From a virus, in IMG/VR virus record IMGVR_UViG_3300029266_001186, positions 1 to 40,432 of that record: a stretch of 40,432 bases of DNA; one strand, 5' to 3'. This document shows positions 1-40,432 of the stretch, one piece after another. Numbering within the stretch: the first letter of the stretch is position 1; every line of letters starts with the position of its first letter. Both the position numbers and the translations under genes were made by a program. The notes under the pieces are model-generated. The model did no database searches and was not told the DNA's origin. It saw only the letters and a program-made list of their open reading frames with translations.

Positions 1-820
1 CATCCCAGTGTAATAGGTTGATAGATCCTAAGCAACAAACAAAAGAATTATAACTATCTGTAGGTAATTGTATTTCAGAACATAGATTGGAAGCAGTGAT
101 CTCTAATCCTAACTCTTTAGAAGGAGAATTGTTATTAGAGTTATCTTTAAACATTATGTAAGGAAAACCAAATTCACTTCTGTTTTGAATAATCTTGGCC
201 CAAATTTTACGTTTGCTTTTGTCCCCAGCTTTCATATCTTCCATCCACTGGTCAGTAACAGTAACACCATACTGTAGATTTTGTATTGGATTACCTTCTG
301 TTCCAATATCTAAAAACTCTAAAATATCTGCATGCTCTACAGGTAAGTACACAGCACATGCTCCACGCCTAGCTTCAGATTGTTTACAAACATCTACTAC
401 CGTATCATATATCTTAGCATAATGAATTGGTCCATCTGCAAATCCTCCTGTAGAAATAGGTGCACCTCTTTCTCTAATGTTTCCCAAGTAACCAGAAGTT
501 CCACCTCCATACTTAGACATCATTCCAATCTCACGACCAGCATTTAATATACTGTCCAAGTTGTCATCTATATTAGATCCGTAACAACTGATAGGTAATC
601 CTTTTGATTTACCAAAGTTAATCCACACTGGGGTTGACAAAGAGTAATACCCTTTGGCCATATAGTGTTCAAACTTTTCTGCAAATCCTTTTATATTCAA
701 ATACTTTTCTGCCTTAATAGCAATGTCTTTGATTCTTTGTTCAGGGGTTTCTGTAATGTAACCCCTTGATAAAAATGTACGGCTGTCTTCATTTAGCCAG
801 TAATAGTTATTATACTCCAT
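1..820 (-). CDS. nrdA: Ribonucleoside-diphosphate reductase large subunit, class Ia (partial)
   Basis: This is the first 273 or so codons of the catalytic subunit that reduces ribonucleoside diphosphates to deoxynucleotides; the rest lies beyond base 1. The reverse strand is open from the ATG at 820 to the window edge. Visible family signatures are the N-terminal PVWINFG and PISCYGSNI segment carrying the first active-site cysteine, the GGGTSGYLG substrate loop, the EARRGACAVYLP strand, and NLCSEI, whose Cys and Glu match the catalytic Cys439/Glu441 pair of the E. coli enzyme, followed by CCLGSINL. No ATP-cone fits before the catalytic domain, so dATP inhibition through that domain is probably absent, as in other phage enzymes. 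It starts 12 bases after nrdB, so the two are co-transcribed. The start context is A/T-rich with no Shine-Dalgarno sequence. Confidence 0.95.
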   Translation of the reverse strand, partial: MEYNNYYWLNEDSRTFLSRGYITETPEQRIKDIAIKAEKYLNIKGFAEKFEHYMAKGYYSLSTPVWINFGKSKGLPISCYGSNIDDNLDSILNAGREIGMMSKYGGGTSGYLGNIRERGAPISTGGFADGPIHYAKIYDTVVDVCKQSEARRGACAVYLPVEHADILEFLDIGTEGNPIQNLQYGVTVTDQWMEDMKAGDKSKRKIWAKIIQNRSEFGFPYIMFKDNSNNNSPSKELGLEITASNLCSEIQLPTDSYNSFVCCLGSINLLHWD

Positions 821-832
821 AATTAGTTGGTT

Positions 833-1813
833 TTAAAATAAGTCATCTTCTGTAATGCTCTTGCTTTTCTTGTTGTAGTCTACACTCTTTTTGTAAAAGA
901 AGTCTCCTTCTTTGGTTCCTAGTATCTCTATATCAAACCACTCAGTAGATTCTAATAGTTTTAAGTCAACTTGAAAGATTGGTTTCATACCTATCTTTTC
1001 TAGTGAGTTGTTGAATCTATTCTTAATAAAATGTTGTATTGTATTTTGTGGTAAAAAGCTAAGCTCACCTTTTTCAAAGATCCAGTCTAGTATACTACAC
1101 TCAGCTCTATAAGCTTTTCTACATGCAGAATAAATTAACTCCTCAAACTCTTCATCAAACCACTGAGGGTTTTCACTTTTAATTATGTTGATTATCTCTG
1201 CTCCAAAGTTACCGTGTATCTGTTCTTCTTTAGATGTAGCTTCTACAACGTTAGATATGCCTTTAAAGACATTCTTTTCTTTATTAAAGCTCATCATAAT
1301 TAAGAATTGACTAAACAAACTTACATGTTCTATAAATAAAGAAAACAATAATACTGATTTAGTATACATCTTGTTATCTTTAGAACGTGTACCATCAAGA
1401 TACTTCTTTAGGTATTTTAATCTGCCTGCAATTGCTGGTACGTCAACCACTGTTTCAAATTCTTTTTCTAAACCTAAGATCCTTAGTAATCTAGCATATG
1501 CATCTTTATGTCTTACTTCAGACTCTGCAAATGTCATACCCACATCCCCTACTTCTGTTATAGGCATACGCTTATACATGTCAGCCCAAAACGTTTTAAC
1601 ATTTACTTCTATTTGTGCAATAGCAAGAATTGTTTTTTTAGTGACATCTCTTTCTTTTGGATTTATAGTTACTTTAAAATCCTGTATGTCTTCTGTAAAA
1701 TTAAATTCTGTATCAATCCAATAAGAATGTCTTATTGAATCTTTATATTCTAATAATTGTGGGTACTCATAAGGCAAAATATTAACTCTTGCCTTAAAGA
1801 TGTCTTTGTTCAT
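833..1813 (-). CDS. nrdB: Ribonucleoside-diphosphate reductase small subunit, class Ia
   Basis: This 326-residue R2 protein makes the tyrosyl radical used by the large subunit. The di-iron ligand pattern is complete: Glu69, ESEVRH (Glu99 and His102), Glu162 in SLFIEHVS, and EEQIHG (Glu197 and His200). Tyr106, four residues after His102, sits where E. coli Tyr122 carries the radical, so this looks like a true tyrosyl-radical R2. The acidic, hydrophobic tail ending EDDLF resembles the R2 C-terminus that docks into R1. The length is slightly short but normal for phage enzymes. It lies just upstream of nrdA, and a terminator-like hairpin separates it from the small gene upstream. The ATG at 1813 gives the usual R2 N-terminus. 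Confidence 0.95.
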   Translation of the reverse strand: MNKDIFKARVNILPYEYPQLLEYKDSIRHSYWIDTEFNFTEDIQDFKVTINPKERDVTKKTILAIAQIEVNVKTFWADMYKRMPITEVGDVGMTFAESEVRHKDAYARLLRILGLEKEFETVVDVPAIAGRLKYLKKYLDGTRSKDNKMYTKSVLLFSLFIEHVSLFSQFLIMMSFNKEKNVFKGISNVVEATSKEEQIHGNFGAEIINIIKSENPQWFDEEFEELIYSACRKAYRAECSILDWIFEKGELSFLPQNTIQHFIKNRFNNSLEKIGMKPIFQVDLKLLESTEWFDIEILGTKEGDFFYKKSVDYNKKSKSITEDDLF

Positions 1814-1831
1814 TTGTTTTTTTATTAAGGA

Positions 1832-1871
1832 TTAAAAAGCTGCACTCTTCATGAGAAGAAAAATGCAGCTG
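1832..1871 (-). terminator. Rho-independent terminator-like hairpin before nrdB
   Basis: AGCTGCA (1838-1844) pairs with TGCAGCT (1864-1870), and an inner CTTC/GAAG stem lies within the loop. On the reverse strand the stem is followed by TTTTT. It would end transcripts of the small gene at 1916-2104 or reduce read-through into nrdB. Confidence 0.65.
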
Positions 1872-1915
1872 GTAGGGTATATATAATGTAAAAAAAATAT
1901 GCCAGACTAAAAAGT

Positions 1916-2104
1916 TTATGGCTTGATATTTACATAAGAAATTGTAAAAAATATGAGACCTATCTCTAGACCTATTACAGGACGATATTTATCATCCTCA
2001 CACATTACTTCACAGTTTACAGTTTTAAGGCCCAGTAATGTCTGAGCAGGCAGGAATTCAACATTAAACTTATGCTTGAAAACCATTGGATTAACTTTAT
2101 TCAT
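1916..2104 (-). CDS. Hypothetical protein, 62 aa
   Basis: I do not recognise this short protein. It starts MNKVNPMVFKHKFNVEF, has a central NCEVMCEDDKY segment with two cysteines, and ends in a hydrophobic stretch (VIGLEIGLIFFTISYVNI) that may be a beta-rich core or a weak membrane segment. It is the first leftward gene after the divergent promoter region at 2170-2220 and lies upstream of the ribonucleotide reductase genes, from which a terminator-like hairpin separates it. Its place next to a clear promoter and the absence of a competing ORF support it as a gene. Confidence 0.6.
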   Translation of the reverse strand: MNKVNPMVFKHKFNVEFLPAQTLLGLKTVNCEVMCEDDKYRPVIGLEIGLIFFTISYVNIKP

Positions 2105-2169
2105 ATATTAATTATTACTTGATTATGTTTATTATTATGGAGATTTTTTGTATATTATCTATATACATG

Positions 2170-2205
2170 TTTGACTGGCAACTGACAAATATAATATTAT
2201 ATTTG
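2170..2205 (+). promoter_or_regulatory. Rightward Bacteroidota-type promoter for the virion block
   Basis: TATATTTG at 2198-2205 fits the TAnnTTTG -7 element, with TTTG at 2170-2173 as a -33 element. The spacer is 24 bases, a little longer than the usual 19-21. Transcription would start near 2211, about 50 bases before the first rightward gene at 2263. Confidence 0.55.
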
Positions 2206-2220
2206 ATGAAGTGCTTCAAA
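2186..2220 (-). promoter_or_regulatory. Leftward promoter overlapping the rightward one
   Basis: On the reverse strand TATATTTG (2193-2186) is a -7 element and TTTG (2220-2217) a -33 element, with a 23-base spacer. It would drive the gene ending at 1916 and perhaps nrdB-nrdA. Both -7 boxes lie in one perfect 20-bp palindrome, 2186-2205. Confidence 0.5.
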
Positions 2221-2262
2221 ATTTGTATATTATTGTTATAGTACTTTAAAATAAAAAAAATT

Positions 2263-2424
2263 ATGTTCAAAAAAGTTATACATGTATTGTGGTCATATAG
2301 TCTTCAGGACTATTGGAAGTGGTTATGGTCTAAAACTCAAGTAGATGAAAAGGTTATTGCTGGAGCTAAAGAAGTTAAAACTAGAACTAAGGCAGCTGTC
2401 AAAGCTATTAAAGGAAAAAAATAA
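2263..2424 (+). CDS. Small basic protein with aromatic N-terminus, 53 aa
   Basis: The ATG at 2263 opens a 53-residue frame starting MFKKVIHVLWSYSLQDYWKW and ending in a lysine- and alanine-rich helix (TRTKAAVKAIKGKK). It is the first gene after the rightward promoter. Its stop codon overlaps the start of the next gene (TAATG), which argues for real translation. The tryptophan- and tyrosine-rich front half could lie at a membrane surface, and the tail could bind nucleic acid. I recognise no family. The start follows an A-rich leader, as elsewhere in this genome. Confidence 0.6.
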   Translation: MFKKVIHVLWSYSLQDYWKWLWSKTQVDEKVIAGAKEVKTRTKAAVKAIKGKK

Positions 2425-2534
2425 TGAGAAACATATGCATATTTGTGCAATGGATTACTAAAGGTAAAGTTTGTTTTGGTTCTTGTAAAGAAGGATTGTG
2501 CAAACAAAAAGATCACAAATTAAAAACCAAATGA
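2424..2534 (+). CDS. Tiny cysteine-containing basic protein, 36 aa
   Basis: A 36-codon frame starts at the ATG overlapping the previous stop and ends in a TGA that overlaps the next start. The product (MRNICIFVQWITKGKVCFGS onward) has four cysteines, including CFGSCKEGLC, and a lysine-rich tail. The cysteine spacing could bind a metal or form disulfides, but no family is recognised. The overlapping start and stop codons on both sides are the main evidence for it. Confidence 0.5.
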   Translation: MRNICIFVQWITKGKVCFGSCKEGLCKQKDHKLKTK

Positions 2535-2677
2535 TGGATTGGACATTAGAAATTGCGTTTCACTGGCCTCATAATAGGTTGGCTTTAGGTTGGGAAGTTA
2601 TGCCTAAAGATGAGGAGTATGATTATACAACAATAAAATTATACTTACTTATAGTAACATTAACTTTAGATATATAA
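2531..2677 (+). CDS. Hypothetical small protein with C-terminal hydrophobic segment, 48 aa
   Basis: The frame opens at ATGATG (2531; a start at 2534 is equally possible). It begins MMDWTLEIAFHWPHNRLALG, has an acidic middle (PKDEEYDY) and ends with a hydrophobic run (LYLLIVTLTLDI) that could be a short membrane segment. Its start overlaps the previous stop and its stop overlaps the start of the next gene. No family is recognised. A small lysis or virion accessory role is possible, since a holin-like gene lies downstream. Confidence 0.5.
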   Translation: MMDWTLEIAFHWPHNRLALGWEVMPKDEEYDYTTIKLYLLIVTLTLDI

Positions 2678-2910
2678 TGAAACAGAAAAAGAATAACGGT
2701 GGCTTAATTTCAACACCACCAAATAGACAACAGTCAAAATTATTGATGAAAGCAGGTGCTGACATTGATGAGATGATGTTTGGGGGTTTTCAACAGAAGA
2801 TGAGACAGGGTGGAAGTGCAAAGAGGATGGCATATAAAGCTGAGACAGGAAAAGAATCTATGCAAGAATATAAAATAGGTGGATGGACATCTTCTAAAAA
2901 GAAAAAGTAA
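2677..2910 (+). CDS. Small basic Gly/Lys-rich virion-block protein, 77 aa
   Basis: This 77-residue protein has a lysine-rich start (MKQKKNNGG), a conserved-looking TPPNRQQSKLLMKAGADIDEM segment, a glycine-rich middle (FGGFQQKMRQGG) and a KKKK end. It belongs to a run of tiny Lys/Gly-rich proteins typical of virion regions of environmental phages. Coding continues without gaps: its start overlaps the previous stop and its stop (TAATG) overlaps the next start. The charge suits a DNA-contacting or internal head protein, which is inference only. Confidence 0.65.
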   Translation: MKQKKNNGGLISTPPNRQQSKLLMKAGADIDEMMFGGFQQKMRQGGSAKRMAYKAETGKESMQEYKIGGWTSSKKKK

Positions 2911-3506
2911 TGAATATTTTAACTGACGTACTAAGTTTAATAAGACGTGGGATCTTTGCTGAGAAAGCTAGCCCTAATGATGTACTTGTATTAGGCGTTA
3001 ATGAAAAACCTGACATGACAGGTGTTGCATCTCCAATACCTTACAAATCAATTAAAGTAATTAAAGTAAAAGATTTTAAGATTGCTGCTGAACACTGTGA
3101 TCATGCAAATGCTCCAGCTGTTCCAACAAGTAAAGGTCAAGTTTATCAAAAGACTGTTGTTGATGCTGACACAGACAAGTGTACTGTTTACTTTAGATCT
3201 TTAAAGTCTTTGAGTACTAACTTACTTGTTGCAATATCTTCTGATAATGATTATGTAGAACTTTCAACATCTGGTGAGCCAAATACTGCAGCTAATGTAG
3301 GAACTGGTCTAGGTATTTATAAGAATAAAGTTGGAGAAACATTAAACCTTAAGAGTATACTTAGTCCTGGTATAGATGTAACTTCAACTACCAATGAAAT
3401 AAGTTTCAATCATGCTACAGAATTACGTTTAACTGCACCAAACGGATCTGTTTGGAAAGTAAAGGTATCCAATACAGGAGTATTATCAACAGAAGCAATA
3501 TCATAA
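2910..3506 (+). CDS. Virion protein with shared N-terminal module, 198 aa
   Basis: The first residues (MNILTDVLSLIRRG) match the opening of the two giant fibre proteins at 5269 and 8358 and the protein at 39616, all of which fit M-x-x-(L/I)-(Q/T)-(D/E)-V-L-x-L-(I/L)-(K/R)-R. The later P-I-P-Y-K-S-I-K-V-I-K-V-K-DF region also resembles the end of that module. The remainder is beta-rich, with repeated short Thr/Ser/Gly strands (LSTSGEPNTAANVGTGLGIY; ATELRLTAPNGSVWKVKVS), as in fibre or appendage proteins. A structural role fixed to the virion by the N-terminal module is inferred. Its ATG overlaps the previous stop codon. Confidence 0.7.
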   Translation: MNILTDVLSLIRRGIFAEKASPNDVLVLGVNEKPDMTGVASPIPYKSIKVIKVKDFKIAAEHCDHANAPAVPTSKGQVYQKTVVDADTDKCTVYFRSLKSLSTNLLVAISSDNDYVELSTSGEPNTAANVGTGLGIYKNKVGETLNLKSILSPGIDVTSTTNEISFNHATELRLTAPNGSVWKVKVSNTGVLSTEAIS

Positions 3507-3508
3507 TT

Positions 3509-3910
3509 ATGAGTATACTAAGTAAAATATTTTCAGGAGGAGCAACTAAGTTAGTTGAAGGAATAGGTGGTGTCTTAGATAACCTTATTACTTCTAAAGA
3601 TGAAAAGTTAGCTGCTGAATTAAAGATAAAAGAATTAGTCTCAAAGTATGAGACAGATATGGAGAAAGAAATATCAGCACGTTGGAGTTCAGATATGAAC
3701 TCTGATAGTTGGTTAAGTAAAAATGTTAGACCCATTATATTAATATTCTTAGTAGTATCAACAGTACTATTAGTTTTTATTGATGCAGGAGTGATTGCAT
3801 TTGATGTGAAAGCTTCTTGGGTAGATCTATTACAATTAGTTTTAATTACTGTGATTGGTGCTTACTTTGGTGGCAGGTCATTAGAAAAAAGAAATAAAAA
3901 ACAACTATAA
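3509..3910 (+). CDS. Holin-like protein (3TM phage holin family)
   Basis: The 133-residue product has an amphipathic charged N-terminal half (KIFSGGATKLVEGIGGVLDN, then a Lys/Glu helix), the signature SDSWLSKNVRPIILIFLV, two to three hydrophobic segments (about residues 73-92, 94-105 and 108-122) and a basic end (GGRSLEKRNKKQL). This layout matches the three-TM holins first described in gene transfer agents, which open the inner membrane to release endolysin. The ATG at 3509 is preferred over an upstream in-frame TTG at 3452 because it follows the preceding stop directly and starts at the conserved S-K-I-F motif. No endolysin is found next to it. Confidence 0.8.
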   Translation: MSILSKIFSGGATKLVEGIGGVLDNLITSKDEKLAAELKIKELVSKYETDMEKEISARWSSDMNSDSWLSKNVRPIILIFLVVSTVLLVFIDAGVIAFDVKASWVDLLQLVLITVIGAYFGGRSLEKRNKKQL

Positions 3911-4203
3911 TGGCAAAGAAAAACATATCACCTAACCAACAACGTATGCATTCATATGCTAAAGGGGGTGGACTTAGTGGGTTTAAGAATGGCCGTAGTG
4001 TTTTAGATGAAGCACAATTAGGTACAGCAATAAAAGCAATTGCAAAAGGTGTAAAGAAAGTTATACCTCAAGTAAAGAAATTCATTACAGATTTAAGTGG
4101 AACTACTGTAGACAAAGAGCTATTAAAAAATACAGGGTATGCTAGAAAAATAGATCTTGAACGGGGAATTAAAAATAGAGCTAAAGGAACAGGATCAAAT
4201 TAA
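3910..4203 (+). CDS. Small basic virion-block protein with GGGLxGFK motif, 97 aa
   Basis: The start ATG overlaps the holin stop codon. Residues 16-29 (SYAKGGGLSGFKNG) closely match MMAKDGGLMGFRTG in the next gene, so the two share a short module. The rest is lysine-rich and helical (AIKAIAKGVKKVIPQVKKFI) with an LERGIKNRAKGTGSN end. It has no membrane segment and no known catalytic motif. It may be a minor capsid or DNA-associated protein made late in infection; this is inferred from position and charge only. Confidence 0.6.
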   Translation: MAKKNISPNQQRMHSYAKGGGLSGFKNGRSVLDEAQLGTAIKAIAKGVKKVIPQVKKFITDLSGTTVDKELLKNTGYARKIDLERGIKNRAKGTGSN

Positions 4204-4227
4204 TATAAACAATTAAAATTAAAAATT

Positions 4228-4449
4228 ATGGCAGCTAAAAAATACAATATGGGTGGTGGTTTTTATTCTGATGGAGCAAACTCTCCTACAGGTACACCAG
4301 CACAAGATAACATGAATATGATGGCAAAAGACGGAGGTCTTATGGGCTTTAGAACTGGTGGAGGTGTTTATGATAACATGATGAAAAAAGGTGGTAGCAG
4401 TACCAAAAAAGGTGGAATGAGAAAGACTGCACGTAGAGCTTATAAATAA
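4228..4449 (+). CDS. Gly/Met/Lys-rich small protein sharing the GGLxGF motif, 73 aa
   Basis: This 73-residue protein is almost free of hydrophobic core residues. It holds repeated glycine clusters (NMGGGFYSDG, KDGGLMGFRTGGGVYDNMM, KKGGSSTKKGG) and a basic tail (RKTARRAYK). It shares the AKxGGLxGFK/RxG module with the protein encoded just upstream. Low-complexity proteins of this kind are common beside fibre and capsid genes in environmental phages, but their function is unknown to me. It starts after an AATTAAAAATT leader, a typical initiation context in this genome. Confidence 0.6.
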   Translation: MAAKKYNMGGGFYSDGANSPTGTPAQDNMNMMAKDGGLMGFRTGGGVYDNMMKKGGSSTKKGGMRKTARRAYK

Positions 4450-4454
4450 TAAGT

Positions 4455-4652
4455 ATGGCAACTAAGAAAAAAAATTGGATCAAAGGGGCAATTAAAAAGC
4501 CTGGTTCTTTAACAGCTACTGCAAAAAAAGCAGGAGCATTAAAGGCTGATGGTACAATTAAAAAAACTTGGTTAAGTCAAAAGGCAAAAGGAAAAGGCAA
4601 GACAGCACAAAGAGCTAGGCTTGCAATAACTTTAGGTAAAATGAAAAAATAA
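4455..4652 (+). CDS. Lysine-rich (histone-H1-like) small protein, 65 aa
   Basis: This 65-residue protein is rich in lysine and alanine. It contains the segment IKKPGSLTATAKKAGALKAD and ends TAQRARLAITLGKMKK. Proteins with this K-K-P-G-x-L-T-x-x-A-K-x-A-G arrangement recur in virion regions of marine phages as short uncharacterised basic proteins. The charge suggests contact with DNA, perhaps inside the head or on a packaged genome end. It starts five bases after the previous stop and is followed closely by the next gene. Confidence 0.65.
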   Translation: MATKKKNWIKGAIKKPGSLTATAKKAGALKADGTIKKTWLSQKAKGKGKTAQRARLAITLGKMKK

Positions 4653-4659
4653 TAATAAC

Positions 4660-4902
4660 ATGGGAGCAAAAAAAGGAGTATCATTTCCAATAAAAGGTGC
4701 TAAGTATAAAAGAGAGACTACAAATGGGTATTTCAATCCTACTAGTATTCCTCAAGCTATACAACAAAAAAAGAACAGCAAGCAGGTTGCTGCTAGCATC
4801 AAGAGAGCAAAGAAAACAAATTTAAATCCACCACAAAAGTCTACTAGAGCTAAAGAACCAGTTCAGTCAGCAGCTTTTAGAAGTGGATACAGAAATAGTT
4901 AA
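4660..4902 (+). CDS. Small basic virion-block protein, 80 aa
   Basis: The product starts MGAKKGVSFPIKGAKYKRET and ends KSTRAKEPVQSAAFRSGYRN. It is basic, has no hydrophobic segment and is probably largely extended. It lies between the H1-like protein and the probable decoration protein in a tightly packed rightward operon. I recognise no family. Position and composition place it with the other small basic proteins of this block, whose role as internal or DNA-associated virion components is a guess. Confidence 0.55.
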   Translation: MGAKKGVSFPIKGAKYKRETTNGYFNPTSIPQAIQQKKNSKQVAASIKRAKKTNLNPPQKSTRAKEPVQSAAFRSGYRNS

Positions 4903-4913
4903 ATAAATAAAAT

Positions 4914-5258
4914 ATGGCAACATTAACAGCACAGCAAATAACTCAAGCAGGTATAAAGCCTACTACAGTAACACCTGCAGTAAGTGGAGATAAATTAGCT
5001 AATACAGCTATACAATTTTTCAATGTACAAAATGGAGGTGGGGTTTCAATAACAGCTACAGTAATACCTGTAGTAACTACAGTTGTAGATCCTTTACTAG
5101 GGACACTAAAGAAAGAGAATGCAGTCTTAACTTTAGCAGCTGGTGAAGAAGGATTTTTAGGACCTTTTGAAGTTGATGCATTTAATGATGTAGACGGTAA
5201 TATAACAATAACATGTTCAGCACAGGCAAGCGTTAAGCTTTCTGCACTGTTCTTATAA
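4914..5258 (+). CDS. Probable head decoration or minor capsid protein, 114 aa
   Basis: The 114-residue product has the pattern of small virion proteins found widely in environmental phages. An N-terminal T-A-Q-Q-I-x-x-A-G-I-x-P-T segment is followed by GDKLANTAIQFFNVQNGGG, then beta strands and LAAGEEGFLGPFEVDAFND. I know this arrangement (A-G-x-x-P, GDKxxN, x-N-G-G-G, GPF) from uncharacterised head- or tail-associated proteins. The beta-rich fold without catalytic residues suits a decoration or stabilising role. It ends 10 bases before the first giant fibre gene. Confidence 0.6.
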   Translation: MATLTAQQITQAGIKPTTVTPAVSGDKLANTAIQFFNVQNGGGVSITATVIPVVTTVVDPLLGTLKKENAVLTLAAGEEGFLGPFEVDAFNDVDGNITITCSAQASVKLSALFL

Positions 5259-5268
5259 ACTATAAACA

Positions 5269-8200
5269 ATGGGCTCATTATTACAAGATGTGCTTGGACT
5301 ATTTTCCAAGAAGAAATATGTTAACCTTCCATATGAAGTAAGCAAAGATGATTATTTTGTCTTATCTACTAAAGGTGAAAGTGCATTAAATGTAATGGCA
5401 TACTTGCCAAAGGTTGAGCAACAATTAATTTCTGCAAAGCAATTTGCTGATGCTATTGTTACAGCAACTAATACAACTTATGATTTTGCTAATGCTGATG
5501 CCGGAGGTAAAACAAAACTTACTCTTACTGGATCAGATTCAACTATAGATACAGTAAATCTTGTAGGAGGAACAGGAGTAACTATTGCAAGTACAGGTTC
5601 TGATGTAGACATCAGTGTAACTCCTGGAACTTATGTAGAATGTACCGGAACTAATACAGCTTATACTATTCCTTTATGGAATTCTGATGGGACATGTAGT
5701 CTTATAGATAGTGCTATTGTATTTGATGGTAACAACATGTATACTTTAGATGCTAGTAGAAAGTTAAAAGTTAATTGGTTAGAGATGCCAGTTGGAGTTA
5801 TAAACGCATCTAATGGTACTGGGGGTGTTGGTCAAGTACTTACATCTAATGCTGCAGGAAATATAGAATGGACTACAAATGGTACAGGAAGTATGTCTTC
5901 ATGGAGAATTGATGCTGATACAGGAACTCTCCAAGTAATTACTGATGGTGATACAGTTACAATAGCCGGAGGTGTTAAGTTAAGTACTTCAGTAGCTGGA
6001 ACAACAGTTACAGCTAATCATAATGCAACAACAAGAGTAGATACAGCATCTGCAGTTTCTCCAGCAGAAGGAGGAACATTTACAGTAGTAGATACTGTTA
6101 CACAAGATGCAACAGGACATCCAACAGCAGTAAATGTTAAGACAATTACTTTGCCGGTTGGACCAGCTGGAACAGTTACTAGTGTAACAAGTGGAAGTGC
6201 AAATACAATTACAATAGGTGGTACTGCCACTGACCCAACTGTAGCAGCTATTACATCTGCTGTTACAAACGGTGGACTAAATCTAGCTACAGGAGATGAC
6301 ATATATGATTTTGTTATAGGTCTTGGATATGTTGAAAGTGTTGCTGGTGGTTTAGGAATAAATATATCAGGTACAGCAGCTGATCCTATAGTTGATATAG
6401 ATTATGCAGGAGCTGATAATGCAATAATTATTGCTCCAACAGCAACGCCAGTTGCTAGTGATTATTTATGGTTCAGTGATACTAATGATAACAGTGATAT
6501 TAAAAAAGGTTTAGTTAGTTCTTTACCTTTTAGTACTACTCAAGGTATAGTAACAACATTAACAACAAACAATACAAGTGGTGTAGCTACTTTAGCTGGT
6601 GGGGTTTTAAATATTCCAAACTATGCTGTAGGTGGTGGTGGATCAGTTACATCAGTAAGTCAAACTCACGGAGGTAATGCATTTACAGTAGGAGGCTCAC
6701 CTGTAACAAGTTCAGGAACTCTTGCTATTACAATGGCAGGTAATTCTACTCAGTATGTAAACGGAGCAGGTGACTTAATAACATTTCCTACTATACCAGC
6801 AGTACCTTTTACAAGTCTAACAACAATTGGAGGAGGAGCAGCTACTTTAGTATCAGGAGTATTAAATGTACCTACACCAGGTGCATCTGCTTTTACTAGC
6901 TTAACAACAACTGGAACAAGTGGAGTATCTACATTAAGTTCTGGAGTTTTAAATGTACCTAACTATGCTAATACACAAAATACTTTAACAACAACAGGAT
7001 CTGGTGCAGCAACCCTTAGTGGTACTGTTTTAAACATACCTACTCCGGTTATACCTTCAGTACCATTTACGAGTTTAACAACTACAGGTACATCAGGGCC
7101 TTCTACTTTAACAAGTGGAGTATTAAATATCCCTCAATATACAGGAGGTGGAGGAACTGTAACAGCAGTTACAGGAACATTACCAATCATATCAACTGGT
7201 GGAACTACACCAGCTATTTCTATTAATACTATGACTGCAGCAACTGCTGGAGCAGGTGGATTAAAAGGAGCAGTACCAGCATCAGCAGCTGGAGATCAAA
7301 CTAAATTTTTAAGAGCTGATGCAACATGGCAAACAGTACCAAGTGGATATGTTTTACCTGTTGCAACAACTGTAATTTTAGGTGGTGTTAAATTATTTAA
7401 TGATGTTGACCAAGCCGTTAATGCAAATCCTGTAACTGAACAAGCTGAAAGAACATATGGTTTACAATTAAACGGTAGTGATCAAGGTGTAATTAATGTA
7501 CCTTGGACAGATACCAATGTAGTAGCAAGTATAACAACAACTGGTACATCTGGTGCTGCAACTCTTATATCTGGTGTATTAAATATACCTAACTATGCAA
7601 CTAGTGGTGGCGGAGTAACATCAGTAACTTTTGCTTTAACTAGTGGAAATACAGTACCACTTAGTGGATCTGTAGCTGGTAATGTACTTAATATAAACTC
7701 TAATGTATATGGTGGAGGAGCTAGAGTTGGTCATGTACCACCTTCAGGTTCTGCAGGCCTGTTCTTAGAAGGTAATGGAAATTGGACATCTCCTACTACT
7801 CTTGCCGCTCAGGCAGGATGTGGTTTAACAATAGATTCATCAACAACTCCAGATACATTTGCAGTAAATTATGCTGGTACAAGCAGTGTAGTATTTTGTG
7901 CTCCAACTGCAGGAGGTGGAGAACCTACTATTGCTGAAGATTATATGATCTATCATGATAGTAAAACAACAACTGATAAAAAAGCATTATTAAGTAGTTT
8001 ATGGACACAATTTATTGCACAACCAAGTGTAATAATGCCTGTAGCATACTTTTCTGTTAATAATTTAGGTGCTGTTAATTCAGGTAATACATCATATTTA
8101 GGAACTGTAACACATGCATCACCAAGTACTGGATTATATACTGTAAATTGGACGGTGCCTATGGCAAATGTACAATACCTAGTAAACGTTACAACTGAGG

Positions 8201-8334
8201 GTCAATCATCTCAAACAGATAAAGACATTACAGTAGTTATAAGTGATAAATCCACATCATCATTTACTATATTTGCGAATGATAGCACTGGAGCAAGACT
8301 AAATGCAATGGTTAATGTTGTAATGTACAAATAA
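5269..8334 (+). CDS. Giant tail-fibre protein with repeat region, 1021 aa
   Basis: Residues 1-65 form the N-terminal module (MGSLLQDVLGLFSKKKY) shared with the products at 2910, 8358 and 39616. A Thr/Ser/Gly-rich beta region follows, with motifs seen in other phage fibres such as GTNTAYTIPLWNSDGTC and GGVGQVLTSNAAGNIEW. From about residue 425 to 780 there are six copies of a repeat of about 25 residues with consensus LTTTGTSGAATLxSGVLNIP. The last 100 residues form a distinct domain (MPVAYFSVNNLG to the end), probably receptor-contacting. It is most likely a trimeric adhesion fibre fixed to the virion by its N-terminus. No chaperone or peptidase motif is seen. Confidence 0.85.
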   Translation: MGSLLQDVLGLFSKKKYVNLPYEVSKDDYFVLSTKGESALNVMAYLPKVEQQLISAKQFADAIVTATNTTYDFANADAGGKTKLTLTGSDSTIDTVNLVGGTGVTIASTGSDVDISVTPGTYVECTGTNTAYTIPLWNSDGTCSLIDSAIVFDGNNMYTLDASRKLKVNWLEMPVGVINASNGTGGVGQVLTSNAAGNIEWTTNGTGSMSSWRIDADTGTLQVITDGDTVTIAGGVKLSTSVAGTTVTANHNATTRVDTASAVSPAEGGTFTVVDTVTQDATGHPTAVNVKTITLPVGPAGTVTSVTSGSANTITIGGTATDPTVAAITSAVTNGGLNLATGDDIYDFVIGLGYVESVAGGLGINISGTAADPIVDIDYAGADNAIIIAPTATPVASDYLWFSDTNDNSDIKKGLVSSLPFSTTQGIVTTLTTNNTSGVATLAGGVLNIPNYAVGGGGSVTSVSQTHGGNAFTVGGSPVTSSGTLAITMAGNSTQYVNGAGDLITFPTIPAVPFTSLTTIGGGAATLVSGVLNVPTPGASAFTSLTTTGTSGVSTLSSGVLNVPNYANTQNTLTTTGSGAATLSGTVLNIPTPVIPSVPFTSLTTTGTSGPSTLTSGVLNIPQYTGGGGTVTAVTGTLPIISTGGTTPAISINTMTAATAGAGGLKGAVPASAAGDQTKFLRADATWQTVPSGYVLPVATTVILGGVKLFNDVDQAVNANPVTEQAERTYGLQLNGSDQGVINVPWTDTNVVASITTTGTSGAATLISGVLNIPNYATSGGGVTSVTFALTSGNTVPLSGSVAGNVLNINSNVYGGGARVGHVPPSGSAGLFLEGNGNWTSPTTLAAQAGCGLTIDSSTTPDTFAVNYAGTSSVVFCAPTAGGGEPTIAEDYMIYHDSKTTTDKKALLSSLWTQFIAQPSVIMPVAYFSVNNLGAVNSGNTSYLGTVTHASPSTGLYTVNWTVPMANVQYLVNVTTEGQSSQTDKDITVVISDKSTSSFTIFANDSTGARLNAMVNVVMYK
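6541..7605 (+). repeat. Six-copy in-gene repeat encoding TLxSGVLNIP units
   Basis: The fibre gene encodes six diverged copies of a unit of about 25 residues with core T-L-x-(S/G)-G-V-L-N-(I/V)-P. The first copy starts near 6545 and the last ends near 7602. Copies three and four, and five and six, are the most alike. Such units form repeated beta-turns in fibre shafts. Confidence 0.8.
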
Positions 8335-8357
8335 ACTAAAAAATAAAAAACAAAGAT

Positions 8358-11300
8358 ATGAGTATCTATATACAAGAAGTTCTTGGATTATTAAAGAGAA
8401 ACAAGAAGAAGATCAAACTTGATAAAGTAAGAGATCATTTTGAGTTTGGTAAACTATATCAAAACAGTACACTAAATACTGGTGCTGTTTATAGTCCAAA
8501 GATGGAACCATTTGTAATTAAATGGGGAGACCTTGTATGTCAAGCAACTGAGGATCTAACTAGAACTCAGCCTGGTTCAGGTAACTTAGGCTTTGTTCCT
8601 GTGTATACTAATCCAGAAGGAACATGTTCATGGGATACTTTAAAAGATTCTATTATTACTCAGAATGCTATAGGTGATACTATTTCTATTGGAGGTAATC
8701 TAATAGTTAATGGTACAGCTACAGTTACTTCTTTAACAGATAACCGTATAGTTATAGTAGGCCCTGGAGGTTTACTAGAAGATGATGCTAACTTTACAAT
8801 GGATGGTGTAACTTTTACTGCTTTAGTAAATGTACAACATGGTAGCGTTACAGCATCTCCTGCTGTTCCAACAACAACTACAACTTTACATTCTAATATT
8901 ATTTTAAATGGACCTATTACAGATTCACAAGGTAATGTTGGTCAACTATCACAAGTACTTGTTGGTTTAGCTGATGGTAGAGTTATATGGGCTAATGATG
9001 ATGTGGTTGAAGCATTAACATATGGATCATTATGGCAAGGTGATGTAAACAATTTAAAAGTAGAACTAGCTGTAGGAACAGCAAATCAAATTTTAATTGC
9101 TGATGGTACTACTTTTGCATGGCAAGATAATCCTGCTGCAATTGTAGGAGAAGTATGTGATATATATAGAATTCCATTATGGACTCCTGATTCAAATACG
9201 TTAGGTTGTTCATTACTTATTCAAGATGGTAACTCAGGTACCCCGGCTACACAAGTTAAGAACGATGGTATACTACAAAATGTAGGTATAGTAAAATTAG
9301 ATAGTGTAGCACAAGATGATACACTTATACAAGTATTAGTAAGAGATCCTGCTGCAGCTAATGAAGTTAAATTCAGAGATGCGGCAACAATAATACCTAC
9401 TGTTGGTTTTGATACATTACCAATGAGCCCTACTTTAGATTGGACTCAAAACTTTTATAATGCTTTTGTTAACTTAACTACTAGTAAGGTAGGATTTACG
9501 GTTATAAAAGGTATGACCAACTTAACTGATGGTCAACAAGGTGAAGTAATTGCTGAAAATGTTTTATCTGGTACTTTGTTAACAGATGATGTTATTAGAT
9601 TTCCTGACGGATGGGGCCCAGTAGGTGGCTTATATAATAATAGAGTTACATGGACACCGGGAATAGATAATGGTTATCCAACTTCTACTTTATTATTTGG
9701 TGAGTCAGTTAAGTTTAAATATATTACTTATGCTATCCCTGGAGGTAACAGTAAAATGTTATATTGGGATGCATGTTGTAAAGTAATGTCTACCAATGGT
9801 TGTCCGGTTGCTAGTAATAGTGTGCAAACAATCAATGAAGATACAGTATTAAATAATACAGTAACTGTTGTTGATGATGGTTATGGAGGATATGGTCTTA
9901 CTTATACAGCAGTAACACAGCCTGCTAATGGAACGCTTGTCTTTAATGTAAATACTGGTGCATATACATTTACACCAGATGCAAATTGGTATGGAACAAC
10001 TTCATTTACATATTCTGCAACTGATGGATATTGTATTAGTAATATAGCAACAGTAACTATTATTGTACTTCCTATAGCAGAAGCACCTATCTGGACAAGT
10101 ACTGATCCAGTAACTGCAAATACTTATCCAAATTTAACAGGTGGTGATACATGGACATATAACTGGACAACAAATGATCCTGATCACCCATGTAATCTAT
10201 TAACATATACTTTTGCTAGTACTCCAGCTGCACCATGGTTAACTTTTGTTGATAATGGAGATTGTACTGGAACATTAAGTGGTACTTATCCTCCTACTGG
10301 TGGTAGCTATACTGTTACACTTACTGTAACTGATCCGGATTTCTTATCAGATTCACAAAGTTTTGTAATTGGTGGATTAGCTGTAACAAAAGATACATAC
10401 TTTGTAAATTGGAGTGATGTTTCAGGATCTATGAATAGTACAATTAAAGTAACAGCACAAATGTCTAGTATACCAAAGGTTTTTGCTAAATCAAATGGTC
10501 CTACAAATAATAATACTTTTAATTTTGATGTTTCTCAGCCTGATACTCAATTTGTAAGTAATCCTAATGGTACTACTAAATCTGCAGGTCTATGTGTAAG
10601 AGTTGGTATGGAAGTTAGTGGTACTGGTATTACTGCTGGAACATTAGTTACTGCAATTAACTTAGCTACTAATTCATGTACATTGGATTCTGTTAATACA
10701 TCTCCTAATAGTTCTACAACTACGTTTACAATGACTGAAGCACTTTATGTAGCAGATTATGCAGATGTAACAAACTTTAGAAACTTGTATCAAGATTATT
10801 ATCAAACTGGAGGTACTGAATCTGGTGTAGGTAATGCTGGAGGAGTTCCAAATACTAACGCAGCAACAAATGGACGTGATCAATATGATTCACATATTTA
10901 TTGGGGTCATTCTGGTGCTGAAAGGCAAATAGATATGCTTGGTAACAGAGGTCAAGGTGGTCTAGCTACTTTTTCAGGTGCAGTGAATATTGTATTTATG
11001 GGTTGGGGTGATGAATCAAGTCAATATGAATTAACAGGAAGTGGATCTGGATCATGGGCAGATAGACAAAACTCTACAGTCCCTGAAATACTAACTGATG
11101 TAAATAGTGTAAAAAATTATATTAGCACTATGGAGACAGCAGCTGGTAATAATAGTATCTATAGAGGTATATTCTTTAAAGTAAATGGAAGTACACCAGA
11201 TTTAGGACCATTATTAAATAACGGTGGTTTTGTAGGAACAGGTGGTAGAACTGCAAATGGATTCAGTGGATCTTATTTACCAGAAGCTTTAGCTTATAAT

Positions 11301-11447
11301 CCAACAACACAATCATTATTCCCTGAGTCAAGTGGAGCACCTACAAGAATAACATATTCTAGTAATGTAACCCCTGGAGCGGCACAATCAGTTTTCTATA
11401 ATTTAGTAAAAGCTGAGTTAATTGCCATTGGTTATACAACACTATAA
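8358..11447 (+). CDS. Giant fibre/adhesin with Ig-like domains and a VWA-like C-terminus, 1029 aa
   Basis: The N-terminus (MSIYIQEVLGLLKRNKKK) repeats the module of the neighbouring fibre. Residues 100-450 are beta-rich and include CDIYRIPLWTPDSN, related to TAYTIPLWNSDG in the upstream gene. Residues about 490-570 form a cadherin-like/Big_9-type repeat (TINEDTVLNNTVTV, LTYTAVTQPANGTL, ANWYGTTSFTYSATDG). Residues 575-673 resemble a putative-Ig (He_PIG) domain (SGTYPPTGGSYTVTLTVTDP). From about residue 680 a domain starts with DVSGSMNS (Asp687), the DxSGS metal-site motif of von Willebrand factor A domains, and runs to the end. I infer a host-binding appendage. The VWA assignment rests mainly on the motif, because the T and second D of a full MIDAS are not obvious. 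Confidence 0.8.
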   Translation: MSIYIQEVLGLLKRNKKKIKLDKVRDHFEFGKLYQNSTLNTGAVYSPKMEPFVIKWGDLVCQATEDLTRTQPGSGNLGFVPVYTNPEGTCSWDTLKDSIITQNAIGDTISIGGNLIVNGTATVTSLTDNRIVIVGPGGLLEDDANFTMDGVTFTALVNVQHGSVTASPAVPTTTTTLHSNIILNGPITDSQGNVGQLSQVLVGLADGRVIWANDDVVEALTYGSLWQGDVNNLKVELAVGTANQILIADGTTFAWQDNPAAIVGEVCDIYRIPLWTPDSNTLGCSLLIQDGNSGTPATQVKNDGILQNVGIVKLDSVAQDDTLIQVLVRDPAAANEVKFRDAATIIPTVGFDTLPMSPTLDWTQNFYNAFVNLTTSKVGFTVIKGMTNLTDGQQGEVIAENVLSGTLLTDDVIRFPDGWGPVGGLYNNRVTWTPGIDNGYPTSTLLFGESVKFKYITYAIPGGNSKMLYWDACCKVMSTNGCPVASNSVQTINEDTVLNNTVTVVDDGYGGYGLTYTAVTQPANGTLVFNVNTGAYTFTPDANWYGTTSFTYSATDGYCISNIATVTIIVLPIAEAPIWTSTDPVTANTYPNLTGGDTWTYNWTTNDPDHPCNLLTYTFASTPAAPWLTFVDNGDCTGTLSGTYPPTGGSYTVTLTVTDPDFLSDSQSFVIGGLAVTKDTYFVNWSDVSGSMNSTIKVTAQMSSIPKVFAKSNGPTNNNTFNFDVSQPDTQFVSNPNGTTKSAGLCVRVGMEVSGTGITAGTLVTAINLATNSCTLDSVNTSPNSSTTTFTMTEALYVADYADVTNFRNLYQDYYQTGGTESGVGNAGGVPNTNAATNGRDQYDSHIYWGHSGAERQIDMLGNRGQGGLATFSGAVNIVFMGWGDESSQYELTGSGSGSWADRQNSTVPEILTDVNSVKNYISTMETAAGNNSIYRGIFFKVNGSTPDLGPLLNNGGFVGTGGRTANGFSGSYLPEALAYNPTTQSLFPESSGAPTRITYSSNVTPGAAQSVFYNLVKAELIAIGYTTL

Positions 11448-11458
11448 AATAAATTATT

Positions 11459-11638
11459 ATGACAAAGAACACTAGTCCAGAAATGACACCATATGGTAAA
11501 GGAAGAAATATTCAAAAACAAACTTCCATAGTACCACCTGTAGAAACAGCTTCAAAGGGTGGGTTTAGGCCCACCTCAGACAAGACTGTATTAGGTTCAA
11601 TGAATACAATTATGTCTGATCAGTATAATAAAAAATAA
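11459..11638 (+). CDS. Small hydrophilic protein, 59 aa
   Basis: An open frame starts at the ATG at 11459, 11 bases after the giant fibre stop. It starts MTKNTSPEMTPYGKGRNIQK and ends NTIMSDQYNKK. It is hydrophilic, with a Gly/Pro-rich centre (ASKGGFRPTSDKT) and no membrane segment. It is the last rightward gene before the strand switch, and its stop abuts the structured element at 11639-11715. Size and composition suit the group of small basic virion-block proteins. No family is recognised. Confidence 0.6.
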   Translation: MTKNTSPEMTPYGKGRNIQKQTSIVPPVETASKGGFRPTSDKTVLGSMNTIMSDQYNKK

Positions 11639-11715
11639 AAGGGGAGTCCAATAATAAAATTAAAGGATGCTCTTAAACACCCGTAAAGTTAAGTGGGAAT
11701 ACCCCAACTCCCCTT
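11639..11715 (-). terminator. Branched RNA structure with terminator character at the strand switch
   Basis: AAGGGGAGT (11639-11647) pairs with ACTCCCCTT (11707-11715). Inside lie a hairpin TTAAAG/CTcTTAA (11660-11676) and TGGG/CCCA (11694-11706). On the reverse strand the outer stem runs into a T-rich tract (TTTTATTTTTT), so it can end leftward transcripts from 11758-12123. It also sits directly after the last rightward gene. It has tRNA-like length (73 bases inside the 7-bp core) but no T-loop or D-arm. Confidence 0.55.
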
Positions 11716-11757
11716 CTACTAGGCCATATTACTACTATGTTACTTGTTTTTGATTTT

Positions 11758-12123
11758 TTACTCATAATGTAAACCATCATTACCATTCTGACCTATAATA
11801 TTCATCCTATCATTTTCTTCAATAACAGCTGTGTCATATTTTTTATCAGATTCTAGTTCTTTTTGTAGACATGCTAATGCACGCCAAGCAACTTTAGCAG
11901 TGTGACGGATTCCATCATCATCTATTGTTCCTGCATCTATAAGATGTCTAGTCAGTGCATCCAAATCATCATTGGATTTATTACGGTCCCAGTGTAAAGG
12001 TTTATTAGGATGATGTTGTTCATTGCCAGCTAATGATACTCTAGCAATTTCCATCAATGCATCCGGGAAATATTTTAATACGCCTGTGAAGACAGGTCTT
12101 TTTTTTCTTTCTTCAGATGTCAT
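11758..12123 (-). CDS. dATP/dGTP diphosphohydrolase-like protein (DUF5664 family)
   Basis: The 121-residue protein follows the pattern of the phage family known as DUF5664 or dATP/dGTP diphosphohydrolase N-terminal domain: RKKRPVFTGVLKYFPDALME, then VSLAGNEQHHPNKPLHW, a DDLDALTRHL helix, GIRHTAKVAWRALACLQ and a variable acidic tail. Family members are all-alpha NTP pyrophosphohydrolases of the MazG type that turn purine dNTPs into monophosphates. With RNR and the MazG-like enzyme it would tune the nucleotide pool during replication. It is the last gene of the long leftward block, lies downstream of a pseudoknot-like leader, and ends 43 bases before the structured terminator. The substrate is inferred from the family. 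Confidence 0.8.
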   Translation of the reverse strand: MTSEERKKRPVFTGVLKYFPDALMEIARVSLAGNEQHHPNKPLHWDRNKSNDDLDALTRHLIDAGTIDDDGIRHTAKVAWRALACLQKELESDKKYDTAVIEENDRMNIIGQNGNDGLHYE

Positions 12124-12138
12124 ATAATTTTTTTTTAT

Positions 12139-12169
12139 GTAATGAACAAGGGCCCATTACAAGCCCTTG
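12139..12169 (-). promoter_or_regulatory. Hairpin with alternative pairing (pseudoknot-like) before the dNTP hydrolase gene
   Basis: On the reverse-strand RNA, CAAGGGC (12169-12163) pairs with GCCCTTG (12153-12147). Its nine-base loop contains GTAATG (12160-12155), which is complementary to CATTAC (12144-12139) two bases downstream. This permits an H-type pseudoknot or two competing hairpins ending 15 bases before the ATG at 12123. There is no T-tract after it, so a simple terminator is less likely. Confidence 0.45.
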
Positions 12170-12246
12170 CTAATCACCTAATGATCTATTGTAGATTATA
12201 TATAAACAAACTATCATAATAATTACCCAAATTATTAATTCGTTTG

Positions 12247-13128
12247 TCATATACGTCCCATATACATTTCTTGCATTAATCTTTTATCAGTTATATCTTC
12301 ATCAATTACTACCTCAACAACATCTTGCATAGTTATATCTATTAAGCTGTTATCAGTATTGATCTCATTAGCTAAATATAAATTAGGATTAATAAGTTCA
12401 TTTGTAATAAAGTCATGAAAATTTTGCTGATCAACTAACCAATCTCTTGGATGTGCTTTCTTTAATGCATGTGTTATATGATTATAAAATGCCCATGCAG
12501 AGTTTTCATCAGTATTATAATCATAAGAAGGCTTATCTATTTCTGCTTTTATACTAGACAACTGTTGTGTGTCTAACATATCTTCATCAATAAACAATCT
12601 ACCAACTAATTCAGATGACTCTTTACAATCAATAGTAATTGACTTTAAAAAATCCTTATCAGTTATGATTCTCTTATAGTACTTTTCAGCATTTTTAATT
12701 TGATCAGACATGTGAGTTTTAACGTCACGGTCTGCTGTTCCAGTATGTTTTCTTTTGAAATTCATCATCTCTCCAGCAACCATACCATTAGAACATACCT
12801 TAACATATGCACCAATTGCACATTGAAAACGTGTGCTTTTATCATATGAATTAGTCCATGCAAACATCATCCCAAGTTCTTCTTCATTCATTATCTGTGA
12901 ATCAGATGGGTTGTTAGGCTGGATATGATATATCCCCTGTGCTACATTAGCATTCATATTAGATCTATAGATCTCTTTAATTATAGTGAATCCTGACTGA
13001 GTCAATAGATTCATTGTGTTATCTATCACTTGTTTGTGTGATATAACTGTGTAACTTTTACCATGATTAGGTAAAGTTTGTGCTTCTAAGTAATGTCTAG
13101 AAGTCTCTTTTGGTTTTGTGTATCCCAT
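12247..13128 (-). CDS. DUF932 (phage/plasmid-like) protein, 293 aa
   Basis: The protein resembles the DUF932 family found on phages and plasmids. Visible traits are an N-terminal region followed by MNEEELGMMFAWTNSYDKST, then FQCAIGAYVKVCSNGMVAGE (R/Y-V-C-S-N-G-M-V is the best-known signature), a long helical middle, and NSAWAFYNHITHALKKAHPR (the A-W-x-x-Y-N-x-x-T element). The biochemical role of the family is not established; replication- or recombination-linked roles have been suggested. It lies between GroEL and the dNTP hydrolase gene in the same direction. The C-terminus is acidic (EVVIDEDITDKRLM). Confidence 0.7.
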   Translation of the reverse strand: MGYTKPKETSRHYLEAQTLPNHGKSYTVISHKQVIDNTMNLLTQSGFTIIKEIYRSNMNANVAQGIYHIQPNNPSDSQIMNEEELGMMFAWTNSYDKSTRFQCAIGAYVKVCSNGMVAGEMMNFKRKHTGTADRDVKTHMSDQIKNAEKYYKRIITDKDFLKSITIDCKESSELVGRLFIDEDMLDTQQLSSIKAEIDKPSYDYNTDENSAWAFYNHITHALKKAHPRDWLVDQQNFHDFITNELINPNLYLANEINTDNSLIDITMQDVVEVVIDEDITDKRLMQEMYMGRI

Positions 13129-13184
13129 AAGTTTAAACTATTAAGGTGTAAATATAATAAATTAACTTGACTCAGACAAGTTTT

Positions 13185-14831
<1,647 letters not shown>

Positions 14832-15137
14832 TTATTCTTTGTCTTTTACAAATTGACCGTTAATCATTTTACCTGTTCTTTTACTTATTACATGATATGC
14901 AGATTCAAGGCATTCCTCTAGGGAAAGTCCTTGCATCTTTGCCTGGATGATTAATGTTACCATTATATCTCCCATAGCATCTATAATCTCAGCACGGTCA
15001 TCATTATTGATAGCCGTGCAGAGTTCTGTTGTTTCTTCTAATGTCTTCAGTGCCTGGGCCATTGGTGTGGCTTTAACAAGAATACCTTTTTCATGAGCCC
15101 ATGTTTCCACGACTGATTCTAATTCAAAATAATCCAT
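14832..15137 (-). CDS. MazG-like nucleotide pyrophosphohydrolase
   Basis: The 101-residue protein shows the MazG fold signature: [19 protein letters not shown] followed by [17 protein letters not shown], which gives the E-E-x-x-E and E-x-x-D metal-binding motifs on two helices. Proteins of this type cleave NTPs or dNTPs to monophosphates and pyrophosphate, and phage versions may also act on alarmone or non-canonical nucleotides. It lies upstream of GroEL, in one run with PolB (15142 onward, 4 bases apart). The length is that of a single-domain MazG protein. The exact substrate cannot be read from the sequence. Confidence 0.85.
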
Positions 15138-15141
15138 AGTT

Positions 15142-17133
15142 TTAAAATAATTTTAATTGATTTGTTGGTACAGACAATATACTATTAATTTCTGTTTCAA
15201 TTGCTTGTATATAGTAAGCTTTGTTAATATTATAGTTTTCCCATTTAGGTTCCACTTCCATCTTATTATATACAGTTTGCAGCCATTTACCAGCTTCTAA
15301 TTGTATTTCTCTACCATCTGTCTTGTTGACCTTGACCATCTTAACTCCATCTTTAGAGATAAAATATCTATTGATCTTTTGTAAATCCTCTTCTTCAAAC
15401 ACACCTTTAGTTATACCTCTAGCAACTTGCTTCCAGTCTCCTTTAGATTTACCTCCTATACAATAATCAAGAATGTTTTTATTCTCATCTAAATATTGCT
15501 CAGGCAGTATATCATTAACAAAGTATTGATATATAGCTTTAGGTATTACTAACTTTGACTTATTTTTATGAAGTTGTAAATTATGAAAGTCAAACCTACC
15601 TTTTAACTTTACTGGTGCAAAACTAAATTTATCATTCTCTACTTTAAATAAGTAATGAGGCTGACTCTGTTTAGTTTCTCTCCACTTAGTAATGTCAACA
15701 TCCACGTAGTTATTCACACCAATGTAATTGTTGACATCTGCTAAGATAAGTTTTTGATATTCATCATGTTCTAAGTTCAGATTAGTAATTTTCTCCCAGT
15801 TATTACATATTTCCATATATAGATCTTTATACTCTCTAGGAATTAAAGTTTCTATACCATCTGTATTCTGTAACAATGCTACTGCACCCGGTATCTGTTC
15901 CATTACTTGTTCATATAACATCATTAAAGTCAATTGACCATTGATTGTTATCTTTAAACAAAGCTCAGGATCATAAAAGAAGCTGTTTTCATCATTGCTA
16001 AGACCAAAGGTTGAATTAAGTATAATCTTATATACATAGTTCATAGGATTGCTCTTAGGAATCTTCTTACGTTCTTCAAAGAACCATTCATACTGATCAC
16101 AGAATTCATCTACAGGGAAGTGACCCGGTGCAAACTTATTCTTTATGGCTAGGTTAGGATAAAAACTTGTAACATCTGATGACATAATAATCATATCATC
16201 ATCACTTTCATAAATACCTTTCTTAGCCGCACCATGAACACCACCTAAACCAAAATCTGTTTTCACATTTTTATAATTTATATGGTATTTAAAACTTCCC
16301 TTTAAACTTGAAGCATGTACTTCTAATGATTTAAACCTTTCATGTATCATTCTAAACTCAGCAGATGTAAAGTTTACACATGGAAGTATTATATCAGCAA
16401 CTTTAATTGTACCTCTATGAGTTCTCATCTGTTTAAGATCTCTTTTAGGTATGTTAAGTTTCTGACTTAAATAAAATCCAAATAATTCTTTACTTATTCT
16501 AGGTTCAGAAGCACTATACAAATTTATATCATATGTATCAGTAAGTTCTTTTCTTAGTTTTATCTGTGAATGAGCTCTAACAAATATTTCTTTTGTTGAT
16601 TTTACATCATTTATACAATACTCTAAGATTGTGTCTATTTCAGATTGTGTAGATATAAGTGTCTCATGATGAATAGGCATATCAAGTATATTCTGCCAAT
16701 CCATACTATACTGTATCCACTTTAGACTAGACCGTTTAGCAGGATTATCCCAGTGATGCATTTTAAATACATCTATCTGACCCATTTTCATTTTCCACTG
16801 AGGGTAATCACTAAACTCTTTCTTATTAGACTTAGTAATACATCTTTGAGCATATGTATAGATAATAGCTGCTACTTCACAACCACTTAAGCTTTTCCAT
16901 AGAAAGTGATTATCTAGTATATAATGAGTGACCTGTGCATCAAATGCTAATCCATTGTAGGATATGTGCCACTCTTTGTTTCTTATGTTATTTTCTAAAA
17001 AATTAATAAACTCTGGTAAATCATTTTGCAGATCATGAACTACAAAGATCTCAGTTTCTTGAGTCTTGTAATGTTCAAATACACCTGTAAAACAATTAGC
17101 CAATGTTTCATAATCCATCACCCAATGTCTCAT
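15142..17133 (-). CDS. Family B DNA polymerase with proofreading exonuclease, 663 aa
   Basis: The replicative polymerase has an N-terminal 3'-5' exonuclease: Exo I DYET (Asp7, Glu9), Exo II SYNGLAFD (Asn60, Asp65) and Exo III YCINDVKS (Asp176). The polymerase part has a GLGGVHGA element (295-302), motif A SSDVTSFYPNL (Asp320), motif B YKIILNSTFG (Lys369, Asn373) and motif C LLQNTDGIE (423-425). In motif C the first Asp of the usual D-T-D is Asn; the second (Asp425) remains. At 663 residues it is a compact phage PolB. No TPR2 insertion is obvious, so I expect RNA-primed synthesis using the primase encoded at 24656. A terminator-like hairpin lies 21 bases upstream of its start. Confidence 0.93.
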   Translation of the reverse strand: MRHWVMDYETLANCFTGVFEHYKTQETEIFVVHDLQNDLPEFINFLENNIRNKEWHISYNGLAFDAQVTHYILDNHFLWKSLSGCEVAAIIYTYAQRCITKSNKKEFSDYPQWKMKMGQIDVFKMHHWDNPAKRSSLKWIQYSMDWQNILDMPIHHETLISTQSEIDTILEYCINDVKSTKEIFVRAHSQIKLRKELTDTYDINLYSASEPRISKELFGFYLSQKLNIPKRDLKQMRTHRGTIKVADIILPCVNFTSAEFRMIHERFKSLEVHASSLKGSFKYHINYKNVKTDFGLGGVHGAAKKGIYESDDDMIIMSSDVTSFYPNLAIKNKFAPGHFPVDEFCDQYEWFFEERKKIPKSNPMNYVYKIILNSTFGLSNDENSFFYDPELCLKITINGQLTLMMLYEQVMEQIPGAVALLQNTDGIETLIPREYKDLYMEICNNWEKITNLNLEHDEYQKLILADVNNYIGVNNYVDVDITKWRETKQSQPHYLFKVENDKFSFAPVKLKGRFDFHNLQLHKNKSKLVIPKAIYQYFVNDILPEQYLDENKNILDYCIGGKSKGDWKQVARGITKGVFEEEDLQKINRYFISKDGVKMVKVNKTDGREIQLEAGKWLQTVYNKMEVEPKWENYNINKAYYIQAIETEINSILSVPTNQLKLF

Positions 17134-17153
17134 ATAATTTTATGTTTTAGAGC

Positions 17154-17180
17154 CAAAAAAAGCCCAAATCAATGGGCCTT
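17154..17180 (-). terminator. Rho-independent terminator upstream of the DNA polymerase gene
   Basis: On the reverse strand AAGGCCC pairs with GGGCTTT around the loop ATTGATTT and is followed by a run of T. One G-T wobble pairs only in the reverse-strand RNA, so it works leftward. It follows the gene ending at 17208. Confidence 0.75.
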
Positions 17181-17207
17181 CCTTTTTAAAGAGTCAACAT
17201 GTATAGA

Positions 17208-17624
17208 CTATTGACCTGGTACTATAAGCTTTGAAACCTTAGTTTCTTTTGTGTCTACAAAGAATTCTTCAACACTGAAGTGTTCTGAGTTTACTGCAAA
17301 CATTGCTATAAAGCTGAGTATATCTTGTTTATCTGATAAGTAGAATTCAGAGAATGTATCTACTAGTCTTCTTTCTTCTTTGACAGTTTTACCAGTCTGT
17401 TGGTTAGGATTTTTTAATCTCATTGGTTGTCCTTCATCATCTAATTTAGGAACCATGTGATATGATTGTTTCATAACTTTACTGATAACAGCTAAGATGC
17501 TTGACGATGGGTCAAACATAGCTTCTACGTATGGTGAGTCTGAACTCACAGGTATTAATGTAAAGGATTTTGTGTTTCTGAAGGTAGAATTAACTAACAT
17601 CATGTTCTGTCCAATTTGTGCCAT
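17208..17624 (-). CDS. Hypothetical protein of the replication block, 138 aa
   Basis: I do not recognise this protein with certainty. It starts MAQIGQNMMLVNSTFRNTKS, has a beta-rich front half with YVEAMFDPSSSILAVISKVM, a central charged segment (NQQTGKTVKEERRLVDTFSE) and a C-terminal half ending SKLIVPGQ. It has no enzyme motif, membrane segment or signal peptide. It is encoded between the PDDEXK nuclease/unknown pair and PolB and is followed by a terminator-like hairpin, so it probably works in replication or recombination. It ends in TAG, which shows that TAG is a stop codon in this genome. Confidence 0.6.
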   Translation of the reverse strand: MAQIGQNMMLVNSTFRNTKSFTLIPVSSDSPYVEAMFDPSSSILAVISKVMKQSYHMVPKLDDEGQPMRLKNPNQQTGKTVKEERRLVDTFSEFYLSDKQDILSFIAMFAVNSEHFSVEEFFVDTKETKVSKLIVPGQ

Positions 17625-17633
17625 AATATATTT

Positions 17634-18209
17634 TTATTTTTTCAAAGATATAAAACTATCCTTTAATAATTGAGAAATAATATAATTATTATCTATCATT
17701 GTTTCTTTGTCTAAGTCTGGTGGTGTGCATATCTCATGCACATTAGCTATATCTTCTGGATCTACTCCTAGGAATTTAGCATACTCATCATGACTCTCTT
17801 CCGGTGATAGAAATGAATGTATATATTCACTTACCTTATCATCATAACCAAAGAAATCTAATATATTGATTTTTCCATCTACAGTAAATCTTGAATACTT
17901 ACCTGCAATGAAGTTATCATAGTCAAACTTTATTTTATTAAAGTCAAATACAAATAAATGTCTAGCTTTATCTAGCTCAATCTGTTTTAAAAAGTATTTG
18001 TTAGTCAGTAAGTTCTGCTTAACAAATACTTTAAATACATCATTCATTTTTGTATGATATAAACATAAAAACATCCTATCATCAACAGAGTACACATCTT
18101 CCCAAGCTATATAAGTTTGCTTAGGAACATGTGATAAGCCTTTTTTTAATCCTAATAAAGGATACATAAAAACTTTACTCTTTTGAAAATAATCTGTGTA
18201 AACACCCAT
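17634..18209 (-). CDS. Hypothetical protein, 191 aa
   Basis: No family is recognised. The protein is aromatic-rich (Phe, Tyr) and starts MGVYTDYFQKSKVFMYPLLG. It has a charged middle (FVFDFNKIKFDYDNFIAGKY) and an acidic C-terminal part with SPEESHDEYAKFLGVDPEDI. A mixed alpha/beta cytoplasmic fold is likely, and no catalytic triad is obvious. It starts two bases before the stop of the PDDEXK nuclease gene region and is followed closely by the next gene, so the three are co-translated. A role with the nuclease is possible from position alone. Confidence 0.6.
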   Translation of the reverse strand: MGVYTDYFQKSKVFMYPLLGLKKGLSHVPKQTYIAWEDVYSVDDRMFLCLYHTKMNDVFKVFVKQNLLTNKYFLKQIELDKARHLFVFDFNKIKFDYDNFIAGKYSRFTVDGKINILDFFGYDDKVSEYIHSFLSPEESHDEYAKFLGVDPEDIANVHEICTPPDLDKETMIDNNYIISQLLKDSFISLKK

Positions 18210-18210
18210 A

Positions 18211-19197
18211 TTATAATTTAACTTTATTCACTAAGAATTCCATAGGTAAACTATAATTTTTACTATTATAATGAAATTCAGCTGTTTTTAATGAACCACC
18301 TAGACCATCTGCCCAGTCATTCATAGATTGATCTGATACATCAAATACATAAACTTGGTTATATTTATCTATAACAATAAACTTAAACAAAATCTTATAT
18401 TCATCCTTATCATCTCCCAGGGTATCATACACTAGTTTAGAGTATATAGCAGCCTGAAGCCAATAGTTATAATAATCTACTGACTCACTAAAATCAGTAA
18501 TAGTTTTACCTGATGTTTTTAAATCACAAATAATAACTTCTTTCTTATCTGTGTCAACCTGATAATAATCTACATATCCATGTAAACCAAATGGCATCTT
18601 TTGTAAATCAGATTTTAGATACTGTTCACTGTGCGTTGTTATATTATCTAATTCAAAATCTGTCTCAGTTGTTTTAAATAATTCTGTAACATCTTTGTTA
18701 TCCTCTAATATAGCAACCTTACCTATACAGTTCTGAAGAGTATCTTGATCTACTACATCTATATTAGTATTAGATAAGAACTTCCAATATGGTTCATTAT
18801 CCTCAGTAATAACTTTATTTAGTCTTTGTGCATCTGTTTTAAGAGACTGGAAAAGATTTAAAGTTTTTAATGATTCTAAGGCCTGTACCTCACATAGATC
18901 TAATGTTTCTGCATTAGTATGAATAGACATATCTTTCATTACTTTTCTAATGTTATCACTTGGTGCTTTACCTGGTACAATATTAAACTTCTTATGTAAG
19001 TTTTCAGGTTCAAATAATAAACAGTGAACAAGCTTACCTTCTACAAGGTGCTTGTCTGTTCTTACTTCTCTATCAAATAGTATATAGTCCTTATAAAATA
19101 AGGATGGTGAAAATAATAATTTATTTAAAGAAGAATAGCTAAAGCAAAACTTTTTGTTTGCATAAAACTTTTCTTCTTGTTGTTCATTTCTTTTCAT
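18211..19197 (-). CDS. PDDEXK-type phage nuclease (YqaJ/Cas4-like, DUF3799 family)
   Basis: The protein starts MKRNEQQEEKFYANKK, and its FSYSSLNKLLFSPSLFYKDY segment is the usual opening of phage exonucleases of this type. The helix LVEGKLVHCLLFEPE follows, then the catalytic core GLHGYVDYY (Asp210) and VIICDLKTSGK (Asp225, Lys227), and the QAAIYSKL helix (Gln248) of motif IV. Such proteins act as 5'-3' exonucleases in phage recombination or host DNA breakdown and would supply ssDNA to the SSB and annealing ATPase encoded downstream. I chose the ATG at 19197 over an in-frame TTG at 19212. The start overlaps the small ORF ending at 19184. Confidence 0.82.
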   Translation of the reverse strand: MKRNEQQEEKFYANKKFCFSYSSLNKLLFSPSLFYKDYILFDREVRTDKHLVEGKLVHCLLFEPENLHKKFNIVPGKAPSDNIRKVMKDMSIHTNAETLDLCEVQALESLKTLNLFQSLKTDAQRLNKVITEDNEPYWKFLSNTNIDVVDQDTLQNCIGKVAILEDNKDVTELFKTTETDFELDNITTHSEQYLKSDLQKMPFGLHGYVDYYQVDTDKKEVIICDLKTSGKTITDFSESVDYYNYWLQAAIYSKLVYDTLGDDKDEYKILFKFIVIDKYNQVYVFDVSDQSMNDWADGLGGSLKTAEFHYNSKNYSLPMEFLVNKVKL

Positions 19198-19309
19198 TTT
19201 TTGGATTTTCAATTATATCAAGCTTTTGTTGAAGTTTTTGTATTGCTAATATAACTTCAGGTGTTTGATGTACTTTTTCTTTATACAATAAGATTGTCTG
19301 TGATATCAT
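19184..19309 (-). CDS. Small helical protein overlapping its neighbours, 41 aa
   Basis: A 41-codon frame starts at an ATG inside the end of the large paralogue gene and ends just inside the nuclease gene. The product (MISQTILLYKEKVHQTPEVI onward) is a charged helix with a leucine/isoleucine pattern (LAIQKLQQKLDIIE) suggestive of a short coiled coil. It fills a gap otherwise left between two densely packed genes, overlapping by 29 and 14 bases. That makes translation plausible but not certain. Confidence 0.4.
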   Translation of the reverse strand: MISQTILLYKEKVHQTPEVILAIQKLQQKLDIIENPKNEKK

Positions 19310-20513
19310 CAGTCTCAAGTCCTTCTGTTTTTGCTTGCTCATTTTTTTCTATTATTAAATTATTTAGTAAGTTATCTTTTAATCTTAAGTCTGACAAGTT
19401 TATTGCAAATACTTCTGCTGTTTTACCAATTAAAGAATCCAGAACAACTCTCATTAATCTTTCTCTTGTATGATCTAATGCAAATTTAGTTAATTTATTG
19501 TCATCAATTAAACTCTTAATAAAGTTATTATAGGGCCAGATTGATGTTTGATTACCACAATTAGAATATTTTTCTAGTCTCCTTCTCATTGCTTTTACAT
19601 TAACACTGTTCCAGTTATCTGTATCCTTAAGCCAATCATAGTTCCAATAATATACACTACTAACAACATCAAAAGATTTTTCCAGGTTACAGTTTGCTAG
19701 CATTTCTAAAGCTAAAGATCTGTTTTGCCTATCATTACTTTTAACCATTGCTTCAACATTATTATACTCACTATTTTCTATAGTAGCCAGTTCTTCATCA
19801 ATTATAGCTGTGATGGCTGTATCATATAATATAGTCTTAGTAGACAATGCATCTAATATACCTTGATAAGTTGGAGCATCTGATTCATGTAAAACAATAT
19901 CTCTACTACCAGGAACAGTGACATTATGTTTTTCATACATAACATCAACAAAACTTTTAAAACTATCTGTTATATCTTGAGTTTTTGCACCTTGATTATA
20001 ATTGTAAGGTATATTAACACGTACCATTAAATCTTTATCTAATGAATTAACCATCTCTCTAGCTTTATCCAATGCAGCATCAGATAACAGAGATGCATTT
20101 TTAATATCTGTCAAGAATTCAAAGAATAATTTGAATGGAACACATTTATTCCACTCACAATCAAATAAATCATTAAAAAACTTTTCTGATACTATATGAA
20201 CATCAGCTTTTTGTGGATCTCTTATAACTTTACAGTTATATTTCTCTTTAAGTAAGTCCACTTTTTGTCTAGGTAAATCTAGTTTTGGAAATCTATATAG
20301 AGTCTTATCTTGTATAGTGAAAGTTTCTGTTGGTTTAAAATCAATACCAATCTCTTTTCTTTCTTCATGTCCTATGTGCCAATTGCTTGTGTTGCCCATC
20401 CAGTATCCATCAAAATTATATTCAATACCGGATGAATGTAACTTAGCAGTTTTACCTGTACCTATTACATTCTCATCTCTAATCTGAAATGATATTACTA
20501 GTTTTTTTTTCAT
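19281..20513 (-). CDS. Large unknown protein of the MoxR/VWA cassette, paralogue 2, 410 aa
   Basis: I recognise no named family, but the protein resembles its upstream neighbour (20479-21558). Both carry a segment F/I-x-x-P-K-x-x-x-x-x-x-(V/R)-x-x-(L/A)-K-E-(K/H)-x-x-x-(V/I), followed by x-x-A-D-(V/L)-(H/I)-I, and later an IIDEELA/IMDEQLL helix followed by a SLALEML/ALALKII helix. It starts with beta strands (KKLVISFQIRDENVIG) and a YWMGNTSNWHIGHEERKEIG segment; the rest is mainly helical. It is encoded directly after the MoxR ATPase gene and its paralogue, so it is likely a partner or substrate of the ATPase. The start overlaps the previous gene by 35 bases. Confidence 0.65.
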   Translation of the reverse strand: MKKKLVISFQIRDENVIGTGKTAKLHSSGIEYNFDGYWMGNTSNWHIGHEERKEIGIDFKPTETFTIQDKTLYRFPKLDLPRQKVDLLKEKYNCKVIRDPQKADVHIVSEKFFNDLFDCEWNKCVPFKLFFEFLTDIKNASLLSDAALDKAREMVNSLDKDLMVRVNIPYNYNQGAKTQDITDSFKSFVDVMYEKHNVTVPGSRDIVLHESDAPTYQGILDALSTKTILYDTAITAIIDEELATIENSEYNNVEAMVKSNDRQNRSLALEMLANCNLEKSFDVVSSVYYWNYDWLKDTDNWNSVNVKAMRRRLEKYSNCGNQTSIWPYNNFIKSLIDDNKLTKFALDHTRERLMRVVLDSLIGKTAEVFAINLSDLRLKDNLLNNLIIEKNEQAKTEGLETDDITDNLIV

Positions 20514-21558
20514 TTGTATTTTTTAAGTATTGTTGATATTCTTTTTTTACTGCCACCTTAAATGTATAAAGGTCTCTATTGTGTATACTAATCTCTTTCC
20601 TTACTATAGGTTCTAAGTATCTAAAAGTTGTTTTGCATAACTTCTCTTCTTTTTCTAACCATAGTATCATGTCTTGTGCACTTCTGTTCTCAAATGATCT
20701 GAAATTAGATGCTTCAATCCAGTACTGTAGATCTTTATCTCTATTATCTGCATATGTTATTTGATTACAATTTTTAGCAAATTGCCATAGTAAATGATAA
20801 TTTGTTTTATAACATATACTAGGGATAATTTTAAGAGCTAAAGCTTTATCATCACTTGAAGAACAAAGTTGTCTATCAAGATCTGCTAGCAATTGCTCAT
20901 CCATAATCATCTTAGATGCAGAACTATGTAGTACTGTCTCAGCGTCAATAACACTCAACTGTGTAGTATCTATAAGATGAGCTATATTTAATGCCATACC
21001 TGTGAGCATCCATTCATCATAAACACTACTTTCTATATCTAAATCATAGTATCTCACCTTTTCAGTTAATCTACTAGTTATTAGAGTTGGAACACTTGAT
21101 TTAAAAATTGCTAATTCAAAAGGGTGTGTAGCTGTATTACGGCCTCCAGTAGTTTCATAGTTCCATAACTTTGCCATCATAATAGTACTGGGTATATTAT
21201 CCCCATTACATATCTTATCATATGGCGTTATATCACCATGACCTATAATTAGATCAGCTAAGTCAAAATTATTTGTTACAGATATATTGTGCTCCTTAAG
21301 AGCTGCTTTTAATCTATCTTGTGATACACTGCACTTAGGTAATATAAAAGCTTTCTTTTTGGTTCTAAAAGTTGTACCATCTTCTGTAGGTACTGTTAAT
21401 ATAGTGTGTATTTTCTCATATGTTGTTTGATCTTGAGTACATAATACTTTATTTACCTCACCAGAACTAGAAAGGACACCATAAACAGTGTCCTTTTCTA
21501 ATCCAAAGTAAGTTAAAGCATCAGTATCAAAATCTTGATATACTGATTTATTTGCCAT
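20479..21558 (-). CDS. Large unknown protein of the MoxR/VWA cassette, paralogue 1, 359 aa
   Basis: The protein starts MANKSVYQDFDTDALTYFGL. It has an N-terminal alpha/beta domain (KKAFILPKCSVSQDRLKAAL and NFDLADLIIGHGDI) that aligns by eye with paralogue 2, followed by a largely helical domain containing KMIMDEQLLADLDRQL and ALALKIIPSICYKTNYHLLW. No nucleotide-binding or nuclease motif is seen. It starts one base after the MoxR gene, so it is translated from the same transcript. The order metallopeptidase-VWA, MoxR, paralogue 1, paralogue 2 suggests one protein machine. Its function is unknown; a scaffold or adaptor is inferred from context. Confidence 0.65.
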   Translation of the reverse strand: MANKSVYQDFDTDALTYFGLEKDTVYGVLSSSGEVNKVLCTQDQTTYEKIHTILTVPTEDGTTFRTKKKAFILPKCSVSQDRLKAALKEHNISVTNNFDLADLIIGHGDITPYDKICNGDNIPSTIMMAKLWNYETTGGRNTATHPFELAIFKSSVPTLITSRLTEKVRYYDLDIESSVYDEWMLTGMALNIAHLIDTTQLSVIDAETVLHSSASKMIMDEQLLADLDRQLCSSSDDKALALKIIPSICYKTNYHLLWQFAKNCNQITYADNRDKDLQYWIEASNFRSFENRSAQDMILWLEKEEKLCKTTFRYLEPIVRKEISIHNRDLYTFKVAVKKEYQQYLKNTNEKKTSNIISD

Positions 21559-21559
21559 C

Positions 21560-22831
21560 CTATTTCATTGTCATTTTAATTATTGCTGGGTTCATCATAA
21601 GTTTATTAAACTTTTGTTTATTACCATTGAAGATAGTTCTTATCACTAAATACTTTAGATCATTTGTAAAGTAATCTTTAGTAGCTAATGAATTAATTCT
21701 ATCTGTAATTTTTGTACTTATAGTATTTTCTTTAGAATATACTACAGCATAATTACCTAATCTTGTTGCTAAAGTAGCAGCAATATCAGCACGGTATGTA
21801 TCATCTTGACCAATACAACTTCTAAGTTCACCTAAAATATATGATTCATTTTCATGAGTCAATAGATCTTTTGGAGAAACTAACTTGTCAAGTTTGTTAT
21901 TGATAAATGTAGTAAACATAGAAGCAAATGCATCTCCTACAGAACCTTCACCAATCATTTGTATTAGTGCTAAGTTATCTTCAAACTTCTCAAAACTAGA
22001 GATAGAATTAAAGAACGTTGTAATAGATCTTGCATTAGTTTCTTGCGTTACTAATTCCGGGTGCAGCAACAAGAAGTTAATACATCTTGAATCTATGCCA
22101 GCACCTTCCGCCCACTCAGCCCACACGTTAACATCAAACTTAAGATTAGCAGTTACATATCTAGTCTTCTGTGCACTATCTACACTGTTAACCATATAGT
22201 CTCCGTTATCTGGATTTGCTGTTAGCATAATATGCCAGTCTTTTGGTAATTTCCATGAGATATAAGTCTGACGGTCTATTAATTCCATAACTGCTTGAAT
22301 AAATCTTGTGTCAGCTCTATTCCAGTCATCTAATAATAATATACCACCTGCTTTTTTATCTGCAATCCATTCAGGTGCACAATAAGACATTCTATTCTTA
22401 CCTGTCATTTTATATCCGGTCTTCAGATAATGTTCTACAGCAAGCTCATCAACCCACATACCTACTTTCTTAATTGTAGTGCTTGGCATTTTAGCCAGGT
22501 CAGATGATGCAGCTGTTCTTTGTGCCGCAGTATAAGATATGTCATCAATTTTCTTAGCAGCTACAGTTTTTTCCTTATACATTTGGAACTGTCTTACTGG
22601 AAAACCTACTAGGTCACCTAATTCTTCTATCTGTGCTAGGTTTAACTTTACAAATTCTAAGTTGTTGTCTTTTGCAAGCTCAACTATTGTTGAAGTTTTA
22701 CCAATACCTGATTCTCCTACAACTTCTACAGATACAGGACCCTTCCCATTACTCTGTAGATATCTATTATTTGTTATTATGTGATTTACAAAACCTTTTA
22801 ACTCTGTTACATTTAAATTTACTTGTGCCAT
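21560..22831 (-). CDS. MoxR-type AAA+ ATPase
   Basis: The 423-residue protein has a clear AAA+ core: Walker A GESGIGKT (39-46, Lys45), Walker B ILLLDDWNRAD (Asp168, Asp169), and sensor 1 in IMLTANPDNGDY (Asn206). The LxDxxNRA form and the N-terminal position of the core match the MoxR branch. MoxR ATPases typically work with VWA-domain proteins to remodel or activate other proteins, as in RavA-ViaA and NorQ-NorD, and N4-like phages carry a related pair. Here the VWA partner gene ends 8 bases upstream. The C-terminal 200 residues form a helical domain. Confidence 0.9.
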   Translation of the reverse strand: MAQVNLNVTELKGFVNHIITNNRYLQSNGKGPVSVEVVGESGIGKTSTIVELAKDNNLEFVKLNLAQIEELGDLVGFPVRQFQMYKEKTVAAKKIDDISYTAAQRTAASSDLAKMPSTTIKKVGMWVDELAVEHYLKTGYKMTGKNRMSYCAPEWIADKKAGGILLLDDWNRADTRFIQAVMELIDRQTYISWKLPKDWHIMLTANPDNGDYMVNSVDSAQKTRYVTANLKFDVNVWAEWAEGAGIDSRCINFLLLHPELVTQETNARSITTFFNSISSFEKFEDNLALIQMIGEGSVGDAFASMFTTFINNKLDKLVSPKDLLTHENESYILGELRSCIGQDDTYRADIAATLATRLGNYAVVYSKENTISTKITDRINSLATKDYFTNDLKYLVIRTIFNGNKQKFNKLMMNPAIIKMTMK

Positions 22832-22838
22832 TTTTTTA

Positions 22839-24002
22839 TTAATTTAATTTAATTACTTTTCCTGGTAACTCATCATTTACATCTGATATACTGCTTAAAC
22901 ACCATAAGGTATTTTTTGGACAGTTCTCAGGTGGATATGCTTCACCATCTGTTAGATATACTAGAGCTGTATAAGCTCCTTTATTTTCATTAAAATGATC
23001 TATAACTGGTTGAAATGATGTACCACCTCTACCATGTATTTCCCAATCTTTTTTAGGATTGAATTCTTCTACAGTTCTAAGACTAGTATCACACTGTGCT
23101 ACTGATATCTTATGTCCTGTTTTAGACATATGTGCTAACTCACTAAAGAATTCCTTTAGCTCTTCATTATTTACAGATCCTGATGTGTCAACACCAACAA
23201 GGATATGATTCTTAAACTTAATCTTCAGTCCCGGATTAGCTGCATAACGTTTGTTATATTTACGTCTCAGCTTTTTAGTATATATAATACTAGAATTCCC
23301 AACAAATCTTCTTAAGTATGCTTTCCAGTCAAATTTAGCTGGCTCTATATGCAAAAGTCTTCTTATAAGATCAGATAACTCACCAGGTACACTACCACAT
23401 CTCTTCTCAGTAGTTTCAGCAGCTTGTTTTAATTGGTGCTCTACCTGCTTTTCCATTAGTTTTTTCTCTGGCTCAGACATATCATCAAAATCATTCCATG
23501 TACCATGACAGTATTGTGATTCACCATTCATCTTATCCATTAGACTATCTAATGAAGGACAGGTCCCATCCTGTTGTGCTTGTTCTAAAAGCTCATAATA
23601 CTTTTTAGTACCTGCTCTTTTAGGTAATTGTAACTCAGGAAAACTACTCAACAACAGTCCACCGTCTGGCAGCTTGCTTTCATTTATATATTGATTTATC
23701 TCTAGATCTGCTGCTATATTAAATAGTTTGTGATCAGTATATAAATCTCTCAATAATAAATGTCCAAATGCTATATGTAATAGCTCATGTTTAATCAAAC
23801 CAAATCTGTGGTCTTCACTTAAATTGTTGTAGAATTCTGGGTTTATAGTCAACTGCATACCAATACCATGTTTACTTACTCCTGCTGTAGGAATCTGTTC
23901 ACTATAAGTCTTATTGATACCAATTAAAAAAAGCCCGTAAAAGGGCTCTGTAAATATTAGGTTCTTGGTTGTTCTAGCAACCTGATCTTGTATGTTAATC
24001 AT
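22839..24002 (-). CDS. VWA domain protein with N-terminal metallopeptidase-like domain (DUF2201 type)
   Basis: The 387-residue protein has a DUF2201-type N-terminal domain: EPFYGLFLIGIN, then IPTAGVSKHG, FGLIKHELLHIAFGH with the zinc-peptidase HExxH motif (His72, Glu73, His76), and FNIAADLEINQYI. A charged linker (about 170-260) follows, then a VWA domain with the MIDAS motif VGVDTSGS (272-276), the conserved Thr in GRGGTSFQP (328), and YLTDGEAYPP (Asp352). Proteins of this architecture are typically encoded next to MoxR ATPases, as here (8 bases apart). A strong terminator-like hairpin lies inside codons 18-26. The ATG at 24002 is kept because the conserved family segment starts at about residue 15. 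Confidence 0.9.
   Translation of the reverse strand: MINIQDQVARTTKNLIFTEPFYGLFLIGINKTYSEQIPTAGVSKHGIGMQLTINPEFYNNLSEDHRFGLIKHELLHIAFGHLLLRDLYTDHKLFNIAADLEINQYINESKLPDGGLLLSSFPELQLPKRAGTKKYYELLEQAQQDGTCPSLDSLMDKMNGESQYCHGTWNDFDDMSEPEKKLMEKQVEHQLKQAAETTEKRCGSVPGELSDLIRRLLHIEPAKFDWKAYLRRFVGNSSIIYTKKLRRKYNKRYAANPGLKIKFKNHILVGVDTSGSVNNEELKEFFSELAHMSKTGHKISVAQCDTSLRTVEEFNPKKDWEIHGRGGTSFQPVIDHFNENKGAYTALVYLTDGEAYPPENCPKNTLWCLSSISDVNDELPGKVIKLN
23926..23949 (-). terminator. Terminator-like hairpin inside the start of the VWA gene
   Basis: The reverse strand reads AGAGCCC, loop TTTTAC, GGGCTTT with a total run of seven T (A-run at 23926-23932). The stem is seven pairs with one G-T wobble. It lies in codons 18-26 of the metallopeptidase-VWA gene, so it would cut off MoxR and the downstream genes unless read through. 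Confidence 0.6.
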
Positions 24003-24288
24003 TTCTCATTATTTTATCTAGAATTTCATTATAGATTTGATCCATGCGTTCTGAATCTATATAAGCATATATTTTAATAGTGTCTGTATGATAATGAAAT
24101 GATATTGCATCACCAAAATTTCTTCTATTTTTAAATACTAAAGCTTTATGCATTAATGTATCCATCATCATATCTTCAGGATAATTATTCTTATATATAT
24201 GCCAGGCAACTTGTTGATCTTCTTTTGATCCTGACAGCATTTCTTTTAATCTAAAAAACTCCTCAATTGTTATTATTTTCTTGGTCAT
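23995..24288 (-). CDS. Hypothetical protein, 97 aa
   Basis: This short protein starts MTKKIITIEEFFRLKEMLSG and has a helical, charged front half, an ALVFKNRRNFGDAISFHYH segment, and a C-terminal helix (RMDQIYNEILDKIMRND). No family is recognised. The start lies 26 bases inside the RusA-like gene and its stop overlaps the VWA gene start by 8 bases, so it is part of the same translationally coupled run. Its location between the resolvase-like gene and the MoxR/VWA cassette does not decide which it belongs to. Confidence 0.6.
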   Translation of the reverse strand: MTKKIITIEEFFRLKEMLSGSKEDQQVAWHIYKNNYPEDMMMDTLMHKALVFKNRRNFGDAISFHYHTDTIKIYAYIDSERMDQIYNEILDKIMRND

Positions 24289-24652
24289 CTTTTAATATTT
24301 CTATCCATACTCCCGGTTTATCTTTATCATATGTATACTGTACAAAAACAGGTAGTATAAATTCTGCATTATCATCTTCTATCCACCCTGCTTTAACCAT
24401 ATCATCTTGCACGGTCTGTGCAGGATTTATATAGTCAAACTTATGGCGGCTGCCTCTGACAAATGTGAAAGATATTTTTGCTGGTAATGAATGTTTAGCT
24501 AGCTCAGCTTTAAACTCTTCTGCATGTTTTGCATAATAATCTTTAGCTATCTTTCTATAATTCATTACAGCTTTACTAGCTATAAAGTATTTTCCTGTCC
24601 ATCTACGGCCATTCTTACTACTGGGAACTGATCCTGGTATCCACCATTTCAT
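24263..24652 (-). CDS. RusA-like Holliday junction resolvase
   Basis: The 129-residue protein follows the RusA pattern: an IPGSVPSSKNGRRW start (V-P-x-S-K-N element), a helix of the length seen in the family, SFTFVRGSRHKFDYINPAQT with the metal-binding Asp73, and MVKAGWIEDDNAEF with the acidic pair Asp93-Asp94. RusA dimers cut four-way junctions and act in phage genome resolution before packaging. In the usual D-x-D-N element the second Asp appears to be Ile here (DYIN), so activity may differ or the alignment may be shifted. It lies between the primase and the MoxR/VWA cassette. Confidence 0.75.
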   Translation of the reverse strand: MKWWIPGSVPSSKNGRRWTGKYFIASKAVMNYRKIAKDYYAKHAEEFKAELAKHSLPAKISFTFVRGSRHKFDYINPAQTVQDDMVKAGWIEDDNAEFILPVFVQYTYDKDKPGVWIEILKDDQENNNN

Positions 24653-24655
24653 AAT

Positions 24656-25633
24656 TTATTTATTTAAGGTTTCTTTTAATAAAGGTTTTAGCATTGTATG
24701 GACTTTATCTAATCCATGCTGAGCCATTGCATCTGATATGTCTTTGCATATAGTTGGGACAAATCCATGTATATTATATGTTTCTGCATATCTTTTAGTT
24801 GCATTTAGGCCTGCTTCATCATTATCAAAGAGAGTTATTATTTTATTATATTTCTTTTTAAGGTGTGCAATTATATGAGGTTTAATCATTGTATTCTCAC
24901 TGTCAGGTGCTAATACTTCTATATTATATCCTATACCTTTTAAACACATTGCATCTTTAAGAGATGAACATATTACCAGGTAAGGTTTATCAAAATTAAG
25001 TTGATCAAATCCTTGTAAATAATTTTTAACTTTATGGAACTTATGTGTTTTACTTTTTGGTTGATATATTTTATATACTTCACCATTTTTATCAAAGTAA
25101 CCATAACACCATTTACTACCTATTCTAAGTTTTTGAATCTCTTGTCCTTCTTCCTTGATTAAATTAAAGTATTCTATAGGTTTTACATTATAAGTATCAA
25201 GTATAGTTTTTCCTATTCTAAAGGATAACCAGTACTTACTATCTTCTATTGTAAAATCTCTAAACTTTATATAATCAATTTCCCACTTAGATTGAGCGGT
25301 AAATGTTTCTTGCTTATAACCACCATTCTTTACAAAATTATTATAGTCATCTATAATTCTTTTTGTAGCTGCAGGGTAATCTAATCCAAAGATTAACCTT
25401 ACAAGCTCAGCTTTATTGCCACCTTTTCCCGTGGAGAAATCCTTAAACTTATATTGCATAATAGACTGATCTACATATACACAAAAGCTTGGAGTATTCT
25501 CATTAGGATTAAAGATTGATTTAATCTTTATGTCTTGGCCTGTTAAAGATTCTGAAAGATTTAAGTAGTATTCAAATACCCACGTACTGGGTACATCTGA
25601 TTCATTTAGTATTAAGTTTTTTGTGCTAAACAT
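24656..25633 (-). CDS. DnaG-like primase with TOPRIM domain, 325 aa
   Basis: The N-terminal part has the skeleton of a primase zinc-binding domain (IFNPNENTPSFCVYV, then YKFKDFSTGKGGNKAELVRL), but the Cys/His positions of the usual CHC2 motif are replaced. The C-terminal part is a TOPRIM fold with LFDNDEAGLNATKRY (Asp270 and Asp272); the strand YLVICSSLKDAMCLK holds Ser where the catalytic Glu is expected. It probably makes primers for PolB with the DnaB-like helicase encoded upstream. The ATG at 25633 is preferred over the upstream TTG at 25639. A strong terminator hairpin separates it from the SSB gene. Confidence 0.85.
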   Translation of the reverse strand: MFSTKNLILNESDVPSTWVFEYYLNLSESLTGQDIKIKSIFNPNENTPSFCVYVDQSIMQYKFKDFSTGKGGNKAELVRLIFGLDYPAATKRIIDDYNNFVKNGGYKQETFTAQSKWEIDYIKFRDFTIEDSKYWLSFRIGKTILDTYNVKPIEYFNLIKEEGQEIQKLRIGSKWCYGYFDKNGEVYKIYQPKSKTHKFHKVKNYLQGFDQLNFDKPYLVICSSLKDAMCLKGIGYNIEVLAPDSENTMIKPHIIAHLKKKYNKIITLFDNDEAGLNATKRYAETYNIHGFVPTICKDISDAMAQHGLDKVHTMLKPLLKETLNK

Positions 25634-25646
25634 TCTCAAATATATT

Positions 25647-25681
25647 AAAAAGAAATGGGGCTAGCATTTAAACTAGCCCCA
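25647..25681 (-). terminator. Rho-independent terminator between SSB and primase genes
   Basis: TGGGGCTAG (25656-25664) and CTAGCCCCA (25673-25681) form a perfect 9-bp stem with an 8-base loop. The reverse strand continues TTTCTTTTT. It would lower expression of the primase and downstream genes relative to SSB. Confidence 0.85.
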
Positions 25682-25696
25682 ATCTTTAGATTTATA

Positions 25697-26377
25697 CTAG
25701 AGGTCAAAGTCACTCCCTGTACTTACTGATGGTTCAAATCCTCCACCTGATACCGGTGCAGATTCTGTTTTGATCATTGGTCTAAAATGATTCTTATCAT
25801 TTCTATCAAAGTCTAACAAGTTAGAGTTATCAGCATCAATTGCTTCTAACGGCATACCAGCTTTACTTCTTTTAGGTAGGAACAGATCATTATTTACATA
25901 ACCTTCTTTGTTTTCCCACTCACGTGCACCTAAGCACGCATTAATATAGCCTGTTTCAGATAAAATACCATTACAAGCAGTCATAAACTCCTCAATTGTA
26001 TTTGCAGAAATTGCATCTAATTGAGTTCTCTTACCTACTACTTCAGATAAAAACACCATAGCTTTTAAAACTTCTGTATCTCTACTGATTTCATTACCAT
26101 TGTTTAATGTAGCATCTTTAAATGGATATGGAGAGAATCTTACTCTACCTACTTGGCCTGCATAACGCTCACCATTAGGATTATTCATATCTTTTAAGAA
26201 ACCATTAAATTCACCAGCTACTGGCTCAGATTCTATGTGTAATGTTACATTGTAAGCATCAGAATCATAAGGAGTCTGATCAAATGTTATAGAATTAATT
26301 TTTACTTTGTGATTACCTACTCCAATTACTGGTTTTGTGCTACCTGTTCCGGCAGACATGTCTTTAGTACTTAACAT
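25697..26377 (-). CDS. Probable single-stranded DNA-binding protein
   Basis: The 226-residue protein has a beta-rich N-terminal half (KPVIGVGNHKVKINSITFDQ, YNVTLHIESEPVAGEFNGFL) consistent with an OB-like fold, a central helical part, and a disordered glycine/serine-rich C-terminus ending TGSDFDL. The acidic, hydrophobic tail is the classic SSB docking tip. It is encoded between the Sak4-like ATPase and the primase, where SSB genes sit in many Bacteroidota phages. The strong terminator just after it fits a highly expressed protein. The OB fold is inferred from strand pattern and context. Confidence 0.7.
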   Translation of the reverse strand: MLSTKDMSAGTGSTKPVIGVGNHKVKINSITFDQTPYDSDAYNVTLHIESEPVAGEFNGFLKDMNNPNGERYAGQVGRVRFSPYPFKDATLNNGNEISRDTEVLKAMVFLSEVVGKRTQLDAISANTIEEFMTACNGILSETGYINACLGAREWENKEGYVNNDLFLPKRSKAGMPLEAIDADNSNLLDFDRNDKNHFRPMIKTESAPVSGGGFEPSVSTGSDFDL

Positions 26378-26404
26378 AATTTACTTTTTTTTAATTGATT
26401 TATA

Positions 26405-27088
26405 TTATTCTTCATATTTTTGTATGCATTCTTTTACATACTGGAGATCATTAGGGATAAATTTATCCTCAAACATACCCATTGGTGATTTACATGTGTT
26501 CTCTCCTGAGTTTTGGGTTTCAAAACCATATTCAAGTTCACCATCATCATTTTTATTTACTTTCCCAAATAATACAATAGAGAATAGGCCTTCCAAAGTT
26601 AAAGTATTATCTATCATTTTACCTATAGTTTTAGCTTTGATTTTTCTATTTCCATTGATATCAGTTGAATCTTCTGAGTGAGTCAAGAAGATTATAGTTA
26701 AGTCTTCTCTCAAATCTTTAGGCAACTTTGCCACCATGGCAAGGTTAGCTGCAATCTGAGTAAACTTATCATAACCTTTCTCATTAGCTCTATCAAAATA
26801 CTCAAATGAACTCATATATTGCCAATCATCAACAACTAATGTTGTAATGTGTGGCATTTTTTGATCAACATGATTTATAGCTTTGATAATACCTGCTGAT
26901 GATGATGCAGAGGTAAGATTACCTTTTGGATTATCTTTGCTAATTTGTTTGTAATGACCTTTCCAACCTCTAAATGGTAGAGGTTTATTTGCAATGTTTA
27001 TAATGAAAGTCTCTTCTGAATTTAACGTTCTGATTGAGGTAGACTTTCCTGTACCTGAATCTGCTATTACTAATACACTTTGTGCCAT
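26405..27088 (-). CDS. Sak4-like RecA-fold ATPase (AAA_24 type)
   Basis: The 227-residue protein has Walker A IADSGTGKST (Lys15) and Walker B TTLVVDDWQYM (Asp87-Asp88), plus a sensor-like strand LTIIFLTHSED. The single RecA-like core, small size and pairing with SSB match the Sak4 group of phage single-strand-annealing recombinases or loader ATPases. Related ATPases occur in crAss-like phages. I infer a role in loading or annealing on SSB-coated DNA. It is followed 27 bases later by the SSB gene and preceded by a gene of unknown function 4 bases upstream. Confidence 0.75.
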   Translation of the reverse strand: MAQSVLVIADSGTGKSTSIRTLNSEETFIINIANKPLPFRGWKGHYKQISKDNPKGNLTSASSSAGIIKAINHVDQKMPHITTLVVDDWQYMSSFEYFDRANEKGYDKFTQIAANLAMVAKLPKDLREDLTIIFLTHSEDSTDINGNRKIKAKTIGKMIDNTLTLEGLFSIVLFGKVNKNDDGELEYGFETQNSGENTCKSPMGMFEDKFIPNDLQYVKECIQKYEE

Positions 27089-27092
27089 TTTA

Positions 27093-27650
27093 CTATCTAT
27101 ATTTAGTTATTACTTTAGTTAATGTTATTAAGGTTTGATTTATTTCTTCTAATTTATCTACAAGTGCTGTTGATGGTGTCTCATCAGGATTAGGTAAGCT
27201 AAATAGATCTGTAACTTTACCCATATTTACAAACTGTTGGCCTGGTAAATCCTTAGACGTTACATCTTTAATAACTTTTAATTCACTTACTGGAATCAAA
27301 TGTCTCTGGAATCCTGAGTTACTTGTAATTAATTCATACTCTGATTTCCAATGAGGATTGTACTTATGTAGATATAATGTTCTTTTAGGATCTTCTGTAT
27401 CATAATCAATACTTACAAACTCTGTATATATGTCTGCTTCTTTCTCTAATTCACTAGGAAAAAAACTAACATGTAGCTCATCCTTACCAGATGGTCTATA
27501 GGCCATCTTAGGAATGTATAGTGCATTTTCCTTACCTTCTGTTTGAAAGTAATCATCATGCTCTTCTCTTAATTTTGCAACTTTGCTCTTGCGTTCTGCA
27601 GGTGTTAATCCCATATTTTTTTTATTATTTAAATTTCTAGTATTTATCAT
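27093..27650 (-). CDS. Hypothetical replication-block protein, 185 aa
   Basis: I do not recognise this protein. It starts either at the ATG overlapping the helicase stop (27650) or at a second ATG 36 bases on (27614), which has the more typical A-rich context and gives MGLTPAERKSKVAKLREEHD. The middle is beta-rich (DELHVSFFPSELEKEADIYT; DPKRTLYLHKYNPHW), and the C-terminus is a helix with EINQTLITLTKVITKY. It lies between DnaB-like helicase and Sak4-like ATPase genes, so a replication or recombination accessory role is likely. Confidence 0.6.
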   Translation of the reverse strand: MINTRNLNNKKNMGLTPAERKSKVAKLREEHDDYFQTEGKENALYIPKMAYRPSGKDELHVSFFPSELEKEADIYTEFVSIDYDTEDPKRTLYLHKYNPHWKSEYELITSNSGFQRHLIPVSELKVIKDVTSKDLPGQQFVNMGKVTDLFSLPNPDETPSTALVDKLEEINQTLITLTKVITKYR

Positions 27651-28600
27651 CTTCTTTCTTGTTGGTTAGGTGTTGCCATTTCTTCTATTTGCATTTGTTC
27701 AAACTTTGCTTTAAAGAAACTCATTCTTGCATCACCATTCCTGGCTTTCAAGAAGTGTAATACTAGTGTTCTGTCATTTTCTATCATATATCTATCAGGG
27801 CCATAGAATCTAATCTTTTGTTTAGCAGGTCTGTTAATACCTATAAGCATATCTGCATGTTGCAGCATTGCATCTGAGCCAAATATATCTGACTCAAGTA
27901 TATAGTTACCATATTTCCCATCTATAGCTCTGTCTGGATTATCTATATTCCTATTTAATTGTGATAAGGCAATAAATAAACATGGATAGTCTCTCTTACA
28001 CTGAGTAAAGAATTCACCTAATTCAAACATCATATCTAATGTGTTGTTTTGATAGGGTGCTCTCTTTACAAGCATAGTATGATCTAAAGTAATCATAGTT
28101 TTCTTCCCTTTGTGTAAAGTCATGTAAGCATCTACTTGCTCACGCATTTGATTCACAGTTAAAGGTGTACTAATAATATCTACAGGGTTCTTTACTCTTT
28201 CTTTTGCATACTGATGGCATGCATTTAGAGTAGAATTGTTTAGCACAGATCCTGCACTACATAATTCTTTATAAGTTTTTCCTGTCATAGAACTAAATTC
28301 TCTAATAGCAGATGTTCTACCTACCATCTCAAATTGAAATTCTAATACTCTAAAATCATCATTAGGATTAAGAGCAAAAGACTCTCTAATGATTTGGTCT
28401 TTAATCAATGTCTTACCTGAACCTGGTCTACCACCAATAACTGTTAAAGTATTCCACTCTAAACCATCAGTAGCGGCATCATTAAACTTAGGCCATGGTG
28501 TATAAATTGATTTCTCTTCACCTTTAGATCTAGCAAGCATATACTTAAGTGCTTCATTGAAGGCTGCATATTGCCCAACCCAAGCTTCTTTTGTTTTCAT
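27647..28600 (-). CDS. DnaB-like replicative helicase, C-terminal domain type
   Basis: The 317-residue protein has a RecA-like helicase core with Walker A GGRPGSGKT (56-64), Walker B TMITLDHTML (Asp173) and motif H3 FIALSQLNRNIDN (Gln214). EFQFEMVGRTSAIREFS carries the H1a-like Glu. The usual DnaB N-terminal domain is missing, so it is a short, phage-type enzyme that would need a separate loader or primase contact. The gene upstream encodes a winged-helix protein and may supply that. It would unwind DNA ahead of PolB. The start overlaps the preceding stop (ATGA). Confidence 0.88.
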   Translation of the reverse strand: MKTKEAWVGQYAAFNEALKYMLARSKGEEKSIYTPWPKFNDAATDGLEWNTLTVIGGRPGSGKTLIKDQIIRESFALNPNDDFRVLEFQFEMVGRTSAIREFSSMTGKTYKELCSAGSVLNNSTLNACHQYAKERVKNPVDIISTPLTVNQMREQVDAYMTLHKGKKTMITLDHTMLVKRAPYQNNTLDMMFELGEFFTQCKRDYPCLFIALSQLNRNIDNPDRAIDGKYGNYILESDIFGSDAMLQHADMLIGINRPAKQKIRFYGPDRYMIENDRTLVLHFLKARNGDARMSFFKAKFEQMQIEEMATPNQQERR

Positions 28601-29187
28601 ACTACGTTTTCCTTAAAGTGATCTCTCTCAGTATTAGTGCCTTCTATAATCATATCACAATAATCTGCTAAAGTTGAGTGTTTAACTCTATGCTTATCTT
28701 GCTTACATATAAAATACTGACTTGTCTGCATATATAGGTATTGAGTATCTCTGTACTCATTTACATACATCTTAGTAGCTTTCTGTACTATAGCCCAGTC
28801 ATGGTCATAAGTCTCAAAGAACCATCTAAATGCTTCTCCTAGAGCTTTTACATTATTCCTAGCAGGTTTACCACTTGGTAACCTCTTAGGTGGAAATACC
28901 TCTCTAAATGAATTTATATCATCTACAAAGTCTTTGCCCATAAGTTGTATGTCAGTCTTTTTTTTAGCTTTAATAAAATAATTATCTAGCTTAGCACAAA
29001 AGGCTTTACCCTCTTGTGTCATTATATATTGGTTATCTTCTTTACTTATATAACCTGTTTCAACTAACTCCTTTTTATCTATATCTTTAACTTTGGTTAA
29101 TGATACGCCTTGCTTCATCCCAAATAGGATCAGAGCTTGATTTGGTGTTAGGTTTGCTTTTAAGATTTTCTGGAATAGTTCCCACAT
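28597..29187 (-). CDS. Winged-helix protein, candidate helicase-loading or replication accessory factor
   Basis: The 196-residue protein starts with a MarR-like winged-helix pattern: LTPNQALILFGMKQGVSL, KKELVETGYISKE and YIMTQEGKAF. A helical C-terminal domain follows, with RNNVKALGEAFRWFFETYDH and YCDMIIEGTN. It is encoded between the DnaA-C-terminus-like gene and the DnaB-like helicase, where helicase loaders lie in several phages. The first 101 bases overlap the preceding gene in another frame; the overlap is probably real because the wing pattern begins inside it. The function is inferred from location. Confidence 0.6.
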   Translation of the reverse strand: MWELFQKILKANLTPNQALILFGMKQGVSLTKVKDIDKKELVETGYISKEDNQYIMTQEGKAFCAKLDNYFIKAKKKTDIQLMGKDFVDDINSFREVFPPKRLPSGKPARNNVKALGEAFRWFFETYDHDWAIVQKATKMYVNEYRDTQYLYMQTSQYFICKQDKHRVKHSTLADYCDMIIEGTNTERDHFKENVV

Positions 29188-29602
29188 GTATTTCTATTTC
29201 TTTAATTATGTGATTAAATGCATCAACTATATTTCTATCCTTACAAAAGAATCCGTCTTCAACAACTCTAATAGAGTTAATAACTGTAGCATGAGTTCTT
29301 TTTATTGATAAAGCAATACTTGATTTGCTGTGACCTTCTTTAAATGCCATAAATGACATAGCCTGAACATATGCTAAATATGGCCTAAACCTAGTTTTAG
29401 TTTTTAGGTTCTTTAAATAGTTATATTCAGGTAGATTATTCCTAAGAGCTATAAGAGTACAATGATGAAATATATCTAGTGATATTTTAAAATCAGGTTC
29501 TTGCTCTGTATATACATATACATTAAGACCAAAGGTTTGTAAGAATTGCTCCTTAAAGTTCTCAATCTCAAGTTTTTGTGTAAGTTCTTGGTTATTAGAC
29601 AT
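29087..29602 (-). CDS. DnaA domain IV-like DNA-binding protein
   Basis: Residues 76-112 (LAYVQAMSFMAFKEGHSKSS, then SIKRTHATVINSI) match the helix-turn-helix of the DnaA C-terminal domain, including a HATV version of the DnaA signature HTTV. No AAA+ ATPase domain is present in the 171 residues, so it may bind origin-like sequences without acting as an initiator ATPase. The C-terminal 34 residues are hydrophilic and overlap the next gene. A strong Bacteroidota-type promoter lies just upstream, making it the first gene of a replication operon that includes the winged-helix protein, helicase, ATPase and SSB. Confidence 0.75.
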   Translation of the reverse strand: MSNNQELTQKLEIENFKEQFLQTFGLNVYVYTEQEPDFKISLDIFHHCTLIALRNNLPEYNYLKNLKTKTRFRPYLAYVQAMSFMAFKEGHSKSSIALSIKRTHATVINSIRVVEDGFFCKDRNIVDAFNHIIKEIEIHVGTIPENLKSKPNTKSSSDPIWDEARRIINQS

Positions 29603-29623
29603 TTAGTATTTAATTTTATGATA

Positions 29624-29654
29624 CAAACTTAGTAAAATTTACCAACTTATGCAA
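29624..29654 (-). promoter_or_regulatory. Bacteroidota-type promoter for the DnaA-like replication operon
   Basis: On the reverse strand TAAGTTTG (29631-29624) fits TAnnTTTG, with TTG (29654-29652) 20 bases upstream. It lies in the last codons of the UDG gene, 22 bases before the ATG at 29602. This is one of the best-matching promoters in the window. Confidence 0.65.
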
Positions 29655-30358
29655 GATTTCTCTTGACTAATTAACTCAGTATTGACATTTTCAAAGACAT
29701 CATTGCTGTCCCATTCTCCTCCTCTATAAGCTGCAGATGCCGGGTGAGTTACTTTAAATATTTTTTGATTATTTAAATGTACTTCCCATATCTCTGCTTT
29801 TTTACCCATAAGTATTACTGGTATATTTTTGTGATGCTTATTGATAAGCTCAAATATATATTTAGTAAATGGTTTCCACAAGTCTATATGTGATCCAATA
29901 GAATTAATCTCACAAGTAAATGCTGTATTTAATAATAGCACGCCTTGGTTTGACCAACGTCTTAAGTCACATTCTTCTGGTGTATACATAGCTCTACCTG
30001 TATCAGTATAATCACCTATAGTTTGTTTAAGAATATACTGCAGGGATTTTTCTGCTTTACCTTTCTTACTACAACTAAATGCTATTCCGTCAGCTACTCC
30101 TAATTGTGGATAAGGATCTTGGCCAACTACTATTCCTTTTAGATCTTTGTATGGACATTCTTTAAATGCATTAAAAATATCTTTAAATTGTGGAGTAAAT
30201 CTTCTATTCACATTAACTAAACTAACAAGTTTTGTTACTATCATATCAAAATCTAACCCATTAATAAATGGTGATAATGCTGGTTCCCAACCTGATCCTT
30301 TCAGGCTATCATTCATTTTGTCCCTTAGCTCTTCTATATCTATTTCTATATTTTTCAT
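29639..30358 (-). CDS. ung: Uracil-DNA glycosylase (family 1)
   Basis: The 239-residue enzyme removes uracil from DNA. It carries the water-activating motif GIVVGQDPYPQLGVADGIAF (Asp81; GQDPY at 79-83, with Pro84 in place of the usual His), LLLNTAFTCE (Asn144) and FKVTHPASAAYRGG (His205). The minor-groove loop differs from the canonical HPSPLS, lacking the wedge Leu. The length is typical. It precedes the DnaA-like gene, whose promoter lies in its 3' end. UDG in a phage with its own PolB usually acts in repair or in keeping uracil out of the genome. Confidence 0.92.
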   Translation of the reverse strand: MKNIEIDIEELRDKMNDSLKGSGWEPALSPFINGLDFDMIVTKLVSLVNVNRRFTPQFKDIFNAFKECPYKDLKGIVVGQDPYPQLGVADGIAFSCSKKGKAEKSLQYILKQTIGDYTDTGRAMYTPEECDLRRWSNQGVLLLNTAFTCEINSIGSHIDLWKPFTKYIFELINKHHKNIPVILMGKKAEIWEVHLNNQKIFKVTHPASAAYRGGEWDSNDVFENVNTELISQEKSCISW

Positions 30359-30377
30359 ATTTATGCTTTATTATTTG

Positions 30378-30385
30378 TATCTTTG
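30378..30385 (+). promoter_or_regulatory. TAnnTTTG -7 element for the lone rightward gene
   Basis: TATCTTTG at 30378-30385 is a perfect -7 element 18 bases before the ATG at 30404. No TTTG lies 19-21 bases upstream; only TTTTTC is there. The short leader of about 12 bases suits this genome. Confidence 0.45.
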
Positions 30386-30403
30386 ATGTATAATCTATTT
30401 ATT

Positions 30404-30823
30404 ATGGCTGAAAAAAAACAATTCATTACTTACGACATTAAAACTAATATAAAAGCAGATGTCAATCCTGCATTTATAACTGGTTTACAACAAGTTTATT
30501 ATAGGTATCTCACTGAGTTATACCCTGGATTTGATAAGATAGGTGAAGTTATACAGAAGTTTAATTCTCTACTATCACAGGATGATAAAAATACAGCTGT
30601 TTCATTAACTCCACTTGAGTCAGAAATGTATACTTTATATGCTGTTATTCACTTATTAAAATCTTATGCTAAAGAACAAGGTCTTGAACGTGTGGAAGAA
30701 ATTGACATTGATTCAGAAGCATTTGATAAAATAGCTCAAGAGTCTATGAAAACATCTGACAACCCTACTGATGCCTTAAGAGACATTGCTGATAAAGTAT
30801 CTCAGTTAAAAAAAGTTGAGTAA
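30404..30823 (+). CDS. Lone rightward gene inside the leftward block, 139 aa
   Basis: The protein starts MAEKKQFITYDIKTNIKADV at the ATG at 30404 (an upstream in-frame TTG at 30383 is less likely). It is helical and acidic at its C-terminus (ALRDIADKVSQLKKVE) with a central QVYYRYLTELYPGFDKIGEV segment. No family is recognised with confidence. It starts 45 bases from the divergent UDG start and ends at the base before the stop of the opposing gene, so it is inserted tightly between leftward genes. Its own -7-like box suggests independent control. Confidence 0.65.
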   Translation: MAEKKQFITYDIKTNIKADVNPAFITGLQQVYYRYLTELYPGFDKIGEVIQKFNSLLSQDDKNTAVSLTPLESEMYTLYAVIHLLKSYAKEQGLERVEEIDIDSEAFDKIAQESMKTSDNPTDALRDIADKVSQLKKVE

Positions 30824-31207
30824 TTATCTTAGCTGCATATTATTAAAGTCACCTATTTCTACACATGCTTGTATAGCAAGGTTTAGTTCATCCTTATCAC
30901 AATCACCAAATGATTTGCAATACTCTTGTTTGTCTTTTACAAAACAAAGCCCTGCAGATCTTTTTACAGTTATCTTGGCTTCTTCAAAAGTATAGCCAAT
31001 TTCTTGTGCTATTTCTCTAATCATTGCATGTAGCCTTGCAAGTTGAGGATTACTCCCCTTATCACCGCTTACTCCTATAAATATCTCTAACTTAGAGTCA
31101 TCAGGTAACTGATTCAGAAACTTTTTAAACTTAGTTCCTGTAGCTTTTATAGGGAAATGTAACTCACCATCTTTAATAGATGCTTTAATAAATAAGTTAT
31201 CTTTCAT
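30824..31207 (-). CDS. NinB-like recombination protein (tentative), 127 aa
   Basis: The 127-residue protein is small and basic in its middle. The segment SNPQLARLHAMIREIAQEIG followed by YTFEEAKITVKRSAGLCF resembles the helical core of NinB and related phage proteins (often R-S-x-x-Q-x-R-x-L-H/W-x-x-I-x-x-I-A). NinB binds ssDNA and assists recombination in lambda-like phages. The C-terminal part (YCKSFGDCDKDELNLAIQAC) has three cysteines. The resemblance is weak and the function inferred. It is translated after the 21-residue frame whose stop overlaps its start. Confidence 0.5.
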   Translation of the reverse strand: MKDNLFIKASIKDGELHFPIKATGTKFKKFLNQLPDDSKLEIFIGVSGDKGSNPQLARLHAMIREIAQEIGYTFEEAKITVKRSAGLCFVKDKQEYCKSFGDCDKDELNLAIQACVEIGDFNNMQLR

Positions 31208-31269
31208 ATTGTTATTATTATGTGGTTGCCCGGTTGTTCATCACCTGCATCTGATATTATTATTTCCAT
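31204..31269 (-). CDS. Possible 21-residue coupled peptide
   Basis: A 21-codon frame (MEIIISDAGDEQPGNHIIIT plus one residue) starts at an ATG overlapping the preceding TAA (TAATG) and ends in a TGA overlapping the next start (ATGA). Both junctions are the tight type seen elsewhere in this genome. The product might be a short beta-hairpin peptide, or the frame may only serve translational coupling. It cannot be separated from chance by sequence alone. Confidence 0.4.
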   Translation of the reverse strand: MEIIISDAGDEQPGNHIIITI

Positions 31270-31478
31270 TATTGTGATATAAAATTAAAAATCCAAACTA
31301 ATACTGGGATCAGCAAGTTGTATAGTAATACTCCCGCAAGAGATATTACACCAAACATAAGACTAAAGAAACAACCTTTGTATTTCTTTTCTAATTTTTT
31401 TGCATTATATGACTCAAGATCTTTTAAATCTTTTGCTTTTATATGCAAGTGACTGTAATCTTCTTCTTCTTCATTCAT
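31269..31478 (-). CDS. Small membrane protein, 69 aa
   Basis: The product starts with an acidic stretch (MNEEEEDYSHLHIKAKDLKD), a lysine-rich linker (NAKKLEKKYKGCF), then a hydrophobic hairpin-like part (SLMFGVISLAGVLLYNLLIP) ending in VWIFNFISQ. One or two membrane segments are likely, with the charged N-terminus in the cytoplasm. No family is recognised. The start overlaps the preceding gene by 8 bases. It is one of several tiny membrane proteins in this block whose role, perhaps host-membrane modification, is unknown. Confidence 0.6.
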   Translation of the reverse strand: MNEEEEDYSHLHIKAKDLKDLESYNAKKLEKKYKGCFFSLMFGVISLAGVLLYNLLIPVLVWIFNFISQ

Positions 31479-31722
31479 AAGTTTCTAGTATTTCTTCTTC
31501 TATATCATATTGATTAACTATGTCTAGTGGAAGTATATCAACCATTACATCATTATTATTTCTATCTTTTAATAATGAAAATGCTGCAGTAATTTCTACA
31601 CTAGGAGCTGTTCCCGGTGTTCCTGGGTCTCCATTAGATTCTGTCCACACTTCTGCTTCACCTGGATCATAAGTATAAACTACATCTAGTTCTATACCAT
31701 CCATATCATATGTAAACTCCAT
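31471..31722 (-). CDS. Hypothetical acidic protein, 83 aa
   Basis: The product starts MEFTYDMDGIELDVVYTYDP. It is strongly acidic and beta-rich, with a Gly/Pro turn (SNGDPGTPGTAPSVEITAAF) and a helical tail (DIEEEILETYE). The sequence MDGIELDVVYTYDPGEAEVW resembles small phage proteins that often accompany DNA replication genes, but no function is established. It starts one base before the stop of the zinc-ribbon gene and overlaps the next gene by 8 bases, so it is part of the coupled run. Confidence 0.6.
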   Translation of the reverse strand: MEFTYDMDGIELDVVYTYDPGEAEVWTESNGDPGTPGTAPSVEITAAFSLLKDRNNNDVMVDILPLDIVNQYDIEEEILETYE

Positions 31723-31723
31723 A

Positions 31724-31960
31724 TTATATGAATCTTAATGCTGCACCTACATAGACATACTCTTGACCACACTCCAAACATTTAGCATTACCTTCATTAC
31801 GTAATAATGATGGCTGACTACAATTAGGACATGGTGTATCTCCTTCAGTTATATATTCTTCTATTGCACGCCTAGATAGGCCGTGTATCATTGCGTCATG
31901 AGTACCTTTGTACTCCAACTCTTCTTGTTGTTCTATGAACAATTCTTTCATTCTTCCCAT
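31724..31960 (-). CDS. Zinc-ribbon protein, 78 aa
   Basis: The C-terminal half carries CPNC (Cys44, Cys47) and CLEC (Cys61, Cys64) 13 residues apart, the ligands of a typical zinc ribbon. The N-terminal half is a charged helix (MKELFIEQQEELEYKG). Such small ribbons bind nucleic acid or proteins; no specific family is recognised. It starts 21 bases after the small membrane protein gene and is followed one base later by the acidic protein gene. Possible roles include a transcription or replication accessory factor. Confidence 0.65.
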   Translation of the reverse strand: MGRMKELFIEQQEELEYKGTHDAMIHGLSRRAIEEYITEGDTPCPNCSQPSLLRNEGNAKCLECGQEYVYVGAALRFI

Positions 31961-31980
31961 AATATTAATTTGTTTTAGTT

Positions 31981-32160
31981 TTATAATCTTCCAAACTTTT
32001 GTTTTTTGTGTTCTAATAGATCTCTTACAGTCATTCTGTTTAGATATCTTTTGAAGTCTTCTTTTTCTTCTTCTTTGCCTAAGCTTTTACCTACATTATA
32101 GGCTAGTACTGCTGCTGAAATTGTTGCTGCTACACATAATGTGTATATAATTATTTGCAT
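31981..32160 (-). CDS. Small single-pass membrane protein, 59 aa
   Basis: An open frame of 59 codons starts at the ATG at 32160 and ends TAA at 31981. The product has an N-terminal hydrophobic helix (MQIIIYTLCVAATISAAVLA) followed by a charged, Lys/Glu-rich cytoplasmic tail (KEEEKEDFKRYLNRM). It begins 4 bases after the SF2 helicase stop. A bitopic membrane protein in a phage early block could anchor or inhibit something at the host membrane, but nothing specific is recognised. Confidence 0.6.
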   Translation of the reverse strand: MQIIIYTLCVAATISAAVLAYNVGKSLGKEEEKEDFKRYLNRMTVRDLLEHKKQKFGRL

Positions 32161-32163
32161 TTT

Positions 32164-33291
32164 TTATCTATTTAAAGGGTTATAACGTTGAATTTTTGTT
32201 TGATCAAATGATTTTAGTGCTGAAGTAACCCAATTAGAATCTTGAGTTCCTTTGTAACATAGTACATGACATACTGCTGTCTCACGTGGATTAAGTCTTA
32301 ATAATCTACCTATTCTTTGTGAGGTTTTTTTCTCATTGCCATATGCATGCATAATTATACCTTGTTTTAAATTTGGTATACTTACACCTTCACTTAACTG
32401 CATTACACATGATAGATGGTCTATCCTATTGTCAGAGAATAATTCTAGATTATCTTCTGAATTTGGATTACCTGAATGATAACTATGTTTAGAGATACGG
32501 TCTGCTTGCTTCTGTGTGTTGGCAAATATAATACATTTACCATCTATATTTTTAAGCATAGCTTTTACATAATCTTCTTTTGTGTTATAATCCATAAGTG
32601 CTCTCATCCTCATAATAGCAGCTAACTGTCTTTGCTTATCTGTTTGTGCATCAGCAAATCTATTATTATAATAAGAATAATCTTTTACTTCATTAGTCCA
32701 CCAAAATCCACCATTCTTATTCTTTTTCTTAAGAGTTGGTAATTTAGATAGCTCTAGCTCATGTATAATTATTCTATAATCATTTAATATTTTTGAACTG
32801 GTTGCTTCATCTACATCAAATGTATATTTAATAGGACAGTATTTCTGTACTAACCTACCTTTTATAGCATGCTTATCTCTTGGTGGTGTACCGGTTAAAC
32901 CTAAGATCTTACCAGTAAATAAACTCAAGAAAGCTTCATGTGACGGTAGAATAGAATGACACTCATCTAAATAAACTATATCATAATCATTTGGATTATG
33001 CTTAGTTATAGATAAGTATGTACTAAATGTTATATGCTTAACTAAGTTAGGTATATTCATCTTGTCTAGCTCATCTATCCATGATTGTGCTACTGAATGT
33101 TTTGGTATTACTACCAATGCTTTGATAAATGGATTAAAGTTTTTCTGCAGGTGTTGTATAGCAATTCTAGTTTTACCTAGACCCATAGATATTCCTAAGC
33201 CACATCTTTTATGTTGTGATGCTATTAATAATGCATCTGCTTGTACTACTTCTCTAGTTTTTATAGAAGCATTTCCAGGATGTTCTGCCAT
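32164..33291 (-). CDS. SF2/SNF2-type DNA helicase
   Basis: Numbered from the ATG at 33291, the 375-residue protein has motif I GISMGLGKTRIAI (Lys40), motif II YLDECHSI (DECH at 109-112), motif III LGLTGTPPRD (133-135), and motif VI SQRIGRLLRL (325-332). The C-terminal RecA domain also holds KCIIFANTQKQADRI (motif IV region). It resembles the single-polypeptide SNF2/UvsW-type helicases of phages, which remodel replication forks or recombination intermediates. The upstream TTG start (33324) is rejected because it lies inside the preceding small ORF and has a poor context. Confidence 0.88.
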   Translation of the reverse strand: MAEHPGNASIKTREVVQADALLIASQHKRCGLGISMGLGKTRIAIQHLQKNFNPFIKALVVIPKHSVAQSWIDELDKMNIPNLVKHITFSTYLSITKHNPNDYDIVYLDECHSILPSHEAFLSLFTGKILGLTGTPPRDKHAIKGRLVQKYCPIKYTFDVDEATSSKILNDYRIIIHELELSKLPTLKKKNKNGGFWWTNEVKDYSYYNNRFADAQTDKQRQLAAIMRMRALMDYNTKEDYVKAMLKNIDGKCIIFANTQKQADRISKHSYHSGNPNSEDNLELFSDNRIDHLSCVMQLSEGVSIPNLKQGIIMHAYGNEKKTSQRIGRLLRLNPRETAVCHVLCYKGTQDSNWVTSALKSFDQTKIQRYNPLNR

Positions 33292-33365
33292 AATATAATT
33301 GTTATTATTAGTACTGTTGTCCAAACTACAATTTTAAGTAGCCTATCTTTTTTGTTATTTTTCAT
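33261..33365 (-). CDS. Possible tiny membrane protein, 34 aa
   Basis: The frame starts at an ATG that overlaps the stop of the HNH gene (ATGA) and ends inside the helicase gene, which starts at 33291. The product (MKNNKKDRLLKIVVWTTVLI onward) is a lysine-rich head followed by one hydrophobic helix, a typical shape for phage membrane microproteins. The start-stop overlap supports translation; the 31-base overlap with the helicase reduces confidence. Confidence 0.45.
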   Translation of the reverse strand: MKNNKKDRLLKIVVWTTVLIITIILWQNILEMLL

Positions 33366-33766
33366 ATTCTATCTGTGGATAAACCTAATTCTTTAGCCTC
33401 CTTTGGGTGCTCTTCAATATACATATGACATGATCTACATGCTGAAAGCCAAGTGCTAACCACTAAGTAATATTCACCACGTCCTTTCTTGTGGTGTACA
33501 TCAGTTGAAGAACCAGTACAACAGTGCAAAGCTGCTTGACACATTGGGTTAGCTTCCATAAATTTATTTCTAAGTTTAGTGTAAGCTTGATCAAGTATTT
33601 GCATTTTCTTTGACTTCTGTTTTATTGGTGCTCTCTTTAATGGTTTAGCATCTACGCTTTTAGCTTTATACCAGCAATTCTTACAATACTTGCTACCTTT
33701 ATCATTTTTCCAGATAAATTGTAGAGTATTGCAATCATTACATAGCTTCTTTTTTTGTTGGATCAT
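33362..33766 (-). CDS. HNH-type nuclease with N-terminal zinc ribbon
   Basis: The 134-residue protein has an N-terminal zinc ribbon (CNDC at 9-12, CKNC at 28-31) and a C-terminal HNH-like core: PMCQAALHCC, then DVHHKKGRGEYY (His91-His92) and ACRSCHMYIEEHP (Cys110, Cys113, His114). This arrangement matches the small HNH/NinG-like recombination endonucleases common in phage replication blocks. It would cut DNA at recombination or replication intermediates. It starts inside the stop of the preceding gene (4-base overlap) and its own stop overlaps a tiny membrane ORF. Confidence 0.8.
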   Translation of the reverse strand: MIQQKKKLCNDCNTLQFIWKNDKGSKYCKNCWYKAKSVDAKPLKRAPIKQKSKKMQILDQAYTKLRNKFMEANPMCQAALHCCTGSSTDVHHKKGRGEYYLVVSTWLSACRSCHMYIEEHPKEAKELGLSTDRI

Positions 33767-34284
33767 TGGCCTTTAATTGTGAGATAGTTTTTTGGTAGTA
33801 AACCTAATGCCATGAATTTAATTATGACATCTTCATAGGTTATACCTAATTCCTTAAAACTCATAGTGTTAGTGTAATCATCTAACACTTCATCAGCTGG
33901 TATATTGGCTATATACAGAGCTGTTGCAGAATGTTGGAATGTTTTGCTAAGATAAGCATTTATCTTTTTATTGCAAATGGTTTGCTTCCATACATTGATC
34001 TCCCTTTGGCTTCTCTTCCATACTTTAGTTATACGTCTTTTCTTGTCCCAGTGTAGTACTCTAACTTCTTCAGGTTTATAAACCTTAAGTCCATGTAGTA
34101 CACGTTTAAACAAAAAATGTTGATACGGATTTAACTTTGTATAGTTTAAAGAATTAATGAGTGATTCTGGATGTGTCTGATATTCTGACAGTAATCCATA
34201 GTATTGATAACGTTCATTTCTCTTTGCTAAGAGATCTTCCTGTTTTTGTAAATTGATTTTAGATATTTGTTCTTGAGATAGCAT
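33763..34284 (-). CDS. Hypothetical protein, 173 aa
   Basis: The protein starts with a long charged helix (MLSQEQISKINLQKQEDLLA), then a basic central section (LHWDKKRRITKVWKRSQREI) and a mixed C-terminal part (ITYEDVIIKFMALGLLPKNY). It is rich in lysine, glutamine and tyrosine. No catalytic motif is seen. The basic middle could contact nucleic acid. It is the first gene after the long stem at 34321-34377 and overlaps the HNH gene by 4 bases. Function unknown. Confidence 0.6.
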   Translation of the reverse strand: MLSQEQISKINLQKQEDLLAKRNERYQYYGLLSEYQTHPESLINSLNYTKLNPYQHFLFKRVLHGLKVYKPEEVRVLHWDKKRRITKVWKRSQREINVWKQTICNKKINAYLSKTFQHSATALYIANIPADEVLDDYTNTMSFKELGITYEDVIIKFMALGLLPKNYLTIKGQ

Positions 34285-34320
34285 AATAGTTTTGGTTGTT
34301 ATTGATTAGAGAATAGATTA

Positions 34321-34377
34321 AAGTATAAAGGCCCACACAACAAGTTTAACAAAAACTGCTATGTGGGCCTCATACTT
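34321..34377 (-). terminator. Long nested hairpin after the SSB-like gene
   Basis: AGGCCCACA (34329-34337) pairs with TGTGGGCCT (34362-34370). An outer AAGTAT/ATACTT stem (34321-34326 with 34372-34377) and an inner AGTTT/AAACT stem add to it. In the reverse-strand RNA the GC stem is followed by TTTATACTTT. It probably ends transcription from the gene at 34395-34976; the outer arms are unusual for a terminator. Confidence 0.65.
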
Positions 34378-34394
34378 ACTTCAGAAAAAATTCT

Positions 34395-34976
34395 TTATAG
34401 ATCAAAAGTCTCTTCTAAGACTTCTTCTTCTATTGTTTCTTCATTTTCTACTTCATCAATAACATCATCAACTACTTCAGTTTTAACTTCTTCAGCATCA
34501 GGAGTTATTCCAAATGCTTCTAGAGTTGTACCGTTTTGTACTTTAGTAGCTACAGATGGCCCGTTTGCTTCTTTAATATCTGAACCATTAGTGTGAGCTA
34601 ATAATACATCTTCTGCAGTAGTGTCAGCTACATAAAATGTTTTCCTATAAATAGGTTGTCCATCTACACAACAAATGATACCTGTATCACCTGCTTTTTT
34701 ATAATCTCTATCTGGATCATTAGAATTGAATGGCTCTAATTGCTCTTTAATAACAATTTTACCTCCCATTTGATCACCTGCTTTAAAATCTAGTGACTGC
34801 AGATCTTCTAGCTTACCTAATAATAATGTTGATACATTAGATTTCTTAACCCATCCATTGTTACCAAATGTAACTCTGTCTTGTTGTAGTCTGATGTAAC
34901 CGTATTCTGAATTGTTTGCTGATTGTCTGATAACATTACCCATGTCATCTGCTAAGATGTTTACTTTACTTTGCAT
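34395..34976 (-). CDS. SSB-like protein with acidic tail, 193 aa
   Basis: The N-terminal 120 residues are beta-rich (YGYIRLQQDRVTFGNNGWVK, LDFKAGDQMGGKIVIKEQLE) and include GIICCVDGQPIYRKTFYVAD, a segment I associate with small ssDNA-binding-like proteins of Bacteroidota phages. The last 40 residues are very acidic (VVDDVIDEVENEETIEEEVL) and end ETFDL, resembling the SSB docking tip. This suggests a second ssDNA-binding protein besides the one at 25697. It also shares a GDxM(P/G)G element with the paralogues at 38175 and 38705. It is followed by a long terminator-like stem. The family assignment is tentative. Confidence 0.5.
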   Translation of the reverse strand: MQSKVNILADDMGNVIRQSANNSEYGYIRLQQDRVTFGNNGWVKKSNVSTLLLGKLEDLQSLDFKAGDQMGGKIVIKEQLEPFNSNDPDRDYKKAGDTGIICCVDGQPIYRKTFYVADTTAEDVLLAHTNGSDIKEANGPSVATKVQNGTTLEAFGITPDAEEVKTEVVDDVIDEVENEETIEEEVLEETFDL

Positions 34977-35027
34977 AATAAATTGTTTTTGTAAATTAAT
35001 AAAAATGTTGATTGATGTGTCTAACTA

Positions 35028-35297
35028 TTAGACATCATCTGAATGGAAATACGGGTCTTCCAATTTCTCAAAAGCTTCCATTTCATCAAGTGCTGGCTCA
35101 TGTTCTTCTATGAACTCTGGTTCATCATCATGAGATGCTACTGGACGGCCTGAAAAGCTATTGTAAAATGGATTAACCACTTCTTTAGTATATGCAGAAC
35201 TTAAACCATTAAGGTCCTTTATCTCATCATCAGATAATGAGAGATATTGCTCAAGTGAGCATTCTATTATACGTCCATTAGGTAATTGTACTATCAT
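35028..35297 (-). CDS. Hypothetical acidic protein, 89 aa
   Basis: From the ATG at 35297 the protein starts MIVQLPNGRIIECSLEQYLS and continues with DDEIKDLNGL, a proline/glycine loop and a very acidic C-terminal half (DDEPEFIEEHEPALDEMEAF). An upstream GTG start at 35339 would add 14 hydrophobic residues and is less likely. The protein may act as an adaptor in replication complexes, since the acidic tail can mimic DNA or bind partners. No family is recognised. Confidence 0.6.
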   Translation of the reverse strand: MIVQLPNGRIIECSLEQYLSLSDDEIKDLNGLSSAYTKEVVNPFYNSFSGRPVASHDDEPEFIEEHEPALDEMEAFEKLEDPYFHSDDV

Positions 35298-35407
35298 TTT
35301 TATCTTGTAAACTATTGTAAAGATAAATATATTAATCACCTTGAGGGACCTATCATAAGAAACTTTGGTCTAAACTCTAATTTAAAAAGCATATATATAG
35401 CTAACAG

Positions 35408-35665
35408 TTAATAAATAACTAGCTTGCCATCTACTCTTTTTATGTAATTATGCTGCCTCAACTCTTTTAAGAGCTTAAATATGTACCTCTGTGATACATT
35501 CATTGAGTCAGCAAGTGTTGATGCTGAAGGAAAACATTCCCTTTTTTTGTCAGCATAGCATGCTAAAAGACTGTAAAGCCCTTTAGACTGTATAGATAAT
35601 TCTGGGTCAGATAGCACATGGTATTTAACAATACCAAACCTATCCTTTATTAAACTCTTCCCCAT
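35408..35665 (-). CDS. Winged-helix DNA-binding protein (HTH_36 type), 85 aa
   Basis: The small protein has the HTH_36 winged-helix pattern common in phage replication initiators and transcription factors: KYHVLSDPELSIQSKGLYSL, then FPSASTLADSMNVSQRYIFK (recognition helix) and LLKELRQHNYIKRVDGKLV (wing). It is essentially a lone DNA-binding domain. It could be a transcription regulator of the early block or bind an origin. Its start overlaps the previous gene by 26 bases. No ligand or oligomerisation domain is present. Confidence 0.75.
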   Translation of the reverse strand: MGKSLIKDRFGIVKYHVLSDPELSIQSKGLYSLLACYADKKRECFPSASTLADSMNVSQRYIFKLLKELRQHNYIKRVDGKLVIY

Positions 35666-35858
35666 GATCCCTGATCACTCTAAGTAAGGCCATGTTAGAA
35701 TCTTGCTCTTCTAATAATTCAGTATTTTTAAGAGAGTATTTATCTACCATATACCTACCAAAGGGTGTGCAGTTACCTTTGCTATTATCTAGTGCTTGTT
35801 TCATGTTTTGCCATGATTTATATTCAGTCTGTATTAATTCTAATGAGAAGTTAGGCAT
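35640..35858 (-). CDS. Hypothetical small protein, 72 aa
   Basis: The product starts MPNFSLELIQTEYKSWQNMK. It is helical, hydrophilic and slightly acidic (LLEEQDSNMALLRVIRDHGE), with no catalytic or membrane motif. It overlaps the previous gene by 8 bases and the winged-helix gene by 26, so it belongs to the translationally coupled run 36378 to 35408. It may partner the winged-helix protein, but that is a guess from position. Confidence 0.55.
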   Translation of the reverse strand: MPNFSLELIQTEYKSWQNMKQALDNSKGNCTPFGRYMVDKYSLKNTELLEEQDSNMALLRVIRDHGEEFNKG

Positions 35859-36378
35859 CTTTTTCTATTATTATAGGGTTATCACTAAGTAACAAATCAC
35901 TATCTAATATATTAAAGTATCCTATATCCTCTGCTGAAACTAATTTCAGTTCTAATGGACTACATGAATGATCATACATTCTTAATTGTTTCTGATCATC
36001 ATGATACATTAGTTCTAATTTCATTTGACTGTAGAACGGATTGAATTTTTCTGTTGCACTCCAAGATGTATCATCTATAACTTTTGCATAGATTTGATTA
36101 TTTGGAGCAGCAAGTTTTAAGTCTTTTAAGACATCCCACTCAAATTCTGTACCTGCATGGTAACTTGGTGGATCAAGTGTTACATATGCACCTTTAAAGA
36201 GTTTCTTATACGTGTCACCTATTAAACTTAGGTGTAGTATAGATTCTTTTGCATGGTCAGGTAATTCTCTCATGATTATATCAAAAATATGATCTGAGTT
36301 CATCTTACCTGACATATCAAAGACATTCCTAAGAATAGTCTCTAATATGGATTCTGAAATGTTAAAGTTTTTAGCCAT
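35851..36378 (-). CDS. Hypothetical protein, 175 aa
   Basis: The protein starts MAKNFNISESILETILRNVF and has a helical first third, a central beta segment (GAYVTLDPPSYHAGTEFEWD), and a C-terminal part with MKLELMYHDDQKQLRMYDHS and an acidic LLLSDNPIIIEKD end. No family is recognised. It is the first gene of a coupled run with the winged-helix protein and lies 30 bases after a copy of the 20-base leader element. An accessory role in transcription or replication control is possible. Confidence 0.55.
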   Translation of the reverse strand: MAKNFNISESILETILRNVFDMSGKMNSDHIFDIIMRELPDHAKESILHLSLIGDTYKKLFKGAYVTLDPPSYHAGTEFEWDVLKDLKLAAPNNQIYAKVIDDTSWSATEKFNPFYSQMKLELMYHDDQKQLRMYDHSCSPLELKLVSAEDIGYFNILDSDLLLSDNPIIIEKDA

Positions 36379-36407
36379 AATATTATTTATTTAAAGTTAT
36401 ACGAATT

Positions 36408-36427
36408 GAAGGTAGGGAGCAGTGAGG
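36408..36427 (-). repeat. Copy of the 20-base leader element, upstream of the gene at 35851-36378
   Basis: The plus strand reads GAAGGTAGGGAGCAGTGAGG, so the leftward RNA is pyrimidine-rich. It lies 30 bases before the ATG at 36378. Closely related copies occur at 38559-38597 (two in tandem) and 39108-39127. Here it can also pair internally (GGAGC with GCTCC). Confidence 0.7.
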
Positions 36428-36485
36428 GCTCCTAACTGTACAAGTGTTATTATAGATATAATACTACTGGTACTGTTAGTATGAA

Positions 36486-36821
36486 CTACTGTTCTCTTTT
36501 TTTTGATACTTTTATCTCAAATGATATAAACGGTAGAAGTAAAAGAACTGATGTTCTTCTATTATCTGTGTCTACACCAAAAGCAAAGCCAAAGATTGGT
36601 ACAAATTCCACTGTTATTTTAGGAACCATTTTAATCTTGCTCATAAATGCCAGGTACATAGTAGCATTTGCAAATACTGCAATGCCAATTATACCTAGTG
36701 CTGCATACATTTCTGTATCTATACTGTAATTAGTAATTAGTTGGTACGAGATAAATATAAATAGTATAGGGAATACAACTACATATAATATCTTGATGAA
36801 TGATTTGAATAGATTTGCCAT
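36486..36821 (-). CDS. Membrane protein, about three TM helices, 111 aa
   Basis: The product has a basic start (MANLFKSFIK), a strong first helix (ILYVVVFPILFIFISYQLIT), a second (TEMYAALGIIGIAVFANATM), a third region (VEFVPIFGFAFGVD) and a hydrophobic stretch (SVLLLLPFISFEI) before a KKREQ end. It is an integral membrane protein without recognised family. It is encoded after the lipoprotein gene at 36840 and may work with it in the envelope, for example in superinfection exclusion. It starts 18 bases after that gene. Confidence 0.65.
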   Translation of the reverse strand: MANLFKSFIKILYVVVFPILFIFISYQLITNYSIDTEMYAALGIIGIAVFANATMYLAFMSKIKMVPKITVEFVPIFGFAFGVDTDNRRTSVLLLLPFISFEIKVSKKREQ

Positions 36822-36839
36822 GATTTTTTATTTATTTAA

Positions 36840-37307
36840 TTAATTGAATAGTATTACTGTGTCATTATTGTTTAGACTAATATCTATATCATAAGGATAT
36901 AAATAATAGGATCCATCACCTATAGGAGAATTAGCATCATTAAAACTACTTGACGAATTATCTATAATTAATGTGGTACTATTGATTACGAAATCTGGAT
37001 TAGATAAGTAACTTGTAGTATTAGAAGTAAGATTATGTATGTAGTAGTAATCTTCATTACATTGGGTACATGTCAATAACCATTGGTTATAATTATCATT
37101 GAACTTATCTAGTGATGTTACTCCTGCTGAGTCAACTTGATAGTATCCTACATATAAGTAGTATTGTATTCCATTGACTACGTATGGATCATAAGTAATT
37201 ATATCTACCATATTGATTTGAGGCGGTTGCATCTCATCAACGATAGACTCTTTCTCACACCCCATTACGGATAGTGTAAGTAAGAATAGTATTATATAGT
37301 TTTTCAT
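36840..37307 (-). CDS. Predicted lipoprotein, 155 aa
   Basis: The N-terminus is a signal peptide with lipobox: MKNYIILFLLTLSVMGCEKE, cleavage before Cys17. The mature part is polar and aromatic (GIQYYLYVGYYQVDSAGVTS, LLTCTQCNEDYYYIHNLTSN) with a CTQC pair and no catalytic motif. It would sit in the inner or outer membrane of the host. A phage-encoded lipoprotein in an early block could alter receptors or block superinfection, as known for some phages (for example the T5 Llp lipoprotein). This function is inferred, not shown. Confidence 0.75.
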   Translation of the reverse strand: MKNYIILFLLTLSVMGCEKESIVDEMQPPQINMVDIITYDPYVVNGIQYYLYVGYYQVDSAGVTSLDKFNDNYNQWLLTCTQCNEDYYYIHNLTSNTTSYLSNPDFVINSTTLIIDNSSSSFNDANSPIGDGSYYLYPYDIDISLNNNDTVILFN

Positions 37308-37334
37308 TTAGTTATATTTAGTATTAGTGATTAG

Positions 37335-37442
37335 TTATTTATACCAGCCATATGCTGGTAGCTTCTTACATGTACGAGTAGAGGAACATCCAGTTAAGAA
37401 TATTCCTACTACTAATACTATTATTATTTTCTTTAATGACAT
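37335..37442 (-). CDS. Predicted small lipoprotein, 35 aa
   Basis: A 35-codon frame encodes MSLKKIIIVLVVGIFLTGCS, a textbook lipoprotein signal with lipobox LTGC (Cys19), followed by a short mature part STRTCKKLPAYGWYK with one more cysteine. The ATG overlaps the end of the gene for a second small lipoprotein by 10 bases. It is too short for a domain; the acylated cysteine and basic tail would tether it to a membrane. It is one of three lipoproteins in a row. Confidence 0.65.
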   Translation of the reverse strand: MSLKKIIIVLVVGIFLTGCSSTRTCKKLPAYGWYK

Positions 37443-37582
37443 CTGACGTATTTTTGTTTCTTAGCATTCCAGCACTTAGCTGGTTTTGGTTTACTCTTAC
37501 AGTATCCTCTTGACGAAGTACATGATGTCATCATTGGTCCCCCTATAAAGAGGAAGCAAAGTAATATGATATATTTTCTCAT
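37433..37582 (-). CDS. Predicted small lipoprotein, 49 aa
   Basis: The product starts with a hydrophobic signal (MRKYIILLCFLFIGGPMMTS) ending in a cysteine at residue 21 in a MTSC lipobox-like site, then a basic cysteine-containing mature part (SSRGYCKSKPKPAKCWNAKK, ending RCH). The three mature cysteines could form disulfides in the periplasm. It starts 9 bases after the gene at 37592 and overlaps the next lipoprotein gene. The lipobox is less canonical than in the neighbouring gene. Confidence 0.6.
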   Translation of the reverse strand: MRKYIILLCFLFIGGPMMTSCTSSRGYCKSKPKPAKCWNAKKQKYVRCH

Positions 37583-37591
37583 ATGTGCGGT

Positions 37592-37873
37592 TTAGTTATA
37601 TGAATTAGCATATTGCAAGAAGTCTAATACTTGCTGTTTATGTATTTCAATTAGATTATGTTCATAAGCAAGTTCCCTAAGTTCTGGGTTCTCTAATAAT
37701 ACTTCTTCTAGCTTTTCCATAGATGGAGAACCTAACTTAGAACGATTAGCTTTACAGTGGTCATCTCCATTAAAGAAGTTAACCATTAAATGATTTTCTG
37801 GTGTATATAACACTAGACCTATTTGTCCTCTGTATGTAACAAAGGCATTAGGATTTAAGATGAGTATGTTCAT
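37592..37873 (-). CDS. Hypothetical protein, 93 aa
   Basis: The product starts MNILILNPNAFVTYRGQIGL, with a beta-rich front half (LVLYTPENHLMVNFFNGDDH) and a helical, acidic back half (MEKLEEVLLENPELRELAYE). It is probably cytoplasmic and of mixed alpha/beta fold. No family is recognised. It is the first gene before the lipoprotein trio in the direction of transcription and follows the terminator at 38111-38152 after a stretch of about 240 bases without clear genes. Confidence 0.6.
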   Translation of the reverse strand: MNILILNPNAFVTYRGQIGLVLYTPENHLMVNFFNGDDHCKANRSKLGSPSMEKLEEVLLENPELRELAYEHNLIEIHKQQVLDFLQYANSYN

Positions 37874-38110
37874 GATTTTAGTAAGGATTAAGTTATGATT
37901 TATTTTATTAGTATTCCGGATGATAGTCTTCTTATCCTATAGATGGAGAGACTAACATTACCCTTGTAGTATTGTTGAGTGTTATAGTTACTCTTGTAGT
38001 TACATTAGCTATATATATATTAAAGGTAGCTGTAAGAATAATTATGTGGTAAATAGTGGTAATATGTGGATATATGATGTCCTCTTTAGTGTGATGCACC
38101 CATATTTAAA
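37874..38110. other. Stretch without recognisable genes
   Basis: Only short frames (under about 16 codons from ATG) are found on either strand. The stretch holds the repeated word CTTGTAGT (two copies about 30 bases apart in the 37960-38000 area) and an AT-rich alternation (ATATATATAT). It probably contains the promoter or leader for the gene at 37592-37873, but no matching -7 element is found. Confidence 0.4.
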
Positions 38111-38152
38111 TAAAAAACAAAAGATTTAACTGATATCTCTACCAGTTAAACC
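38111..38152 (-). terminator. Rho-independent terminator after the 110-aa paralogue
   Basis: On the reverse strand GGTTTAACTG pairs with CAGTTAAATC (10 pairs, one G-T wobble that forms only in the leftward RNA), followed by TTTTGTTTTTT. It lies just after the stop at 38175. Confidence 0.75.
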
Positions 38153-38174
38153 TAATGTCTATCATTTGCTGTAA

Positions 38175-38507
38175 TTAAACAGCTTCTACCCATCTCAAGT
38201 TAGTTTCTTCTCCAGTAGCTAGGTTCATTACTGGATTGTTTGACAATTGGAAGCCTGGCATTGCATCTCCCATATTTAGCTTCTCCCTCAATGCCTTTAT
38301 TGTAGGATGATTAGCCATCAGAACTGTACCATCTAAAGGATTGGTCAGGCTTAATACACCAAACGTTAGGTTACCCTGTGTCTTACTGCCAACATCTATG
38401 CCGGCAATGGTTGTTTTTTTAATACTCATTGGCTCATTGCTTACTATTATAGTAGCTGAACCTGTTTTCTCATTGATTGAGAACTTTCTGAAATAAACTG
38501 TTTGCAT
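38175..38507 (-). CDS. Small protein, tandem paralogue B, 110 aa
   Basis: The product starts MQTVYFRKFSINEKTGSATI and shares most of its length with the protein at 38705-39040: VYFRKxxINExTGSATIIVS, GSKTQGNLTFGVLSL, HPTIKALREKLNMGD, and an MNLATGEETNLRWVEA end. The beta-rich front and the GDAMPGFQLSN element suggest an OB-like or similar small fold; the family is not known to me. The unit has its own promoter (38634-38666) and terminator, as expected for a highly expressed early gene. An ssDNA-binding role is only a weak possibility, through the GDxMPG element shared with the SSB-like protein at 34395. Confidence 0.65.
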   Translation of the reverse strand: MQTVYFRKFSINEKTGSATIIVSNEPMSIKKTTIAGIDVGSKTQGNLTFGVLSLTNPLDGTVLMANHPTIKALREKLNMGDAMPGFQLSNNPVMNLATGEETNLRWVEAV

Positions 38508-38558
38508 AATATTTATATTTAATATTGATTAATGCTGCATAATATATGCAGGCAATCT

Positions 38559-38597
38559 GAAGGTAGGGAGAAGTGAAGAAGGGAAAGAGCAGTGAAG
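38559..38597 (-). repeat. Two tandem copies of the 20-base leader element
   Basis: GAAGGTAGGGAGAAGTGAAG (38559-38578) and GAAGGGAAAGAGCAGTGAAG (38578-38597) sit head to tail and match at 16 of 20 positions. They lie in the leader of paralogue B, 52-90 bases before the ATG at 38507 and downstream of the -7 box at 38634-38641. On the leftward RNA they are pyrimidine-rich. Confidence 0.75.
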
Positions 38598-38633
38598 CTA
38601 TGTGTAGCTATGGTATGTGGCTACGTGTCAGAG

Positions 38634-38666
38634 CAAAAGTATACGTAGACACTTGAGGATGACAAA
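38634..38666 (-). promoter_or_regulatory. Bacteroidota-type promoter for paralogue B
   Basis: On the reverse strand TACTTTTG (38641-38634) fits TAnnTTTG, with TTTG (38666-38663) as -33 element and a 21-base spacer. This is an ideal match. The predicted start near 38627 gives a leader of about 120 bases holding the tandem 20-base elements. The -33 element overlaps the T-tract of the terminator at 38663-38694. Confidence 0.7.
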
Positions 38667-38694
38667 AAACAGAGTGTGCGTTAACACACCCTGT
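38663..38694 (-). terminator. Rho-independent terminator after paralogue A
   Basis: On the reverse strand ACAGGGTGTG pairs with CACACTCTGT (10 pairs, one G-T wobble), loop TTAACG, then TTTTTTG. It lies 10 bases after the stop at 38705 and ends the unit of paralogue A. Confidence 0.85.
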
Positions 38695-38704
38695 CTTGTT
38701 CTTG

Positions 38705-39040
38705 TTAAGCTGGAACTTGTTCCACCCAGTACAAGTTCTGGTTCTCTTCACCAGTAGTCAAGTTCACAACCTTAGACGTACTAAGTTGGAAGTTTGGCAT
38801 CTCATCACCCAAGTTCATCTTACTCTGTAGAGCTTTGATTGTTGGATGATCAGCCTTCATTACCAGGTTAGTCTCTGGGTCTATCAAGGATAGAACTCCA
38901 AAACTTAGGTTACCCTGAGTTCTAGTACCAACGCTGATACCAGCAAGACTAGTAACTTGGTTAGAAGTTGTGTCTGAAGAGACAATAATTGTTGCAGAGC
39001 CAGTTGACTCATTGATGTTTACTTTTCTGAAGTAGACCAT
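38705..39040 (-). CDS. Small protein, tandem paralogue A, 111 aa
   Basis: The product starts MVYFRKVNINESTGSATIIV and is clearly homologous to paralogue B along its full length, with RTQGNLSFGVLSL, HPTIKALQSKMNLGD and VNLTTGEENQNLYWVE. It is the first leftward gene of the window and is followed by a strong terminator, so it forms its own transcription unit. The 20-base leader element lies 68 bases upstream of the ATG. Function unknown; the duplication and individual terminators suggest strong early expression. I recognise no named family. Confidence 0.65.
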   Translation of the reverse strand: MVYFRKVNINESTGSATIIVSSDTTSNQVTSLAGISVGTRTQGNLSFGVLSLIDPETNLVMKADHPTIKALQSKMNLGDEMPNFQLSTSKVVNLTTGEENQNLYWVEQVPA

Positions 39041-39280
39041 AATTTAAATAATTTAAAAATAAAAGTTAAGTGGATAAATTACACGGGGGTACCCGCAACC
39101 ACAGACAGAAGGTGGGGAGCAGTTTCATAGGGCATCTCACTTATGCAATACACACAATTTTATGGGGGCCGTTAAACATTTTTAATCAGGTGGGGGGCAT
39201 GTTGTTGTAAAAAAACTTTTATACAATTTAAAAAATGAGTATATTGTTCTTATAGATACAGAATAACTTAAAAATAAGAC
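39041..39280. other. Divergent intergenic region between leftward and rightward blocks
   Basis: About 240 bases separate the two divergent genes. The stretch holds a GC-rich pocket (palindrome GGGTACCC within 39084-39095, G-runs at 39161-39197), a copy of the 20-base leader element at 39108-39127, a weak leftward -7-like box TAAAATTG (39162-39155), and a TTGTA/TACAA dyad flanking A/T-rich arms (39205-39226). Promoters for both blocks must lie here or beyond. An origin is possible but not shown. Confidence 0.45.
39108..39127 (-). repeat. Copy of the 20-base leader element before paralogue A
   Basis: GAAGGTGGGGAGCAGT (39108-39123) matches the elements at 36408 and 38559; the last four bases of the element differ. 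It lies 68 bases before the ATG at 39040. Confidence 0.65.
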
Positions 39281-39610
39281 ATGGCAAATTGGGACAACAA
39301 TAATGAGGATAATGAAAGTGGTTTAAATGAAATTGAGCAAATGCAATTAGATGCAGTTATACTTGATACGGCTTATAATAATTCTTATTTAGTTTTAAGT
39401 GGTCAGATAACTTTTGATGAATTGATGGGACAAAAATTTAAAACAGGGACAGATGCTATAATGGCGTATGATCCTGAGACAGGTCCACGCAAGGAAGAAT
39501 TAGAAAATATGATATCATATTACATAGAAGAAGAAATGTATGAAAGGTGTTCTGATATTAAAAAATTATTAAATAATAAATATCCTGAAACTGATATTAA
39601 ATTAAATTAA
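39281..39610 (+). CDS. Hypothetical protein with UVR-like helix, 109 aa
   Basis: The product starts with a very acidic, asparagine-rich stretch (MANWDNNNEDNESGLNEIEQ), has a helical middle (LSGQITFDELMGQKFKTGTD) and ends with a helix pair (LENMISYYIEEEMYERCSDI) that resembles the UVR/UvrB-C dimerisation motif in pattern. It is the first gene of a rightward virion block and starts five bases before the next gene's leader. The role is unknown; similar small acidic proteins lie beside virion genes in environmental phages. Confidence 0.6.
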   Translation: MANWDNNNEDNESGLNEIEQMQLDAVILDTAYNNSYLVLSGQITFDELMGQKFKTGTDAIMAYDPETGPRKEELENMISYYIEEEMYERCSDIKKLLNNKYPETDIKLN

Positions 39611-39615
39611 AAAAA

Positions 39616-40329
39616 ATGAGTACAATACTACAAGACATGATGGGCATGTTAAAAAGAAATGGTACTGCTCTTCCAAAAGCAGACAACTACATTACATTAG
39701 CAAGGTATCCTAACCCACAAGAAAGATTAAAGCCAGCACCTAAGTTGCAAACTGAATTAGTAACACTAGCACAATTAAAAACATTCTTTAATGCTGGTGG
39801 AGGTGATAAACAACAATTATCTATTGCGGGACAAATACTGTCTTTAACTAATGGTGGATCAGTAACATTACCAAATGATTATGTTAGTGCAGCAAGATTT
39901 GATGGAGCAACTGATTTACTAACTCTAACTAGATTAGGAGGAGCTGTTGTTACAGTAGACATGGACCGTAAGGACACTAAAGAATTTGTAAACTTTACTT
40001 CACTTAGTGTTGCAACAGATACTACTACAGTAATAAATACTAATTCACCTGGTCAATTATTTCTTGTTAGAAGAACAGGAGTAGATGGAACAGGAACACT
40101 TCAGTTACCACCTGCAGCTGGAACAGAGAACTGGCAATACAGAAAAATAACTATTACAACTGATGGTTCAACTTCAGCAGCTAAACCAATTACAATTGAT
40201 GCACAAGGATCTGAAACAATTAATGGAGGAGCTAATTTTGTATTAAATAAAGTATATGCATCAGTGACAATTTGGTCTGATGGTACTAACTGGATAGTTC
40301 TTTCATCATCTCAAGTAACTGATTTATAA
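39616..40329 (+). CDS. Fibre-type virion protein with shared N-terminal module, 237 aa
   Basis: The first 60 residues (MSTILQDMMGMLKRNGTALP) match the N-terminal module of the giant fibres at 5269 and 8358, including the PAPKLQTELVTLAQLK end of the module. A beta-rich segment with repeated Thr/Gly follows (SIAGQILSLTNGGSVTLPND), and the C-terminal part GTLQLPPAAGTENWQYRKIT to the end has the pattern of phage fibre tips. It is probably a short appendage or fibre using the same virion attachment point. Its start follows an AAAAAA leader five bases after the previous stop. Confidence 0.8.
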   Translation: MSTILQDMMGMLKRNGTALPKADNYITLARYPNPQERLKPAPKLQTELVTLAQLKTFFNAGGGDKQQLSIAGQILSLTNGGSVTLPNDYVSAARFDGATDLLTLTRLGGAVVTVDMDRKDTKEFVNFTSLSVATDTTTVINTNSPGQLFLVRRTGVDGTGTLQLPPAAGTENWQYRKITITTDGSTSAAKPITIDAQGSETINGGANFVLNKVYASVTIWSDGTNWIVLSSSQVTDL

Positions 40330-40432
40330 TGGCAGTAAAGAAAAAAAAGAAAGGTCTCTGGGCAAATATAAATGCTAGAAAAAAAGCAGGGACATCCAGA
40401 TCAAAGAAGAATTCTACAATAACAAAGAAAGC
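40329..40432 (+). CDS. Small lysine-rich basic protein (partial)
   Basis: The frame starts at an ATG overlapping the previous stop and runs off the window edge after 34 codons. The visible part (MAVKKKKKGLWANINARKKA, GTSRSKKNSTITKK) resembles the short K-K-K-K-G-L-W-A-N-I-x-A-x-K basic proteins found in virion regions of marine phages, and matches the composition of the genes at 2677-4902. Confidence 0.6.
   Translation, partial: MAVKKKKKGLWANINARKKAGTSRSKKNSTITKK

Follow-up and report, generated by a model that had tools for sequence, protein, structure and literature searches.

The core of the locus reported here has already been described in group 2.2 jumbo phages, where a MoxR AAA+ ATPase accompanies a vWA protein that carries a metallopeptidase domain at its N-terminus (Iyer et al. 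2021, PMC7824862). This pair has been proposed to aid virion assembly and processing (PMC7824862). In N4-like phages (Schitoviridae), MoxR and DUF2201-VWA genes are adjacent or nearly so. In bacteria, NorQ/NorD act in the insertion of metal into an enzyme; docking of MoxR and VWA is structurally established for NorQD, and the MoxR ring remodels through its VWA partner (PMC13036017). Further components are found in the ternary MoxR-vWA systems (VMAP, iSTAND), in which a further component that diverges fast is required (Kaur et al. 2020, PMC7159879); rapidly diverging alpha-helical parts have been described for the VMAP protein (PMC7159879). Finally, the archaeal virus ATV combines MoxR and VWA proteins with further viral partners (p618/p892, with p387, p653 and p800), of which p387 and p892 raise ATPase activity (PMC4124505).

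The cassette and its counterparts

We analysed a viral stretch of 40,432 nt (IMG/VR record IMGVR_UViG_3300029266_001186), here called the window. The replication-module genes place the window in a crAss-like lineage: the best matches of its DnaB are crAss-like, and the order DnaB-Sak4-DnaG-RusA-exonuclease is that of cr115_1 and cr10_1. The original prediction placed a coupled run of four genes at 19281-24002, and all four open reading frames are found there on the minus strand. These genes (VWA, MoxR, P359 and P410) are indeed conserved together, but a fifth member, P97, had been overlooked, and the cassette comprises five genes (Table 1). It lies within the replication module, between the RusA resolvase and an exonuclease. 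The genes are tightly packed: P97 overlaps the start of VWA by 8 nt, the gaps VWA/MoxR and MoxR/P359 are 7 nt and 1 nt, and P359 and P410 overlap by 35 nt.

Table 1. Genes of the cassette and the adjoining resolvase (positions in the whole window).
Feature	Position	Strand	Evidence
RusA-like Holliday junction resolvase	24263..24652	-	Pfam RusA 2e-5; phrog_1682 1e-19
P97, small protein related to the C-terminal helical domain of P410/P359	23995..24288	-	hhalign to P410; P97 profile search
VWA, DUF2201-type, 387 aa; N-terminal HELLH metallopeptidase domain and C-terminal VWA with full MIDAS	22839..24002	-	Pfam DUF2201_N, DUF2201; motif conservation
MoxR-type AAA+ ATPase, 423 aa; Walker A GESGIGKTS, Walker B LLLDDWNRAD	21560..22831	-	phrog_1297; hhalign; motifs
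P359, partner of unknown function; BRCT-like beta-alpha-beta segment ~68-107, variable middle, helical C-terminal half	20479..21558	-	AF2 model; weak Foldseek BRCT; domain conservation
P410, partner of unknown function; distant P359 paralogue with the same layout	19281..20513	-	AF2 model; collinear homology to P359; BFVD structural matches in other phages

The known systems share parts of this arrangement. Unlike the jumbo-phage pair, the window genes sit in a replication module, MoxR has a DD Walker B and extra residues separate its Walker A and B motifs; the passages on that pair do not mention a partner like P97, P359 or P410 (PMC7824862). The N4-like VWA proteins are ~22-30% identical to the window VWA among the matches listed, and no P359/P410 homologues were found around N4-like MoxR and DUF2201 pairs. 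Likewise, the stretches examined in the distant MoxR/VWA phages S-TIM5, MTATph1, SP-076, K64-1, Ettore and DSS3phi2 hold no such partners, and thus the MoxR/VWA pair can work without them. Moreover, the proteins that follow MoxR-VWA in Moorella phage MTATph1 and Bacillus phage AR9 were considered and rejected as P359/P410 homologues. The gut crAss-like phages cr10_1 and cr115_1 have a MoxR-like (CobS-like) ATPase and a neighbour in a similar replication module, but this MoxR is of another subgroup and placed before the primase, and in cr10_1 the neighbour is DUF7192 instead of DUF2201. An HMM search of both genomes found no P359/P410, and gp09, gp10, gp58 and others of gut crAss phages show no link to them.

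Systems with additional components offer a different comparison. Like the ternary systems, the cassette joins a motor to an extra, fast-diverging component (PMC7159879), but those systems belong to bacterial conflict and carry effectors fused to vWA, whereas the window has no effector fusion and several partners in tandem. Pfam scans of the partner-family members (A1 and A2) found no VMAP or iSTAND family. ATV resembles the window in its viral partners, but serves tail development in an archaeal virus and has no peptidase domain (PMC7824862). For NorQ/NorD, the abstract on the pair reports no P-like partners (PMC13036017). The original prediction named MoxR-VWA pairs from bacteria and N4-like phages and no description of these partners; the MoxR/metallopeptidase-VWA pair is also on record from jumbo phages (PMC7824862). 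What is new is the dedicated partner family.

A MoxR motor and a VWA-metallopeptidase

The VWA protein combines an HExxH motif and a complete MIDAS, as first read from the sequence. It matches DUF2201_N (3.7e-19) and DUF2201 (4.7e-17), both over the Pfam cut-offs, while a PDB sequence search returned nothing usable. In a 33-row alignment, H72, E73 and H76 of the HELLH (residues 72-76) are invariant, as are the MIDAS residues (DTSGS 272-276, T328 and D352). The HExxH is also kept in seven distant phages.

The assignment of the neighbouring gene to the MoxR AAA+ ATPases is borne out by a match to phrog_1297 ('ATPase', 2e-35) and by Walker A and sensor/Arg-finger motifs that are invariant in a 26-row alignment. 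In addition, hhalign pairs it with a CobS-like MoxR from a gut crAss phage (probability 96), and a VWA protein lies beside it, as expected of this class; its Pfam matches are weak and all below cut-off. The second acid of its Walker B is D, invariant in the same alignment, instead of the usual E, which occupies this position in nine compared proteins. This is a conservative change, and since the remaining MoxR features are present, the assignment stands with that reservation.

A fast-diverging partner family

P359 and P410 have no counterpart in a Pfam, PHROG or PDB family, nor any match in 50,697 phage records, and they match no characterised family with an unrelated role. PDB sequence searches with P359, P410 and their joint N-terminal segment gave nothing usable, the last of these with no BRCT among its results. 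The AF2 models reach a pLDDT of 86.8 (P359) and 84.7 (P410). Foldseek aligns P359 with the PARP1 BRCT (probability 0.93, rmsd 1.6 over 42 columns, but with a weak E of 0.46), and P410 with the BRCT fold weakly; PF00533 (BRCT) is matched by 11 of 45 P359 members, only at 0.03 or worse. For HEAT/ARM repeats there are scattered weak Pfam and Foldseek matches only. Two candidate identities, PTS_EIIB and the 'pilot protein' phrog_34374, were dropped as sub-threshold. In BFVD, P410 finds four structural matches (E 1e-9 to 1e-5, probability 1.00) in uncharacterised proteins: A0A8S5QMV2 (crAss-like ctYsL76), A0A6J5LXR8, A0A8S5TL70 and A0A8S5TKB2. Their structures are P410-like, yet identities are 11-15%, and the last two come from a single phage, Podoviridae ctz6O13.

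P359 and P410 are distant paralogues, as originally proposed: profile-profile and HMM cross-matches are collinear, and the C-terminal helical halves match in the models. The relationship is not visible in pairwise BLASTP, and a first profile comparison gave a probability of only 11; broader alignments settled the paralogy. Global hhalign reaches a probability of 84 (9e-7), and P97-P410 reaches 91 (P 1e-6), where controls with 13 families, run in local mode, gave at most 6.3. The P359-P410 score is 20.5 against a maximum of 13.4 in 60 shuffles; the result varies with alignment treatment, the global probability falling to 11 when insert columns are stripped, with the score still above all shuffles. 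Searched against the other 35 window proteins tested, the P97 profile ranks P359 (4e-4) and P410 (0.03) on top. Moreover, one relative (L424) has an extra tandem copy, Px, in the order P97/P359/Px/P410, which matches and bridges all three families. P97, P359 and P410 are one expanding partner family, and since P97 belongs with P359 and P410, the motor genes have family members on either side.

The partners diverge much faster than the motor. Among 16 module genes, P97 and P410 evolve fastest (median divergence 0.74 and 0.69, with 0.47 for P359), while MoxR (0.15) and VWA (0.23) are strongly conserved. The middle regions of the partners rank among the most variable parts; in P410, median identity is 19% in the middle and 62% in the BRCT-like part.

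These rates bear on two alternatives. P359 and P410 could be clients, that is, replication or recombination scaffold proteins that are matured or taken apart by MoxR/VWA, as happens to the enzymes served by NorQD and CbbQO. Domains of the BRCT-like and helical-repeat kinds often occur in proteins of DNA transactions, and the location between RusA and the exonuclease fits this role. MoxR-VWA pairs often serve a specific enzyme, in the cases these sources treat nitric oxide reductase (NorQD) and, for the rubisco activase, rubisco (PMC9976466, PMC4660213). We nevertheless consider the client reading not very probable: clients should be conserved like other replication genes, whereas P410 and P97 diverge fastest, and tandem duplication suits partners better than one enzyme. 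Alternatively, the motor and its fast-changing partners could dismantle or cleave host defence or replication proteins, the partners tracking a changing host target. The strong asymmetry in divergence, including the contrast within P410, and the parallel with diversifying ternary conflict systems (PMC7159879) speak for such a host-directed role. It is unlikely, given that the cassette is present in every testable locus and sits in the core replication module, whereas anti-defence genes are patchy, and that no exchangeable cassettes were seen.

Conservation of the cassette and its possible mechanism

As expected, the genes form a conserved cassette in viral contigs: where a locus has MoxR and VWA and extends 3.5 kb or more downstream, both P359 and P410 are present (375/375), a set that includes loci seeded with MoxR or VWA queries and not partner queries only. 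Nor are the paralogues widespread away from MoxR/VWA; no locus has P359/P410 without MoxR, save two truncated contigs. Contigs of 108-120 kb each have a single P410, inside the cassette, apart from a second match at the opposite contig end in G002 and one further weak match in G008. In ~104 distinct relatives, median spacings are 8 nt (VWA/MoxR), 1 nt (MoxR/P359) and -4 nt (P359/P410), and the P359-P410 gap is at most 100 nt in all of 103 loci. Four 'Bacteriophage sp.' human-faecal records with MoxR/VWA matches look like bacterial DNA and were set aside. In L198, Rfam shows no intron family, although the protein is restored once the exons are joined.

Whole-module synteny complicates this picture. 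DnaG lies upstream and the exonuclease downstream in 278/278 testable loci, so that adjacency is expected by descent in most of the clade and gene order by itself is weak evidence there. P359 and P410 could accordingly be ordinary replication factors, merely co-transcribed with an unrelated MoxR/VWA pair, and a distance-correlation test of 120 gene pairs shows no excess, with no distinct cassette signal (VWA-P359 ranks 9, P359-P410 24 and MoxR-P359 62). The stronger evidence for one cassette comes from loci retrieved with MoxR or VWA as the query and from the most divergent locus, L420. Here RusA-P97-VWA-MoxR-P359-P410 is intact although the flanks have changed, with SNF2 and w30824/UDG replacing DnaG and the exonuclease. 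This persistence, together with a P97 of the same family beyond VWA on the opposite side, makes mere co-transcription decidedly unlikely. RusA also stays attached to the cassette in L420, which is an association only.

The cassette genes probably encode one machine rather than four unconnected proteins, because the motor and its metal-protease partner are always accompanied by related, fast-changing companions. Our main reading, to which we give a probability of about 0.5, is a single ATP-driven remodelling or processing machine acting during replication, with the P-proteins as its dedicated partners. By analogy with NorQD, we infer that MoxR would form an AAA+ ring on which the VWA domain docks, with the fused zincin domain as a possible protease. 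P97, P359 and P410 would be dedicated subunits that provide the scaffold and target of the machine. P359 and P410, made in a coupled manner beside the motor, may bind each other via the helical domains at their C-termini, and their variable middles may bind a phage or host target at the replication/recombination stage. ATP cycles of MoxR would then pull on the VWA/partner complex, so that the bound protein is remodelled or exposed for cleavage by the HELLH site. It is speculation that the partners contact MoxR or VWA, and so are the target and the proteolysis itself. A more specific version, which we offer tentatively and regard as not very probable, is an undescribed multi-subunit AAA+ protease/chaperone, in which tandemly duplicating adaptors (BRCT-like plus helical-repeat) program the MoxR ring and VWA-metallopeptidase to act on phage or host DNA-replication complexes.

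MoxR-VWA machines are widespread. This lineage was never seen without a tandem partner family beside the motor, which makes the question of their phage clients testable: the five proteins are co-expressible, and the clear prediction is that they form a complex. The analysis also draws attention to a gene set without annotation that is conserved across a large group of uncultured crAss-like phages.

The cassette and its core proteins

The original prediction read a four-gene machine in this 40,432-bp IMG/VR virus record: a DUF2201-type protein joining a metallopeptidase motif to a VWA MIDAS, a MoxR ATPase and two large proteins of no known description. The VWA-MoxR-P359-P410 run lies exactly there, on the minus strand, and the four genes stand; the total of four does not, as the small P97 is a fifth. 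VWA matches DUF2201_N and DUF2201, both better than the Pfam cut-offs, and its H72-E73-x-x-H76 motif and MIDAS are invariant, in agreement with the predicted domain pair. PHROG 1314 and many phage records label this family 'HNH endonuclease', probably a misannotation. In the clade's MoxR, Walker A is invariant, the Walker A-B spacing is enlarged and Walker B reads LLLDDWNRAD, its DD invariant in a 26-row alignment, whereas nine compared MoxR-type proteins have E as the second acid; ATP hydrolysis may be slow. Searches of Pfam, PHROGs and PDB sequences assigned P359 and P410 to no family with useful significance, and 50,697 phage records contained zero matches to them, in line with the view of them as undescribed proteins.

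Insertions split cassette genes in other loci. In L198, a 1,110-bp insert interrupts VWA within the HELLH codons and carries a LAGLIDADG ORF (PF14528 6.5e-8). Once the flanks are joined, the full 387 aa return; of two possible joins, one leaves a T at the exon end and a G at the insert end, the pattern of group I introns. An Rfam search of the insert was negative. In L424, a probable intron of ~1 kb, with an ORF that is GIY-YIG endonuclease-like by eye, directly follows Walker B of MoxR.

Coordinates of the cassette, of other window genes and of features in other loci (L-numbers)
Feature	Position	Strand	Remark
VWA, MoxR, P359, P410	24002 to 19281	minus	
VWA	22839-24002	minus	
MoxR	21560-22831	minus	
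P97	23995-24288		overlaps VWA start
GroEL	13185-14819		
1021- and 1029-aa proteins	5269-11447	plus	
VWA insert	L198:5540-6650		ORF 5763-6599
MoxR insert	L424:7705-8714		ORF 7718-8473
128-137 aa protein	L047:6309-6695; L198:7592-7978; L420:7085-7498		between VWA and MoxR
CobS-like MoxR (in cr10_1 with DUF7192 protein), gut crAss-like phages	L255:23003-25133; L257:23040-24994		
AR9 gp028-gp031	L080:8360-10204		

A paralogous family around VWA and MoxR

As predicted, P359 and P410 are paralogues, albeit distant ones whose relationship is invisible to BLASTP. In global mode, with ~105 members each and columns restricted to the window sequence, hhalign scored the pair at 20.5 against a maximum of 13.4 in 60 column shuffles; under the same settings, the reversed profile gave 4.3 and seven control families at most 7.1. 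Broader alignments gave a global probability of 84 (P 9e-7), and 13 control families reached at most 6.3 in local mode. Among 22,857 ORFs, the P359 HMM found the P410 of locus L346, collinear, at 6e-5. The predicted structures (pLDDT 86.8 for P359, 84.7 for P410) share the order of elements in their C-terminal halves and a beta-alpha-beta segment near residues 68-108. In addition, L424 carries a 342-aa gene between P359 and P410, whose product is matched by the HMMs of P359 (1e-7), P410 (5e-36) and P97 (5e-7) and, by BLASTP against its own locus, by P410 (2e-18), P359 (1e-5) and P97 (6e-4). The P97 profile aligns where the helical domain of P410 begins (prob 91, P 1e-6); when it was tested on 35 other proteins of the window, P359 (4e-4) and P410 (0.03) ranked first and second. 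Thus, one family flanks the VWA-MoxR pair on both sides.

Foldseek found nothing significant in the PDB for either model. Both matched BRCT domains weakly (P359 against PARP1 BRCT: prob 0.93 over 42 columns, but E 0.46), a fold that sequence searches left unconfirmed; 'BRCT-like' and 'HEAT-like' are descriptions rather than memberships. A structural comparison with predicted viral proteins gave P410 four significant matches. Two come from one podovirus, so paired relatives probably occur in other phages.

Conservation and divergence of the module

The best annotated DnaB matches are mostly crAss-like phages, and the order DnaB - Sak4 - DnaG - RusA - exonuclease is common to the window and Crassvirales cr115_1 and cr10_1. 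Judged on replication genes, the clade is called crAss-like here, rather than a placed family. Contigs bearing relatives are mostly up to ~120 kb; those of L235, L236 and L237 are binned in bacterial MAGs (Pseudomonadales, Campylobacteraceae) but possibly mis-binned, and their placement is therefore no host evidence. The window also encodes a GroEL near its DNA polymerase gene (phrog_5725 7e-174); chaperonins have been reported in uncultured marine viruses (PMC5332604). Two further proteins, of 1021 and 1029 aa, have no PHROG match, and the first, with repeated TTGTSG...TLSSGVLNIP-like motifs, is fibre-like by eye.

The cassette's gene content is conserved. Among 477 loci, which overlap and repeat contigs (~185 distinct P359 sequences), P359 and P410 are both present in all 375 that contain MoxR and VWA plus 3.5 kb or more of downstream sequence. 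Partners without MoxR, whose wide occurrence the original prediction held to speak against a single machine, occur in two loci only, both contig ends. P359 or P410 served as the query for many of the loci; those seeded by MoxR or VWA agree. Synteny, however, extends over the entire replication module, with DnaG upstream and exonuclease downstream in 278/278 testable loci, a caveat that makes L420 the informative case. This single contig, where misassembly is possible, has neither gene in the 12.4 kb covered; SNF2 lies before the cassette, and a homologue of window gene w30824 and UDG after it. It keeps RusA - P97-like - VWA - MoxR - P359 - P410, save for a 137-aa gene between VWA and MoxR; its MoxR shares 64% identity with that of the window, and the P359 BLASTP match is restricted to 77 residues (30%). 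The P359-P410 gap is at most 100 nt in 103/103 distinct loci, although some other module gene pairs are as tight; the VWA-MoxR gap exceeds 100 nt in 14 of the 103. A 128-137 aa protein (MGRYYSGDIEGKF...) with no Pfam match separates VWA and MoxR in some loci.

In the 63 loci where the 16 genes are all present, MoxR has a median pairwise divergence of 0.15, VWA of 0.23, P359 of 0.47, P410 of 0.69 and P97 of 0.74, the last two being the fastest and P359 fourth. Within P410, median identity is 62% in the BRCT-like segment, 52% in the opening part of the helical domain, 21% at the N-terminus and 19% in the middle region. Partial correlations of distances in the 16-gene set gave the cassette no special coupling.

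Related systems and proposed working

Ring/cochaperone machines are built from MoxR and VWA proteins. In NorQD, the VWA domain inserts a finger into the pore of NorQ (PMC13036017). Jumbo phages have a described metallopeptidase-vWA/MoxR pair, which is proposed to act in virion assembly and processing (PMC7824862). Bacillus phage AR9 has MoxR (gp028) and VWA (gp029) followed by gp030 and gp031, which are mutual paralogues (hhalign prob 98) and, by profile comparison, unrelated to P359/P410. In the same kind of replication module, gut crAss-like phages encode a CobS-like MoxR, accompanied in cr10_1 by a DUF7192 protein; this set is a possible functional equivalent.

P359 and P410 may be substrates of the machine, and a host-directed model may also apply. 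We favour P97, P359 and P410 as dedicated partners that would scaffold the MoxR-VWA machine and, during replication, recognise what it acts on. The logic would be that of MoxR-vWA ternary systems, whose complex takes in one or more additional proteins with fast-diverging parts (PMC7159879). Partner contact with MoxR/VWA, the target and proteolysis we infer. The cassette is a MoxR/metallopeptidase-vWA core of the described kind, here in a variant with P97, P359 and P410.
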